Shown: piece by piece, positions 1-64,000 of the stretch
Numbering within the stretch: position 1 is the stretch's first letter
Layout of the letters: the number at the start of each line of letters is the position of its first letter
Assembly: GCA_019075905.1 (NCBI GenBank)
Contig: JAGXAM010000006.1
Span: 1-64,000 of the forward strand
DNA from: Hyphomicrobiales bacterium
GTDB taxonomy: Bacteria > Pseudomonadota > Alphaproteobacteria > Rhizobiales > Beijerinckiaceae
Direction: 5' to 3'
Length of the DNA stretch: 64,000 bases
The notes under the pieces: model-generated
The model's input: the letters and a program-made list of their open reading frames with translations, nothing else
Database searches by the model: none
What the model was told of the DNA's origin: nothing
Position numbers and translations under genes: made by a program

Positions 1-625
1 CCGCAGGCGCCAGCCTTGCCATGGCCGCAACCAGAACATCATGGCCCTTGCGCGGCACCACCGAACCGGCGGCGACCAGCAACGGCCCCTGCTGTGGCGG
101 GCGCCCGCTCCCCCGCGCCCGCAACCGCGCATCGGTGCCAGGTTCCGCGACGCTGATTCGCGCAGCCTCGACGCCGAAATCGGCAATGAGGCTCGCCGCT
201 GTCATGGCACTGGTCACCAAAATATGGTCGCAGAGCGCCAGCACCTTGCGCTCATTGTCGATGAGACGGGCCGCCAGCGCCGGGTCGAGCCCGCCGTCAA
301 GGCCGAGCGGATGATGCACCAGGGCTATTCGCGGATGCGGCAGGCGCGCCGTGATGTCGGGCGGCAAGGCACAAAGCGCCAGACTGTCGACCAGAAGCGG
401 AGCCCGCGCCGTGCGCAGGACATCTTGCGCCCGCTCCAGCGCTTGTGTCGAAACTTCGGGAAAACACACCGGCAAGGCGAGCACCCGCACATCATGGCCG
501 CGCGCCGCCAGCCCGGCGATGAGCCGCCGGTTATAGCCATAGCCCCCTGTCAGGCTCGCGAGATCCCCCGGGATGGCGAAATCCAAGGCCAAGGTCTGTC
601 CCCCCATCAAGGTCTGTCCCCCCAT
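1..625 (-). CDS. Glycosyltransferase family 4 (GT-B), N-terminal part; C-terminus beyond the window
   Basis: Reading the minus strand from 625 gives an open frame of 208 residues that leaves the window. The N-terminal part has the GT-B acceptor-domain look: a hydrophobic start, then a glycine-rich loop LTGGYGYNRRLIAGLAARGH near residues 20-40. A 'VAAGSVVPRKGHDVLVAAM' segment near residue 190 is the usual start of the nucleotide-sugar domain in family 4 transferases (position of the R/K-G-H motif). It probably transfers a sugar in the cytoplasm, for envelope polysaccharide or glycolipid; donor and acceptor cannot be read. The start is ambiguous: ATG at 625 and at 607 are in frame because an 18-bp direct repeat duplicates the start region. 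No clear Shine-Dalgarno is present at either. Confidence 0.8.
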   Translation of the reverse strand, partial: MGGQTLMGGQTLALDFAIPGDLASLTGGYGYNRRLIAGLAARGHDVRVLALPVCFPEVSTQALERAQDVLRTARAPLLVDSLALCALPPDITARLPHPRIALVHHPLGLDGGLDPALAARLIDNERKVLALCDHILVTSAMTAASLIADFGVEAARISVAEPGTDARLRARGSGRPPQQGPLLVAAGSVVPRKGHDVLVAAMARLAPA

Positions 626-626
626 A
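591..626. repeat. 18-bp tandem direct repeat that duplicates the start codon of the glycosyltransferase
   Basis: Bases 591-608 and 609-626 are the same 18-mer except for the last base. Each copy carries an in-frame ATG on the minus strand followed by Gly-Gly-Gln-Thr-Leu, so the protein begins MGGQTLMGGQTL or MGGQTL. The repeat is a multiple of three and keeps the frame. Confidence 0.85.
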
Positions 627-730
627 TTGCCACCGCGCAGCCCCGCCTGCGGCTTTTTTGCTGCAGGACTTTGCACAAACTTGCGGCGCTGTTAAAGCCG
701 GTCTTCCCGCAAAAACCCCATGAAAGCGAC

Positions 731-1723
731 ATGGCGACAATAATGACCCTCCCTGCGGCACCATCGGGCATGGCGGGCGCCAGCAGCAAGCCAGTGCGCC
801 TCGCGTGGCCAGATCAGCTGCGTGGCCTCGCGCTGGTGGCGATGGTGAGTTTTCACCTCACCTGGGATCTCGCCTATTTTCGCCTCATTGCCCCCGATTT
901 TACCAGCCAGTTGTGGTTTCGGCTCTATGGCCATGCCATCGCCTCGACCTTCCTGATGCTGGTCGGCGTATCGCTGGTGCTGGCACAGCGCGCGGCCGAT
1001 CCGTGGCCCGGCTACTGGCGGCGCATGACCGCCATCAGCCTGTCGGCGACGGCCATCACCATCGTCACCTTTTATGTCATGGGTCCCGGCTTCATTTTCT
1101 TCGGCATTCTGCACTGCATCGTTCTGGCGAGCCTCGCGGCGGTGCCGTTCCTGTTTCTGCCGCGACTTGCGGCGCTGGCGGCGATGCTCCTCGCCTTCGC
1201 CCTGCCGCTGATCATCCATAGCCCAAGCCTCGATGGCCCGGATTTCTGGTGGCTCGGCCTTGGCACGCATCTGCCGGTCAGTGATGACATCAGGCCGTTC
1301 CTGCCCTGGTTCGGCATGGTGCTGGCCGGTGTGCTGCTGGCCCGCACGCTGCCGCTGGCCCGCTGGCGCGGCCCGGTTCTGCCGGGCGCAGCCGGGCGCT
1401 GGAGCGGCGCGGCCGGGCGCCATTCGCTGCTGGTTTATATGCTGCATCAACCGCTGATGTTCGGAACCTTGAGTCTGCTGGTGCCGTTGTTGTCAGTGCC
1501 GCCCGCCCCGGCGCCGGTCGCCGCCATCAGCACGTTTCGCAGCAATTGCGACATTGGCTGCATGGCGCAGGGGCGCGACAGCGCCTTTTGCAGCCGCTCC
1601 TGCAGTTGCCTTGTCACCAGGCTGCATGAAGATGGCCTGTGGCCGGCGGTCAGGACCGGACAGGTCACCGCGGCGCAGGAACAAAAGGTCAAGGATGAGG
1701 CGCTCATCTGCATCAGGCGCTGA
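731..1723 (+). CDS. DUF1624 / heparan-alpha-glucosaminide N-acetyltransferase-like membrane protein
   Basis: A 330-aa integral membrane protein. The N-terminal DQLRGLALVAMVSFHLTWDL (residues about 24-43) is the signature start of the DUF1624/HGSNAT_cat family: D-x-L-R-G followed by a membrane helix with a His and a Trp-Asp. About seven hydrophobic segments follow up to residue 260, with a conserved LLVYMLHQP near residue 240. Family members are thought to move acyl groups across a membrane to a sugar or glycan; the substrate here is unknown. The last 60 residues are soluble and hold six cysteines, outside the membrane domain. ATG 731 is chosen because the longer frame upstream overlaps the divergent glycosyltransferase; ATG 743 is an alternative. 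Confidence 0.8.
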   Translation: MATIMTLPAAPSGMAGASSKPVRLAWPDQLRGLALVAMVSFHLTWDLAYFRLIAPDFTSQLWFRLYGHAIASTFLMLVGVSLVLAQRAADPWPGYWRRMTAISLSATAITIVTFYVMGPGFIFFGILHCIVLASLAAVPFLFLPRLAALAAMLLAFALPLIIHSPSLDGPDFWWLGLGTHLPVSDDIRPFLPWFGMVLAGVLLARTLPLARWRGPVLPGAAGRWSGAAGRHSLLVYMLHQPLMFGTLSLLVPLLSVPPAPAPVAAISTFRSNCDIGCMAQGRDSAFCSRSCSCLVTRLHEDGLWPAVRTGQVTAAQEQKVKDEALICIRR

Positions 1724-1869
1724 GGCCGGCAAGAACCTGGCCTGCATCAAATCTTGAACAAGTGCCGGGTCAACCCCACTTCATCCCAGTCCGGCGCCGC
1801 TTGCCATCGAACATCCATAATCGACGGCCATAGATGGCACCTCACCGGCCTTGCCTGAAGGACGCCTTC

Positions 1870-2610
1870 ATGACCCCCGAAGAACAGAACCTGCTGACCC
1901 ATCTTTTTGATCGCCTCAAGGCCAATGGTGCCGCGCCGCGCGATCCGTCCGCCGAAGCCTTCATCAACGCCAGTCTGGCGCAGATGCCCTATGCGCCCTA
2001 TCTGCTCGCACAGACCGTGCTGGTGCATGAACACACGCTGGCAGCGGCCGGCGCAAGGATTCAGGCGCTCGAAGCCGAACTGGCGCAGGCGCGCACACCG
2101 CCAAGCGCGCCGGCGCCGAGCTTTCTTGGCAATCTCGGGGCCTCCCTGTTTGGCTCACCCGCGCCCGCCGCTGCGCCGCGGCCCGAACCGCGTCCCCTTC
2201 CGGGCGCCGCGCCCTGGGGCGCGCAACAGCCTGCCCCCGCCGCTCCGCCGCCGCAGGCCGGGCCCTGGGGAGCAGCACCAGCGCAGGCCGCGGCGCCATC
2301 CTTCCTGCACAGCGCCCTCACCACCGCCACCGGCGTTGCGGGCGGCATGCTCGCCGCCAATGCCCTGCGTGGGCTCTTTGGCGGCAACAGCTTCATGGGT
2401 TCGGGGATGATGAACCCCGGATATGGCATGGCCATGGACCAGCAGGATGCGCTGCTGCGCCAGCAACTCGCCGATGCCGATGCCACGCAGGACCGCATGC
2501 AAGATCAGCTCGATGACGCCAACCAGCAACTCGACGACCAGCAGGACGCCAGTCAGGATACCGCCGATGACAGCGGCGGCCAGGATGATTTTGGCAGTTC
2601 CGACGCCTGA
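1870..2610 (+). CDS. DUF2076 domain protein
   Basis: A 246-aa protein. It starts MTPEEQNLLTHLFDRLK and has the N-terminal helical region typical of DUF2076, including the coiled-coil-like LAAAGARIQALEAELAQ near residues 58-74. A Pro/Ala-rich linker (about 80-145) and a glycine/methionine-rich hydrophobic stretch (about 150-190, including TGVAGGMLAANALRGLFGG) follow. The C-terminal tail is extremely rich in Asp and Gln. The family is described as periplasmic sensor-like, but no function is established and none can be read here. There is no N-terminal signal peptide. Start ATG 1870 has GAAGGA 8-13 bases upstream; a frame open from 1834 lacks a ribosome site. Confidence 0.8.
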   Translation: MTPEEQNLLTHLFDRLKANGAAPRDPSAEAFINASLAQMPYAPYLLAQTVLVHEHTLAAAGARIQALEAELAQARTPPSAPAPSFLGNLGASLFGSPAPAAAPRPEPRPLPGAAPWGAQQPAPAAPPPQAGPWGAAPAQAAAPSFLHSALTTATGVAGGMLAANALRGLFGGNSFMGSGMMNPGYGMAMDQQDALLRQQLADADATQDRMQDQLDDANQQLDDQQDASQDTADDSGGQDDFGSSDA

Positions 2611-2628
2611 TCGCCGGGCCCGGCGGCC

Positions 2629-3309
2629 TCAGCCCGGCAGGATGACAACCTTGGTGCCAACATCGACCTTGCGGTAAAGGTAGCGCACGTCGGCATTCAT
2701 CATCCTGATGCACCCTGAGGAGAGGTTGGTGCCGATCGACCACGGCTCATTGGTGCCATGGATGCGATATTCGGTATGGCCGAGATAAAGCGCCCGCGCG
2801 CCCAGCGGGTTGCTCTCGCCGCCAGGCATGACCAGGGGCAGGTTAGGGCGCCGCCGCCGCATCGAGGCCGGCGGCGTCCATGTCGGCCATTTCTGCTTGC
2901 GGCTGATGCGCTCGACCCCCGACCAGGTGAAGCCCGGGCGGCCGACGCCGACACCAAACCGCATGGCGAGGCCATGGCCCTCAACCAGATAAAGATAGCG
3001 GTGCGGCGTATCGACGATCAGCGTGCCCGGTGCCTCATTTGTCACATAGGGCACCTGCTGGCGGGCAAAGCGCGGCAGTATCTGTTGCGGTGGCGCCGCC
3101 GACACTTGCGGCGGTGCCGCATGCCCGGTTGAGCCGGTCACAAGCATTTGGATGAAGCCCCCGCCGAGATTGGCGGAAGCGACCTCGCGCGGCGCTGCCG
3201 CAGCCCCCGCCGCGCAGCCCAGCCACAGGCCCAGCGCCAGCGCCGCTCCTGACAGCAGTGGCGAGGGCTTGGCCGGCCTCAACATCGCATTTTTGGCATT
3301 GTCGCGCAT
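2629..3309 (-). CDS. L,D-transpeptidase (YkuD domain), periplasmic
   Basis: A 226-aa secreted enzyme that probably makes 3-3 cross-links in peptidoglycan or attaches a protein to it. An N-terminal signal peptide (hydrophobic LLSGAALALGLWLGCAAGAA, about residues 18-37) is followed by a linker. The YkuD domain starts near residue 98 (TLIVDTPHRYLYLVEG). The catalytic motif is complete: HGTNEPWSIGTNLSSGCIRM near residues 185-204, with His and the SxGCxR cysteine. ATG 3309 is preferred over ATG 3315 because AGAAGAG sits six bases before it and directly abuts 3315. A second, larger transpeptidase lies at 11884-13320. Confidence 0.9.
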   Translation of the reverse strand: MRDNAKNAMLRPAKPSPLLSGAALALGLWLGCAAGAAAAPREVASANLGGGFIQMLVTGSTGHAAPPQVSAAPPQQILPRFARQQVPYVTNEAPGTLIVDTPHRYLYLVEGHGLAMRFGVGVGRPGFTWSGVERISRKQKWPTWTPPASMRRRRPNLPLVMPGGESNPLGARALYLGHTEYRIHGTNEPWSIGTNLSSGCIRMMNADVRYLYRKVDVGTKVVILPG

Positions 3310-3425
3310 GGTCATCTCTTCTGGCAGACACGCTGGCGTGCCTCCGCAGCGCCGCGCGTGAAATACAATCAGGGGATGATAACCCGCACCCCGGCATTTA
3401 CAGAGAGCTAAACCAATATGTGGTT

Positions 3426-3454
3426 ATCATATTGCTAGCTTAAGTCTTCATCAA
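3426..3454 (-). promoter_or_regulatory. Predicted sigma70-type promoter for the L,D-transpeptidase
   Basis: On the minus strand TTGATG (3454-3449) and TATGAT (3431-3426) are separated by exactly 17 bases, close to the housekeeping consensus. The promoter would give a leader of about 110 bases before the transpeptidase start. The surrounding stretch is markedly AT-richer than the flanking genes. Confidence 0.55.
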
Positions 3455-3470
3455 CCTTGATGAAACCTTG

Positions 3471-4916
3471 CTATTTGCCAGAAGCTGCGACACGAAGCGC
3501 AAGCCGCGCCCGCCATTTCGCCAGAAACACGCTGCGCATGCCGCCAATATCAAGAAACATGACGGCGAGACCATAGACCAGCGCGCCGGCCACGACCTGC
3601 GCCAGCAGCGTCAGCAGCGACGGTTGCCAGTGGCGCATTGGCAGCAGCACGCCGGTCATCGCCGCCACGCCCAGAACCGGCCGCGCCAGATCGCGCCAGC
3701 CGGGCCATTGCGGCGCCGTAAAGGCGGCAAGCACCAGCAGCACCGCCAGCGCGACGATGAACATGCCGCCTTGCGCCTCAGCAATCAGCGTCGCATCAGT
3801 GCCGACCGGCGCGAAGGTGACAACGATGACATTGAATGAGGCCGCGACGGCGGCAGCGCAAATCAGCGGCCAGGTGCGCCGCGCCAGCTGAAACACCGGG
3901 TTGATGGCATAATTGACCAGCGCATGGCAGAACAGGCCGGGCAGCAGCAGGGTGATGAAATAGCCGAACGGCAGCGAAAATTGCGCCGGCACAACCAGAT
4001 GGTCGAAGCTCGGCAGGATCAGCCACAGGCCCATGCAGGCGGGTGCCACCAGCGCAAAGACAATCACCATATTGCGGGCGATCTGCGCCTTGCCTTCGGC
4101 GAGGCCGTGGTTTTCGTCGGCCGCCACTGCCAGCTGGAACAGCAAGACATCCAGCGCCGAGCCTATCGCCGAGACCACCCGCAGGCCGACATCAGACGCC
4201 AGCGAGAATTGTCCTGTTTCGGCAAAGCCATAGCGGTGAGTGATAACAGCCCGGTTGAACAAGGGCACGAAGTGATAAAGGAAATTTGCCGCAACAATCG
4301 GCACGGCATAGGACAGGGTCTTGCGGGCCGAGGGCGCGGAAAAGGCGCTGGGCGGCGACAGGGCATCATGCAGGCGGTGGCGCACCGTAAACACCGAGCC
4401 GCCGATGGAAATGCAGGCCCCGGCCAGCGCCATGATCGCCGAATGGAAGAAGAAAGCTCCGCCCACCGTCAGGCACAGCGCGGCGATATTCTTGGTGAAC
4501 ACCAGCCGGAAATAATCGCGATCCATGAATCTGGCGCGCATCATAGCCGTGTGGAAATCAAACATGCCATTGGTGATGCTGGCGAGCAGCGCCAGCGCCA
4601 CCAGCGGGCTGCCGAGCTCCAGCTTCACGCCGGTGCGCAGCAGCACCAGCGCCAGCATGATCAGCAGCACGGCCAGAAAGGCGAACATGGTTTCAAGCGT
4701 TGCCCGCAGCGCCGGATCATGGGTGCGCGCCCGCTCCGAATAAAACCGCGTCGCCGACAGTTTCACCCAGTCGAACAGCAAGGTCTGGATCACCACCGCC
4801 GCCTGCACGGCCAGCGCAAAGCGCCCGTACTCATCCGGCCCCAGAAATTTGGCGACCGTGAGTCCAACGATGAAATTGAACAGGGTGTTGACAGCAAAGG
4901 CGAGGACAATCCGCAT
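3471..4916 (-). CDS. Polysaccharide / lipopolysaccharide flippase family protein (Wzx-like, MOP superfamily)
   Basis: A 481-aa multi-spanning membrane protein with about 12 hydrophobic segments. The start, with a helix followed by LTVAKFLGPDEYGRFALAVQ (residues about 18-37), is the standard first-repeat signature of the oligosaccharide flippase (Polysacc_synt) family. It would flip a lipid-linked oligosaccharide across the inner membrane; the substrate cannot be deduced. The start is supported by AGGA seven bases before ATG 4916. It stands alone in its direction between an L,D-transpeptidase and a glutathione peroxidase. Glycosyltransferases in the window (1-625 and 33452-34687) are not adjacent. 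Confidence 0.85.
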   Translation of the reverse strand: MRIVLAFAVNTLFNFIVGLTVAKFLGPDEYGRFALAVQAAVVIQTLLFDWVKLSATRFYSERARTHDPALRATLETMFAFLAVLLIMLALVLLRTGVKLELGSPLVALALLASITNGMFDFHTAMMRARFMDRDYFRLVFTKNIAALCLTVGGAFFFHSAIMALAGACISIGGSVFTVRHRLHDALSPPSAFSAPSARKTLSYAVPIVAANFLYHFVPLFNRAVITHRYGFAETGQFSLASDVGLRVVSAIGSALDVLLFQLAVAADENHGLAEGKAQIARNMVIVFALVAPACMGLWLILPSFDHLVVPAQFSLPFGYFITLLLPGLFCHALVNYAINPVFQLARRTWPLICAAAVAASFNVIVVTFAPVGTDATLIAEAQGGMFIVALAVLLVLAAFTAPQWPGWRDLARPVLGVAAMTGVLLPMRHWQPSLLTLLAQVVAGALVYGLAVMFLDIGGMRSVFLAKWRARLALRVAASGK

Positions 4917-4967
4917 GGGATGATCCTACGCCAGCGCCGGATAAAAAAGTATTGCCGGGCGCGAAAT

Positions 4968-5543
4968 TCAGGCCGCGCCGCCGAGCTGGCGGGAGATGGC
5001 GGCTAGGACTTCCGGGGCCTGCGGCACGGTCGTCGTCGGAAATACCGCCGCTATATAGCCATCGGCGCCGATGAGATATTTGTGAAAATTCCACTGCGGC
5101 ACATCGCGCGGGCGCTGGGCTGCGGCCCATTTATAGAAAGGCGCCGCCTTGTCGCCGACGACATGCACCTTGGCGGCCAGCGGAAAGGTGACGTGATAGT
5201 CCCCTTCGGCCGTCTTGGCGATGGCGGCGCTGTCGCCGGGCTCCTGATGAAAATCATTGGACGGCACGCCGATGATCGCAAAGCCCTTGCGCCCGAATTG
5301 CTTGTAGAGCGCCTCAAGCCCGGCAAGTTGCGGTGTAAAGCCGCAATGCGACGCCGTATTGACCACCATAAAGGGCTTGCCGGCAAATCTCGCGAGCCGG
5401 ATGCGCCCGCCATTGAGGCCGGCGAATGAAAACACATAGGCGGTCTCACCGCTGGAGCGGACCGCAGCGCGGGCGCTGCCCGCCATGCCGGCAACCAGGC
5501 CGGCCCCGCAGAACCCTGAAAACGAGCGTCGTGTCATCATCAT
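4968..5543 (-). CDS. Glutathione peroxidase with a Tat-like signal peptide
   Basis: A 191-aa thiol peroxidase of the glutathione peroxidase family. The conserved block VVNTASHCGFTPQLAGLEAL (about residues 59-78) carries the catalytic Cys at the position that is selenocysteine in animal enzymes. The downstream WNFHKYLIG block (about 150) supplies the Trp-Asn of the active site. The N-terminus MMMTRRSFSGFCGAGLVAGM looks like a twin-arginine signal ending at AMAGSARA, so the enzyme is probably exported, which is less common than the cytoplasmic form. It would reduce hydroperoxides. The start ATG 5543 has CGGAG seven bases upstream. The same frame stays open to 6953, but that part is antisense to coaBC. 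Confidence 0.9.
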   Translation of the reverse strand: MMMTRRSFSGFCGAGLVAGMAGSARAAVRSSGETAYVFSFAGLNGGRIRLARFAGKPFMVVNTASHCGFTPQLAGLEALYKQFGRKGFAIIGVPSNDFHQEPGDSAAIAKTAEGDYHVTFPLAAKVHVVGDKAAPFYKWAAAQRPRDVPQWNFHKYLIGADGYIAAVFPTTTVPQAPEVLAAISRQLGGAA

Positions 5544-5729
5544 GCCAAATCTCCGGTTGCCACGCCTCAGCCCCCCGAGCCGCCTCACCAGGCTACATGT
5601 GCCAGCCCGGCAACAAGTCAAGCCACAGCCCGGTGCAGCCCTGCGCCCGGCGCTTTGCCTGTTGCGGCCAGCCCGCTTGGAGCGCACAATGTGACTGTTG
5701 CTCCCGCCCCTGCCCGCCTGAGGATGCGC

Positions 5730-6962
5730 ATGGCCCAAAACATCCTGTTGATCATTTCCGGTGGCATTGCCGCCTACAAGGCGCTGGATCTTATCCGGCG
5801 CCTGCGCGAGCGCGGCCATGATGTGCGCGTGGTGATGACACCGGCGGCCGGCGAATTCATCACCCCGCTGTCGGCGGCGGCCCTTTCCGGCCACGAAGTG
5901 CATGGTGCCCTGTTCTCGCTGACCGAGGAAGCGGCCATGGGCCATATCGAACTGTCGCGCAGTGCCGATCTCATCATTGTCGCCCCCGCCAGCGCCGATC
6001 TGATGGCCAAGGCCGCGCAGGGCCTCGCCAATGATCTTGCCTCCACCCTGCTCATCGCCACCGACACCCGCGTGCTTTACGCCCCCGCCATGAATGTGCG
6101 CATGTGGCTGCACCCGGCAACGAGGCGCAATGTCGCGCAATTGCGTACCGATGGCGCGAACTTTGTCGGCCCCGATGACGGCGCCATGGCTTGCGGCGAA
6201 TTCGGCCCCGGGCGCATGGCCGAGGTGCCCGCCATCATCGCTGCCGCCGAGGCCATGCTGCAGCAAGGCAGCAAGATCGCCCTGCCAGGCAGCGCCGCGG
6301 GCCCGCTCAAGGACCGCCATGTCGTGATCACCTCTGGCCCGACCTTCGAGCCGATTGATCCGGTTCGCTATATAGCCAACCGCTCGTCGGGGCGACAGGG
6401 CCATGCCCTCGCAGCGGCAGCCCAGGCGGCCGGGGCGCGGGTAACCCTGATCAGCGGCCCCACGGCCCTGACGCCGCCGCAGGGCGTGCATGTCTTGGCC
6501 GTGGAAACCGCGCGCGACATGCTGGCGGCCTGCCATATCGCCCTGCCTGCCGATATTTTTATTGCCGCCGCCGCCGTGGCCGACTGGCACGTGGCGCATG
6601 CCGGAGGCCACAAGCTGAAAAAGGGCGCGGATGGCCCGCCGCAGCTGAAACTGGTGGAAAACCCCGACATTCTCGCCAGCATCGCCGCCATGGACGAAGG
6701 CCGCCCGGGGCTTGTGATCGGCTTTGCTGCCGAAACCGAGCAGGTCATTGCCCATGGCAAGGCGAAATTGCAGCGCAAGGGCTGCGATATGATCATTGCC
6801 AATGATGTCAGCCCGGCCAGCGGCGTCATGGGTGGCGAGAGCAACAGCGTGCATGTGATCAGCACCGAGGGGGTTGATTCCTGGCCCCGACTCGACAAAA
6901 GCGAGGTGGCACGCCGTCTCATGGCGCTGTTTGCCGCAAAACTCCGGGATCAAAGGCCATGA
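5730..6962 (+). CDS. coaBC: Bifunctional phosphopantothenoylcysteine decarboxylase / phosphopantothenate-cysteine ligase
   Basis: A 410-aa fused enzyme of coenzyme A synthesis: CoaB joins cysteine to 4'-phosphopantothenate and CoaC decarboxylates the product. The FMN-binding CoaC half (1 to about 180) shows [17 protein letters not shown] at the start, [20 protein letters not shown] and the PAMNVRMW motif. The CoaB half (from about 195) shows [20 protein letters not shown] and [11 protein letters not shown] 5730 has GAGG six bases upstream; ATG 5724 abuts it. The coaBC stop overlaps the dut start by four bases (ATGA at 6959), so the two genes are probably translationally coupled, as in many proteobacteria. 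Confidence 0.97.
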
Positions 6963-7411
6963 GTCTCGTCATCAAAATCAAACGCCTGCCGCATGGCGAG
7001 GGGCTGGAATTGCCGCAGGCCAAAACCATCGGCGCTGCCGGCATGGATCTGATTGCCGCTGTCACCGCGCCGCTGACGCTCGCCCCCGGGGCGAGGGCAC
7101 TGGTGCCGACCGGGCTGGTGCTGGAAATTCCTCCAGGTTTCGAGGGCCAGGTGCGGCCCCGCTCTGGCCTGGCGCTCAACTTCGGCGTCACCGTGCTCAA
7201 TGCCCCCGGCACCATCGATGCCGATTATCGCGGCGAGGTCGGCGTGCTGCTGGTCAACCACGGCGACAAGGCCTTTGAGGTGACGCGCGGCATGCGCATC
7301 GCACAACTGGTAGTTGCTCCGTGCATGCGGGCGCTTCTGGTCGAGAACCACAGCCTGTCGCTAACCGCGCGTGGTGCCGGTGGCTATGGCTCGACGGGCC
7401 TCGCATCATGA
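6959..7411 (+). CDS. dut: Deoxyuridine 5'-triphosphate nucleotidohydrolase
   Basis: A 150-aa trimeric dUTPase that turns dUTP into dUMP and PPi, keeping uracil out of DNA and feeding thymidylate synthesis. All five motifs are present: AGMDLIAA (1), PRSGLA (2), [11 protein letters not shown] (3, with the catalytic Asp), RIAQLVV (4) and the C-terminal [10 protein letters not shown] (5). The length is typical. It overlaps coaBC upstream and the Rrf2 gene downstream, each by a four-base ATGA. Confidence 0.97.
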
Positions 7412-7848
7412 TGCTGCTGTCGCGCCAGGCCCTGCTCGCCATCGCCGCCGTGGTCGATGTCGCCATGCACGCCCGCCCGCATCCCGTGCCGGCCAAGGCG
7501 CTGGCGGCGCGGCATGACCTGCCGCCGCGGCGGCTGGAGACCATGCTGCAGGCGCTGGTGCGCGCCCAGATTCTCAAAAGCGTGCGCGGCCCGCGCGGCG
7601 GCTATGAACTGGCGCGCGAGCGCCGCCGCATCAGCGCCGCCGATATTGTCCGTGCCGCACTGGAAGCCGGTGATGCCGAGACCGACGGCCCGCCGCTGAT
7701 CGTCTCGGTGATTGGCCCGGTGGTTCAGCAGGCAGGCGACGCCATGCTGAAGGCCCTTGAGGAGATCAGCGTCGAGGCCCTGAGTCAGGAGGCCGCCCGC
7801 CAGGCCCGGCCCGACAGCAGCCAGCCTGCCATGGATTTTACAATTTGA
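7408..7848 (+). CDS. Rrf2-family transcriptional regulator without cysteines (CymR-like)
   Basis: A 146-aa winged-helix regulator. The Rrf2 architecture is clear: [20 protein letters not shown] (helix 1), a recognition region [18 protein letters not shown] (about 37-54) and the wing [18 protein letters not shown] (about 57-74), which carries the family RGxxGGYxL signature. The protein contains no Cys at all, so it cannot bind the Fe-S cluster used by IscR or NsrR. That and its place directly before cysK suggest a cysteine-supply sensor like Bacillus CymR, which works with CysK; this role is inferred. ATG 7408 overlaps the dut stop. A repeat pair just downstream may be its operator. Confidence 0.88.
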
Positions 7849-7850
7849 CT

Positions 7851-7890
7851 ATGTAAAATAATCTATATTGCATTTTCATCATGTAAGATA
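7851..7890. promoter_or_regulatory. Putative Rrf2 operator/promoter region upstream of cysK
   Basis: A 10-bp direct repeat, ATGTAAAATA at 7851-7860 and ATGTAAGATA at 7881-7890, is spaced exactly 30 bp (about three helical turns) inside a strikingly AT-rich island in otherwise GC-rich DNA. It lies between the Rrf2 stop and cysK, where promoter elements would be expected. Which regulator binds is inferred from neighbourhood only. Confidence 0.45.
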
Positions 7891-7942
7891 TATGTAGCCT
7901 CCACCAGGCGATCACGCCTCACAGGAACAAGGGGATCAGGCC

Positions 7943-8917
7943 ATGACCAAGGCGACAGCGGCAAGGCACGCCATCGGGCGCGGGCGCATTTATGATTCGA
8001 TTTCCGCCACCATCGGCGATACCCCGCTGGTGCGTCTCGACCGGCTCGCCCGCGAAAAGGGTGTGAAGGCGAATTTGCTGGCCAAGCTGGAATTTTTCAA
8101 TCCGATTTCCTCGGTCAAGGACCGTATCGGCGTCAGCATGATCGATGCGATGGAGGCCGCCGGCACGATCGTGCGCGGCAAGACCGTGCTGGTCGAGCCG
8201 ACCTCCGGCAATACCGGCATTGCCCTCGCCTTTGTCGCCGCCGAGCGCGGCTATCGCCTGATTCTGGTGATGCCGGAAGCGGCCTCGATCGAGCGGCGCA
8301 AGATGATGGCGCTGCTGGGTGCCGAACTGGTATTGACCCCTTCGCCGCTCGGCATGAAGGGCGCCATTGCCAAGGCCGAGGAAATCCGGGCACAAACGCC
8401 GCATGCGGTCATTCCGCAGCAATTTGAAAACCCAGCCAACCCGGAGATTCACCGCCGCACCACGGCGCTTGAAATCCTCAATGACACCGCCGGCAAGGTC
8501 GATGCGCTGGTGTCGGGGGTTGGCACCGGCGGCACCATCACCGGCGTCGGCCAGGTGCTGAAGGCCCATGACAGCAAGGTGAAGATCGTCGCGGTCGAGC
8601 CGGAAGATTCGCCTGTCCTTTCGGGCGGCACCCATAGCCCGCATAAAATTCAGGGCATTGGCGCCGGTTTTGTCCCGGCCGTGCTTGATCGCGGCGTGAT
8701 CGATGAAATCATCACGGTCGGCAACCAGACCGCCTTTGACACCGCCCGGCTGATGGCGCGCATCGAGGGCATCCCGGTCGGCATATCATCGGGCGCCGCG
8801 GTGGCGGCCGCCATCGAGCTTGGTTCGCGCCCGAACATGGCTGGCAAGAACATCGTCATCATCATCCCCTCCTTTGCCGAGCGCTACCTCTCTACAGCGC
8901 TGTTTGAAGGCCTGTGA
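7943..8917 (+). CDS. cysK: Cysteine synthase A (O-acetylserine sulfhydrylase)
   Basis: A 324-aa PLP enzyme that makes L-cysteine from O-acetylserine and sulfide. The PLP lysine is Lys59 in [10 protein letters not shown]. The substrate loop [16 protein letters not shown] and the phosphate-binding glycine loop [15 protein letters not shown] follow, and [13 protein letters not shown] closes the fold. The length fits CysK, with a short basic extension at the N-terminus. It lies 94 bases after a CymR-like Rrf2 gene, and the intergenic repeats suggest repression when cysteine is plentiful. A second, more divergent homologue is at 16207-17265. Confidence 0.95.
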
Positions 8918-8924
8918 GCCTGGC

Positions 8925-8951
8925 GCGGCGGCGCGCTCCGGCGCCCGCCGC
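8925..8951 (+). terminator. GC-rich hairpin after cysK, possible terminator
   Basis: GCGGCGGCGC (8925-8934) pairs with GCGCCCGCCGC (8941-8951) with a single bulge and a six-base loop, starting eight bases after the cysK stop. No T-run follows, so it may only stabilise the 3' end. Confidence 0.4.
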
Positions 8952-9156
8952 ATTGTGGCGAGGTCATTGTTCCGGCAGGCAAATTGCGCGGCCTTGCGGC
9001 GCTGGAACAAGCCCGCTGCCTTGATGCCGGGAGCGGCATAAATTCCTCTGCAACAGCCGTGTGACACTCTGGACACGGCGCACGCGCGGCCCTACACATA
9101 GGCGAGACAAATCAATGCGCAAAGCCGCATTATGAGCCTGTTGGGGAGCTAAGGCC

Positions 9157-9327
9157 ATGAAATATATCCTGCTTTTGATACCGTGTATCATCGCGCTCTG
9201 GGCGCCGCTCTACAATTCCATCACGCCCACCCTGCTGGGCTTTCCGTTCTTCTACTGGTTCCAGCTGGTCATGATCCCGGTCTCCGCGCTGTTCATTGCC
9301 GCTGCACACGCAATGAGGGCAAAATGA
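9157..9327 (+). CDS. DUF3311 small membrane protein, symporter partner
   Basis: A 56-aa protein with two hydrophobic stretches. It starts MKYILLLIPCIIALWAPLYN and contains LGFPFFYWFQLVMIPVSALF, the pattern of DUF3311 proteins. These are regularly encoded just before a sodium:solute symporter, as small DUF485-type partners are. The stop overlaps the symporter ATG by four bases (ATGA at 9324), so synthesis is probably coupled. GGGGAG lies nine bases before the start. Its role, perhaps assembly or regulation of the carrier, is not established. Confidence 0.88.
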   Translation: MKYILLLIPCIIALWAPLYNSITPTLLGFPFFYWFQLVMIPVSALFIAAAHAMRAK

Positions 9328-10874
9328 CCAGCCATCTCAACTGGACCGCGACCTATGTGTTCGTCGGATTTTTTGCCGTTGTCACCATTTTGGGCTTTGC
9401 CGCCGGGCGCTGGCGGGCGGGCGATCTTGATGAGCTGCACGAATGGGGCCTCGGCGGGCGTCGTTTCGGTGCCTGGGTAACCTGGTTCCTGCTCGGCGGC
9501 GATCTTTACACCGCCTATACGGTGATTGCCGTGCCGGCGCTGGTCTATGCGCTCGGCGCCTTTGGCTACTTCGCCGTGCCCTACACGATCATCGTCTATC
9601 CCTTCATTTTCCTCACCATGCCGCGCCTGTGGAATGTCGCGCACAAGCACGGCTATATCACCGGCGCCGATTTCATCCGCGCCCGCTATGGCAATGCCCC
9701 GCTGGAATGGGCGGTGGCCTTTACCGGCATTCTGGCAACCATGCCTTATATTGCGCTGCAACTGGTCGGCATGGAGAAGGTGATCGAGGGCCTCGGTTTT
9801 GCCGGCACCGGGCTGATGGCGCATCTGCCGCTCACCATCGCCTTTGTCGTCCTGGCGCTTTACACCTATAGCTCGGGCCTGCGCGCTCCGGCCCTGATCG
9901 CCTTTGTAAAAGACATCATGATCTATATTTTCATCATCGCGGCGATCATCATCATCCCTATGAAGCTTGGCGGTTATGGCGCAATCTTCACCAATGCCGG
10001 CAAGTTCTATGCGGGCGCTTTTGCCGCCAATCCAAAATATCCCGGCGGCATGATCCTGCATCCGGCACAAATCGCCCCCTTCATCACCCTGGCTTTGGGC
10101 TCGGCCATGGCGCTGTTCATGTATCCGCATGCGCAGACCGGCACGCTCGCCGCCAATTCCAGCAATTCGATCCGCCGCAACGCCATCGTCCTGCCAGCCT
10201 ATTCGCTGGTTCTCGGGCTGATCGCGCTGCTCGGCTTCATGGGCCACGCTGCCGGCATCAAGGTTGCCAACCCGCAGGATATCGTCCCGCAACTGGTGCT
10301 GAAAATGTTCCCGTCGTGGTTTGTCGGCTTCTGCTTTGCCGCCATCGCCATCGGCGCGCTGGTTCCAGCTGCCATCATGTCGATTGCCGCCGCCAATACC
10401 TTCACGCGCAACATCTGGCGCTCGGCGGTCAACCCCAACCTGCCCGGCCCCGAAGAAGCCAGTATGGCCAAGCTGGTGTCGCTGATTGTCAAGCTCGGCG
10501 CCCTGCTGGCGATTTTCTTCATGCCGACGCTTTACGCCATCAACCTGCAATTGCTCGGCGGTGTCTGGATCCTGCAGATTTTCCCGGCCATCATTTTTGG
10601 GCTCTACACCCGCTGGTTCAGCGGCTGGGGCCTGCTGGCCGGCTGGGCGGTCGGCATGGTCTATGGCACGATCATATCCCATGTCGGCGGTGCCTGGGTG
10701 CCGGTCAGCGTCGCGCCCTTCCTGCATATGGGCGTGTATAATGGCCTGACCGCACTGGTGGCCAATGTGCTGGTCGCCGCGGTGATCTCGGCCGTGACGG
10801 GAGCTATGGGCCAGGCGGCACCCGATGCCACCAAGGCCGGTGACTTCGACGATGCACCGGCGCTCAACTCCTGA
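9324..10874 (+). CDS. Sodium:solute symporter family monocarboxylate transporter (MctP-like)
   Basis: A 516-aa inner-membrane carrier of the SSS family with about 13 membrane segments. Family features include the early FLLGGDLYTAYTVIAVPALV (about residues 51-70), GYITGADFIRARYG, and LMAHLPLTIAFVVLALYTYS. Helix 8 has the typical ALGSAMALFMYPHAQTG. The closest characterised type I recognise is MctP of Rhizobium, which takes up lactate, pyruvate and other short monocarboxylates. The lactate-utilisation gene lutC 255 bases downstream fits that substrate class, but the assignment is inferred. Confidence 0.85.
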   Translation: MTSHLNWTATYVFVGFFAVVTILGFAAGRWRAGDLDELHEWGLGGRRFGAWVTWFLLGGDLYTAYTVIAVPALVYALGAFGYFAVPYTIIVYPFIFLTMPRLWNVAHKHGYITGADFIRARYGNAPLEWAVAFTGILATMPYIALQLVGMEKVIEGLGFAGTGLMAHLPLTIAFVVLALYTYSSGLRAPALIAFVKDIMIYIFIIAAIIIIPMKLGGYGAIFTNAGKFYAGAFAANPKYPGGMILHPAQIAPFITLALGSAMALFMYPHAQTGTLAANSSNSIRRNAIVLPAYSLVLGLIALLGFMGHAAGIKVANPQDIVPQLVLKMFPSWFVGFCFAAIAIGALVPAAIMSIAAANTFTRNIWRSAVNPNLPGPEEASMAKLVSLIVKLGALLAIFFMPTLYAINLQLLGGVWILQIFPAIIFGLYTRWFSGWGLLAGWAVGMVYGTIISHVGGAWVPVSVAPFLHMGVYNGLTALVANVLVAAVISAVTGAMGQAAPDATKAGDFDDAPALNS

Positions 10875-10917
10875 AGTGACGACCCTCGCCGCGACCGGCC
10901 GCATCGGCCGCTGATCG

Positions 10918-10959
10918 AGACGCCCGGCGTTGCGCAAAATGCGTGATGGCCGGGCGTCT
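10918..10959 (+). terminator. Long inverted repeat after the symporter, possible terminator
   Basis: AGACGCCCGGC (10918-10928) is perfectly complementary to GCCGGGCGTCT (10949-10959) with a 20-base loop, 43 bases after the symporter stop. No strong T-tract follows. Confidence 0.45.
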
Positions 10960-10975
10960 GCCTTTGCGGGCATCG

Positions 10976-11042
10976 TCTGCGTGAGCTTCATCAGGTGTGG
11001 GCATTATCAGGTGTGAGCATCATCAACTGCGAGCATCATCAA
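10976..11042. repeat. 16-bp tandem repeat, about four degenerate copies
   Basis: Units at 10991-11006, 11007-11022 and 11023-11038 share a TCAggTGtGaGCATcA pattern; a diverged copy (10976-10990) precedes and a partial TCAAGG follows. The array is in the gap before lutC. It does not code in any visible gene. Confidence 0.7.
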
Positions 11043-11129
11043 GGCAGTGCCTTTGCGCCCACCCCCCTTTCGGGCACGCCCCAAATGCGTTAAGGACACA
11101 TATTCTGCAGCATTGATTGACCCTCGCCC

Positions 11130-11825
11130 ATGAGCGCGCGCGACGAAATTCTCACCTCCATCCGGCATTCGCTTGGCGTCACAGGGCAGGAAGCCCCACG
11201 CCAGCGTGCCGTCAGCGACCGCCTCTCCGGCCACCCCGCCGGCGTCAGCATCGCCCGTGGCCAGTTGCCGGTGCGCGAGCGCCTCGACCTTTTTGCCGCC
11301 CAGGCTGAAAGCGTGCAGGCGACCGTCTCCCGTGTCGCCCGGCCTGACGATGTCCCCGCCGAGGTCGCAGCCTATCTGCGCGCCCGCAACCTGCCCGCCA
11401 GCCTGCGCCACGGCGCCGATTCCCGCCTCGCCGCCATGCCCTGGCAAGCGACCCTGCTGGAGGTCAGCGACGGCCCGTCACGCGGCGATGACATCAACGC
11501 CGTCTCTTATGGCTTTGCCGGCATTGCCGAAACCGGCACGATGATCATGCTGTCCGGCCCCGACAATCCGACGACATTGAATTTCCTGCCCGACAATCAC
11601 ATAGTTGTGATCAATGCCGGGGACATTGTTCCCGACCATGAAGCCGTTTGGGAACGTATCCGTAGCAAATTCGGCGCAAACCAGATGCCGCGCACGCTCA
11701 ACATGATCACCGGGCCATCGCGGTCGGGCGATATTGAACAGACCATGTTGCTTGGTGCGCATGGGCCGCGCGCGCTGCACATCATTCTGGTCGACCCGGA
11801 TTATGTGGCCAAAGCGCCACAGTAA
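11130..11825 (+). CDS. lutC: LUD-domain lactate utilisation protein C
   Basis: A 231-aa cytoplasmic protein of the LUD (YkgG/LutC) family, part of the LutABC iron-sulfur complex that oxidises L-lactate to pyruvate. Family blocks visible are the N-terminal SARDEILTSIRHSLG, GIAETGTMIMLSGPDNPTTL (about 140-159), and ITGPSRSGDIEQTMLLGAHG near the C-terminus. Normally lutA, lutB and lutC are adjacent. Here lutC stands alone behind a monocarboxylate symporter, while a lutA-like gene lies at 28506-29273 and no lutB is in the window. The start region has no good ribosome site. Confidence 0.88.
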   Translation: MSARDEILTSIRHSLGVTGQEAPRQRAVSDRLSGHPAGVSIARGQLPVRERLDLFAAQAESVQATVSRVARPDDVPAEVAAYLRARNLPASLRHGADSRLAAMPWQATLLEVSDGPSRGDDINAVSYGFAGIAETGTMIMLSGPDNPTTLNFLPDNHIVVINAGDIVPDHEAVWERIRSKFGANQMPRTLNMITGPSRSGDIEQTMLLGAHGPRALHIILVDPDYVAKAPQ

Positions 11826-11883
11826 CGGGCTTTTGGTGATATTGCCGCAATAATGCTGTTTTTCTAGGTGAGTGATCGACCCG

Positions 11884-13320
11884 ATGACAAAACCACTTGC
11901 AAAATTGTTTCTGGCCTCGACAATGCTCGCCTGTGGCGCCTGCAGCATGGCGCTCGCCCAGCAGGCAACCAGTGCTGCACCTGCCGCGGACGGCGTCAAG
12001 GTGCAAAACCTGCTGCCAGCGCCTGCTCCCGCCGCGGCCCCGACCCTGCCCGCCGCACCTGCGCCCGCAGCCACCGCCGCCACCCATGCCGCCCCCAGGG
12101 TTGCGCGGATCGTGCATCCGCATCCCAAAAAGCGGGTCGTCTGGCGCAAGAAGCGCATCACCAATAGCTATGGCGCCAGGGACGTGCCGCAGGACCCGAC
12201 GCCAAGTTTCGGGCCGCACACCTTTTATGCCACGGCACGCGCGTCGGAAGTCTATGCCGCCATTGCCGATGCCGGTGGCTGGCCCTATCTGCGCGGCCCG
12301 GTAACACCGCGTTCGCGCGGCCCGCTCGTCAAGGAATTGCGTCGACGGCTGGCGATCGAGCATGATTTGCCGAACGATAATGGCAGCCCGCGATGGGATG
12401 CCGGTCTCACCGAAGCGGTGAAACATTTTCAATGGCGCATGGGCCTGCGCCCGACCGGGCTCGTCACCGGCCTCACCCTGCAGGAAATGAATGTGTCCGC
12501 GCGTGCACGCTTTCGGGCGCTGGCCTCCAGCGCGCAGCGGCTGGCCGGCGTGCATTTCCCGTTCGGCGATCGCTATGTCGACGTGAACATCCCCTCCGAA
12601 TCAGTCGAGGCGGTGGATTTCGGCCATGTCGTGCACCGCTTCACCGCCGTGGTGGGCGCGCGCGATCACCAGTCGCCGCAGATCGTAGCCAGCATCTCGG
12701 CGATCAACATCAATCCCAACTGGACGCTGCCGCAATCGATCATCAAAAACGAAATCATTCCCAAGATGCAGAAGGATCCGAATTTCCTCAGCCATCTGCG
12801 CATCAAGATTTTCGATTACAAGAACCATCCGGTCAACCCGCGGTCGATCGACTGGTACAGCGCCGAAGCTTCCAACCATATCTTCCGGCAGGATTCCGGG
12901 GTGCATGATGCCCTTGGCCAGTTGCGCATCCAGATGTTCAACAAGGAAGAAGTCTATATGCACGACACTGACGAGCGCGGCCTGTTCGCGCTGCAGGACC
13001 GGTTTCGCTCGCATGGCTGCGTGCGCATCAAGAATGTCAATAATCTCGCCTCCTGGCTACTGCAGGGTGCCGGTGGCTCCCCGGAAGGCTCCTGGACGCC
13101 GCATGCCCTGGACGCGAGCATTGCCACCAACAAGCAGCAGACCATCAACCTGCCGCATGCTGTCCCGGTCATCTGGGTCTATATGACGGGCTGGGCCGAT
13201 CGTAACGGCGTCACGCATTTCCGCGATGATGCCTATCACCTCGACGACATTGGCGGCTCTTACACCAGCAATGACAATGTCGCCCGGCGCGGCGGAGCCG
13301 AAATCATCAATGTCCGCTGA
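11884..13320 (+). CDS. Murein L,D-transpeptidase of the YcbB/LdtD type
   Basis: A 478-aa exported enzyme that would form 3-3 cross-links in peptidoglycan. The N-terminus KLFLASTMLACGACSMALAQ is a signal peptide (with a possible lipobox-like LACGAC). An Ala/Pro-rich linker runs to about residue 75. A peptidoglycan-binding-like segment (about 140-200) contains LTEAVKHFQWRMGLRPTGLV. The YkuD domain (about 225-400) has the catalytic RFRSHGCVRIKN motif. The PSFGPHTFYA region is a normal linker. ATG 11884 is taken; GTG 11872 in the same frame is closer to AGGTGAG and cannot be excluded. Confidence 0.9.
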   Translation: MTKPLAKLFLASTMLACGACSMALAQQATSAAPAADGVKVQNLLPAPAPAAAPTLPAAPAPAATAATHAAPRVARIVHPHPKKRVVWRKKRITNSYGARDVPQDPTPSFGPHTFYATARASEVYAAIADAGGWPYLRGPVTPRSRGPLVKELRRRLAIEHDLPNDNGSPRWDAGLTEAVKHFQWRMGLRPTGLVTGLTLQEMNVSARARFRALASSAQRLAGVHFPFGDRYVDVNIPSESVEAVDFGHVVHRFTAVVGARDHQSPQIVASISAININPNWTLPQSIIKNEIIPKMQKDPNFLSHLRIKIFDYKNHPVNPRSIDWYSAEASNHIFRQDSGVHDALGQLRIQMFNKEEVYMHDTDERGLFALQDRFRSHGCVRIKNVNNLASWLLQGAGGSPEGSWTPHALDASIATNKQQTINLPHAVPVIWVYMTGWADRNGVTHFRDDAYHLDDIGGSYTSNDNVARRGGAEIINVR

Positions 13321-13951
13321 AGCGGGGGCGAATCGCCCCCCGCACCATCACCCGCTGCAAAACCGGGTCGATCCGTTCGGCGCCCTCCATGCCGTCAGTT
13401 TCCGTGGTTCCATGATGGGCAACCGCGGCGGAAGGTTCCATCACCCCGCGCAAGACCTCGGAACCAGGCACTGGGCCAGCCGGCAATGGCTGATTTGCCT
13501 GTGCGACTTCAAAGACCGCCGCCGCGAGGTCTGGGGCCGAGGCTATACCGAACTGTTCTTCCTCGATGAAATCACCGCGCTCGCCGCCGGTCACCGGCCG
13601 TGCTTCGAATGCCGGCGTGACGCGGCCAGGGCCTTTTGCGCGGCGGTCGGCGTCACTTCAGCGCCGGCACTGGACGAGCTTTTGCACCGCCAGCGCTTGC
13701 AGGAGGGCCGCAAGCGCAGCTTTGCCGCGCCATGGCAGAGCCTGCCGGATGGGGCGATGTTCGCCATTGGCACGCAGGCCTATGCGCTGGCACAGCGCCG
13801 CGCCCTGCCCTGGAGTTTTGCCGGCTATGGCCCGGCCGCGAGGCTGCCGCTAAACCTCGAAGTCACTGTATTGACGCCGCCTTCAACTGTTCTGGCCCTG
13901 GCCGCCGGTTACCGGCCGCAAAACGCGCCCGACGCAGGGCTGCCGCATTGA
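13310..13951 (+). CDS. Conserved protein of unknown function, His/Cys-rich
   Basis: A 213-aa soluble protein I cannot assign. It starts inside the end of the transpeptidase gene (11-base overlap, ATG 13310), with GGAG further upstream than usual. The N-terminal part is unusually rich in His and Arg (PPHHHPLQNRVDPFG, then GNRGGRFHHPAQDLGTRHW). The middle has the pattern GHRPCFECRRDAARAFCAAV with three cysteines, which could bind a metal or form a redox site. There is no signal peptide or membrane segment. Codon usage resembles the neighbours, so it looks native. I have an impression of similar proteins in other alphaproteobacteria, but no function is known to me. Confidence 0.7.
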   Translation: MSAEAGANRPPHHHPLQNRVDPFGALHAVSFRGSMMGNRGGRFHHPAQDLGTRHWASRQWLICLCDFKDRRREVWGRGYTELFFLDEITALAAGHRPCFECRRDAARAFCAAVGVTSAPALDELLHRQRLQEGRKRSFAAPWQSLPDGAMFAIGTQAYALAQRRALPWSFAGYGPAARLPLNLEVTVLTPPSTVLALAAGYRPQNAPDAGLPH

Positions 13952-14072
13952 AATCATCACAGGCTGCAAGCTGGCCAGCCTTGACAAGATTGGTGATTGC
14001 GCCCACATCGCCGCCCCAGCGCCATGGTAGTTTCATGTTTTCGCCATGATTGGCATTCGGGCTTGGTCTCGT

Positions 14073-14077
14073 AGGAG
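14073..14077 (+). promoter_or_regulatory. Shine-Dalgarno that fixes the aceB start
   Basis: AGGAG lies eight bases before ATG 14086. The frame is open from 14050, but only the later ATG has a ribosome site. Confidence 0.7.
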
Positions 14078-14085
14078 ATGTTGTG

Positions 14086-15693
<1,608 letters not shown>

Positions 15694-15752
15694 CAAGGGC
15701 CGGTCAGGCAGCCGACATTGTTCCGCAAGACAAAAACAGTGGAGGAATGTTC

Positions 15753-16061
15753 ATGGCCAAGCTCGTGGCAATCTACAAGACACCGAAGGACAAGGCGAAA
15801 TTTGACGCCTATTATTATTCGACCCATGTGCCGCTGGCCAAGACCATCAAGGGCCTGCGCGGCTATGAGGTGAGCACCGGCGCCATCGGCCTGCCGATGG
15901 ACCCCGGCAACGTGCATCTGGTCGCCATCCTCACCTTCGACAGTGCCGCCGACATTGCCGCGGCGCTCGGCTCGCCTGAAGGTCAGGCCACCGCCGGTGA
16001 TCTCGGCAATTTTGCCGATGGCGGCGTCGATCTGATGATATTCGACAGCAAGATGGTCTAG
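15753..16061 (+). CDS. EthD family (dimeric alpha/beta barrel) protein
   Basis: A 102-aa protein. KLVAIYKTPKDKAKFDAYYY at the start, then THVPLAKTIKGLRGYEVSTG, are the typical first strand and helix of the EthD/ferredoxin-like barrel family. Members bind small hydrophobic ligands or act in ether and quinone metabolism; the function here is unknown. ATG 15753 has GGAGGA six bases upstream, whereas ATG 15747 directly abuts it. It lies 59 bases after aceB and may be cotranscribed. Confidence 0.82.
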   Translation: MAKLVAIYKTPKDKAKFDAYYYSTHVPLAKTIKGLRGYEVSTGAIGLPMDPGNVHLVAILTFDSAADIAAALGSPEGQATAGDLGNFADGGVDLMIFDSKMV

Positions 16062-16064
16062 CCC

Positions 16065-16078
16065 ACCGGCGCGCCGGT
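16065..16078. repeat. Perfect 14-bp palindrome after the EthD gene
   Basis: ACCGGCGCGCCGGT starts three bases after the stop codon. It could form the stem of a weak terminator or be chance in GC-rich DNA. Confidence 0.35.
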
Positions 16079-16206
16079 CTGACGGAGGGTCTGCGCGTCT
16101 GATCGCAGTCCGCTCTGGCGCGCCATGCTGGTTTCATATTGTCAAAAGCCGGGCGGACGGCGCATAAGATGGTTCCGCACCTGTCGAATCTGCTCGGAAA
16201 TCCGTG

Positions 16207-17265
16207 ATGTCCCCCGCTGAAAATGTCATCAAGGCCATTGGCCACACCCCGCTGATCAAGCTGAAACGCGCCTCCGCCCTCACCGGCTGCACGATTCTCG
16301 GCAAGGCCGAATTCATGAATCCCGGCGGATCGGTCAAGGACCGGGCGGCGCGCTTCATCATCGAGGGCGCGGTCGAGCGCGGCCAGTTGCGCCCCGGCGG
16401 CATCATCGTCGAGGGCACGGCCGGCAATACCGGCATTGGTCTGGCCCTGGTCGCCAATGCCATGGGTTTCAAGACGGTGATCGTCATCCCCAACACCCAG
16501 TCGCAGGAAAAGAAGGACATGCTGCGCCTGTCCGGGGCCGAGCTGATCGAGGTTCCCGCCGTTCCCTACGCCAACCCCAATAATTATGTGAAGCTCTCGG
16601 GCCGGCTGGCCGACCAGCTCGCCGCCAGCCATCGCGAGGGCGCGATCTGGGCCAATCAATTCGACAATGTCGACAACCGCCGCGCCCATATCGAGACTAC
16701 CGGCCCGGAGCTGATCGCCCAGACGCAGGGCCGCCTCGATGGCTTTGTCTGCGCTGTGGGCTCCGGCGGCACGCTGGCCGGCGTCGGCATGGCCCTGAAG
16801 GCAGCCAACCCGGCCATCCAGATCGGCATTGCCGACCCGCACGGCTCCGCCCTCTATCATTTTTACGCCCATGGCACGCTCAAGGCCGAAGGCTCGTCGA
16901 TCACCGAGGGCATTGGCCAGGGCCGCATCACCGCCAATCTCGTCAATGCGCCGATCGACCATGCTTTCGAGATCAGCGACGAGGAAGCGCTGGCGACGGT
17001 GTTTGACCTTGCCGAACATGAGGGCCTGCTGCTGGGCGGCTCTTCGGGCATCAACATTGCCGGCGCCATGCGCCTCGCCAAAATCCTTGGCCCCGGTCAC
17101 ACCATTGCGACCATCCTGTGCGATTCCGGCAATCGCTACGCGTCCAAACTGTTCAACCCGACGTTTTTGCGCTCAAAGTCGCTACCCGTTCCGCACTGGA
17201 TGGAGGCGCGCGCCAGCAGCATCGACATCACCGGCGTGCTCAGCGCCGTCCCCGGCCAGTCCTGA
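16207..17265 (+). CDS. Cysteine synthase family protein (second CysK homologue)
   Basis: A 352-aa PLP enzyme of the cysteine synthase/cystathionine beta-synthase family. The PLP lysine is in MNPGGSVKDRAA, with GTAGNTGIGLALVANAMG and the phosphate loop GSGGTLAGVGMAL. It is about 30 residues longer than CysK and has a C-terminal extension. Its sequence differs clearly from the gene at 7943: the substrate loop is EGTAGNTG rather than EPTSGNTG. It could make cysteine from another activated serine, or work in the reverse direction. A 3-mercaptopyruvate sulfurtransferase starts 24 bases downstream, which points to sulfur handling. The start may also be GTG 16204. Confidence 0.85.
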   Translation: MSPAENVIKAIGHTPLIKLKRASALTGCTILGKAEFMNPGGSVKDRAARFIIEGAVERGQLRPGGIIVEGTAGNTGIGLALVANAMGFKTVIVIPNTQSQEKKDMLRLSGAELIEVPAVPYANPNNYVKLSGRLADQLAASHREGAIWANQFDNVDNRRAHIETTGPELIAQTQGRLDGFVCAVGSGGTLAGVGMALKAANPAIQIGIADPHGSALYHFYAHGTLKAEGSSITEGIGQGRITANLVNAPIDHAFEISDEEALATVFDLAEHEGLLLGGSSGINIAGAMRLAKILGPGHTIATILCDSGNRYASKLFNPTFLRSKSLPVPHWMEARASSIDITGVLSAVPGQS

Positions 17266-17289
17266 ATCATCATCACATCTGGATGTTCC

Positions 17290-18153
17290 ATGCCTGAAAC
17301 CAGACCCGCCACCGCGGATATTTTTGTCTCGACCGCCTGGCTGGCCGAACGCCTCGGCGCGCCTGGCCTCATCGTCATCGATGGCTCGTGGTATCTGCCC
17401 GACGCCGGCCGCGATGCCAGGGCCGAATATCGCGCCGCCCACATCCCCGGCGCGATCTATTTTGACATAGACACCATCGCCGATACCAAATCCGGCCTGC
17501 CGCATACAATGCCGAGCCCGGTGCAGTTTTCCTCGCAAATGCGGGCGCTGGGTGTCGGCGACGGCATGACCGTGATTGTTTATGACGGTGCCGGGCTGTT
17601 CTCTGCGCCCCGCGTGCGCTGGATGCTGAAAACTTTCGGCCTCGCCGAGGTCTATGTGCTGGAGGGTGGCATGCCGAAATGGCAGGCCGAGGGCCGCCCC
17701 CTGCAGGACGGCGTGGTCACCTTGCCGCCGCGCCATTTTTCCGCGCGCCTCGACAACAGCGCCATTGCCAGCGCTGAGGACGTCAAGTCAGCCCTTGGCG
17801 GTGGCAGGACCCAGGTGGTCGATGCCCGCTCGGCCGCCCGCTTCGAGGGCCTCGCCCCCGAACCGCGCCCCGGTGTGCGCTCCGGCCATATGCCGGGCGC
17901 GCGCAACCTGCCCTTCGCCGAGATCGTCACAGATGGCAGCCTCAAGACACCCGAGGCCATCACCGCAGCCTTTGAGGCGGCTGGCGTCGATCTCGACCGG
18001 CCGATCATCACCTCGTGCGGCTCCGGCGTCTCGGCGGCCATCCTCGCCCTTGGCCTTGAGGCCATCGGGCGCCGCGTCAGCGCCATCTATGATGGCTCAT
18101 GGGCAGAATGGGGCGCGCGCCAGGATTTGCCGGTCGTTACCGGCAAGGCGTGA
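17290..18153 (+). CDS. sseA: 3-mercaptopyruvate sulfurtransferase
   Basis: A 287-aa tandem rhodanese that moves sulfur from 3-mercaptopyruvate to thiol acceptors or cyanide. The N-terminal inactive rhodanese domain spans about 10-145 ([19 protein letters not shown]). The C-terminal active domain spans about 165-283 and ends with the loop CGSGVSAA. The G-S-G-V context marks a mercaptopyruvate enzyme rather than thiosulfate sulfurtransferase (CRKGVT). The gene follows the second cysteine synthase homologue by 24 bases and is probably in the same transcript. Confidence 0.92.
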
Positions 18154-18188
18154 TCGCCGCCGCGCGCGCTCATGCGGCCTTTTGGACA

Positions 18189-18219
18189 TTGCGCATAAGT
18201 TAGGCTTCGTGCTTATAAT
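18189..18219 (+). promoter_or_regulatory. glnB: Possible glnB promoter
   Basis: A perfect TATAAT (18214-18219) is preceded by TTGCGC (18189-18194) with a long 19-base spacer, in the 209-base gap before glnB. I found no convincing sigma54 (-24/-12) element here. Confidence 0.35.
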
Positions 18220-18311
18220 TTAGGCAGAACCGGCCAGCCAATTGGGCATGGGCCGGGGCGCTGGTGAAAGCGATTTTGACAGCGCCGAAACTTTCGGCTT
18301 GATGACGATGA

Positions 18312-18701
<390 letters not shown>

Positions 18702-18775
18702 GCTTTGCAACTTGACCTGCATGATTGTAACAAAACCCTGCTCAAGCGAGCAGATTGCAACAAAGAGGGTGAACC

Positions 18776-20185
18776 ATGAAGACCGCCAAGGACGTCCTGA
18801 AGGCGCTGAAGGACAATGATGTAAAATACGTCGATTTGCGTTTCACCGACCCGCGCGGAAAGTGGCAGCATGTCACCTTCGACGTGACGCTCGCCGACGA
18901 GGATATGTTTTCCGAAGGTGTGATGTTTGACGGCTCGTCGATTGCTGGCTGGAAGGCGATCAATGAATCGGACATGACCCTCATGCCCGACCCCACCACC
19001 GCGACGATGGACCCGTTCTTCGCCGCCTCGACCATGGTCATCACCTGCGACATTCTTGAGCCGATGACCGGCCAGCCCTATAACCGCGACCCGCGCTCGA
19101 TTGCCAAGAAGGCCGAAGCCTATCTGAAATCGACCGGCATCGGCGACACTGCGTTTTTCGGCCCGGAAGCCGAATTTTTCGTGTTCGACGATGTGCGTTT
19201 CAAGGCCGATCCCTACAATACCGGCTTCACGCTCGACCATCTCGAACTGCCGTCCAACGGCGACACCGCCTATGAAGGCGGCAACCTCGGCCACCGCATC
19301 CGCACCAAGGGCGGCTATTTCCCGGTCCCGCCGCTCGATTCCGCCCAGGACATGCGCGGCGAGATGCTGGCAGCCATGGCCCAGATGGGCGCGGTTGTCG
19401 AAAAACACCATCACGAAGTCGCCTCCGCCCAGCATGAGCTTGGCCTGAAATTCGGCCCGCTGACCACCATGGCCGACCATATGCAGGTCTACAAATACTG
19501 CATCCACCAGGTCGCCAACAGCTACGGCAAGACCGCAACCTTCATGCCGAAGCCGGTGTTCGGCGACAATGGTTCGGGCATGCACGTCCACCAGTCGATC
19601 TGGAAGGGCGGCAAGCCGACCATGGCCGGCAATAAATATGCCGACCTCAGCCAGGAATGCCTCTATTACATCGGCGGCATCATCAAGCACGCCAAGTCCC
19701 TGAACGGCTTCACCAACCCGTCAACCAACAGCTACAAGCGGCTGGTTCCGGGCTATGAAGCTCCGGTGCTGCTGGCCTATTCGGCCCGCAACCGCTCGGC
19801 ATCCTGCCGTATTCCGTGGACCAACAACCCCAAGGCCAAGCGCGTGGAAGTGCGCTTCCCCGATCCGACCGCCAATCCCTATCTCGCCTTTGCGGCGATG
19901 CTGATGGCTGGCCTCGACGGCATCAAGAACAAGATCGATCCGGGCGCTGCCATGGACAAGGATCTCTACGAACTGCCGCCCAAGGAACTGAAGAAAATCC
20001 CGACGGTTTGCGGCTCTCTGCGTGAGGCGCTGAACGCCCTCTCCAAGGATCGCGAATATCTCAAGGCCGGCGGCGTCTTCAACGACGACTTCATCGACGC
20101 CTATATCGAGCTGAAAATGCAGGAAGTGCACCGCACCGAAATGACCCCGCATCCGGTCGAATTCGACATGTATTATTCCTGCTGA
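18776..20185 (+). CDS. glnA: Glutamine synthetase type I
   Basis: A 469-aa dodecameric enzyme that makes glutamine from glutamate, ammonia and ATP. Diagnostic blocks are [22 protein letters not shown], the ATP site [16 protein letters not shown], and NRSASCRIP. The adenylylation loop [10 protein letters not shown] has its tyrosine at residue 398, matching Tyr397 of the E. coli enzyme, so it should be controlled by GlnE and PII. It ends with a good intrinsic terminator and converges on the ATP synthase operon. Confidence 0.98.
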
Positions 20186-20209
20186 GACCAGGCGCATACA
20201 TCAGTAAAG

Positions 20210-20239
20210 AGGCGGCTCCGCACAGGGGCCGCCTTTTTT
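20210..20239 (+). terminator. Rho-independent terminator of glnBA
   Basis: AGGCGGC (20210-20216) pairs with GCCGCCT (20228-20234), followed by TTTTTT (20234-20239), 25 bases after the glnA stop. Confidence 0.85.
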
Positions 20240-20278
20240 GTGCCCGGATGCCCGGTAAGGGGGCGTCGCGCGGCGCGC

Positions 20279-20312
20279 AAAAAAGCGCCGGCAGCCCATC
20301 GGCGCCGGCGCT
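20279..20312 (-). terminator. Rho-independent terminator of the atp operon, directly after atpD
   Basis: On the minus strand the stem AGCGCCGGC/GCCGGCGCT (20312-20304 with 20292-20284) is followed by a run of T (20284-20279). It lies 70-100 bases after the atpD stop and shows that the operon ends there, without atpC. Confidence 0.8.
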
Positions 20313-20381
20313 CGCAAAATTCCAGTTCCGGGCCCTCCGCGATCACCAAAAGCGATCGCCGCGCGCCGGTGTCAGCAGCGA

Positions 20382-22759
<2,378 letters not shown>

Positions 22760-22818
22760 ATGTCAACCCTATCGTGGCGGGCCATCACGCCCGGCATGTG
22801 TTCAGACGAGAAGATGGA

Positions 22819-24347
<1,529 letters not shown>

Positions 24348-24348
<1 letters not shown>

Positions 24349-24911
24349 TAGCCGACCTCTTTCATACGTTGATGGATGGTGGTGAGCCGGGTGCGAAGTG
24401 ACCCGTCCACCATGCGAGACCCCAGTTGCACAATCATGCCGCCGATGATGGCGGGATCGACCTTGACGTTGAGGTCGACCTTGCTGGTGCCGCTGATTTC
24501 GATGATTTCTGCTTTCAGTGACGCAAGATGCGCCTCGCTCAGAGGCTGGGCCACCGTCACCTGGGCCCGTGTCACGCCCTTGGCGGCGTCATTCAGCTTG
24601 TTGAAATCGTCGATCATGCCGGAAATGGCAAAGAGGCGGCGCTTGCTCGCCACCATCTTGATGAATTGCGCGGCGAGCCCGTCGACCTCGGCGCGCGGCA
24701 GCAGCGCATCGAGCGCCCGCATCTGCTCGACCGTGGACAGCGCCGGGCTGCGCACGAAGCGCGCCATGTCATTGTTCAGGTTGACCAGGGTGGCAAAACG
24801 ACCCAGCGCCGCTGCGACCTCGTCGGTCTGTTTGCGCTCCTGCGCAAGGTCAAACAGTGCCGCGGCATATCTGCCCGTGACGCCGGAGACAAATGTTTCT
24901 TCTGTGGCCAA
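24348..24911 (-). CDS. atpH: ATP synthase F1 subunit delta, TTG start proposed
   Basis: A 187-aa peripheral-stalk subunit joining F1 to the b subunits. The typical start (M)[20 protein letters not shown] and the C-terminal [20 protein letters not shown] identify it. The frame is open to an ATG at 25004 (218 aa), but that start has no ribosome site and adds a low-complexity Ser/Gly tail absent from the family. TTG 24911 has AGCGGGG about five bases upstream and gives the normal length, so I favour it. It is first in atpHAGD. The gap of about 310 bases to the divergent metX must hold the operon promoter, which I could not pinpoint. Confidence 0.9.
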
Positions 24912-25145
24912 GGCAACCCCGCTTAAGCCTTTCGGCGTGTCATGCTCAATCACTAAGGAACTTGCCGCACCCGGGCCGGAATTTCCTGAACTCGAAAAGC
25001 TCATTTATCCAACGGGCACAGACAATGTCCCGTCGCCGCGCCCTCGCGCCACAACAGGAACGCTTGGGGCCTTAACACAGCGATTTGAGCCGCGCAACAG
25101 GCGCGCGGGCACGCCGTTGCCGGTCGCACGCCAGGCGTCCGAGGC

Positions 25146-25175
25146 TTGACGCAACAGGCTGTCGCGGCCTATAAA
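25146..25175 (+). promoter_or_regulatory. metX: Predicted metX promoter
   Basis: TTGACG (25146-25151) and TATAAA (25170-25175) are separated by 18 bases, about 50 bases before the metX start. An inverted repeat GTTCG-N6-CGAAC (25187-25202) lies just downstream and could be an operator. I see no SAM riboswitch in the short leader. Confidence 0.55.
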
Positions 25176-25225
25176 AAGAACATATCGTTCGCATCACCGA
25201 ACAACCCAACCAGGCCGAGCGCGTC

Positions 25226-26398
25226 ATGAGTGTGTCCGACCCAGCTTTATCCCGGCAAGGCGCGTCCCTGCCGCGTGCGACCCCGATTTTCCGGGCGCCG
25301 GTTCCGCTGATGACCGAGGGCGGCATCGCCCTCAGCCCGCTGGAAGTCGCCTACCAGACCTATGGCACGCTCAACGCGCAGAAATCCAACGCCGTGCTGA
25401 TTTGCCACGCTCTCACCGGCGATCAATATGTCGCCAGCAGCAATCCGGTCACCGGCCGGCCAGGCTGGTGGCCGACCATGGTCGGGCCCGGCCGCCCGAT
25501 CGACACCGACCGCTTCTTTGTCATCTGCAGCAATGTCATTGGCGGCTGCATGGGCTCCAGCGGCCCGGCCTCGCTCAATGAGGGGACCGGCCAGCCCTAT
25601 GGCCTCGATTTTCCGGTGCTCACCATTGCCGACATGGTCAATGCCCAGGCGATGCTGGTCGACCATCTCGGCATTGATTCGCTGTTTTGCGTGGCCGGCG
25701 GCTCGATGGGCGGCATGCAGGTGCTGCAATGGGCAGCGCGGTTCCCCGCCCGGGTCTTTGCCGCCATGCCCATAGCCACCGGCGCGCGCCATTCGGCGCA
25801 AAACATCGCCTTCCATGAGGTTGGTCGTCAGGCGGTCATGGCCGATCCCGACTGGCAGGGCGGGCGCTATCTTGTCACCGGCACCCGCCCGGCCAAGGGG
25901 CTGGGCGTGGCACGCATGGCCGCGCACATCACCTATCTGTCGGAAAATGCCCTGCAATCCAAATTCGGACGCAAGCTGCAAAACCGCGACGCCCGCACCT
26001 TTTCCTTTGACGCCGATTTCCAGATCGAGAGTTACCTGCGCTATCAGGGCGAGAGTTTCGTCGAGCGCTTCGATGCCAATTCCTATCTCTATCTGACCCG
26101 TGCCATGGATTATTTTGATCTGGCCGCCGACCATGGCGGCAGCCTGTCCCAGGCTTTCCAGGGCAGCCAGACGCGCTTTTGCGTCGTCTCCTTCACCTCC
26201 GACTGGCTGTTTCCCACCGCCGAATCGCGCTCGATCATCCACGCACTCAATGCCGGTGGCGCTTCGGTCTCCTTTGTCGAGATCGACAGCGACAAGGGCC
26301 ATGATGCCTTTTTGCTCGATGTGCCCGATCTTTTTGCCACCACCGGCGGCTTCATCAATGCCGCAGCCAAGGCCCGCGGTCTGGGGGTCAAGCCATGA
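25226..26398 (+). CDS. metX: Homoserine O-acetyltransferase (or succinyltransferase) MetX
   Basis: A 390-aa alpha/beta hydrolase-fold enzyme that activates homoserine for methionine synthesis. The nucleophile is Ser160 in [15 protein letters not shown]. The catalytic Asp is in SFTSDWLFP and the His in [24 protein letters not shown] and [16 protein letters not shown] are family signatures. Some MetX proteins use succinyl-CoA, and the residues seen do not settle the donor. The stop overlaps the metW start (ATGA), and the metXW pair is the common alphaproteobacterial unit. Confidence 0.95.
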
Positions 26399-27027
26399 GC
26401 CAGAACGTGCTGACACCACCGCCCGCCACCCGCGTCGACCTGCTGCTTATCGCCGGGCTGGTGGCGGAAAAATCCCGCGTGCTCGATGTCGGCTGCGGCG
26501 ATGGCAGCCTGCTGACCTTGCTGCGCGACCAGCGCGGCGCCGATGCCCGCGGCATTGAATTATCGCAGGCCGGCGTCAATTCCTGTGTCGCCCGAGGCCT
26601 GTCGGTCATCCAGGGCGATGCCGATACCGATCTGGCCGCCTATCCCGACCAGGCCTTCGACTATGCCATTCTCTCACAGACGCTGCAGGCCACCCGCCAG
26701 CCGCGCAAGGTGCTGGAGGATCTGCTGCGCATCGGCAAGCGCGTCATCATCTCGTTTCCGAATTTCGGTCATTGGCGGGTGCGCTGGCAACTGGGCTTTT
26801 CCGGCCACATGCCAGTCACCGAAAACATGCCGCACAGCTGGTATGACACGCCCAACATCCATTTTTGCACGCTGCGCGACTTTGTAAACCTCACCCGTGA
26901 GATCGACGCGCGCATCCTCTCGGCGCGGGCGGTAAAGGGCAGCGGTGCGCCCATGCGCGTGCACGCGCCCTGGTGGTTCTGGAATCTTTTCGGCGAACAG
27001 GCGGTGTTCATGCTGGAGCGGGGCTGA
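26395..27027 (+). CDS. metW: Methionine biosynthesis protein MetW
   Basis: A 210-aa protein with a class I methyltransferase fold. The SAM-binding glycine motif [15 protein letters not shown] is at about residues 29-43. [20 protein letters not shown] and [20 protein letters not shown] are diagnostic for MetW. It acts with MetX in methionine synthesis, although its exact reaction is unsettled. It overlaps metX by four bases. Confidence 0.95.
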
Positions 27028-27118
27028 CCTCGCAACCAAATGCCGGGCAGACCGCCGCGCCCCGCCCCTTGTCCTCACAGAATAAATTCCTATATCGGGG
27101 CTTTTCGGGGATGATCCT

Positions 27119-27529
27119 TTGGCAACATTTTCTATCGAGCCGGAAAGCCGGGCCATGGCGCGGGCCCTGTTCGAGACCGAATGGACCTCGCTCAGCGAGA
27201 TCGCCCGGCAGAGCGGGCTTTCGGCGCGCAGTCTCGGGCGCTATGCCGAGGCCGAGGGCTGGCAGCGGCCCGGCCATGGCCGCGCCGTCGATATAAGGCG
27301 CCGCTTGCGGATGCAGGCCGAAAACCTGCTCACCCTGATCGAGGGCCATGATGCCAAGCCGGTCCACGAGCGCCTGCGCGACATGGCCGCCCTGACCAAA
27401 ATCCTGCGCGATATCGAAGACCTCGAAGCCGCGCCCGCGCCCGAAGCGCCGGCCGCAGACCCCGCGGCCCTGCGCGAGGAACTCAAGGCCCGGCTGCTGC
27501 AGCTGGCGGCACAAGAGCCTTCGCCCTGA
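27119..27529 (+). CDS. Small helix-turn-helix protein of unknown function
   Basis: A 136-aa protein. After a short N-terminus, TEWTSLSEIARQSGLSARSL (about residues 19-38) followed by GRYAEAEGWQRPGHG has the look of a helix-turn-helix, similar to those at the start of small terminase-like DNA-binding proteins. The second half is helical (LLTLIEGHDAKPVHERLRDM) with an Ala/Pro linker and charged tail. Only a TTG (27119) matches the full frame, with CGGGG upstream; the first in-frame ATG is 27155 and would cut into the helix. Possibly a regulator. No partner gene gives a hint. Confidence 0.6.
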   Translation: MATFSIEPESRAMARALFETEWTSLSEIARQSGLSARSLGRYAEAEGWQRPGHGRAVDIRRRLRMQAENLLTLIEGHDAKPVHERLRDMAALTKILRDIEDLEAAPAPEAPAADPAALREELKARLLQLAAQEPSP

Positions 27530-27592
27530 ACCGGCTTGTCGTCGGGCCCCTGTCTCGCTACAGGAATGACATAACCCAACCCTGGCCGCGTC

Positions 27593-28426
27593 ATGTTAGC
27601 TCCCCACCGCCTCGATGCCCTGATTGATCTCTGGTTTGACGAGGATATCGGCGCCGGCGATCTCACCGCCACGCTGATGATCGCCGCCGGGGCGCAGGCG
27701 GCCTTCGTCATGCGCGCCCGCGAGCCGCTGGTTCTGGCCGGTGCCGGCGTAGCTGCGCGGGTCTTCACGCGGTTTGACGCCAGCATCACCGTCACTGGCC
27801 ATGCCGAAGACGGCACGCATCTGCCCCGCGGCGGCGCCGTCATGGAGGTCAGCGGCCCGGCCCGCAGCCTGCTGACCGCCGAGCGTACCGCCCTCAACAT
27901 CGTCCAGCATCTCTCCGGCATTGCCACGCTCACTGCCCGCTATGTCGAGGCCATCAGCGGCACCGGGGCGCGACTGATCGATACCCGCAAGACCACGCCG
28001 GGCCTGCGCGAGCTCGAAAAATATGCGGTGCGCTGCGGCGGCGGCAACAACCATCGCCTCAGGCTCGATGGTGGCGTGCTGATCAAGGACAATCATCTCA
28101 CGGTCTCGGGTGATATTGGTGCCGCCATAGCCACGGCCCGCGCCGGGGCGCCGCTGCTCACCAAGGTCGAGGTTGAATGCGACACGCTGCTGCAGGTTGA
28201 GGCGGCGCTGGCTGCCCGTGCCGATGTCATCCTGCTCGACAATATGTCGCTGGAGGATCTGCGCACAGCGGTGCGGCTCGTGGGCGGCCGCATTCCGCTG
28301 GAGGCCTCGGGCGGCGTGCACCTCGAAACCATTGGCGCCATTGCCGCGACCGGTGTTGATTACATTTCCACGAGCCGCATCACGCAGGCTGCCCCGGCAC
28401 CCGATATCGGGCTCGACGAATTGTGA
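27593..28426 (+). CDS. nadC: Nicotinate-nucleotide pyrophosphorylase (carboxylating)
   Basis: A 277-aa enzyme that turns quinolinate and PRPP into nicotinate mononucleotide in de novo NAD synthesis. Visible motifs are EDIGAGDLTA near the N-terminus, TAERTALNIVQHLSGIATLT, the DTRKTTPGLRELEKYAVRCG block that binds the substrate, GGNNHRLRLDGGVLIKDNH, and the C-terminal LEASGGVHLETIGAIAATGV. The length is typical. nadA and nadB are not adjacent, which is usual in some alphaproteobacteria but leaves the pathway unverified here. Confidence 0.96.
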   Translation: MLAPHRLDALIDLWFDEDIGAGDLTATLMIAAGAQAAFVMRAREPLVLAGAGVAARVFTRFDASITVTGHAEDGTHLPRGGAVMEVSGPARSLLTAERTALNIVQHLSGIATLTARYVEAISGTGARLIDTRKTTPGLRELEKYAVRCGGGNNHRLRLDGGVLIKDNHLTVSGDIGAAIATARAGAPLLTKVEVECDTLLQVEAALAARADVILLDNMSLEDLRTAVRLVGGRIPLEASGGVHLETIGAIAATGVDYISTSRITQAAPAPDIGLDEL

Positions 28427-28505
28427 GCCCCCTGCCTGAAGCGTCCGCCTGCTCGCGCGCAAGACCCCTCGCCTGCCCCATGATGCAACCTTCAAAGGAC
28501 GCAAG

Positions 28506-29273
28506 ATGACCGCTCCCGCCAAGCCCCGTGTCGGGCTTTTTGCCACCTGCCTCGTTGATCTCTTCCGCCCGAGCATTGGCTTTGCGGCCGTAAAATTGCT
28601 GGAAGATGCCGGCTGCGTAGTCGAGGTGCCGAGCCAGACCTGCTGCGGCCAGCCCGCCTTCAATTCCGGCGACCGCGCCACAGCAAAGGCCCTGGCGCTA
28701 AACGTCATGGCCGCCTTTGCCGATTATGATTATGTCGTCATTCCCTCGGGTTCCTGCGGCGGCATGATGGCCCGCCACTATCCCGAACTCTTTGCCGGCG
28801 AACCCGATCTCGCCGCCAAAGCGAAGGCCTTCGCCGACAAATGCCATGAACTCGTCAGCTTTCTCACCGATGTGCTGATGATCACCAGCGTCAAGGCACG
28901 CTTTGCTGGCACCGTCACCTATCATGATTCCTGCTCAGGCCTGCGCGAACTCGCCATTTCTCACCAACCGCGCAAGCTGCTGGCCAGCATCGATGGCCTG
29001 ACCCTCACCGAAATGGCCGAGAACGATGTCTGCTGCGGCTTTGGCGGCACGTTTGCCGTGAAATATGGCGAGATTTCCAACGCCATCGTCAGCAAGAAGG
29101 CCGACAATATCATCGCCAGCAAGGCGCCAACCCTGCTCGCCGGTGATCTCGGCTGCCTGATGAACATGGCCGGCAAGCTGTCGCGCCTTGGCAGCAAGGT
29201 CGAGGTGCGCCACATTGCCGAAGTGCTGGCCGGCATGACCGACACCCCGCCGATCGGCACCAGCAAGCCATGA
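28506..29273 (+). CDS. lutA: (Fe-S)-binding protein LutA / YkgE type with two CCG domains
   Basis: A 255-aa protein with two cysteine-rich CCG domains, the fold that holds an unusual iron-sulfur cluster in LutA, GlcF and HdrB. The first has FATCLVDLFRP and PSQTCCGQPAFNSG (about 13-65). The second has YHDSCSGLRELA and ENDVCCGFGGTFAVKYGEIS (about 140-190). Its small size marks LutA, part of the L-lactate oxidising LutABC complex, rather than GlcF. GGACGCA precedes the ATG. lutB is not in the window, and lutC is 17 kb away on the same strand. The stop overlaps the next gene by four bases. Confidence 0.88.
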   Translation: MTAPAKPRVGLFATCLVDLFRPSIGFAAVKLLEDAGCVVEVPSQTCCGQPAFNSGDRATAKALALNVMAAFADYDYVVIPSGSCGGMMARHYPELFAGEPDLAAKAKAFADKCHELVSFLTDVLMITSVKARFAGTVTYHDSCSGLRELAISHQPRKLLASIDGLTLTEMAENDVCCGFGGTFAVKYGEISNAIVSKKADNIIASKAPTLLAGDLGCLMNMAGKLSRLGSKVEVRHIAEVLAGMTDTPPIGTSKP

Positions 29274-29878
29274 CCGGCCTTCGGGCGACGATCATCGAAC
29301 GCTGGCCACGCGCCCTGCCCTGGCTGATTGTGCCGATCCTGGCAGGATTATTGCCGGCGCTGCCGCTGGCGGCCGGCTCATTGTCCCTGCTGCTGGCGCT
29401 GCACTTCCCGGTCTATATGGTGCATCAGATCGAAGAACACCTCTGGCCGGGCGGCTTTCGCACCTATGTCAACCGCGAGATTTTCCATTCACCCGATCCC
29501 GAGGCGCCAGCCAGCGCCGAAGCGATCGCCTTTGTCAACATCGTGCTGGTGCTGATACCGCTAATGCTCGGCGCCATTCCGCGCCAGTTGCAGCCGGGCT
29601 TTGTCTGGATCGGGCTGGTGATGCTGGCAGTGTCGCTCGTCAACAGCCTCGCCCATACCGGCCTTGCCATCGTCCGGCGCCAGCGCAACCCCGGGCTTGT
29701 TTCAGCCATCTTTCTGTTGCTGCCATTTTCATTATGGGGCCTGCATGTCGCCAGCCAGCGACTGGCGCTGGGCTGGCCGCAATATGCCTTGCTCATGCTG
29801 GCGGCGCTGGCCCTGCATGGCCTCGTCGCCGCCCTGATCGCTGCCCCGTGGCGGCACACCCGCCACGCCGGTCCTTGA
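29270..29878 (+). CDS. HXXEE domain membrane protein
   Basis: A 202-aa membrane protein with five or so hydrophobic segments. The family motif is MVHQIEEHLWPGGF (about 49-62), with His, two Glu and a second His that could bind a metal in the membrane. A later VNSLAHTGLAI supplies another conserved His-containing helix. The function of the family is unknown. It overlaps the lutA stop (ATGA at 29270), so it is probably cotranscribed. Whether it has any part in lactate use is open. Confidence 0.82.
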   Translation: MTGLRATIIERWPRALPWLIVPILAGLLPALPLAAGSLSLLLALHFPVYMVHQIEEHLWPGGFRTYVNREIFHSPDPEAPASAEAIAFVNIVLVLIPLMLGAIPRQLQPGFVWIGLVMLAVSLVNSLAHTGLAIVRRQRNPGLVSAIFLLLPFSLWGLHVASQRLALGWPQYALLMLAALALHGLVAALIAAPWRHTRHAGP

Positions 29879-29910
29879 AACCAGCGCGCCGTGCCGGCGC
29901 CGCCGCAGGC

Positions 29911-30609
29911 TCAGGCTGTCAGCGCACCATTGCGAAACAGCAGCCCGGCGACACCTGCACCCAGCAGCGGCGCAAGAATGAACAGCCACAGCTGGCTGAC
30001 ATATTGCGGGTTCTGAAAAATCCCGACCAGCGCCGGCCCGAGCGAGCGCGCCGGATTGACGGAAACGCCGGTGACATTGATGCCGACAATGTGAATGGCG
30101 CACAGGGTCAGGCCAATGGCCAGACCGGCATTTTTCGCCGGTGCACCCGGCTGGGTGACGCCAAGGATACAGATCAGGAAAATGAAGGTCGCAACCGCTT
30201 CGAACACGAAGGCCGACAGTGTCGAATATTCGCCAAGATAGCCTGGCCCCCAGCCATTCTGGCCAAGGCCACCATTCCATCCTGAGGCCTTGCCGGAGAG
30301 AACGAGATAAAGCACCGCCGCACCGGCAAGAGCGCCGAGCACCTGGGCGATCACGTAATTCAGCAGTTCTTCGGCATTGATGCGCCGGGCAATGAAGGCC
30401 CCGAAACTCACCGCCGGATTGACATGGCAGCCCGAAACCGGCCCGATGCCATAGGCCATGGCAACAATGGCGAGGCCGAAGGCGAAAGCAATGCCGAGCA
30501 CGTCAATCGCCGTCGCGCCCTTGCCCATGCCGCCGATAACAGCAGCACCGCACCCGACAAACACCAATGTGAACGTTCCAATAAACTCAGCCAATGCTTT
30601 TTTCATCAT
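29911..30609 (-). CDS. aqpZ: Aquaporin Z
   Basis: A 232-aa six-helix water channel of the MIP family. Both NPA boxes are present: GCHVNPAVSFG (about residues 62-72) and VSVNPARSLGPAL (about 185-197). The Arg directly after the second NPA and the His in helix 5 (LCAIHIVGIN) are the selectivity-filter residues of a strict water channel. The glycerol-facilitator Asp after NPA is absent. It is transcribed divergently from the OFA carrier. Confidence 0.95.
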   Translation of the reverse strand: MMKKALAEFIGTFTLVFVGCGAAVIGGMGKGATAIDVLGIAFAFGLAIVAMAYGIGPVSGCHVNPAVSFGAFIARRINAEELLNYVIAQVLGALAGAAVLYLVLSGKASGWNGGLGQNGWGPGYLGEYSTLSAFVFEAVATFIFLICILGVTQPGAPAKNAGLAIGLTLCAIHIVGINVTGVSVNPARSLGPALVGIFQNPQYVSQLWLFILAPLLGAGVAGLLFRNGALTA

Positions 30610-30671
30610 GATGTGACCCTAATAAATTTGCACCGGACGCCCCGGGACTTGATCGGCAAAATATTGTTGAA

Positions 30672-30712
30672 TTGTGAACCAAGGTCAACCGACCCTGTGG
30701 ATAACTTCACAA
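30672..30712. promoter_or_regulatory. AT-rich regulatory gap with an inverted repeat and a consensus DnaA box
   Basis: The 296-base divergent gap between aqpZ and the OFA transporter contains an inverted repeat TTGTGAA (30672-30678) / TTCACAA (30706-30712). TGTGGATAA at 30696-30704 is the exact complement of the DnaA box TTATCCACA. It is a single box without clustering, so it does not mark an origin. The rest of the gap is AT-rich and should hold both promoters. Confidence 0.4.
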
Positions 30713-30905
30713 CACAATGATTTTGCATAATCTTCGTCGATATGGTGCCGCCGCGAATCTTAACCGCAGATGACTGGTTACGACTAAAGACATAGCGTGC
30801 CTTTTGCCATTCCCGTCCTATAATTAGTTGCGCACAATATATGCCGTCGCATAGACTGGCCAAAGCCAGGCCGATGCGCGGCCAAGATTGTTTCGGGAGG
30901 AAAAC

Positions 30906-32549
30906 ATGTCATCGATAGCAAGCACCGGTGGGCCTGTGGCCACGTCCGGCTTTTTTTCGCGCGACAGCATTGTCGCCAAGCCGGGTTTCAACCGCTGGAC
31001 CATACCGCCTGCGGCAATTGCCATTCATATGTGTATTGGCATGGCCTATGGGCTGGTGGTGTTCTGGCTGCCCCTGTCACACCTGCTGAACGGCACCAAA
31101 CCGGTCGCCTGCCCGGCGGGATCCGGCCTTTTCAATGAGCTTTTCACCACCACCTGTGACTGGTCGATTTTCAGCGTATCGCTGACCTTCGCCATCGGCA
31201 TTGTCGTGCTCGGATCATCGGCAGCGCTGTTTGGCGGCTGGCTGGAGCGGGTTGGCCCGCGCACCACTGGCATTGTGGCCGCCCTGTGCTGGCCGCTCGG
31301 CTTCCTCATCGGCGCCTTTGCCATATCCATCCACCAGCTCTGGCTGCTCTGGCTCGGGCTTGGCGTGCTCGGCGGCATCGGCCTTGGCATCGGCTATATC
31401 ACCCCGGTCTCGACCCTCATCAAATGGTTCCCCGACCGTCGCGGCATGGCGACCGGCATGGCGATCATGGGCTTTGGCGGCGGCGCCATGGTCGGTGCCC
31501 CGCTGGCCAACCAGTTGATGCAGCATTTCAAGACCCCGGCCGGTGTCGGCGTGGTCATGACCTTCGTGGTGCTTGGCATTCTCTATTTCATCTTCATGAT
31601 GATCGGCGCCTTCCTGTTCCGCGTGCCGCCGGATGGCTGGCAGCCTGAGGGCTTTACCCCCAAATCCAGCGCCACCATCATGAACAAGCGCAGCGTTGCC
31701 CTTGCCAGTGCCCACAAGACCCCGCAATTCTGGCTACTGTGGCTGGTGCTGTTCCTCAACGTCTCGGCTGGCATTGGCGTCATCGGCATGGCCGCGCCCA
31801 TGCTCAACGATATCTTCGGCGGCGCGCTGGTCAACAAGGCCGGTACACCGCTTTCTGCCTTGTCCGGGCCGGACAAGATCGCAGTCGCGGCCATTCTCGC
31901 CGGCTTCCCGGCATTGCTGTCGCTGTTCAACATCGGCGGGCGCTTCTTCTGGGCGTCGATTTCTGATCGCATCGGCCGGAAAATGACCTATGTGGTGTTT
32001 TTCGTGCTCGGCGGCCTGCTTTACGCCCTGGTGCCGACCCTCGCCCATGACGCGCAGCTCGCCCTGTTCACACTCGCGGTCTGCGTGATCCTGTCGATGT
32101 ATGGCGGCGGCTTCTCGACCATTCCGGCCTATCTTGCCGACCTGTTCGGGACGCAATTTGTCGGCGCCATTCACGGACGCCTGCTGACGGCCTGGTCGGC
32201 GGCCGGTGCTGTCGGCGTGTTCCTCGTCGGCTGGCTGCGCCAGGTCGAAATCGGCGCGGGCGTGCCCAAGGACCACCTCTATGATGGCACCTTCTATATT
32301 CTCGCCTCGTTCCTCGTCGTCGGCCTGGTCTGCAACCTCCTGGTGCGCCCCGTCGCCGACAAATGGTTCATGACCGAGGCCGAACTCGCGGAAGTGCAGC
32401 ACCATGCCGGCGTGCCGGTGAAAGTCGATTCCTATGGCATCGGTTATGGCGGCATCGACACATCCTCGATCATCGCCTTTGCGATTGTCGGCATCCCGCT
32501 GCTGTGGGGTCTCTACTACACGCTGCTTGCCGCGGTGAAACTGCTGTAA
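30906..32549 (+). CDS. OFA-family MFS transporter (oxalate/formate antiporter-like)
   Basis: A 547-aa inner-membrane carrier with about 12 to 14 membrane segments. The OFA family pattern is visible: AIHMCIGMAYGLVVFWLPLS in helix 1, GGIGLGIGYITPVSTLIKWF, and FPDRRGMATGMAIMGFGGGA, which has the MFS loop signature. The C-terminal half contains NIGGRFFWASISDRIGRKMT. OFA members exchange small mono- or dicarboxylates such as oxalate, formate, lactate or pyruvate; the substrate is not readable here. ATG 30906 has GGGAGG five bases upstream; a longer frame from TTG 30888 is rejected. Confidence 0.88.
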   Translation: MSSIASTGGPVATSGFFSRDSIVAKPGFNRWTIPPAAIAIHMCIGMAYGLVVFWLPLSHLLNGTKPVACPAGSGLFNELFTTTCDWSIFSVSLTFAIGIVVLGSSAALFGGWLERVGPRTTGIVAALCWPLGFLIGAFAISIHQLWLLWLGLGVLGGIGLGIGYITPVSTLIKWFPDRRGMATGMAIMGFGGGAMVGAPLANQLMQHFKTPAGVGVVMTFVVLGILYFIFMMIGAFLFRVPPDGWQPEGFTPKSSATIMNKRSVALASAHKTPQFWLLWLVLFLNVSAGIGVIGMAAPMLNDIFGGALVNKAGTPLSALSGPDKIAVAAILAGFPALLSLFNIGGRFFWASISDRIGRKMTYVVFFVLGGLLYALVPTLAHDAQLALFTLAVCVILSMYGGGFSTIPAYLADLFGTQFVGAIHGRLLTAWSAAGAVGVFLVGWLRQVEIGAGVPKDHLYDGTFYILASFLVVGLVCNLLVRPVADKWFMTEAELAEVQHHAGVPVKVDSYGIGYGGIDTSSIIAFAIVGIPLLWGLYYTLLAAVKLL

Positions 32550-32575
32550 TCACACCACAATGACACCCTCCCGGC

Positions 32576-33361
32576 TCAAGCCGGGCGGGTGTTGGCGCGC
32601 ATGCCGGCAATGGTTGCCAGCAGCAGCGCAATGTCCTCGTCGCGTGACAGGCGATGATCGCCATCCGGAACCAGCGTCAGCGTCACCTCATCATGCGCCA
32701 GCAGCGCCACCAGCGCCTGTGCATGGCTGAAGGGCACGTCCTCGTCGCGCATGCCTTGCAGGATATGCACCGGGCCATGGCTGCGCAGCGGCGCCGTCAT
32801 CAGCAGGTTTTGCGCGCCGTCGAGGATCAGCTTCTTGCTGATCGGCATTGGCTCCGGACCATAGGCATTCTCCCGCAACCACACGCCGCGGGTCATGATC
32901 TCGTGGCGGACGGCCTCCGGCAGGCGCGGCCACAACAGGGCCTGCGTGAAATCTACCGCCGGGGCAATAAGCACCATGCCGGCAAGCCGGCCGGCCTCAC
33001 CGCGCGCGGCCAGAGCCCGTGCTGCCAGCAGGGCCAGCCAGCCGCCCATCGAGGAACCGACCAGAATTTGCGGCCCGCTGGTCTGCGCCGTGATCAGCGC
33101 CAGCGTTTCTTCGAGCCAGGCAGAGATGGTGCCCTCGGCAAAATCCCCGTCCGATTGCCCGTGGCCGGAATAATCGAACCGCAGCATTGCCGCGCCCTGC
33201 GCCTCGGCAAAAGCCGCCACGGCGCTGGCCTTGGTTGAAACCATGTCGGATTTGAAGCCGCTGAGCCATACCAGCCCCGGTGAACCCGTTGCCGTGCCGC
33301 GCAAATACGCGATCCCGCGCTGCGCCGCCCCCTGCCCAACCTGTTGAATCATGACGTTCAT
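32576..33361 (-). CDS. Alpha/beta hydrolase
   Basis: A 261-aa serine hydrolase. The nucleophile elbow is VGSSMGGWLALL (about 101-112). The acid is probably in MRDEDVPFSHA and the His in PDGDHRLSRDED near the C-terminus. The oxyanion part is VWLSGFKSDM and the RFDYSGHGQSDGDF block is typical. The overall pattern is like mitochondrial ABHD10-type esterases/thioesterases; the substrate is unknown. It is soluble with no signal peptide. It stands alone and convergent with the OFA carrier. Confidence 0.85.
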   Translation of the reverse strand: MNVMIQQVGQGAAQRGIAYLRGTATGSPGLVWLSGFKSDMVSTKASAVAAFAEAQGAAMLRFDYSGHGQSDGDFAEGTISAWLEETLALITAQTSGPQILVGSSMGGWLALLAARALAARGEAGRLAGMVLIAPAVDFTQALLWPRLPEAVRHEIMTRGVWLRENAYGPEPMPISKKLILDGAQNLLMTAPLRSHGPVHILQGMRDEDVPFSHAQALVALLAHDEVTLTLVPDGDHRLSRDEDIALLLATIAGMRANTRPA

Positions 33362-33451
33362 GTTGACATATGTCCCTGTTAGCGCGCTATTTACACCAAA
33401 TGTGGCACAAAGCCTGACAATCTGGCATAATGATCTTCACTGAAACGGTTT

Positions 33452-34687
33452 ATGAGCCTGATGCCATCGCAGCGTGCCTTTGAGAGCGGCCCCGGACCGG
33501 GGCAGAAGCCACGCACCATCCTGCAGATCATCCCGCATCTTGATGCCGGCGGCGCCGAGAAAATCGTTGTCGATCTGGCGGCGGCGCAGGCAGCGGCCGG
33601 CTACCGCGCGCTGATCGCCAGCGAGGGCGGCCGCCTCGTTGCCGAAGTGCAGGCGCTCGGCGGCGTCTGGCTGCCCTTCCCCGCCGCCAGCAAAAATCCC
33701 ATTGCCATGGCCCTGCATGTGCGCGCCCTCGCCGCCGTGCTGGCGCGCGAGCAGGTTGATGTCGTGCATGTGCATTCGCGGGCCCCGGCCTGGGTGGCGC
33801 TCGGCGCCTGCCGCCTGCGCCCGACGCCGATGATCAGCACCTTTCATGGTGCCTATGGCGGTGATTCAGCCCTGAAGCGCCGCTATAACAGCGTCATGAC
33901 CCGGGTCGATCGCATCATCGCCCATTCGAGCTTCATCGCCGACCATGTCAGGACCAACTATCCCGAGGCGGCGGCGCGCGTGCGGCTCGTGCCTTGCGGC
34001 TTTGATTTCAGCGATTTCGATCTCGCCGCCGTCGATGCCCAGCGCGTGCGCAAATTGCGCGAGGGCTGGGGCCTCGAAGGCCATGAGCGCATGGTGCTGC
34101 TGCCCGGCCGCATGACCGCCATCAAGGGCCAGAAGCTGCTGATCGAAGCCGCGCGCCGGCTTTTGGCCGAGGGCCTGAGCGACACCAAGTTCATTCTGGC
34201 GGGCGATGAGCAGGGCCGCAGCACTTACGTGCGCGAGCTCGACCAGATGGTAGCGTCCCTCGGCCTCGACAAATTCGTCAGGCGCGTCGGCCATTGCACC
34301 GACATGCCGGCCGCCTATGGCGCCGCCGCCGTGGTCTGCGTGCCGACCACCGTGCCGGAAACCTTTGGCCGCGTCGCCGTCGAGGCGCAGGCCATGGGCA
34401 CGCCGGTGATCGCCGCCAGCCATGGCGCCAGCTCCGAGACCGTGCTCGGCCCGCCGCTGGTGCCAGCCGCCGAGCGCACCGGTTGGCTGGTGCCGCCCGA
34501 AGATGCAGGCGCACTCGCCGCCGCCATCGCCGAGGCGCTTGGCCTTGGTGCCAGCGCCCGCAGCGCCCTCGCCCGGCGCGCCCGCACCCATGTCATCGGC
34601 AAGTTCGGGCTGGAGCGCATGAATGATGCCACGTTGAAGCTCTATGATGAGCTCATCACGGCCAGCCGGGCCTTGCCGCACTCTTGA
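33452..34687 (+). CDS. Glycosyltransferase family 4
   Basis: A 411-aa GT-B enzyme. The N-terminal domain starts with ILQIIPHLDAGGAEKIVVDL (about 23-42), the classic acceptor-side motif. The donor domain has LLPGRMTAIKGQKLLIEAAR and ends with TVPETFGRVAVEAQAMGTPV (the ExFGxxxxEAxA motif that binds the nucleotide sugar). It probably builds lipopolysaccharide or an exopolysaccharide in the cytoplasm. No other polysaccharide genes are adjacent, so the product is unknown. The N-terminal 20 residues are rich in Gly/Pro and poorly conserved-looking; a later start is possible. Confidence 0.88.
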   Translation: MSLMPSQRAFESGPGPGQKPRTILQIIPHLDAGGAEKIVVDLAAAQAAAGYRALIASEGGRLVAEVQALGGVWLPFPAASKNPIAMALHVRALAAVLAREQVDVVHVHSRAPAWVALGACRLRPTPMISTFHGAYGGDSALKRRYNSVMTRVDRIIAHSSFIADHVRTNYPEAAARVRLVPCGFDFSDFDLAAVDAQRVRKLREGWGLEGHERMVLLPGRMTAIKGQKLLIEAARRLLAEGLSDTKFILAGDEQGRSTYVRELDQMVASLGLDKFVRRVGHCTDMPAAYGAAAVVCVPTTVPETFGRVAVEAQAMGTPVIAASHGASSETVLGPPLVPAAERTGWLVPPEDAGALAAAIAEALGLGASARSALARRARTHVIGKFGLERMNDATLKLYDELITASRALPHS

Positions 34688-34766
34688 CATGGCCCCACAT
34701 TATGCCAAGCATTTTGGAGCATCTTCAGCTGCGCTGCCCCGGCGGCGCGCCAGCCAGCCTCGCCCG

Positions 34767-34783
34767 GCGCCGGTTACCGGCGC
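34767..34783 (+). other. infC: Perfect hairpin in the infC leader
   Basis: GCGCCGG-TTA-CCGGCGC forms a seven-pair stem with a three-base loop about 90 bases before the infC start. No T-run follows. It may contribute to infC leader structure. Confidence 0.35.
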
Positions 34784-34860
34784 ATCCGCAAGTCTGGCCG
34801 GGAGCTTGATCGAGCCTGAAACCGCGTAAAACACGACACCGCCAAACTTGAAACCAGCAC

Positions 34861-34864
34861 GGAG
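34861..34864 (+). promoter_or_regulatory. infC: Shine-Dalgarno that selects an AUU start for infC
   Basis: GGAG is eight bases before ATT 34873. The first in-frame ATG (34885) would be 20 bases away, too far for initiation. Confidence 0.7.
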
Positions 34865-34872
34865 ACAAAGCC

Positions 34873-35412
34873 ATTCGCCGCCCCATGAAAGCCAACGCCG
34901 CCCCGCAAAAAGACGGGCCGCGCATCAATGAGGACATCCGCGTCCGCGAAGTTCAGCTCATCGACCACGAGGGCATCAATCACGGCACCATCGGCATAGA
35001 GGCCGCGCTTGCCATCGCCAATGAGGCAGCGCTCGATCTGGTCGAGATCGTCCCCAATGCCACACCACCGGTGTGCAAAATCCTTGATTACGGCAAATTC
35101 CGCTTCAACGAGCAAAAAAAGCTGGCCGAGGCGCGCAAGAAACAGAAAGTCGTGGAAATCAAGGAAATCAAGCTGCGCCCCGGCATTGATGATCATGATT
35201 ACGAGACCAAGATGAAGGCGGTGAAGCGCTTCTTCGAGGAAGGCGACAAGGTCAAGGTGACCATGCGTTTTCGCGGCCGTGAAATGGCGCATCAGGATAT
35301 CGGCTATCGCCTGCTGGAGCGCGTCAAGGCCGAAACCCTGCAACTTGCCAAGGTCGAGGCCGAGCCCATGCTCGAAGGCCGTCAGATGATCATGGTACTG
35401 TCACCCAAATAG
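34873..35412 (+). CDS. infC: Translation initiation factor IF-3, AUU start codon
   Basis: A 179-aa factor that binds the 30S subunit and polices start-codon choice. The N-terminal domain has [18 protein letters not shown] and [20 protein letters not shown] (about 20-70), and the C-terminal domain has [20 protein letters not shown]-like sequence and ending [19 protein letters not shown]. The start is most likely ATT 34873 (product [12 protein letters not shown]): GGAG is at ideal distance, and AUU is the start used by IF-3 to repress its own synthesis in E. coli. The usual neighbours rpmI and rplT do not follow; ymdB converges instead. Confidence 0.95.
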
Positions 35413-35420
35413 GTGCGGGC

Positions 35421-36233
35421 CTAAAAGGCCGGAAGGGCGGGCGCGAGTCGCCCCCCGATCCGCACCGGCCCGACATTCACGGCAAGGCCTGAGGCGGCCG
35501 TTTCCACCAGCAGCCCGCATAATGTCGCCTCTCCATGCGCCGGTTCATAGCGCCCTGAGGGAATTTTGCGGATGAAGCGGTTGATCGGCTCCTCCTTGTC
35601 CATGCCGATCACCGAATCAAACGCCCCGGTCATGCCGGCATCGCACTGGAAGGCGGTGCCATGCGGCAGGATCTGGTGATCTGCCGTCGGCACATGGGTA
35701 TGGGTGCCGACCACCATCGACACCCGGCCATCGCAGACATGACCGAAGGCATATTTCTCGCTGGTCGCCTCGGCATGAAAATCCACGATAATGGCGTCGC
35801 AGGAATCACCCAGCGGGCAGGCCTGCAAGACCGGCTCGATCATCTGGAAGGGGCTGTCGAGGATGTCCATCGACACCTGCCCCATGATGTTGATCACCAG
35901 CACCCGGCGGCCATCCTGGGTTTCGATCAGATTGGCGCCGCGCCCCGGCGTGCCCGGCGGGAAATTCAGCGGCCGGATCAGCCGCGGCTGGCGCTCGATG
36001 AACACCAGCGCCTCGCGCTGCTTGAAAGCATGATTGCCGAGCGTCACCGCATCGGCGCCCGCCTCCAGAAATTCATCGCAGATCGCTTCGGTAATGCCAA
36101 AGCCGCCGGCGGCATTCTCGCCATTGACGACGATAAAATCGGTGCGCAGCCGCTGCCTGAGATCGGGCAAATGCCGGATGATCGCCTCGCGGCCCGTGCG
36201 CCCGACCACATCGCCCACAAATAAAATCCGCAT
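35421..36233 (-). CDS. YmdB-family metallophosphoesterase (TIGR00282)
   Basis: A 270-aa phosphoesterase. Metal-binding motifs are MRILFVGDVVGRTGREAI (GD), VVNGENAAGGFGIT (NGEN), TLGNHAFKQREAL (GNH), then VDFHAEATSEK and VVGTHTHVPTADH. Bacillus YmdB hydrolyses 2',3'-cyclic nucleotides and affects biofilm choice. The residue pair after GNH is AF where family members often have TW. The gene follows the 5-formyl-THF cyclo-ligase by four bases on the same strand, the arrangement behind 6S RNA in many alphaproteobacteria, so the three are probably one transcript. Confidence 0.92.
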   Translation of the reverse strand: MRILFVGDVVGRTGREAIIRHLPDLRQRLRTDFIVVNGENAAGGFGITEAICDEFLEAGADAVTLGNHAFKQREALVFIERQPRLIRPLNFPPGTPGRGANLIETQDGRRVLVINIMGQVSMDILDSPFQMIEPVLQACPLGDSCDAIIVDFHAEATSEKYAFGHVCDGRVSMVVGTHTHVPTADHQILPHGTAFQCDAGMTGAFDSVIGMDKEEPINRFIRKIPSGRYEPAHGEATLCGLLVETAASGLAVNVGPVRIGGRLAPALPAF

Positions 36234-36236
36234 TGA

Positions 36237-36815
36237 TCAATCCCTGCCCGCAGCACAGCTGATCCATTCGGTTTCGGTCACGATAAAGTCAAGGCACTGG
36301 TCGTGGGGCTCGTGCGGAACCGCCGCAACCTCCTGCGCGCCAAAGGCGATTCCCACCGCCAGCACACGCTGGCGCGCCCGCAGCACCGCCAGCGAGCAAT
36401 CATAATGGCCCGCACCATAGCCGATGCGATGGCCGCTGCGGTCAAAGGCCGCCAGCGGCACGAACAGCAGGTCAGGCCAGCATTCAGGCAGGTGCGGCGC
36501 CGGCTCGACGAGGCAGAGAGGGCCGCTCACCAGCGGCTCGCCCGGCCGCCAGCCGCGAAACAGCAGCGGCTCGCCGCGCGCCCGCGTCACCGGCAGCGCT
36601 GTCACCAGCCCCGCCCCTGCCAGCGCCGCCAGCAGCAGCGACGGATCAGCTTCGGTTCTGATGGCGGCATAAAGGCTCGCGACGCGCGCGCCGCAGCGAC
36701 GGGCAAATTCCAGCCCCTCGCCCGCCAGCCGCTCGGCAAAGGCGTTTCGCACCGTCTGAGGCACCAGCGCCCGCCGCGCCAGCGCCGCTGCGCGAATCTC
36801 TGCCTTGGACGCCAT
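36237..36815 (-). CDS. 5-formyltetrahydrofolate cyclo-ligase
   Basis: A 192-aa folate enzyme that converts 5-formyl-THF to 5,10-methenyl-THF using ATP. The N-terminal KAEIRAAALARRALVPQTVR and the C-terminal nucleotide motif DRSGHRIGYGAGHYDCSLAV (family G-x-R-[IL]-G-x-G-x-G-x-Y-D) identify it. The start is ATG 36815, with GGAG eight bases upstream. The frame remains open to 36980, but that part is the 6S RNA and would yield a false N-terminal extension of 55 residues. E. coli has the same order (ssrS then the cyclo-ligase gene). Confidence 0.93.
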   Translation of the reverse strand: MASKAEIRAAALARRALVPQTVRNAFAERLAGEGLEFARRCGARVASLYAAIRTEADPSLLLAALAGAGLVTALPVTRARGEPLLFRGWRPGEPLVSGPLCLVEPAPHLPECWPDLLFVPLAAFDRSGHRIGYGAGHYDCSLAVLRARQRVLAVGIAFGAQEVAAVPHEPHDQCLDFIVTETEWISCAAGRD

Positions 36816-36843
36816 GAAGGAGCTCCGCGCGCGGGCGTAAAAG

Positions 36844-36990
36844 TGCGGGGCCACTGGGCCGTGGGATATCGAACCCGGGAAACCTACGAAGTAGGTGGGC
36901 ACCATATGATCAGGTCCTCGGACGAGATCAGGGACAGTCCCCGTTGGTATCGATAAGGCCCCGGGTATTTGATCCTGCACAAACCCCGCA
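36844..36990 (-). ncRNA. ssrS: 6S RNA
   Basis: A 147-base segment on the minus strand folds as 6S RNA: closing stem TGCGGGG (36990-36984) with CCCCGCA (36850-36844), and a second stem ACCCGGG/CCCGGGT (36966-36960 with 36879-36873). A hairpin CCTAC-TT-CGTAGG lies on the 3' side, and the top of the molecule holds CTCG-TC-CGAG. The single-stranded region between the stems would be the open-promoter-like bubble that binds sigma70 RNA polymerase. It lies directly before the cyclo-ligase gene, the same synteny as ssrS in E. coli and in alphaproteobacteria. Ends are estimated from the closing stem. Confidence 0.85.
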
Positions 36991-37114
36991 GCTCCGCGAG
37001 CGGCACTCTAGTGCGGATAGCGAGGCAATGCCAGCATGATCCGCAAAATTAGCAACCAACAAGGCTTGCCACCCGCCCCGCCGCCCCCTATAGACACCTT
37101 CATCGCATCCTTGC

Positions 37115-37189
37115 GGGCGCTTAGCTCAGCGGTAGAGCACTTCCTTGACATGGAAGGGGTCACAGGTTCGATCCCTGTAGCGCCCACCA
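37115..37189 (+). tRNA. tRNA-Val (GAC)
   Basis: Acceptor GGGCGCT/AGCGCCC, D-arm GCTC-AGCGGTA-GAGC, anticodon stem CTTCC/GGAAG with loop TTGACAT (anticodon GAC, valine), T-arm ACAGG-TTCGATC-CCTGT, and an encoded CCA end. All arms pair perfectly. Confidence 0.97.
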
Positions 37190-37402
37190 TCACCCCCTGC
37201 CCCGGCAGGCAGGGTGAGACTGGTGGAACCAGCCAGATTCTGCTCGAACAAGCTGCATGTGAATATTACCTGGCAGGGTCCGGCGACGCCTTCGGCATCA
37301 AGGAATAGTTTCCGCCCCGGCAGCGCGCTGCGCCCATCAGGAAACGTCAGTGTGCTTTCGCCTCGCAGATGGCAAACGCCGCAATCACATGGGCGGGAGC
37401 AA
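37190..37402. other. Gap between the two tRNA genes, nothing recognised
   Basis: A short frame runs through it on the plus strand, but its start lies in the tRNA and it has no ribosome site. A small hairpin CTGCC-CC-GGCAG sits just after tRNA-Val and may be its terminator. I see no attachment site or integrase remnant. Confidence 0.4.
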
Positions 37403-37478
37403 TGGTGCCCAGGGGCGGGATTGAACCACCGACACTGCGATTTTCAGTCGCATGCTCTACCAACTGAGCTACCTGGGC
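37403..37478 (-). tRNA. tRNA-Phe (GAA)
   Basis: On the minus strand: acceptor GCCCAGG/CCTGGGC, D-arm GCTCAGTTGGTAGAGC, anticodon stem TGCGA/TCGCA with loop CTGAAAA (anticodon GAA, phenylalanine), T-arm CGGTGGTTCAATCCCGCC, and encoded CCA. 76 bases. Confidence 0.97.
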
Positions 37479-37569
37479 ATGGCCTCGGAACGCGTCCGGA
37501 GCGGCGTTCTTTTGGCAGAGCGCGCGGCGCTTGTCCAGCGCCAAAACGCGCCGCCCCCTGATTTTCAGG

Positions 37570-38880
37570 CTAATGCGGATTTTCGAGGCTGAAGGCCTCG
37601 GCCTGTTCGTCATAGGCGAAAAGCTCGGCATAGCGCGCCCATGACACCACCGATTTCAGCGTCTCGTCGGCATTGTCCTCGGACATATAATCTTCAAGCT
37701 CGTTGCGGAAGCGCGCCGCCGGCGCCATATGGCTCGGGCGCTCGTCGAGCACCCGGCGGATCAGGCCCACGAGCGGCACATAGGCCACGAGAAGGTCGGC
37801 AAACAGCTTCTTGCGCCCGTCGGTGTCGAGCATGGCAAAGCGCCGGCCGGTATCGGTCAGCACCATATCGCCCTCGCTGAGGTGGGCGAGCCGCAACAAT
37901 TGCAGCGCCTCGCCGATATGGAACAATTCATCGGCTTCCATTTGCAGCGAGCCGGCCAGCACCGGCAGGTCGGCGCGGCCAAGATAGGGCGCGCCCGCCA
38001 GCGCCTCGATCAGGCCGGCGATGACATTGGTCGACACATGGTTGAGCATCATGCCAACGCCGGTGCCAGGAATGCCCTCCAGCGCCGCGGTGCGCGTCTC
38101 GGGCCGCTGCGTCATGCGCGCATAAATGCTGTCGACGATCTGGCGAAAGGCCGGATCAAGCCGGTTCCGCGGATGTGCGAGATCGACCTTGATATCCGCC
38201 CCCACCCGGCCCGGATTGGCGCTGAACACCAGAATGCGATCGCACATCAGCACCGCCTCCTCGATATTATGGGTCACCATCAGGATCGACTGGATCGGCA
38301 GGCGCCCCTCGATCCACAGGTCGATGAGATCAGTGCGCAGGGTCTCGGCGGTCAGCACATCCAGCGCCGAGAAAGGCTCGTCCATCAGCATCAGGTCTGG
38401 ATGCACCACCAGCGCCCGCGCAAACCCGACCCTTTGCCGCATGCCGCCGGAAAGTTCCTTGGGATAGGCATTCTCGAACCCGTCGAGGCCGATGAGATCG
38501 ATCGCCGCCAGCGCCCGCTCGCGCCGCGTCGCGGCCTCGACGCCAAGCGCCTCCAGCCCGAGTTCGACATTCTGCAGCACCGTCAGCCACGGGAACAGCG
38601 CGAAAGACTGGAACACCATGGAAACGCCGCGCGGTGGCCCGGCGATCGCCGCCCCCCGGCACAAGGCATCACCCGACGACGGCTTCACCAGCCCGGCGAT
38701 GATGCGCAGCAAGGTCGACTTGCCCGACCCGGAGCGGCCGAGCAGCCCGACGATCTCGCCAGACTTGATGGTGAGATTGACCTTGTCGAGAACGTCGATC
38801 TTCGTGCCGTTGGCCTTGGCAAAGCTACGGCACACATCCACGATATCAATGAGATGCGTAGGATTGCTGCGATCAAGCAT
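37570..38880 (-). CDS. ABC transporter ATPase (nitrate/sulfonate/bicarbonate type) with C-terminal AAA-associated domain
   Basis: A 436-aa protein. The ABC domain (about 10-250) has Walker A LLGRSGSGKSTLLR, the signature LSGGMRQRVGFARAL, Walker B LMLMDEPFSALDVLTAE and the H-loop MVTHNIEEAV, of the NrtD/SsuB class. From about 285 to 436 a second domain (NVIAGLIEALAGAPYLGRAD onwards) matches the 'AAA-associated' C-terminal domain of this subfamily. It may regulate the pump. The permease gene lies 15 bases upstream. No periplasmic binding protein gene is near, so the cargo is unknown. Confidence 0.9.
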   Translation of the reverse strand: MLDRSNPTHLIDIVDVCRSFAKANGTKIDVLDKVNLTIKSGEIVGLLGRSGSGKSTLLRIIAGLVKPSSGDALCRGAAIAGPPRGVSMVFQSFALFPWLTVLQNVELGLEALGVEAATRRERALAAIDLIGLDGFENAYPKELSGGMRQRVGFARALVVHPDLMLMDEPFSALDVLTAETLRTDLIDLWIEGRLPIQSILMVTHNIEEAVLMCDRILVFSANPGRVGADIKVDLAHPRNRLDPAFRQIVDSIYARMTQRPETRTAALEGIPGTGVGMMLNHVSTNVIAGLIEALAGAPYLGRADLPVLAGSLQMEADELFHIGEALQLLRLAHLSEGDMVLTDTGRRFAMLDTDGRKKLFADLLVAYVPLVGLIRRVLDERPSHMAPAARFRNELEDYMSEDNADETLKSVVSWARYAELFAYDEQAEAFSLENPH

Positions 38881-38895
38881 GAACTAGCTTCCCCT

Positions 38896-40626
38896 TTACA
38901 TGGTCAGGCGGCGTTCGGAAAACTTATAGAGCGGACGCCACAGCGCCCGGTTGATCATGGTCACCATCAGGCTCATGATGGCAATGCCGAGCACCACCTT
39001 CTGGAAATCACCGGCGCTGCTGGCTTCGGCAATATAGGAGCCTAGGCCCGCCGCTGTCAGTTTGGTCGAGCCCCAGCTGGCGACTTCCGCCACCAGCGCC
39101 GCGTTCCAGCACCCGCCCGAGGCGGTGATCGCCCCGGTGACATAATAGGGAAAAATCCCCGGCAGCATGACTTTCAGCCACCAGCGCCAGCCGCGGAAAT
39201 GGAACGAGCGCGCCGCCTCGCGCAGATCGGTCGGGAAGGCCGAGGCCCCGGCAATGACATTAAACAGGATGTACCATTGCGTGCCGAGGATCATCAAAGG
39301 CGACAGCCAGACATTCGGGCTGAGGTGGTAACGCACGATCAGCACCACGAACACCGGAAAGGCGATATTGGCCGGGAACGCCGCCAGAAACTGCACCAGC
39401 GGCTGCAGTCTTTCGGCGACGCGCGGGCGCAGGCCGATCCACACCCCGACCGGCACCCAGATGATGGTCGCCAGCACCATCAGCACGGCGACTCGCGCCA
39501 GCGTATAAAGCCCGAGCATGAAGGCATGGCCAACCTCGGCCGAGCTGATGGTTGGCGCCAGATAGGCATAAATCGCCGCCATGGCCGCCAGGGCCAGCGC
39601 CAGCACGAGGCCATTCCACACCAGATCGATCTGGCGGGTTGAAAACGGCAGCTCAAAGCGCAGCTTCGGCAGGCTTGGCAGCCGCACCGGCCATTTCGAC
39701 GCCCCGCGCGCCAGCGTGCCGAGACGCAGGCTCAGCGCCCGCAACGCCCTTGTCTGCCGGAACAGATCGAGCATCCACGAATGCGGCACATTCTCGGATG
39801 CGGTCTGCTCGAAACGGAACTTGTCGGCCCAGGCGACAATCGGCCGAAACAGCAGCTGGTCATAGGCGACGATCACCGCCAGCATGGTGCCAACCGCATA
39901 GAGAATCGCCGCAAGATTGCGCTTTTCGATCGCCAGTGCCACATAGGACCCCAGCCCCGGCAGGGTGATCGAGGTATTGCCGACGGTGATGGCCTCCGAG
40001 GCCACCACGAAAAACCAGCCCCCCGACATCGACATCATGGTGTTCCACACGAGACCCGGCGTGGCAAACGGCACTTCCAGCCGCCAGAACCGCTGCCATG
40101 GCGTCAGATGGAAACTTGCTGCCGCCTCATCGAGATCCTGCGGGATATTTTTCAGCGATTGAAACATGGAAAAGGCCATGTTCCACGCCTGGCTGGTGAA
40201 AATCGCAAAGACCGAGGCGAGTTCCGCCCCCAGCACCCGGCCCGGAAACAGATTGAGAAAAAACACCACCGTGAAGGTCAGAAACCCCAGAATCGGCACT
40301 GATTGCAGGATATCCAGCACCGGGATCATCACCCGCTCGGCGCGCGGGCTTTTTGCCGCCACCGTCGCGTAAATGAAGGTGAACAGCAGCGAGAACACAA
40401 TGGCCAGCAGCATGCGCAGCGTCGTGCGCAACGCGTAATCGGCAAGGTGGGCGGGCGCCAACGAGATCGGGGTGGCATCGAGCGCCGAAAGAGGCGCATT
40501 GGTGACATGCGCGCCCCAGACGATCAGCACCAGCGACAGCAAAATGAAGACGAGCGCCAGCAAATCCCACAGGTTGGGAATGAAGGGAGAGGCCAGCGCC
40601 GCCGGCGATATACGTTGGTCAGCCAT
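38896..40626 (-). CDS. ABC transporter permease, two permease domains fused
   Basis: A 576-aa membrane protein with two BPD_transp_1 units joined in one chain. Each half has the EAA cytoplasmic loop that docks to the ATPase: DLDEAAASFHLTPWQRFWRL (about 163-182) and DLREAARSFHFRGWRWWLKV (about 472-491). A linker of about 60 basic residues lies between them. Single-chain permeases of this kind go with the AAA-associated ATPases of the nitrate/sulfonate/bicarbonate group. It is followed by its ATPase after 15 bases. It sits where cobT is expected, downstream of cobS. Confidence 0.9.
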   Translation of the reverse strand: MADQRISPAALASPFIPNLWDLLALVFILLSLVLIVWGAHVTNAPLSALDATPISLAPAHLADYALRTTLRMLLAIVFSLLFTFIYATVAAKSPRAERVMIPVLDILQSVPILGFLTFTVVFFLNLFPGRVLGAELASVFAIFTSQAWNMAFSMFQSLKNIPQDLDEAAASFHLTPWQRFWRLEVPFATPGLVWNTMMSMSGGWFFVVASEAITVGNTSITLPGLGSYVALAIEKRNLAAILYAVGTMLAVIVAYDQLLFRPIVAWADKFRFEQTASENVPHSWMLDLFRQTRALRALSLRLGTLARGASKWPVRLPSLPKLRFELPFSTRQIDLVWNGLVLALALAAMAAIYAYLAPTISSAEVGHAFMLGLYTLARVAVLMVLATIIWVPVGVWIGLRPRVAERLQPLVQFLAAFPANIAFPVFVVLIVRYHLSPNVWLSPLMILGTQWYILFNVIAGASAFPTDLREAARSFHFRGWRWWLKVMLPGIFPYYVTGAITASGGCWNAALVAEVASWGSTKLTAAGLGSYIAEASSAGDFQKVVLGIAIMSLMVTMINRALWRPLYKFSERRLTM

Positions 40627-40769
40627 GCCGCACCGCGATTATGTGCAATAAGGGCCGCGCCGCGCCAACCCGCCGCGACCTAGCAGCGGCGGGCGGCGAA
40701 AGTCAATCACAGGATGGGCAATAACAATGTCATACGCCTGACATAATCAGCCGCTGGGCTGCCCTGCCC

Positions 40770-41759
40770 TCAGCTCATCACCACGTTCACCGCGCTCTCG
40801 GGCAATTCCTTGCCAAACGAGCGCTGGTAGAATTCGGCCACCAGGGCACGTTCGAGTTCGTCGCACTTGTTAAGGAAGGTCAACCGGAAGGCGAAGCCGA
40901 CATCGCGGAAAATCTGCGCATTTTCCGCCCAGGTGATCACCGTGCGCGGGCTCATCACCGTTGACAGGTCACCGGCCATGAAAGCATTGCGCGTGAGATC
41001 GGCCACCCGCACCATCTTGTTCACGGTGTCGCGGCCCTCGCGCCCGGCCTGCAGCGCCTTGACCTTGGCGAGCACGATCTCGACCTCATTGTCATGCGGC
41101 AGGTAATTCAGCGTCGTCACAATCGACCAGCGGTCCATCTGCCCCTGGTTGATCTGCTGTGTGCCGTGGTAGAGCCCGGACGTATCGCCGAGCCCGACGG
41201 TATTGGCGGTGGCAAACAGCCGGAACGCCGGATGCGGCTTGATGACCCGGCTCTGGTCAAGCAGGGTCAGCTTGCCGGAAACCTCGAGCACGCGCTGGAT
41301 GACGAACATCACATCCGGCCGGCCGGCATCATATTCGTCAAAGCAGATGGCGACATTGTTCTGCAGCGCCCAGGGCAGGATGCCGTCACGAAATTCCGTG
41401 ACCTGCTTGCCGTCCTTCAGCACGATCGCATCCTTGCCGATGAGATCGATACGCGAGATATGGCTGTCGAGATTGACCCGGACGCAAGGCCAGTTCAGCC
41501 GCGCAGCCACCTGCTCGATATGAGTGGATTTGCCGGTGCCGTGATAGCCCGTCACCATGACGCGGCGGTTATAGGCAAAGCCGGCCAGCACTGCCATGGT
41601 GGTGTCGCGGTCAAACAGGTAATCAGGGTCGAGATCGGGCACATGCTCGTCCGCCGCACTGAAGGCCGGTGCCTCCATATCGCTGTCGATGTTGAACACC
41701 TGCCGAACCGAGACTTTCATGTCGGGCAGGCCGGCGGCGCGGGCGGTAGCGGTTTGCAT
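40770..41759 (-). CDS. cobS: Cobaltochelatase subunit CobS
   Basis: A 329-aa AAA+ ATPase of the aerobic CobNST chelatase that inserts cobalt into hydrogenobyrinic acid a,c-diamide for vitamin B12. [20 protein letters not shown] begins the conserved part (residue 14). Walker A is [20 protein letters not shown], Walker [17 protein letters not shown], and the sensor is [22 protein letters not shown] 41720 is an alternative start. cobT normally lies just downstream; here the permease of an ABC importer follows 143 bases later. Upstream is the usual J-domain gene. Confidence 0.95.
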
Positions 41760-41842
41760 CTTTCCTCTAACTCCTCAAAAATCAGCCGCTTATGGCGGTG
41801 CCGGTGCCAGCCGACAGGCCTGTCGCCGGGCACCAAAGGGTC

Positions 41843-42448
41843 TCATGCGCGACGGATCGTGCGCAGATGTTTATACGCATTGATGATCTCGCGCAATTTG
41901 TCCTCGCTGGAGCGGTCGCCGCCATTGGCGTCGGGATGCAGGCGCTTCACCAGATCCTTGTAGCGCTGCCGGACGCTGGCCGGGTCGGCATGCTCGTCGA
42001 GCCCCAGCGCATTCAGCGCCCGCAGGGTCGGACGCGCCACCTGGGCCCGGGCGGGCGCAGCGCGGCTGGCGCTCTTTTGTGCAAAGCGGCTGCGAAACAG
42101 CCCGAGAATATCCTCCTCCATCGCCGCCTGGTCGGCGCGATGGGTGCCGGCCCGGTGATGCGTGCCCATGCCCCAGGTCGGGCGATGGCCGGTGATCGCA
42201 TCCTTCTGGAACCGCGCCACTGCCTCGTCGCTCATGCCGGCGAAGTAATTGTACTGGGCATTATAGGCGCGCACATGGTCGATGCAGAAGCAATAATAGC
42301 GCCCCTCTTGGCCACGGCCCATCGGCGCCCGGAACTCGCCGGCCTTTGTGCAACCCTCATGGTCGCAAGGTGTCGCATCGGGGCTGGCGGCGGCGTCAGG
42401 CTCGGTATGGATGCGAATGCGCTCAAAAAGGTCGGAATTGAAATTCAT
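41843..42448 (-). CDS. J-domain protein of the cobS neighbourhood
   Basis: A 201-aa co-chaperone-like protein. The C-terminal J domain (about 140-200) ALNALGLDEHADPASVRQRY then LVKRLHPDANGGDR contains the HPD tripeptide that stimulates DnaK. The N-terminal part has a CDHEGC...YYCFCIDHV cysteine pattern (about 28-60) that could hold zinc, then FAGMSDEAVARFQKDAITGH. This protein is typically encoded between bolA and cobS in alphaproteobacteria. ATG 42448 begins MNFNSDLFERIRI; the longer frame overlaps bolA. Confidence 0.9.
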   Translation of the reverse strand: MNFNSDLFERIRIHTEPDAAASPDATPCDHEGCTKAGEFRAPMGRGQEGRYYCFCIDHVRAYNAQYNYFAGMSDEAVARFQKDAITGHRPTWGMGTHHRAGTHRADQAAMEEDILGLFRSRFAQKSASRAAPARAQVARPTLRALNALGLDEHADPASVRQRYKDLVKRLHPDANGGDRSSEDKLREIINAYKHLRTIRRA

Positions 42449-42537
42449 GGTCTGCCGAGTGTAAGGAGGAGCGGCCCGCTTCACAAGCCCGGCGCCCAAA
42501 AAGATAAGTGCCGCCTGACTCTTGACGAGACCAACCC

Positions 42538-42801
42538 ATGTCGCGACGTGACCGAATCGAACAGGCCCTGACGGCCGCACTTCACCCCGCCACGCTGGAC
42601 GTGCGCGACGAATCGCACCTGCATGTCGGCCATGCCGGCGCCCGCCCCGGCGGCGAAACCCATTATCGCATCATCATCAGCGCCAGGGCCTTTCAGGGCA
42701 CGACGCTGGTCGCCCGCCACCGCCTCGTCAATGAAGCGCTGCGCGATGAATTTGCCACCGGCCTGCATGCCCTGGCTATTGCGGCGACCCCTGCAAATTA
42801 G
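42538..42801 (+). CDS. BolA family protein
   Basis: An 87-aa protein with the BolA fold, an alpha/beta class II KH-like domain. DRIEQALTAALHPATLDVRD, ESHLHVGHAGARPGGETHYR and the RHRLVNEALRDEFATGLHAL block, containing the family-invariant HR(L/M)V and C-terminal LHAL, are all present. BolA proteins pair with monothiol glutaredoxins in iron homeostasis and Fe-S delivery. It is divergent from the J-domain gene, with starts 89 bases apart, and its end overlaps a secreted-protein gene on the other strand by 26 bases. Confidence 0.93.
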   Translation: MSRRDRIEQALTAALHPATLDVRDESHLHVGHAGARPGGETHYRIIISARAFQGTTLVARHRLVNEALRDEFATGLHALAIAATPAN

Positions 42802-43108
42802 GCGCCCCAGCCTTGCAATCATGCCGGTGCGCCACCTCGCACCGGAACCGGTCAATGGCGTCATTGGCCCGCTGGACATGGCGCTCGACCTCGGCATTGG
42901 TGCAGGCGCGCCACTGGAACAGCGCCGCGACCTCGCGTTCAATCGCGCTTTTGCAAGCCCGAACCTGCGCGCCCGAGCGCCGCGACGGATCAGCCTGCAG
43001 GCAGGCGGGAACCGGCGGTGCCACGCAGGGCATGCGCATATGCGGCGCCACCCCGCCTGAAAGATGCGGCGAGAGGAGCGACGCCGCAACAACAAGCACA
43101 AGCTTCAT
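42776..43108 (-). CDS. Small exported cysteine-rich protein
   Basis: A 110-aa protein. The N-terminus MKLVLVVAASLLSPHLSGGV is a signal peptide. The mature part has six cysteines in MPCVAPPVPACLQADPSRRS, VRACKSAIEREVAALFQWRA, CTNAEVER and DRFRCEVAHRHDC, probably making disulfides in the periplasm. The pattern of 'DPS..., AC...E.E.., C...E...', ending in 'RFKC', recalls a small alphaproteobacterial family of unknown function. The gene tail overlaps bolA on the opposite strand. Confidence 0.65.
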   Translation of the reverse strand: MKLVLVVAASLLSPHLSGGVAPHMRMPCVAPPVPACLQADPSRRSGAQVRACKSAIEREVAALFQWRACTNAEVERHVQRANDAIDRFRCEVAHRHDCKAGAPNLQGSPQ

Positions 43109-43157
43109 TCACAACAATCCGGCCGCGCCAACCCTGCCATGGCCCCCTTCGGGCATC

Positions 43158-43727
43158 TCACGGGTCGAGTTCAGTATCCCAGTAAAGATAATCCATCCAG
43201 CTGTCGTGCAGATAATTGGGCGGAAACAGCCTGCCATTCTGGTGCAGGTCATTGACGCTCGGCTGAAACGGCTTTTGCGCCGGAAACATCTGCACTTCGG
43301 CCGGCAGCCGGTCACTCTTGCGCAGGTTGCAGGCCGAACAGGCCGCCACCACATTTTCCCAGATGGTCGTGCCGCCCTTGGAGCGCGGCGTCACATGGTC
43401 AAAGGTCAGATCGTGATGATCGCCGCAATATTGGCAAGTGAAGCGATCGCGCAGGAACACATTGAAACGCGTAAAGGCCGGATGGCGCGCCGGCTTGATA
43501 TAGGTCTTCAGTGACACCACGGACGGCAGCGCCATCTCGAAGGATGGGCTCTTCACCACGCGCTCGTAATTGGAGACGATGTTGACGCGGTCGAGGAACA
43601 CCGCCTTGATCGCATCCTGCCATGACCACAGCGACAGCGGATAATAACTCAGGGGTCGAAAATCAGCATTCAAGACCAGGGCCGGACAGGCCTCCGGGGA
43701 AACGTGCGGGGCGTAGTGAATGGTCAC
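43158..43727 (-). CDS. HNH endonuclease family protein
   Basis: A 189-aa protein. The HNH fold is in the second half: RFNVFLRDRFTCQYCGDHHD (first CxxC), LTFDHVTPRSKGGTTIWENV (the DH...N of the active site), and AACSACNLRKSDR (second CxxC), with about residues 90-145 in all. The N-terminal part has ALVLNADFRPLSYYPLSLWS typical of the widely conserved free-standing chromosomal HNH proteins. It is not next to phage genes. Its cellular role is unknown; the nuclease activity is inferred from the intact motif. Confidence 0.9.
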   Translation of the reverse strand: MTIHYAPHVSPEACPALVLNADFRPLSYYPLSLWSWQDAIKAVFLDRVNIVSNYERVVKSPSFEMALPSVVSLKTYIKPARHPAFTRFNVFLRDRFTCQYCGDHHDLTFDHVTPRSKGGTTIWENVVAACSACNLRKSDRLPAEVQMFPAQKPFQPSVNDLHQNGRLFPPNYLHDSWMDYLYWDTELDP

Positions 43728-43892
43728 AACGAAACCTCACAAGCTGCGAGGGTGCAGATGCCAGCTCCCTTCATGCTTCCCTTATTTATAGTGAAGATGA
43801 CGGGCTTGTGAAGGGCTTGCGGCAAAAAGCGCAATAAAGCCGGAAAACACCCTGGAAAACACCTGCGCCAAAGCGTCGCCGGCCAGCAAGCC

Positions 43893-44543
43893 TCAAGCAG
43901 AAACCTCGGCCAGCAGCGCCGCCACTTTCAGTTCCACTGCCGCAGCGCTGCGAGCGATGCGCAAGCGCTCGGCGGCGATAATCGCCTGAAGCTGGCGGAA
44001 GGTCGCGTCAATATCTTCATTGACCAGCACATAATCATAATCGCGCCAGCGCTGCATTTCCTGGCGGGCATTGGCGAGACGAGTGGCGATCACTGCCGGC
44101 GAATCTTCGGCGCGCCGTTGCAGCCTCGCCTTGAGCTCGCTCATGGATGGCGGCAGCAGGAAAATCGTCACCACATCCTTGCCGGCCCGGCGCTTGACCT
44201 GCTGCGTGCCCTGATAATCAATGTCGAACAGAACATCGTGGCCGAGACTGAGTTCCTTTTCGACCAGCGAGCGCGGTGTGCCGTAAAAATTGTCATGCAC
44301 CTGCGCCCATTCCAGCAGGTCCCCGGCCGCCGCCATGGCATCGAATCGCGCCTTGTCGATGAAATGATAATGCACGCCATCGGCCTCGCTGGGCCGGCGC
44401 GCCCTTGTGGTCACTGAGACTGACAGCGTCAGGTGGAGCGAGCGGTCCTGCAGCAACATGCGGGACAGCGTAGTCTTGCCGGTGCCGGAGGGCGACGACA
44501 AGATCAGCATGAGCCCGCGCCGCGCCAGGGGAGTGCCGCTCAC
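43893..44543 (-). CDS. gmk: Guanylate kinase
   Basis: A 216-aa kinase that makes GDP from GMP and ATP. The P-loop is LILSSPSGTGKTTLSRMLLQ (about 13-32). The GMP-binding region contains SVSVTTRARRPSEADGVHYH and DLLEWAQVHDNFYGTPRSLV. The lid contains LLPPSMSELKARLQRRAEDS. The length is typical. The adenine deaminase gene follows on the same strand only further upstream (44632), so gmk may be its downstream partner in a purine-salvage transcript. Confidence 0.96.
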   Translation of the reverse strand: MSGTPLARRGLMLILSSPSGTGKTTLSRMLLQDRSLHLTLSVSVTTRARRPSEADGVHYHFIDKARFDAMAAAGDLLEWAQVHDNFYGTPRSLVEKELSLGHDVLFDIDYQGTQQVKRRAGKDVVTIFLLPPSMSELKARLQRRAEDSPAVIATRLANARQEMQRWRDYDYVLVNEDIDATFRQLQAIIAAERLRIARSAAAVELKVAALLAEVSA

Positions 44544-44631
44544 AACTTCTGCTCCGGTCTGCGCACGTCCTGCCTGTATTTGCGAATCATGGTCGCCCCA
44601 CCCTGCCCATGCGCCGGCTCAGGCGCAAGCT

Positions 44632-46347
44632 TCAATCCTGCACAAGCTCAAAGCGATCCACATCGACCACGCCCATATCGGTGATTTTCAGATGCGGAAT
44701 CACCGGCAGCGGCAAAAATGCCACCTGCAGGAACGGTTCTGCGAGCGTGCAGCCGAGCCCGCGCGCCGCCGCCCGCAGCGCTAGCAAGCCATCATGCACC
44801 GCCTCGAACGGTTGCAGGCTCATCAGCCCGGCGACCGGCAGCGCCAGTTCGGCGATCACCTCGCCGCCGCGCACCACCGCAAAGCCACCCTCGATCTCGC
44901 CGAGCCGGTTGACGGCAATGGCCATATCCTCGTCATCAACGCCGACGACGCAGATATTGTGCGAATCATGGCCGACCGACGAGGCGATGGCCCCCGCCTG
45001 CAGGCCAAAGCCATGCACGAAACCAACGCCGATATTGCGGTTGATGCCGTGGCGCGCCACCACCGCAACCTTGAGCGCATCCTGCGCCAGATCGGCGCTG
45101 CGCACGCCCTCGGCAAATGGCAGGCTAATGGTCAGATGTTCGGTGATGATCTTGCCGGCCATCACACCGATCACCGCCGTGGTCGGCCCCTGCCCGCGCG
45201 CAATAAGATCAGCGGCACTGATGCGCGGCGCCCTGATCGAATTGCGCCCGACCGGCGCAACCGTGCGGCGCGAGGCCAGCAAGGCCTCATCGACCATGCG
45301 CCCGGCGCTCATGACCCTTGCAACCCGGCAATCTGCCAGATCATCAAGCACGGCAATATCCGCCCGGTAGCCCGGTGCGATCAGCCCGCGATCCCGCAGC
45401 CCGAAGGCCCGCGCCGCCGAAATCGAAGCCATGCGATAGGCCGCCAGCACCGGCGCGCCGCGCTTGATGGCGGTGCGAATCAAGTGATCAATATGGCCTT
45501 CCTCGGCAATATCGAGCGGGTTGCGGTCATCGGTGCAAAACGCCATGAACGGCGCCGTCACATCCGAAATCACCGGCGCCAGCGCCGCCAGATCTTTCGA
45601 GACCGAGCCCTCGCGCACCAGAATGGCCATGCCCTTGGCCAGCTTCTCCAGCGCTTCGGCCGCGCTCGTGGTCTCGTGATCGGTGCTGATGGCGGCGCTC
45701 AGATAGGCATTGAGCCTCTGCCCGGTCAGCAGCGGCGCATGGCCGTCGATATGACCGTCCTGGAAGGCCGCCAGCTTGTCGAGCACATAGGCATCGCGCG
45801 CCAGCACGCCAGGGAAATTCATGAATTCGGCCAGACCCAGCACCTGCCGGTGTTCGGCGAGCCGCTTGAGATCGCCCGCTTCGAGACGCGCCCCCGAAGT
45901 TTCGAGATGGGTCGCCGGCACGCAGCTTGGCAGCATGACCCTGAGATCCATGATCATGTTCATCGACGAGGACAGAAAATACTGGATCCCCGCCTCGCCG
46001 AGCACATTGGCGATTTCATGGGGGTCGCAAATCGCCGTCGTCACCCCGTGCGGCAGCACGCAGCGCTCGAATTCCTGCGGCGTCACCAGCGATGATTCAA
46101 CATGCAGGTGCGCATCGATGAAGCCCGGCACCAGCACCTTGCCGCTGACATCGATTTCGAGCGTGCCGGCATAACTGGCGTCGACGCCGACGATTCTGGC
46201 CCCGCACATCGCCACATCGCTCGGGCGCAGCGCCCCGGTCACGAGATCATAGACCTGCCCGCCCTTGAGAACGACATCGGCAGGGGCGTCCCCGGCGCCC
46301 TGGGCAATGGCCTCGGCCAGGTGTTGCGGATAGGAAAATCTGGTCAT
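44632..46347 (-). CDS. ade: Adenine deaminase
   Basis: A 571-aa metal-dependent amidohydrolase that turns adenine into hypoxanthine and ammonia. The metal motif is [20 protein letters not shown] (about 74-93), then [20 protein letters not shown]. The active-site sequences DGHAPLLTG and STDHETT are present, as is the C-terminal [19 protein letters not shown] block specific to Ade. The length is as expected. It lies upstream of gmk in the same direction. Confidence 0.95.
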
Positions 46348-46496
46348 GGCAAGAAGCTCTGCTCCGCGCTTTCAGCCATGCCAGACTAGCACACAATGGC
46401 CCGCAAGCGCGAGGCAATGCGCGCCAGGGTGAAACAATGCTTGCTCAGGCCGCATAAAGGCGGGTGGCAGAGGCGGCGCCGCGCCGCCCCATGACC

Positions 46497-47642
46497 TCAG
46501 CCGAGGGTCTCGTCTTCGAGCAGGTTTGGCCCTCTGGCGAGTTCGGCAAGGTGATGGTCGCCATCGCCCCATTGCACATCAATCATCTTGAGGCGCTTGA
46601 AATAATGCCCGGCGGCATATTCCATGGTCATGCCGATGCCGCCATGCAACTGGATCGCCTCCTCGCCGACGAATTTGCCAGAACGGGCCACCTGCACTTT
46701 GGCCGCCGCAACGGTGCGATGCCGGCGGGCGGCATCCTTCTCATCAATCGCAAACATCGCCACCAGCGCCAGACTGCGGGCCTGCTCCAGCGCCACCAGC
46801 ATATCCACTGCCCGGTGCTGCAGCACCTGGAAGGCGCCGATGGGCAGGCCGAACTGCTTGCGGATTTTCAGGTAATCCACCGTCATGGCGTGCAGGGCGC
46901 TCATGGCGCCAACCGCTTCCACGCAAATGCACGCCATGCCGAAATCTATTGCTTTAGCGATAGTTGCATAGGCTTCCGGATTCAGGACATGAGCCGGAGT
47001 CTCATGGAAATTGAGCTCGGCCGCACGCTGGCCGTCCTGGGTCGCATAGCCCCGGCGCCTGAGACCGGCAGCATCGCCCTCAACGAGATAAAGCCCGATG
47101 CCGTGATGCGATCCCGGCGTGCCGGCATGGCGGGCGCTGACGATGATATGCGTGGCGCTGTCGCCATGCAGCACCAGCGTCTTGGCGCCGTTCAGCACCA
47201 CCTTGCCGCCTTCGGTTCTAGCCGAAGTGGTGACATGGGCACCATCGAGCGGGGCCTCGGCCTCCATGAAAGCTACGGCCAGCCGCGCCGTGCCGCCCAC
47301 CATCGCCGCCTCAAGCTGGCTGATCTGCGCGCTGGCAGGGCACTGGCGCAGCAGGAATCCGCCAAGCAGCGCCGAGACGAACAGCGGCTCGACCAGCAAG
47401 GCCTCGCCCATCGCCTCCATCGCCACCATCGCCTCGACCTGGCCGCCGTTGAAGCCGCCCGCCGCTTCCGGCGCCAGCAGGCCGGTAAAGCCCAGCTCCG
47501 CCAGTTGCTTCCAGACATCCTGGCTCCAGCCGCCGGCCATGGCCATGGCCTGCTTGCGCTGCTCGAAGCTGTAATTATCCTTGAAAAACCGCACCAGCGT
47601 GTCTTTCAGCAAGCGCTGGTCTTCGTTCAGGTCAAAATCCAC
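46497..47642 (-). CDS. Acyl-CoA dehydrogenase, small subunit (PimD-like), GTG start
   Basis: A 381-aa flavoprotein of the acyl-CoA dehydrogenase family. The N-terminal helical domain contains KQLAELGFTGLLAPEAAGGF. The C-terminal domain contains RKQFGLPIGAFQVLQHRAVD and the FAD-proximal EEAIQLHGGIGMTMEYAAGH. Start GTG 47642 (VDFDLNEDQRLLKD) has GGGGGAGG six bases upstream; the longer frame from 47774 lies inside the partner gene. It forms a pair with the gene at 47677, as PimC and PimD do in Rhodopseudomonas pimeloyl-CoA degradation. The natural substrate is inferred only from this pairing. Confidence 0.88.
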   Translation of the reverse strand: MDFDLNEDQRLLKDTLVRFFKDNYSFEQRKQAMAMAGGWSQDVWKQLAELGFTGLLAPEAAGGFNGGQVEAMVAMEAMGEALLVEPLFVSALLGGFLLRQCPASAQISQLEAAMVGGTARLAVAFMEAEAPLDGAHVTTSARTEGGKVVLNGAKTLVLHGDSATHIIVSARHAGTPGSHHGIGLYLVEGDAAGLRRRGYATQDGQRAAELNFHETPAHVLNPEAYATIAKAIDFGMACICVEAVGAMSALHAMTVDYLKIRKQFGLPIGAFQVLQHRAVDMLVALEQARSLALVAMFAIDEKDAARRHRTVAAAKVQVARSGKFVGEEAIQLHGGIGMTMEYAAGHYFKRLKMIDVQWGDGDHHLAELARGPNLLEDETLG

Positions 47643-47676
47643 AACAAACCTCCCCCTTGCGCCCGATGATCCGCCT

Positions 47677-48885
47677 TCAGAACCCGAGAATGGCCTTGGC
47701 GATGATATTGCGCTGGATTTCGTTTGAACCGCCGTAAATCGACACTTTGCGGTAGTTGAAATAGACTGGCGCACTGGTTGCCGCCCATTCAGGGCCTATC
47801 GGGCCGAGATTGTCACCGCTCTGGTCGCTTTTGCCGACCGCCGCATAGGGCCCGGCCAGCGCCACTGCCAGATCAGTCGCGGTCTGCTGCAGTTGCGAGC
47901 CCTTGATTTTCAGGATCGATGACGCCGGATCGGGCTTGCCGTGGCGTGCGCCCGAGCGCGCCAGCACCCGCCATTGCGTGACTTCCAGCGCCTTGAGGTC
48001 GATCTCGGCTTCGGTCAGGCGCTCCATGAACCGGCGATTCTCGCTCATCGGCGCAGCGCCGATCTGGCTGGTTTGCGCCAGCGCCCGTATGCGCCGCAGC
48101 TTTTCCTTGGTGGCCCCGACCCGGGCAATGCCGTTGCGCTCGTTGCCAAGCAGGAACTTGGCATAATCCCAGCCCTTGTTGAGCTGCCCCACTAGATTTT
48201 CCGCCGGCACCCGCACGTCATCGAAGAACACTTCATTGACCTCGACCCCGCCATCGATGGTCTGGATCGGCCGCACGGTGATGCCCTTGGTTTTCATGTC
48301 GATGAGCAGGAAGGAAATGCCCTCCTGCCTCTTGCCGCCTGGCTTCAGGCTGTCCGGGTCCGTGCGCACGAGGCAGAAAATCCAGTCGGCATATTGCGCC
48401 ATCGTCGTCCAGGTTTTCTGGCCATTGACGATGAATTCATCGCCCTCGCGCCGCGCCGCGGTCTTCAGTGAGGCGAGGTCTGATCCGGCGCCCGGCTCGG
48501 AAAAGCCCTGACACCACCAGTCATCGAGCCTTGCTATGCGCGGAAGATATTTTTCCTGCTGCTCCTTCGAGCCGAATGTATAGAGCACCGGGCCGAGCAT
48601 GTTGACGCCGAAAGGCAGCATCTGCGGGGCCCCGGCGGCTTGCGATTCATCATCGAAAATCGCCAGTTCCACCGGCGACCAGCCGGTGCCGCCGAGCGCC
48701 TTTGGCCATTGCGGCGTCGCCCAGCCCTTGGCATGCATCACCCGCGTCCAATCCACCATGTCCTGATATTCCGGATAACCGCCCTTGATCACCTTCTGGC
48801 GGACACGGTCAGGCAGATTGTCCTTGAAAAACTGCCTTACCTCGGCGCGAAAGGCGCGCTGCTGCGGGTCAAGGTGCAAGTCCAT
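47677..48885 (-). CDS. Acyl-CoA dehydrogenase, large subunit (PimC-like)
   Basis: A 402-aa flavoprotein. Family blocks are GWATPQWPKALGGTGWSPVE, WWCQGFSEPGAGSDLASLKT (FAD/substrate), GDEFIVNGQKTWTTMAQYAD, and the C-terminal KVSIYGGSNEIQRNIIAKAI. It would introduce a double bond in an acyl-CoA, possibly a dicarboxylyl-CoA as in PimC; the substrate is not proven. ATG 48885 has GGAG six bases upstream, so MERP before it is not part of the protein. The partner subunit follows 34 bases later. glmU precedes it by 48 bases, so it may share that transcript. Confidence 0.9.
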   Translation of the reverse strand: MDLHLDPQQRAFRAEVRQFFKDNLPDRVRQKVIKGGYPEYQDMVDWTRVMHAKGWATPQWPKALGGTGWSPVELAIFDDESQAAGAPQMLPFGVNMLGPVLYTFGSKEQQEKYLPRIARLDDWWCQGFSEPGAGSDLASLKTAARREGDEFIVNGQKTWTTMAQYADWIFCLVRTDPDSLKPGGKRQEGISFLLIDMKTKGITVRPIQTIDGGVEVNEVFFDDVRVPAENLVGQLNKGWDYAKFLLGNERNGIARVGATKEKLRRIRALAQTSQIGAAPMSENRRFMERLTEAEIDLKALEVTQWRVLARSGARHGKPDPASSILKIKGSQLQQTATDLAVALAGPYAAVGKSDQSGDNLGPIGPEWAATSAPVYFNYRKVSIYGGSNEIQRNIIAKAILGF

Positions 48886-48933
48886 GGGTCGCTCCACGGT
48901 TACGGGGTCGCGCCCCGGTTTCGATCTAAACGA

Positions 48934-50319
48934 TTATGACCGCCCTTTGGCCTTCATGGCAAGACGCCGCGCGCGAAAACTTTGCGCCCAACCCGGTTTT
49001 TCAAGCTGCTGGCTGCGCTCCAGCGCCAAGGCATCGGCGCCCACATCCCGGGTGATCACCGAGCCCGACCCGACATAGGCCCCGGCGCCAATCGTCACCG
49101 GTGCCACCAGCGCCGAATTCGAGCCGACAAACGCCCCTGCCCCGACCGTGGTGCGGTATTTCAGAAAGCCGTCGTAATTGCAGGTAATGACCCCGGCACC
49201 GATATTGGCATCAGCACCGATATCGGCATCGCCAATATAGCTCAAATGGCTGACCTTGGCCCCGGCACCGATCCGCGCTGCCTTGACCTCGACAAAATTG
49301 CCGACCTTGGCACCCTTTTCCAGCACCGCTCCCGGTCGCAACCGCGCAAACGGCCCGACATGAACCCCGGCGCCGATCTTCACGCCTTCAAGGTTCGACG
49401 AGGCATGAATGATCGCCCCGCCCTCGATGCTGACCCCCGGCCCGATATAGACTTGCGGCTCGATGATGACGTCAGCACCGATCTTGCTGTCGAAGGACAA
49501 ATGCACGCTTGGCGGGTCCACCAGCGTCGCCCCGGCCAGCATGGCGGCACGGCGCAGGCGCTCCTGCATCAGCGCCTCGGCCTCGGCGAGCTGCACCCGG
49601 TCGTTGACACCCTTCACCTCCGCTTCACCGGCGAGTTCGACCGCGCAGGAAAGCCCGCGGGCAACGGCGATTTCCACCGCATCGGTCAGGTAGAACTCGC
49701 CCTGCGAATTGGCATTGCCGATGGCATCGAGCAAGGACAGGATCACCGCGCCATCAAAGGCCATGAGGCCGGAATTGCACAAGCTCACCGCCCGCTCCGC
49801 CGCCGTGGCATCGCGCTCCTCGCGAATGGCGACGAGCTGATCATCCTTCTGCAGCAGGCGGCCGTAGCCGGTCGGGTCGGCGGCATGAAAACCAAGAACC
49901 ACCAGGGCCGCGCCCTGGGCGCGCCGTGCCTGCAGCCGGGACAGGGTTTCCGGCAGAATCAGCGGCATGTCGCCATAGGCGATGATGACATCGCCCCGGG
50001 CCGCCTCGATAGCCGCGCGCGCCGCCAGCACCGCATGGGCGGTGCCACGCCGCTCGGCCTGCGTGAAGATCCGGGCGCCCGGGCGGCTGGCCTGCGCCGC
50101 GGCCGCGACATCGCCGCGATCCGGCCCGACGATCACGGCGACGTCGTCATCGCGCCCGCGCGGCGCCGCATCGAGCACATGCGCCAGCATCGCCCGCCCG
50201 GCGACATGATGAAGCACTTTGGGCAAGGCCGAACGCATGCGCTTGCCCTCGCCTGCCGCCAGCACCAGCGTCAGGCAGGGGCGCGTGGCCGCTGCCGGTG
50301 CATCGTTATTGCCCATCAT
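48934..50319 (-). CDS. glmU: Bifunctional UDP-GlcNAc pyrophosphorylase / glucosamine-1-phosphate acetyltransferase
   Basis: A 461-aa enzyme that makes UDP-N-acetylglucosamine for peptidoglycan and lipopolysaccharide. The N-terminal uridylyltransferase half has [20 protein letters not shown] (about 16-35) and [11 protein letters not shown]. The C-terminal half is a left-handed beta-helix of hexapeptide repeats (about 255-440), with [20 protein letters not shown] and [20 protein letters not shown], the acetyl-CoA/active-site region. The start may be ATG 50319 or 50316 (GGAG 4 or 7 bases upstream). glmS, often adjacent, does not follow. Confidence 0.96.
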
Positions 50320-50570
50320 GAATCTCCATAAATCCGTCGTCTTTGCCCCTTAGCGCAAAGCATCATGACACACAGTAAATATTCCGCCGCCTCACCCGGG
50401 CCCGCAATTTCGCCTGCGCCCTCGTGCCGCGCAAGCCATGGCACAGTCGCGCCTGCGCCCGCCGCATGCTAGCAGGCAGCTTCATGCAGGGCAGGCCTCT
50501 TGACTTGGCTTCGTCCTTGCAAGGGTATGCGCCGCACAGGGCATGAATAAATTCAAGGGAATCAACCGGA

Positions 50571-52097
50571 ATGGTGCCACGTCGTGACTTGTTGAGATGG
50601 GCTGCACTTGGCTCGCTCGCCTCGGCCTTGCCGGTGCCGGCCATGGCGGCCGATCCGGGCGCGACGCTGGCAACCGGCTTTGACCACCGCGCCCTTGACC
50701 GCCAGGCCGCCGCGCTCGCCGCCGCGCCCTACCGTGCGGTCAACACCAGCCTGCCGGCCCCGTTTGCAACGCTGAATCCCGGGCAATATCAGGCCATTCG
50801 CGCCAAACAAAGCGCCTGGGTCTGGCCGGGCGGCACCCATGGCTTCATGCTCGAACCGCTGCACCGCGGCCCGATCTTCGCCAATCCGGTGGCGCTCAAT
50901 GTCGTTGATGGCGGCAAGGTGACGCCGCTCGCCTACAGCCCCGGCCAGTTTGATTTCGGCGATCTCAAAGTTCCCGATGGCCTGCCCGATCTCGGCTTTT
51001 CCGGCTTTGCCCTTCATGCCCCGGATGTTACCGGCGTGCGCCACAAGATTGCTGAATTTCAGGGCGCCAGCTTTTTTCGCGCCATCGCCCCGCGCCAGAA
51101 TTTCGGCATTACCGCGCGGGCCCTGTCGATCCGCACTGCCGACCTGCGCGGCGAGGAATTTCCGCAATTCCGCAGTTTCTGGATCGAGACCCCGGCGCCC
51201 GCCGCAGCCTCGCTGCGCCTGCACGCCCTGATTGATTCGCCCAGCGCCGCCGCCGTCGTCCACATCACGCTTCATACCGGCGATGCCACCATCATCGATG
51301 TTGAAACCGTGCTCTTTGCCCGCGCGCCGCTCGATCATTTCGGCATGGGCGCCATGGCAGGCGCGTATTTTTACGGGCCGCTGGCCGCCCATGCCAGCGA
51401 CCTGTTGCGCCCGCAAGTGCACCAGATCGACGGCCTCAGCATCAACACCGGCACCCATGATTGGATCTGGCGGCCGGTATCCAACCGCAAGACCCTGCAG
51501 GTCTCGGTCTTTGCCGACAATAGCCCGCAAGGCTTCGGCCTGCTGCAGCGCGATCGCCGTTTTGGTGATTACCAGGACGAAACCCACCATGACGAGGCCA
51601 AGCCCTCGCTCTGGATCGAGCCTTTGGGCACATGGGGCGATGGCGGCCTCGAACTGGTGGAAATCCCGTCCTCGGCCGAGGCCAATGCCAATATCGTGCT
51701 GGCCTTCCGCCCGACCGCAACCCTCGACAACGGTGCCATGCTGCGCTTTGCCTATCGCCAGTTCTGGTGCTGGCATCCGCCCGACCATGCGCCGCTGGCC
51801 CGCGTCACCACCACGCTCGGCGGCATTGGCAGCAAAGCCACCTGGCGGGCCTTTATCATTGAATTTCAGGATGACAGTTTCGCCAGTGCCAGCGCCACCA
51901 CCGGGCTGAGCGCCCGCATTGACGTCAATCCCGGCAGGCTCGAAGGTCATAATATCGCCGTTGAACGCGAGGACAGAAAGGTGCGGGTCCAGTTCGAATT
52001 CAACCCTGATGGTGCCGACATGTGCGAATTGCGGGTGGTTTTGATGAAAGCCGGCCATAATATCAGCGAAACCTGGCTCTATCGCTGGACATCATGA
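50571..52097 (+). CDS. opgG: Periplasmic glucan biosynthesis protein OpgG/MdoG with Tat signal
   Basis: A 508-aa periplasmic protein for osmoregulated periplasmic glucan. The N-terminus MVPRRDLLRWAALGSLASAL ends at PAMA and looks like a twin-arginine signal. The OpgG domain starts at PYRAVNTSLPAPFATLNPGQ (about 44-63). RAIAPRQNFGITARALSIRT, FPQFRSFWIETP and NSPQGFGLLQRDRRFGDYQD are conserved blocks. OpgG acts with the membrane glucosyltransferase OpgH, whose ATG overlaps the opgG stop (ATGA at 52094). Confidence 0.94.
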   Translation: MVPRRDLLRWAALGSLASALPVPAMAADPGATLATGFDHRALDRQAAALAAAPYRAVNTSLPAPFATLNPGQYQAIRAKQSAWVWPGGTHGFMLEPLHRGPIFANPVALNVVDGGKVTPLAYSPGQFDFGDLKVPDGLPDLGFSGFALHAPDVTGVRHKIAEFQGASFFRAIAPRQNFGITARALSIRTADLRGEEFPQFRSFWIETPAPAAASLRLHALIDSPSAAAVVHITLHTGDATIIDVETVLFARAPLDHFGMGAMAGAYFYGPLAAHASDLLRPQVHQIDGLSINTGTHDWIWRPVSNRKTLQVSVFADNSPQGFGLLQRDRRFGDYQDETHHDEAKPSLWIEPLGTWGDGGLELVEIPSSAEANANIVLAFRPTATLDNGAMLRFAYRQFWCWHPPDHAPLARVTTTLGGIGSKATWRAFIIEFQDDSFASASATTGLSARIDVNPGRLEGHNIAVEREDRKVRVQFEFNPDGADMCELRVVLMKAGHNISETWLYRWTS

Positions 52098-54256
52098 CCT
52101 CGACCATGGCGCAACGATCACCTGTGAGCGACAAGGCCCCGCTTGCTCGCGACGCCGGAGATGCCGGCTCGCCCTACCCTGCAGCTATGCCGCCGGCGGC
52201 CCCGCTCGCCATGCCTACCCAGCGTTTCGACCAGGTGCCGCCTCTGCGCCACCGGCCGGCTCCGGCGGCCACGCCCGTTTTCGCGCGGATTTTTGTCTTT
52301 GGCATGGCTGTGGCGCTGACCGCTTTCGGCACCTGGCAAATGTATGAAGTGGTGGCGCTCTCGCAGGTGACCACGCTCGAATGGCTGCTCGTCATCCTGT
52401 TTGCCGTGAATTTCTCGTGGATCGCGCTGGCCTTCAGCAATGCCTGGCTCGGCTTTGCCGCCAGCCTGGCCGCCAGCTGGCTGCGCCCGCCGCCCGTCGA
52501 CGCGCTGGACGTGAAAACCGCGCTGCTCATGCCGGTTTACAATGAGGAGCCATCACGAATCATCGCCGCGCTGCAGGCCATGCTCGAAAGCCTGATCGCC
52601 ACCGGCGAGGCCAGGCACTTCGACTGCTTCATCCTTTCCGACAGCACCGACCCCGATATTTTCATCGCCGAGGAGCGGGCGCTGCTGCACCTGCGCGCCA
52701 GGCTCGGGCCGCATGCGCGCGTCTATTACCGCCATCGCGCCCTCAACAGAGCCCGCAAGGCCGGCAATATCGCCGATTTTGTCGAGGGCTGGGGCGCGGC
52801 CTATCCGCATATGATCGTGCTCGATGCCGACAGCCTGATGGAGGGGCAGACGCTCGTGGCCATGGCCCGCGCCATGGCCGCCGATCCCGATGCCGGCATC
52901 ATCCAGACCTTGCCGCTGATCATCAACCGCAACACCATGTTCGCGCGCCTGCAGCAATTTGCCGCCCGCGTCTATGGCCCGCTGATCGCCACCGGCCTTG
53001 CCACCTGGAGCGGGCGCGACGGCAATTACTGGGGCCATAATGCCATCATCCGCACCGCCGCCTTCGCCGCCTATTGCGGCCTGCCGGCCCTGCCCGGCAA
53101 GGCGCCTTTTGGCGGCCATGTGCTGAGCCATGATTTCGTCGAGGCCGCCCTGATCCGCCGCGCCGGCTACAGCGTCACCATGTTGCCGCATCTTGGCGGC
53201 AGCTATGAGGAAAGTCCGCCCTCGCTGATCGACATTGCCTTGCGCGACCGGCGCTGGGCGCAGGGCAACCTCCAGCACATGCGCATTGTCGGCGCCCGTG
53301 GCCTGGCCTGGCCGACGCGCCAGCATTTCATCACCGGCATCATGGCCTATCTCGCCTCGCCGCTGTGGCTGGCGCAATTGCTGATCGGCGTGATGCTGGC
53401 GCTGCAGGCGCATTTCATCCGCCCGGAATATTTTGCCCCGGGCTTTCCGCTCTACCCGACCTGGCCGCGCTTTGATCCGGTGCGCGCGCTGCACCTGTTC
53501 GAAATGACCATGGCGGTGCTGCTGACGCCAAAATTCCTCGGCCTTGTGCTCGGCACCTTCGACAAGACGGTACGGCGCGGCGCCGGTGGCATGGTCGGCC
53601 TGTGGGCCTCGGGCCTGTTCGAGATCCTGCTCTCGGCGTTGTTATCGCCAATCATGATGCTGATCCAGACCGGCTCGGTGATGCAGATCCTGCGCGGGCG
53701 CGACAGCGGCTGGAACCCGCAGCGGCGCGGCGACGGCACGCTGGCCCTGCGCGACATTATCGGGCGCCATCGCGGCCATGTCGCGCTCGGCCTGCTGACG
53801 CTGGGCGCCGGCTGGCTGATTTCGCCGGCGCTGGTGGCGTGGATGTCACCCACCATCCTCGGCCTGCTGCTGGCCATCCCGCTATCCTGGGCGAGCGGGC
53901 AGGCTTCGATCGGCCTCGGGCTGCGACGCATCGGGCTGTTGCAAACCCCCGAAGAGCGCAGCCCCCCCACGGTGGTGCAACGCGCCAATGACCTTACCCC
54001 CGCCGCCGCACCCCACCCCGATGAGGCGCTGCGGGTTATTCATGGCGATGCCGCCTTTGCCCGCCAGCACGAGATGCTGCTGCCGCAGGCCCGGCCGCGC
54101 CAACGCGGCGACATCAGCGCCGACCGCGCCCTCGCCATTGCCAAGCTCACCGAGGCCGCTACCATCGATGAGGCCTGCGCCTGGCTCAACCGCCGCGAAA
54201 TCACCCTGATTCTGCACGACCGCGCCCTGCTCGCGCTGGTGGCGAGGCTCGCCTAA
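52094..54256 (+). CDS. opgH: Membrane glucosyltransferase OpgH/MdoH
   Basis: A 720-aa inner-membrane family 2 glycosyltransferase that makes the beta-1,2-glucan backbone from UDP-glucose. After two N-terminal membrane segments, the catalytic domain has ALLMPVYNEEPSRIIAALQA, HMIVLDADSLMEGQTLVAMA (DxD), SHDFVEAALIRRAGYSVTML (catalytic Asp) and the LRDRRWAQGNLQHMRI (QxxRW-like) motif. Four or more membrane segments follow. It is somewhat shorter than E. coli OpgH (847 aa), chiefly in the N-terminal tail. It is encoded directly after opgG. Confidence 0.95.
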   Translation: MTSTMAQRSPVSDKAPLARDAGDAGSPYPAAMPPAAPLAMPTQRFDQVPPLRHRPAPAATPVFARIFVFGMAVALTAFGTWQMYEVVALSQVTTLEWLLVILFAVNFSWIALAFSNAWLGFAASLAASWLRPPPVDALDVKTALLMPVYNEEPSRIIAALQAMLESLIATGEARHFDCFILSDSTDPDIFIAEERALLHLRARLGPHARVYYRHRALNRARKAGNIADFVEGWGAAYPHMIVLDADSLMEGQTLVAMARAMAADPDAGIIQTLPLIINRNTMFARLQQFAARVYGPLIATGLATWSGRDGNYWGHNAIIRTAAFAAYCGLPALPGKAPFGGHVLSHDFVEAALIRRAGYSVTMLPHLGGSYEESPPSLIDIALRDRRWAQGNLQHMRIVGARGLAWPTRQHFITGIMAYLASPLWLAQLLIGVMLALQAHFIRPEYFAPGFPLYPTWPRFDPVRALHLFEMTMAVLLTPKFLGLVLGTFDKTVRRGAGGMVGLWASGLFEILLSALLSPIMMLIQTGSVMQILRGRDSGWNPQRRGDGTLALRDIIGRHRGHVALGLLTLGAGWLISPALVAWMSPTILGLLLAIPLSWASGQASIGLGLRRIGLLQTPEERSPPTVVQRANDLTPAAAPHPDEALRVIHGDAAFARQHEMLLPQARPRQRGDISADRALAIAKLTEAATIDEACAWLNRREITLILHDRALLALVARLA

Positions 54257-54279
54257 ATCCGCGCCAGATCATTCTGGCG

Positions 54280-57200
54280 CTACATCATTTCGACGGCGAC
54301 AATCCCCGGAATGGCGCGAATGGCCCCGCTCGCCGCCGCCGACATGCTGAACTTGCCCGGCAATTTCACCTCGACCTCGCCGCGCTGCGCCCCCAGCATC
54401 ACCACGATGCTCACCTCCCCGGCGGCGGCCCCGGCCTCGGCCCCGCGCTTTGCCGCGAGCCCGGCGGCGACATGATCAATCGCATGGGCATCGCGCAGGA
54501 AAATCCGCATGCCGCGCTGGCGCTGCGCCACCGCCGCCTCCAGAGGTTCGATCTCGACGATGCGGGCGCGCACGTCTTCACCCTCCAGCGTCGCCTGCAG
54601 CGACACAATCACCAGCGCCCCCTTTTCCAGCCGGTCGCGAAATTGATTGAGCGCTTCCTGGAACAGCACCGCCTCATATTGCCCGGAACTGTCGGAGAGC
54701 GTGACAATGCCCATTTTCGAGCCGGATTTGGTGCGTCGCTCCGCCCGCTCCAGCACCAGCGCCGCCAGCCGCCCGGCCGAGGCGCCGCGCCGCACCGATT
54801 CGGAAAATTTCGCCCAGACATCGAGCCGCATCCGCGCCATGACGCCGGCATAATCATCGAGCGGATGGCCGGAGAGGAAAAACCCGATGGCATCAAATTC
54901 CCGCTTCATGCGCTCGGGCGCGCCCCAGCCCTTGGCCACCGCCAGCCGCAGCGCGGTGGCATCGCTCTGCACGAACAGGCCGTCCTGGCCACTCTGCCGG
55001 TCAGAGGCCACACTCATGCCATGCTGCAGAATACGCTCGGCATTTTCGAACACCAGCGCCCGGTCGGGCTCGATCTCGTCAAAGGCCCCTGCCGCCGCCA
55101 GCGTCTCGATGATCCGGCGGTTAAGGGCCGTGCCCGCCGCCCGCTCCGCGCAATCGCCGAGCGAGGCAAAGGGCTGCGCCCCGCGCGCCGCGACGAGGGC
55201 GCTCGCCTGACCATCACCAATGCCCTTGATCGCCGAGAGCGCATAGGCAATCGCCAGCGAACCATCGGCCTGACGGAGCACTGAAAAATCTGCCTGCGAG
55301 CGTTGCACCGAGGGAGCGATCACACCAATGCCCATGCGCCGGGCCTCATGGCGCAATTCCGCCAGTTTGGCCGTATCCGAGCGCTCCAACGACATCGACG
55401 CCGCCAAAAACTCCACCGGATAATTGGCCTTCAGCCAGGCCGTCTGATAGGAAATCAGCGCATAGGCCGCAGCATGGCTCTTGTTGAAGCCGTAATCGGC
55501 AAATTTGGCCAAAAGGTCGAAAATATTATCGGCCTGGGCCCGCTCCAGCCCGCGCTCCAGCGCACCGCTGACAAAGCGGGCGCGCTGCGCATCCATCTCG
55601 CTCTTGATCTTCTTGCCCATGGCGCGGCGCAGCACGTCGGCCTCGCCCAGCGAATAGCCCGACAACAGCTGGGCGATCTGCATCACCTGTTCCTGATAGA
55701 TGATGACCCCGAAGGTCTCGCGCAGCACCGGCTCCAGTTTCGGATGGTAGTAATCGGGCTCCTCATCGCCGAGCTTGCGGGCGCAATAGGTCGGAATATT
55801 ATCCATCGGGCCGGGCCGATACAGCGCCACCAGCGCGATCAGATCCTCAAACCGGTCGGCGCGCATCTCGACCAGCGCCTTGCGCATGCCGCCGCTTTCA
55901 ACCTGGAACACCCCCACGGTCTCGCCGCGCCCGAGCAGCTCATAGGTAGTCGCATCATCGAGCGGGATGGCGCCGAGATCGACCCTGACGTCGCGCTGCG
56001 CCAGCAAATTGACCGCCCGGGCCAGCATGGTCAGCGTCTTCAGGCCGAGAAAGTCGAATTTGACCAGCCCGGCCGATTCGACCCATTTCATGTTGAACTG
56101 GGTCGCAGGCATTTCCGATTTCGGATCGCGATAGAGCGGCACCAGCTCGGTCAGCGGCCGGTCGCCGATCACCACGCCGGCCGCATGCGTCGAGGCGTTG
56201 GAATAAAGCCCCTCCAGCGTGCCAGAGATTTTCAGCATCCGCGCGACCCGCGGCTCGCCCTCTGCAGCCTCGCGCAGGCGCGGCTCACCCGACAGCGCCT
56301 CCTGCAGGCTCACCGGCTTGGCCGGGTTTTGCGGCACCATTTTCGCGAGCCGGTCAACCTGGCCCAGCGGCATTTCCAGCACCCGCCCGACATTGCGCAT
56401 GACGCCGCGCGCCAGAAACGAACCGAAGGTGATGATCTGCGCCACCCGGTCCGCGCCATAGCGCCGCCGCACATAGGCAATGACCTCGTCGCGGCGCTCC
56501 TGGCAGAAATCCACGTCGAAATCCGGCATGGAAATACGTTCAGGGTTGAGAAAGCGCTCAAACAGCAGCCCGAATCGCAAGGGGTCGAGATCGGTAATGC
56601 CGAGCGCATAGGCCACCAGCGATCCTGCACCCGAACCACGCCCCGGCCCCACCGGAATGCCGCGCGCCTTGGCATAGCGGATAAAATCGGCCACGATCAG
56701 AAAATAGCCGGGAAATTTCATGCCGGCGATCACGCCCAGCTCAAATTCGAGCCGCTGCACATAATCCTGCCGCTCAAGGCCGCTGGCAGGCGGCAGCACC
56801 GCCAGCCGCGACTCAAGCCCGCTATGGGCATCGGCCTGCAGGCTGGCCACCTCATCGACCGCCGCCCCGTCCTCACGCACGAAGCGCGGCAGGATCGGCT
56901 TGCGCTTGCGCGGACGATAGGCGCAGCGCTGGGCAATTTCCACACTCGTCGCAAGCGCTTCCGGCACATCCTTGAATTTGGCCATCATCTCGGCGCGCGA
57001 CATGAACCGGTTATCGGCCGAGACGCGGCGGCGTTCCTCAACGCCGACAAACGTGCCCTCGGCGATGCACAGCAAGGCATCATGGGCTTCATGATCGGCC
57101 GCATCGCCAAAATAAGGCTCGTTGGTCGCCACCAGTCCGAGCGAATGCCGGCAGGCAAGATCGATCAGCGCGCTCTCCACCTGGCGCTCGTCCCGCAGGC

Positions 57201-57750
57201 CCTGCCGCTGGAGCTCGATGGTGAGATTGTCGCCAAACAGGCCGGCAAGACTCTGCAACCGCGCCTCGGCAACCTCGCCCCGTCCTGCCCGCAAGGCCTG
57301 GTCGAGCGGCCCGGCCGGCCCGCCGGTCAGCGCAATCAACCCGCTGACCCGGCCCTCAAGCTGGTCGCGCGCCAGCGCCGGCCCGAAGTCGCTGGCCGAG
57401 GCCAGGTGCAATTGCGAGCACAGCGACATCAAATTGAGATAGCCGGTTTCATCTTGTGCCAGCAGCACAATCGACGAGCGGCCATCATGCAGCGGCCCCT
57501 GGCGCGAGGCCTGTTGCACTTCGCCGGAAAAAACCATGCTCATCTGCAGGCCGATGATAGGCTGCACGCCGAGCTCCGCCATTTTTTCAGAAAATTCCAG
57601 CGCCCCGAACATATTGTTGCTGTCGGTGAGCGCGAGCGCCGGCATCTTGTCGGCGAGCGCCCTTTTGCCCAGCTGCGCCAGCGTGATCGCGCCCTCACGC
57701 AGCGAATAGGCCGAATGCACATGCAAATGAACAAATCCGGGGTCCTGCAT
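54280..57750 (-). CDS. dnaE: DNA polymerase III alpha subunit (DnaE1)
   Basis: An 1156-aa replicative polymerase. The PHP domain (1 to about 210) begins FVHLHVHSAYSLREGAI. The palm (about 345-480) has GIPVGPGRGSGAGSLVAYAL and the catalytic PDFDVDFCQERRDEV, with the acidic residues at about 410-414. The thumb and fingers contain RPGPMDNIPTYCARK and FNKSHAAAYALISYQTAWL. A C-terminal OB domain (LSDSSGQYEAVLFQEALNQF, about 985-1005) follows. The length marks DnaE1, not the shorter mutagenic DnaE2. A 35-aa SOS-controlled ORF lies directly upstream. Confidence 0.97.
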   Translation of the reverse strand: MQDPGFVHLHVHSAYSLREGAITLAQLGKRALADKMPALALTDSNNMFGALEFSEKMAELGVQPIIGLQMSMVFSGEVQQASRQGPLHDGRSSIVLLAQDETGYLNLMSLCSQLHLASASDFGPALARDQLEGRVSGLIALTGGPAGPLDQALRAGRGEVAEARLQSLAGLFGDNLTIELQRQGLRDERQVESALIDLACRHSLGLVATNEPYFGDAADHEAHDALLCIAEGTFVGVEERRRVSADNRFMSRAEMMAKFKDVPEALATSVEIAQRCAYRPRKRKPILPRFVREDGAAVDEVASLQADAHSGLESRLAVLPPASGLERQDYVQRLEFELGVIAGMKFPGYFLIVADFIRYAKARGIPVGPGRGSGAGSLVAYALGITDLDPLRFGLLFERFLNPERISMPDFDVDFCQERRDEVIAYVRRRYGADRVAQIITFGSFLARGVMRNVGRVLEMPLGQVDRLAKMVPQNPAKPVSLQEALSGEPRLREAAEGEPRVARMLKISGTLEGLYSNASTHAAGVVIGDRPLTELVPLYRDPKSEMPATQFNMKWVESAGLVKFDFLGLKTLTMLARAVNLLAQRDVRVDLGAIPLDDATTYELLGRGETVGVFQVESGGMRKALVEMRADRFEDLIALVALYRPGPMDNIPTYCARKLGDEEPDYYHPKLEPVLRETFGVIIYQEQVMQIAQLLSGYSLGEADVLRRAMGKKIKSEMDAQRARFVSGALERGLERAQADNIFDLLAKFADYGFNKSHAAAYALISYQTAWLKANYPVEFLAASMSLERSDTAKLAELRHEARRMGIGVIAPSVQRSQADFSVLRQADGSLAIAYALSAIKGIGDGQASALVAARGAQPFASLGDCAERAAGTALNRRIIETLAAAGAFDEIEPDRALVFENAERILQHGMSVASDRQSGQDGLFVQSDATALRLAVAKGWGAPERMKREFDAIGFFLSGHPLDDYAGVMARMRLDVWAKFSESVRRGASAGRLAALVLERAERRTKSGSKMGIVTLSDSSGQYEAVLFQEALNQFRDRLEKGALVIVSLQATLEGEDVRARIVEIEPLEAAVAQRQRGMRIFLRDAHAIDHVAAGLAAKRGAEAGAAAGEVSIVVMLGAQRGEVEVKLPGKFSMSAAASGAIRAIPGIVAVEMM

Positions 57751-57777
57751 GATTCCCGCTCCTGCCGCCAGGGCCCG

Positions 57778-57885
57778 TCACGTACCCGCCAAAACCCGCC
57801 CGACGCTCACCACCATGGCGATATAGAACGCAACCGAAGTCAGTTCGAGGCAGAAGCGACCCGATATGAACAACAAACGCAACAT
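57778..57885 (-). CDS. 35-aa hydrophobic peptide under LexA control (SidA-like candidate)
   Basis: A 36-codon frame (ATG 57885, stop TGA 57780-57778) encodes a peptide that starts MLRLLFISGRFCLELTSVAF and ends YIAMVVSVGRVLAGT. Residues about 13-34 form one hydrophobic segment preceded by basic residues, so a single-pass inner-membrane peptide with the N-terminus inside is likely. GAGGG is four to five bases before the ATG. Upstream, at 57914-57941, a promoter has a perfect LexA box between its -35 and -10 elements. Caulobacter SidA is a 29-aa SOS-induced inner-membrane inhibitor of FtsW-dependent division; size and control match. From memory sidA also lies next to dnaE, but orthology by sequence cannot be checked here. 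It is 27 bases upstream of dnaE. Confidence 0.68.
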   Translation of the reverse strand: MLRLLFISGRFCLELTSVAFYIAMVVSVGRVLAGT

Positions 57886-57913
57886 GTCACCCTCGCATTT
57901 CGAGAATGACGCC

Positions 57914-57941
57914 ATTATGTTCTATTTAAGTTCCGTGTCAA
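57914..57941 (-). promoter_or_regulatory. SOS promoter: TTGACA / CATAAT with a LexA box in the spacer
   Basis: On the minus strand TTGACA (57941-57936) and CATAAT (57919-57914) are 16 bases apart. GTTCTATTTAAGTTC at 57919-57933 (plus strand) is a perfect alphaproteobacterial LexA operator, GTTC-N7-GTTC, filling the spacer and touching the -10. A bound LexA would block RNA polymerase. The start of transcription would be near 57907, leaving a leader of about 22 bases for the 35-aa ORF. It might also help transcribe dnaE during SOS. Confidence 0.8.
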
Positions 57942-57981
57942 CCCCATTTGTTCTCTCTTTGTAAAAAAGAACAGAACGTCC

Positions 57982-58665
57982 TCACGGCAGCTCATGCACC
58001 TTGGCATCGCGCAAGGTCACCCGCCGGTCCATACGCGCTGCAAGTTCGAGATTATGGGTGGCAATCAGCGCCGCAAGGCCGGTCGCCTTCACCAGCGCCG
58101 CGAGCGCCGCAAACACCTTGTCGGCCGTGGCCGGGTCAAGATTGCCGGTCGGCTCGTCGGCCAGCAGGATTTTCGGGGCATTGGCAACCGCCCGGGCAAT
58201 CGCCACCCTCTGCTGCTCGCCCCCGGAAAGCTCGGCCGGCCGGTGGGTCTTGCGCGCGCCGAGACCGAGATAATCAAGCAGTTCGGCCGCACGGCTTGCA
58301 GCCTCGCGGCGGCTCAGACCGGCGATCATCTGCGGCAGCATGACATTTTCGCTCGCCGAGAATTCCGGCTGCAAATGGTGCATCTGATAGACAAAGCCAA
58401 TCTTGCTGCGGCGCAGCGCCGTGCGCTGGCCATCATCGAGCTTCGAGGTTGGCACACCCTCGATATAGACCTCGCCGCCATCGGGCGTCTCCAGCAGCCC
58501 CGCCATATGCAAAAGGCTCGACTTGCCCGCCCCCGAGGGCGCGATCAGCGCCACCGACTGGCCGGGCCACAGGCCAAGATCGGCCTGGTCGAGGATGATC
58601 AGGCTCTCGCTGCCCTGGTGATAGCGCCTCTCGGCCTGGTGGAGATAAAGAACAGGATCATTCAT
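57982..58665 (-). CDS. lolD: Lipoprotein-releasing ABC transporter ATPase LolD
   Basis: A 227-aa ATPase of the LolCDE machine that hands outer-membrane lipoproteins to LolA. Walker A is [20 protein letters not shown], the signature [20 protein letters not shown], and Walker [19 protein letters not shown]. The region [20 protein letters not shown] is typical of LolD. Its start overlaps the permease stop by four bases. It is the last gene of proS-lolC-lolD. Confidence 0.95.
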
Positions 58666-59969
58666 CCGTAACGCAGAGCCTCAACCGGATCGAGCTTGGC
58701 GGCCTGCCAAGAAGGATAGAAAGTTGCCAGCAGAGACAGGCTCAAGGCCAGCACCACCACTTCGACAACATTGCTGATGCGCACCTCCGAGGGCAATTTC
58801 GAGAGGAAATACAATTGCGCCGGAAACAGGTCCATTCCGAAGAACCGGTTCAGGGCATTGCGGATATGCTCCAGATTAAAGGAAACCAGCAGGCCGAGCA
58901 GCACGCCGGCAGAGGTGCCGACCACCCCGATAAAGGCGCCATTGATCAAAAAAATCCGCATGATCGCCCAGCGGGTCGCACCGATCGTGCGCAGGATCGC
59001 AATATCCGCGCCCTTGTCCTTCACCAGCATGGTCAGGCCGGAAATAATATTCAGCGCCGCCACCAGCACGATCAGCGTCAGGATGATGAACATGACATTG
59101 CGCTCGACATTGAGCGCGTCAAAAAACGTCTTGTTGCGCTCGCGCCAGTCGGTGACGATCACCGGACGCCCGGCAGCCGCCTGGATTTTCGCGTCAATCG
59201 GCGCGGTATCATCGGGATTGCTGACAAAAGCCTCGACAACGCTGGCCTCGCCGTCGCGGTTGAAAAACGCCTGCGCCTCGTGCAGCGGCATGTAAACGAA
59301 GGTGGAATCGAATTCCGACATGCCGACCTTGAAAATCGCCACCACCGGATAGGCCTTGATGCGCGGCGCCACCCCGAACGGCGTCTGGTCGCCCTTGGCG
59401 ATCAGGATCGAGATGCGGTCGCCGACCTGCAGGCTGAGCTGCTGGGCCATGCGCGCGCCAATGGCGACCCCGCCACTAGTATCGAAATTGGCGATGGTGC
59501 CTTGCTCGATATGGCCGGAAATGCCCGGCAGGCGCGCCAGATCCGAGCCGCGCACGCCGCGCACCAGCGCTCCTGACTGGTTGAACTGCGAGGACACGCC
59601 CGCCGCCCCCTCGATCATCGGCAGGACGATGGTGACGCCCGGCACCTTGGCCACCCGCGTCACCAGATCATTGTAATCGGAAATCGGCTTGCCGACCGCC
59701 TGCACGAAAATATGCCCGTTGATGCCGATGATCTTCTGCAGCAGGTCATGGCGAAAGCCGTTCATCACCGACATCACCACGATCAGCGTCGCCACACCGA
59801 GCATGATGCCGGCAAAGGAAAACCCGGCAATCACCGAGACAAAGCCGGTCTGGCGACGGGCCCGCAAATAGCGCAGCGCCACCATCCATTCAAAGGCCGA
59901 GAACGGCCGCGTCGCCCGCGGCGCCGGTTCGCTCACGACCGCGCCCTGAACCTCGCCGATTGCACTCAT
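58662..59969 (-). CDS. lolC: Lipoprotein-releasing ABC transporter permease LolC/LolE
   Basis: A 435-aa membrane protein of the MacB/FtsX permease family. [20 protein letters not shown] (about 29-48), the standard LolC/E start, precedes the first membrane helix. A large periplasmic domain (about 70-290) follows and then three membrane helices, with the FtsX block [20 protein letters not shown]. Alphaproteobacteria usually have one permease that works as a homodimer (LolF-type), so LolC and LolE cannot be told apart. Its ATG overlaps the proS stop region by four bases. Confidence 0.94.
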
Positions 59970-61288
59970 GCCAGCATCCTCGCTATGGCCGCTTCAGGCG
60001 ACATATCCTCGCGGGCGCCGCTGGCGCGGTGCTTCACCTCGACCTTGCCCTGCGCCAGCCCCTTGGGCCCGACGATGATCTGCCAGGGCAGGCCGATGAG
60101 ATCGAGCGTCGCGAATTTTGCACCGGGGCGCTCGTCGCGGTCATCATAAAGCACATCGACCCCTGCCTTTTGCAGCGCGTCATAAATCTGCGCCGAAGCG
60201 GCATCGCTGGCGCTGTCGCCCATTTTCAGATTGGCAAGCCCGACCTTGAACGGCGCCACCGCCTCCGGCCAGACAATACCCTTGTCATCATGGCCAGCCT
60301 CAATGATCGCCGCCACCAGCCGCGACGGGCCTATGCCATAAGAGCCCATATGCACGGGCGCCTCGCGCCCGTCCGGGCCGGTGACAGTCGCTTTCATCGG
60401 CTCGGAATATTTGGTTCCGAAGGTGAAAATATGGCCGACCTCGATGCCGCGCGCGCTCACCTGCTCGCCGGCAGGCAAGGCGGCAAAGGCGGCCGCATCA
60501 TGCTTCTCGGAGGTCGCGGCATAAAGCGATGTCCATGACTTGACGATGGCGGCCAGCGCCGCCGGATCCTCGAAATCGACATCGGCCGGCGGCGTCGCAA
60601 ATTTCAGATAATCGCGATGGCAGAACACCTCGCTTTCGCCGGTATCGGCCAGAATGATGAATTCATGGCTGTTGTCGCCGCCAATCGGCCCGGTATCGGC
60701 CGCCATCGGAATGGCGGTCAGCCCCAGCCGCGCAAACGTGCGCAAATAGGCAATAAACATGCGCTGGTAGGCGACATTGGCCCCGGCAGCATCGACATCG
60801 AAGGAATAGGCATCCTTCATCAGAAACTCGCGCGAGCGCATGACACCGAAACGCGGGCGCACCTCATCGCGGAATTTCCACTGGATGTGATAAAGGTTAA
60901 GCGGCAGGTCCTTGTAGGACTTCACATGGGCGCGGAAAATCGCGGTGATCATTTCCTCATTGGTCGGCCCGTAGAGCATGTCACGCTGGTGGCGATCCTT
61001 GATGCGCAGCATCTCCTTGCCATAATCCTCATAGCGCCCGGATTCGCGCCATAAATCCGCCGATTGCAGGGTCGGCATCAGCAATTCTACCGCCCCGGCC
61101 CGGTTCTGTTCCTCGCGCACGATGGCGCAGACCTTGTCGAGCACCCGCAGGCCCAGCGGCATCCAGGCATAAATCCCCGCCGCTTCCTGGCGGATCATCC
61201 CGGCCCGCAGCATCAGCCGGTGCGACACGATTTCGGCCTCTTTGGGAGTGTCACGCAAGATCGGCAGAAAATAGCGGGAAAGACGCAT
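59966..61288 (-). CDS. proS: Prolyl-tRNA synthetase, short alphaproteobacterial form
   Basis: A 440-aa class II aminoacyl-tRNA synthetase. Motif 1 is around [20 protein letters not shown], motif 2 is [20 protein letters not shown], and motif 3 is [20 protein letters not shown]. The anticodon-binding domain (about 345-440) has [20 protein letters not shown]. The 180-residue editing insertion of the E. coli enzyme is missing, as usual in alphaproteobacteria. [13 protein letters not shown] at ATG 61288 is the family start; the frame remains open to 61345. First gene of proS-lolC-lolD. Confidence 0.96.
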
Positions 61289-61572
61289 GGCAGAGGGGTT
61301 CCGGAAAACAGGGGTTCCTGGGCACAACAGGCGCGAATCAAACACGGCTTTCGCGCGAAGCGACCGGAAGGTGCCTCATCGGGGCCGAGATTTCAAATGC
61401 TGCGGGGGAAATTTCCGTGGGCATGTCCCGCGCCGCTGCGGCTGCGGGCCGCCTCGCCTTGACATCTTGCTGTCAGATGCAAGGCGCAGGGGGACATATT
61501 GCCGCCGCAGAATCATGTTCAATGCTGCGGCCGACAGCCCTCCCGGCTCCCTCATTGTTTGAGTGACTGATA

Positions 61573-62160
61573 ATGACCATGCCTACTGATGACATCCAGA
61601 GTTACAATGCCACCGCCAAATTCCTGCACTGGCTGATCGCCCTGGCGCTGGTGGTCCAATGGGTCACCGGCCTGACCTTCGATTATTTTGCCCGGCCGAC
61701 CAAAATCACCCTGATCGGCTTTCACGCCACCTTTGGCACGCTGATCCTGCTGCTGGTGGTGGCGCGCCTCGCCTGGCGGCTGAAAGGCGGCGTGCCGCGC
61801 TTGCCTGAGTCCATGCCCTCGTTCATGCGTCTGGCTTCGCACGGCACCCATGTCCTGTTCTATGTGCTGCTGTTCTTTGTGCCGATGGCCGGCATCGCCC
61901 TGCGCTTTGCCCATGGCCACGGCATTGACTTCGGGCTGTTCTCGATCCCCGCACCCTGGACCGCGACCCGCACGACGGCGCGCTTGATCGAGACCGTCCA
62001 TGGTTTTGCGGCCTACACCCTGCTCGCCCTCGCCGGCCTGCATGTGCTGGCGGCGCTTTATCATCATTACGGGCGCGGCGATGGCATCTTGCACCGCATG
62101 CTGCCGGCAGTCATGGCACCGCGCAGCGCCGCGGTGCCCGTCGCCAGCCAGCAGCCCTGA
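61573..62160 (+). CDS. Cytochrome b561
   Basis: A 195-aa inner-membrane di-heme cytochrome with four membrane helices. The first helix begins NATAKFLHWLIALALVVQWV with a heme-ligand His; further ligand-type His residues are in KITLIGFHATFGTLILLLVV, RLIETVHGFAAYTLLALAGL and HVLAALYHHYGRGDG. Bacterial members such as CybB move electrons from ubiquinol to oxygen or superoxide. The frame starts at ATG 61573 (MTMPTDDIQS); ATG 61579 is an alternative. Upstream 280 bases hold no gene. Confidence 0.93.
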   Translation: MTMPTDDIQSYNATAKFLHWLIALALVVQWVTGLTFDYFARPTKITLIGFHATFGTLILLLVVARLAWRLKGGVPRLPESMPSFMRLASHGTHVLFYVLLFFVPMAGIALRFAHGHGIDFGLFSIPAPWTATRTTARLIETVHGFAAYTLLALAGLHVLAALYHHYGRGDGILHRMLPAVMAPRSAAVPVASQQP

Positions 62161-62235
62161 GGAGCTGCCAAGCCCCGCAACACTTCGTTTACCAAACTGG
62201 GTGAATGTGCCGCGAAGCAATCAGGAGCTTCGCGG

Positions 62236-62532
62236 ATGGGCAAGGGTCTTTTTGGTGCCAATGGTGTTCAGACCTGGCTGACAATCGGTGCGCTGGTGTG
62301 CGGCATCGGCGTGGTCGCCGCCAATGGCATGAGCTTTTGGGCGGCGCGCGGTGAATTTCCGACCCTGGCCTGGGTCCATCCGGGGGCGACCCCCGGCAGG
62401 TTCGGCAAGGTCGATTACAATGCCACCGGCTCGATCCCGCAGGATGGCGACCGCAGCTATACCCGCATCCGCAGCGTGCTCGACAAGCCGGTATCCATCG
62501 CCCCCTGCACCGGCAAGCTCGTTTCGCCCTGA
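62236..62532 (+). CDS. Small membrane-anchored protein of unknown function
   Basis: A 98-aa protein. The start MGKGLFGANGVQTWLTIGAL, with AGGAG eight bases before the ATG, leads into one membrane helix (about 14-31: LTIGALVCGIGVVAANGM). The rest, WVHPGATPGRFGKVDYNATG onwards, is probably periplasmic and has one Cys (PCTGKLVS) near the end. I do not recognise the family. It sits between cytochrome b561 and a convergent thioesterase, with its stop at 62532 abutting the thioesterase stop. Confidence 0.6.
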   Translation: MGKGLFGANGVQTWLTIGALVCGIGVVAANGMSFWAARGEFPTLAWVHPGATPGRFGKVDYNATGSIPQDGDRSYTRIRSVLDKPVSIAPCTGKLVSP

Positions 62533-62970
62533 TCAGCGCGGAATGGCATAGGTGCCGGTGGCATGGGCGACCGGTTCGCCCCCGCCCTCGGAAAACAAGG
62601 CCACCTCGCCCACCGCAAGATTGCGCCCGAGCTTCAACAGCCGGCACTGCGCGATCATGTCACGCTGCGCCGGACGTCGCAGGAAATTGATTGTGAACGA
62701 GGTCGTCACCGCCAGTTCCACCGGCCCGATCTGGCCGAGAATTGCCACATAAAGCGCGACATCGGCCAAAGTGAACATGGTCGGGCCCGATACGGTGCCC
62801 CCTGGGCGCAAGTGCCGGTCGCCGACGATCAGCCGCATCCGGCAGGACATGAGCCCGACCTCCTCGACGATCAGCGCGCCCTCGCCCTGCTGGTTGACTT
62901 GCGGGAACCGCGCCGCCAGAAACTGCTGCATGTCGTCAACTGACATCACCGGGCTTTGGTGGCGGTTCAT
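62533..62970 (-). CDS. PaaI-family hotdog thioesterase
   Basis: A 145-aa protein with the hotdog fold. The active-site helix region is RPGGTVSGPTMFTLADVALY (about 52-71), followed by TSFTINFLRRPAQRDMIAQC and VGEVALFSEGGGEPVAHATG, the usual strands. It would hydrolyse an acyl-CoA; the substrate is unknown. ATG 62970 has AAAGG nine bases upstream; ATG 62991 has no site. It is divergent from the enoyl-CoA hydratase-like gene, with a 110-base gap. Confidence 0.88.
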   Translation of the reverse strand: MNRHQSPVMSVDDMQQFLAARFPQVNQQGEGALIVEEVGLMSCRMRLIVGDRHLRPGGTVSGPTMFTLADVALYVAILGQIGPVELAVTTSFTINFLRRPAQRDMIAQCRLLKLGRNLAVGEVALFSEGGGEPVAHATGTYAIPR

Positions 62971-63080
62971 GGGATCGGGCCTTTCGCGCATGTCATGGTG
63001 GTGCCAAGCTTGTGCTTCATGACGCGGGGCCTGGCAAGATGCCCTTGCCTTGCGGCGCCCAATGGTTGCAGGATGCCCCC

Positions 63081-64000
63081 ATGACCGAAACGTCCGACAA
63101 TGTCGCCGGGGCGCTGCGCCGCACCGATCATGATGGCGTCGCCCATCTAGCCTTTGACGCTGCCGGGCGGCGCAATCCCCTGTCCCTGGCGCTGATGACT
63201 GCGCTTGGCCGCGAACTCGCCGCCATTGCCGGCGATTCCGGCATCAGGGTCGTGGTGATTTCCGGCGAGGGCCCGGCCTTCAGCGCCGGCCATGATCTGG
63301 CCGAACTCACCCGACACCGTGCCGATGCCGATGCCGGGGCGCATTTTTTTGCCGAAACCTTCAGCACCTGCTCGGCGCTGATGCAGGCGATCAGCGCCCT
63401 GCCCCAGCCCGTTATCGCCGCCATCGAAGGCACGGCCACCGCTGCCGGGTGCCAGCTCGTTGCCACCTGCGATCTCGCCATAGCCGGTTCGGATGCCAGA
63501 TTTGCCACGCCCGGCGTCAATATCGGCCTGTTCTGCACCACCCCCATGGTCGCGCTCAGCCGGGCGCTGCAGCCCAAACATGCGATGGAAATGCTGCTGT
63601 CCGGCGATATGATCGACGCCGCGACGGCAGAACGTATCGGCCTCGTCAACCGCGTCGTCGCGCCCGGCACCGCCCTCGCGCAAGCCATGGCTCTCGCAGC
63701 CAAACTCGCACAAAAGCCAGGCGCCGTTGTGCGCGGCGGCAAGCGCGCCTTTTATGAGCTGCGCGGCCTGCCGGTTGCGCAGGCCTATGACAAGGCTTCC
63801 GCGATCATGGCCGCGTCCATGATGCAGCCTGATGCCCGCGAGGGCATAGCCGCCTTTCTGGAAAAGCGCGCCGCACTCTGGCCTGAATTTGCCAACGCCG
63901 CACCCAGCGATCATGACCATTATCCCGACGCCACCATCCGCGCCATTCTGGCGACGGTCAGCACCATTGCCATTGTCGGCGCCTCGCCCAACCCGGCGCG
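63081..64000 (+). CDS. Enoyl-CoA hydratase/isomerase (ECHDC3-like) reading in frame into a CoA-binding domain; 3' end beyond the window
   Basis: An open frame of 306 codons that leaves the window. Residues 1 to about 270 form a crotonase: the oxyanion-hole SAGHDLAEL (about 72-80), GTATAAGCQLVATCDLAIAG (about 117-136), then FATPGVNIGLFCTTPMVALS and KHAMEMLLSGDMIDAATAER. The 'GLFC(T/S)TP' block is typical of ECHDC3-type proteins, where a catalytic Glu is not obvious. The normal end is near FLEKRAALWP. No stop follows: the frame continues as DHYPDATIRAILATV then TIAIVGASPNPAR, the start of a YccU-type CoA-binding (Rossmann) protein. This may be a real fusion or a gene-boundary artefact at the window edge. 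Confidence 0.85.
   Translation, partial: MTETSDNVAGALRRTDHDGVAHLAFDAAGRRNPLSLALMTALGRELAAIAGDSGIRVVVISGEGPAFSAGHDLAELTRHRADADAGAHFFAETFSTCSALMQAISALPQPVIAAIEGTATAAGCQLVATCDLAIAGSDARFATPGVNIGLFCTTPMVALSRALQPKHAMEMLLSGDMIDAATAERIGLVNRVVAPGTALAQAMALAAKLAQKPGAVVRGGKRAFYELRGLPVAQAYDKASAIMAASMMQPDAREGIAAFLEKRAALWPEFANAAPSDHDHYPDATIRAILATVSTIAIVGASPNPA

Follow-up and report, generated by a model that had tools for sequence, protein, structure and literature searches.

A LexA-boxed small gene before dnaE in Alphaproteobacteria, probably related to Caulobacter sidA

Directly upstream of dnaE in the window (i.e., the whole stretch of 64,000 nucleotides analyzed here) lies an open reading frame of only 35 codons preceded by a LexA-type box. 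This raises the question of whether the frame is a gene and whether its product is a counterpart of SidA, the SOS-induced division inhibitor of Caulobacter. In our view the frame is probably a genuine small gene that is translated and is either an ortholog or a close homolog of Caulobacter sidA; its product would be a single-pass membrane peptide that is controlled by LexA and inhibits septum synthesis. The elements of the locus are collected in Table 1.

Table 1. Positions of the promoter, operator, and genes around the candidate small gene in the window.
Feature	Coordinates	Strand	Evidence or remark
-35 hexamer TTGACA	57936..57941	-	sequence reading and promoter scan
LexA operator GAAC-N7-GAAC (GAACTTAAATAGAAC), inside promoter spacer	57919..57933	-	perfect match; predicted site
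-10 hexamer CATAAT, 16-nt spacer	57914..57919	-	promoter scan
RBS-like GAGGGTG	57888..57894	-	sequence; retained as GAGGGTG in G042 and G368
Candidate sidA-like gene, 35 aa, single hydrophobic segment at about residues 11-29	57778..57885	-	ORF, conservation, model, profile
dnaE (replicative Pol III alpha)	54280..57750	-	begins 27 nt past peptide stop
LolD-like ABC ATPase, conserved upstream neighbour	57982..58665	-	context

On the minus strand the order is lolE-lolD, TTGACA, operator, CATAAT, GAGGGTG, the 35-codon ORF (start codon at 57885, last base of the stop codon at 57778), and dnaE. The sequence-only reading had described a perfect LexA operator within the spacer of a TTGACA/CATAAT promoter, and this is what is found, the operator reading GAAC-TTAAATA-GAAC from 57933 to 57919. 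It had further proposed a 35-aa ORF with an RBS-like site and one hydrophobic segment before dnaE, and the sequence, the promoter scan, and conservation all agree with that proposal. The scan of 57600-58100 for promoters and terminators returned a single promoter site, matching at 11 of 12 positions against a shuffle mean of 0.1, and found no terminator. Because only 27 nt separate the ORF from dnaE and no terminator was found, a shared transcript of the two is likely in the window. A 45-aa version of the peptide starting at ATG 57915 was rejected; its start codon falls within the -10 hexamer, and the sister species G042 has lost this ATG. The 35-aa start is therefore preferred. An 868-codon open frame antisense to dnaE (55303-57909, plus strand) probably just reflects the codon use of dnaE.

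Taken alone, the LexA box in the window is not significant. The GTTC-N7-GTTC pattern matches twice, at least two matches were obtained in 22 of 100 shuffles, and LexA-type boxes in the whole genome (39 matches) are rarer than the control pattern (82). Box and peptide together do exceed chance, because both are conserved jointly and with a codon-level pattern of change. The second match in the window (41694-41708) has a G+C-rich spacer, falls inside long ORFs of both strands, and is probably a chance occurrence. LexA itself is encoded in this genome, with a matching box 72 nt upstream of lexA. Gene identification was attempted for 20 of the 39 boxed places, which were retrieved for that purpose; among these, boxes precede recA and ssb (both passing NCBIfam cut-offs) as well as ORFs matching ImuA, RadA, YifB/ComM, and RmuC, all below cut-off, in part because the ORFs were cut by the fetched stretch. 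The stretches L329, L330, L331, L327, L325, and L320 (box at position 1001) provide a draft SOS regulon of recA, ssb, and imuA-, radA-, yifB/comM-, and rmuC-like genes.

Within the genus, the peptide was found in four genomes at 100, 97, 82, and 55% identity (the last match covering 22 residues with an E value of 0.19), each time just before dnaE. The window differs from G042 by six synonymous and one non-synonymous changes (pN/pS 0.06) and from G368 by 14 synonymous and seven non-synonymous changes (pN/pS 0.18), while G042 versus G368 gave a pN/pS of 0.14; the two shifted frames gave values of 1.7 or more. The operator is identical in G042 and carries one spacer change in G368. These ratios, a check of the Ka/Ks type that had been proposed beforehand, indicate that the 35-codon ORF is under purifying selection within the genus. 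Breakage of the frame in relatives that retain the box had been named in advance as a refutation, and the opposite is seen, with the frame kept and few amino-acid changes.

Beyond the genus, we analyzed the upstream regions of dnaE in the family of the window, where DnaE matches were obtained in 142 of 149 genomes and 90 of these loci were examined (30 from the search and 60 fetched). Among the 88 loci with at least 300 nt upstream, a perfect box in sense orientation occurred within 600 nt in 51 and one in the opposite orientation in nine, whereas the reversed control patterns CAAG/CTTG occurred in none. A hydrophobic ATG frame of 24-50 codons starting 20-125 nt after the box was present in 49 of the 51 boxed loci, compared with 150 of 3000 random places on the other strand (5.0%) and 62 of 3000 shuffled stretches (2.1%). 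These two controls are cleaner than an earlier random-start control (8.6-23%), which was inflated by catching real peptides. A peptide not preceded by a perfect box was present in seven more loci: in five the box has one mismatch, and two are cut by a contig end. With imperfect boxes included, the peptide was present in 56 of the 90 loci, representing 24 of 35 genera, and no such peptide was found in the other 34 loci. In two loci (L035 and L041), a perfect box in sense orientation precedes the DnaE motif by 186 and 192 nt, respectively, and no small hydrophobic ORF was detected; LexA control of dnaE alone is possible there. Four others (L088, L090, L106, and L110) have tandem boxes upstream of dnaE, with GTTC-N7-GTTC placed 25 nt before GAAC-N7-GAAC. 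Across genomes, the distance from the box to the DnaE motif ranges from 166 to 542 nt. In an alignment of 40 family peptides, the position immediately preceding the helix is almost always Glu, and the window peptide has E14 among its conserved residues. Neither these 40 peptides nor four further ones had a supported match in Pfam or NCBIfam.

The search for the peptide upstream of dnaE in relatives, as suggested by the sequence-only reading, thus revealed box and peptide as recurrent in the family, and the same is true beyond it. A class-level sample of 56 loci, six of them too short or unreadable, had the box in 12 of the 50 readable loci and the peptide in 11 of those 12. In a sample of named organisms, which is not random because it takes the best 80 of the 589 relatives found for a Caulobacteraceae DnaE, box and peptide occurred together in 28 of 78 loci, a peptide being present behind all 28 boxes; three more named loci (two Caulobacter sp. 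and Brevundimonas diminuta) had the peptide behind one-mismatch boxes. Within these best 80 of 589 relatives, no peptide was found in 13 loci of named Rhodobacterales or in four of named Acetobacteraceae. Carriers of the layout before dnaE include Bradyrhizobium, Tardiphaga, Ancylobacter, Devosia, Stappia, Bauldia, Maricaulis, Aquisalinus, Sneathiella, PS1 clade bacteria, and Caulobacteraceae, and in many relatives the gap between peptide and dnaE is 100-300 nt. Some genomes occur in more than one sample (e.g., L061 and L267 represent a single genome) and related genomes do not count as independent, so these figures are counts and not probabilities. A profile search recovered 12 further peptides in 138 loci outside the first count and none among 423 antisense ORFs. 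Searching 385 genomes of the class with the profile gave four matches below an E value of 1e-5, each just upstream of dnaE, and 15 other rows at 0.004-0.1; finding the peptide outside the family therefore depends on position. The profile search found no second copy of the peptide in the genome of the window itself. When the 35-mer was searched in 297 genomes of the order, only the window's own genome and G042 fell below an E value of 0.1, and the other 20 matches were at chance level.

In Caulobacter, we take sidA to be CC1927, next to dnaE (CC1926). The latter assignment appears in a table row of PMC1839093, and SidA is described in PMC4211646 as a 29-aa inner-membrane peptide that is LexA-controlled, SOS-induced, and acts through FtsW. 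Caulobacter genomes were recognized by means of the marker PopZ, using a query that was checked against PDB 6xry. One genome resembling C. vibrioides (G887) encodes a PopZ 100% identical to that of Caulobacter over 177 residues, and upstream of its dnaE there is a LexA box, GAACATCTTGTGAAC, followed by a 29-aa ORF. Judging from its length, box, and place, together with the position of CC1927 beside CC1926, this ORF is probably SidA. In a PopZ-identified genome, the place corresponding to that of the window peptide is thus occupied by a LexA-boxed ORF of 29 aa, which strengthens the likeness to SidA that had been proposed from the window alone. Among Caulobacteraceae loci chosen by PopZ or other handles, the ORF was present in 29 of 29 and a perfect box in 27; in the Caulobacteraceae box sample a peptide followed 26 of 27 boxes, and all seven named Caulobacteraceae have the ORF before dnaE. 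R6, S13, F17, W19, and M20 are conserved in these peptides. Caulobacter loci also display two or three box-like repeats.

On the one hand, direct similarity between the window peptide and the Caulobacter 29-mer is weak. BLASTP produced no alignment of the two, and MAFFT aligned them at 24% identity, with a gap-free helix alignment of 21 window-peptide residues against LELTSVAFYIAMVVSVGRVLA. A profile built from Caulobacteraceae only gave the window peptide 5.4 bits, a score reached by four of 1471 decoys (a set cleaned of pieces of the peptide itself), and ranked five of the 45 other peptides of the family higher than the 99th percentile of the decoys; in the reverse direction the Caulobacter 29-mer scored 4.3 bits, reached by 40 of the 1471 decoys. 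On the other hand, similarity through intermediates appears firm. When the profile was built from 54 peptides not belonging to the family sample, a set that may include MAGs or other relatives of the window's own family, the window peptide scored 13.1 bits, which none of the 1471 decoys reached (maximum 9.7). Under this profile, 41 of the 45 other peptides of the family exceeded the 99th percentile of the decoys. Likewise, hhalign of the family against the Caulobacteraceae peptides returned an E value of 2.7e-5 and a probability of 74%. Considering position, operator, size, and profile, common descent with SidA is the best account.

A single-sequence AlphaFold2 model of the window peptide consists of one helix spanning residues 2-34 (pLDDT 92.9), and the best 19-residue hydropathy is 1.84. 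The gene, its purifying selection, the operator with its promoter, the place before dnaE, and the profile similarity can be read from the DNA, and we infer LexA binding, induction, and membrane insertion of the peptide. In undamaged cells, LexA on the spacer operator would block RNA polymerase. Upon DNA damage, active RecA would lead to cleavage of LexA and the 35-aa peptide would be made, inserting as one helix in the inner membrane. There it would keep FtsW, together with FtsI and FtsN, from synthesizing septal peptidoglycan; the Z ring would persist and constriction would be delayed until the DNA has been repaired. That division is arrested and that FtsW is the target are expectations drawn from SidA, which low-confidence models place on TM7 of FtsW (PMC13396833, 2026). 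Being so short and divergent, the window peptide could have drifted in its target.

A different function for the same membrane peptide is conceivable and in our view unlikely, namely that of a LexA-controlled peptide acting like TisB, which would disrupt the membrane, reduce the proton-motive force, and slow cellular activity without blocking FtsW specifically. Size, single helix, and SOS promoter would fit it equally well. However, the gene place is shared with the 29-aa ORF of the Caulobacter genome, no Rfam RNA family was detected in 57400-58200 and hence no known antitoxin RNA there, although an uncharacterized one may be present, and the conserved residues (the acidic residue before the helix in the family and the five positions in Caulobacteraceae) suggest a specific contact. 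Quite improbable is a leader ORF whose translation tunes the downstream dnaE, the peptide itself being without a job. The 27-nt gap with no terminator would suit such a leader, as would the fact that the peptide was always sought and found before dnaE, but the amino-acid sequence is retained within the genus and the spacing to dnaE varies widely (166 to 542 nt from the box to the DnaE motif). We give very little weight to a LexA promoter that mainly serves dnaE with the peptide as a passenger or minor partner; the layout does make a shared transcript likely, yet the peptide is conserved as a protein and 100-300 nt separate it from dnaE in many relatives. A chance ORF behind a chance box, for which the unexceptional frequency of the box in window and genome could be cited, is scarcely credible and was rejected in view of the low pN/pS and the conservation of box and peptide across loci.

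An SOS-induced division inhibitor related to SidA is thus the reading that we retain. As a tentative and rather doubtful extension, sidA-dnaE may be an old LexA-controlled unit of Alphaproteobacteria, in which one SOS transcript would give a division brake and more replicative polymerase, tying the checkpoint to replication restart, with the brake later lost in lineages such as Rhodobacterales. If the relationship with SidA holds, the SOS division checkpoint of Caulobacter would be a widespread alphaproteobacterial device, not the speciality of one group. Annotation misses these genes because they are only 25-45 codons long. A literature search, the scope of which did not extend to the founding SidA paper (2011), found no SidA outside Caulobacter, and searching papers for the letters of the Caulobacter box and peptide gave unrelated partial matches only. 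The breadth of this unannotated peptide family is new; the mechanism is not. Bradyrhizobium, Devosia, Stappia, and Ancylobacter are carriers ready for study, and the natural set of diverged variants would help to map how a one-helix peptide stops FtsW, if that is indeed what it does.

Several known systems resemble this one in part. TisB and DinQ of Escherichia coli are depolarising toxins under antisense RNA control, and their gene place differs from that of the window peptide. Both are SOS-controlled single-helix peptides, DinQ according to its abstract. YneA of Bacillus subtilis, ChiZ, and SosA are likewise small membrane proteins that are induced by SOS or damage and inhibit division at a late step, and YneA is described as acting through FtsW (PMC13396833). 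Unlike the window peptide, YneA and ChiZ are portrayed in that source as having a LysM domain, which is absent here, and the sequences of all three are unrelated to it. DidA of Caulobacter crescentus is presented in PMC4211646 as a small single-pass division inhibitor at the FtsW/FtsI/FtsN step, but it has 71 aa, is driven by DriD instead of LexA, and is SOS-independent, whereas the window ORF has 35 aa and a LexA box. Compared with SidA, the window peptide is six residues longer and diverged beyond BLASTP detection (24% identity by MAFFT), but both have a LexA box, tiny size (29 versus 35 aa), a single hydrophobic helix, a basic N-terminus, and a place directly before dnaE.
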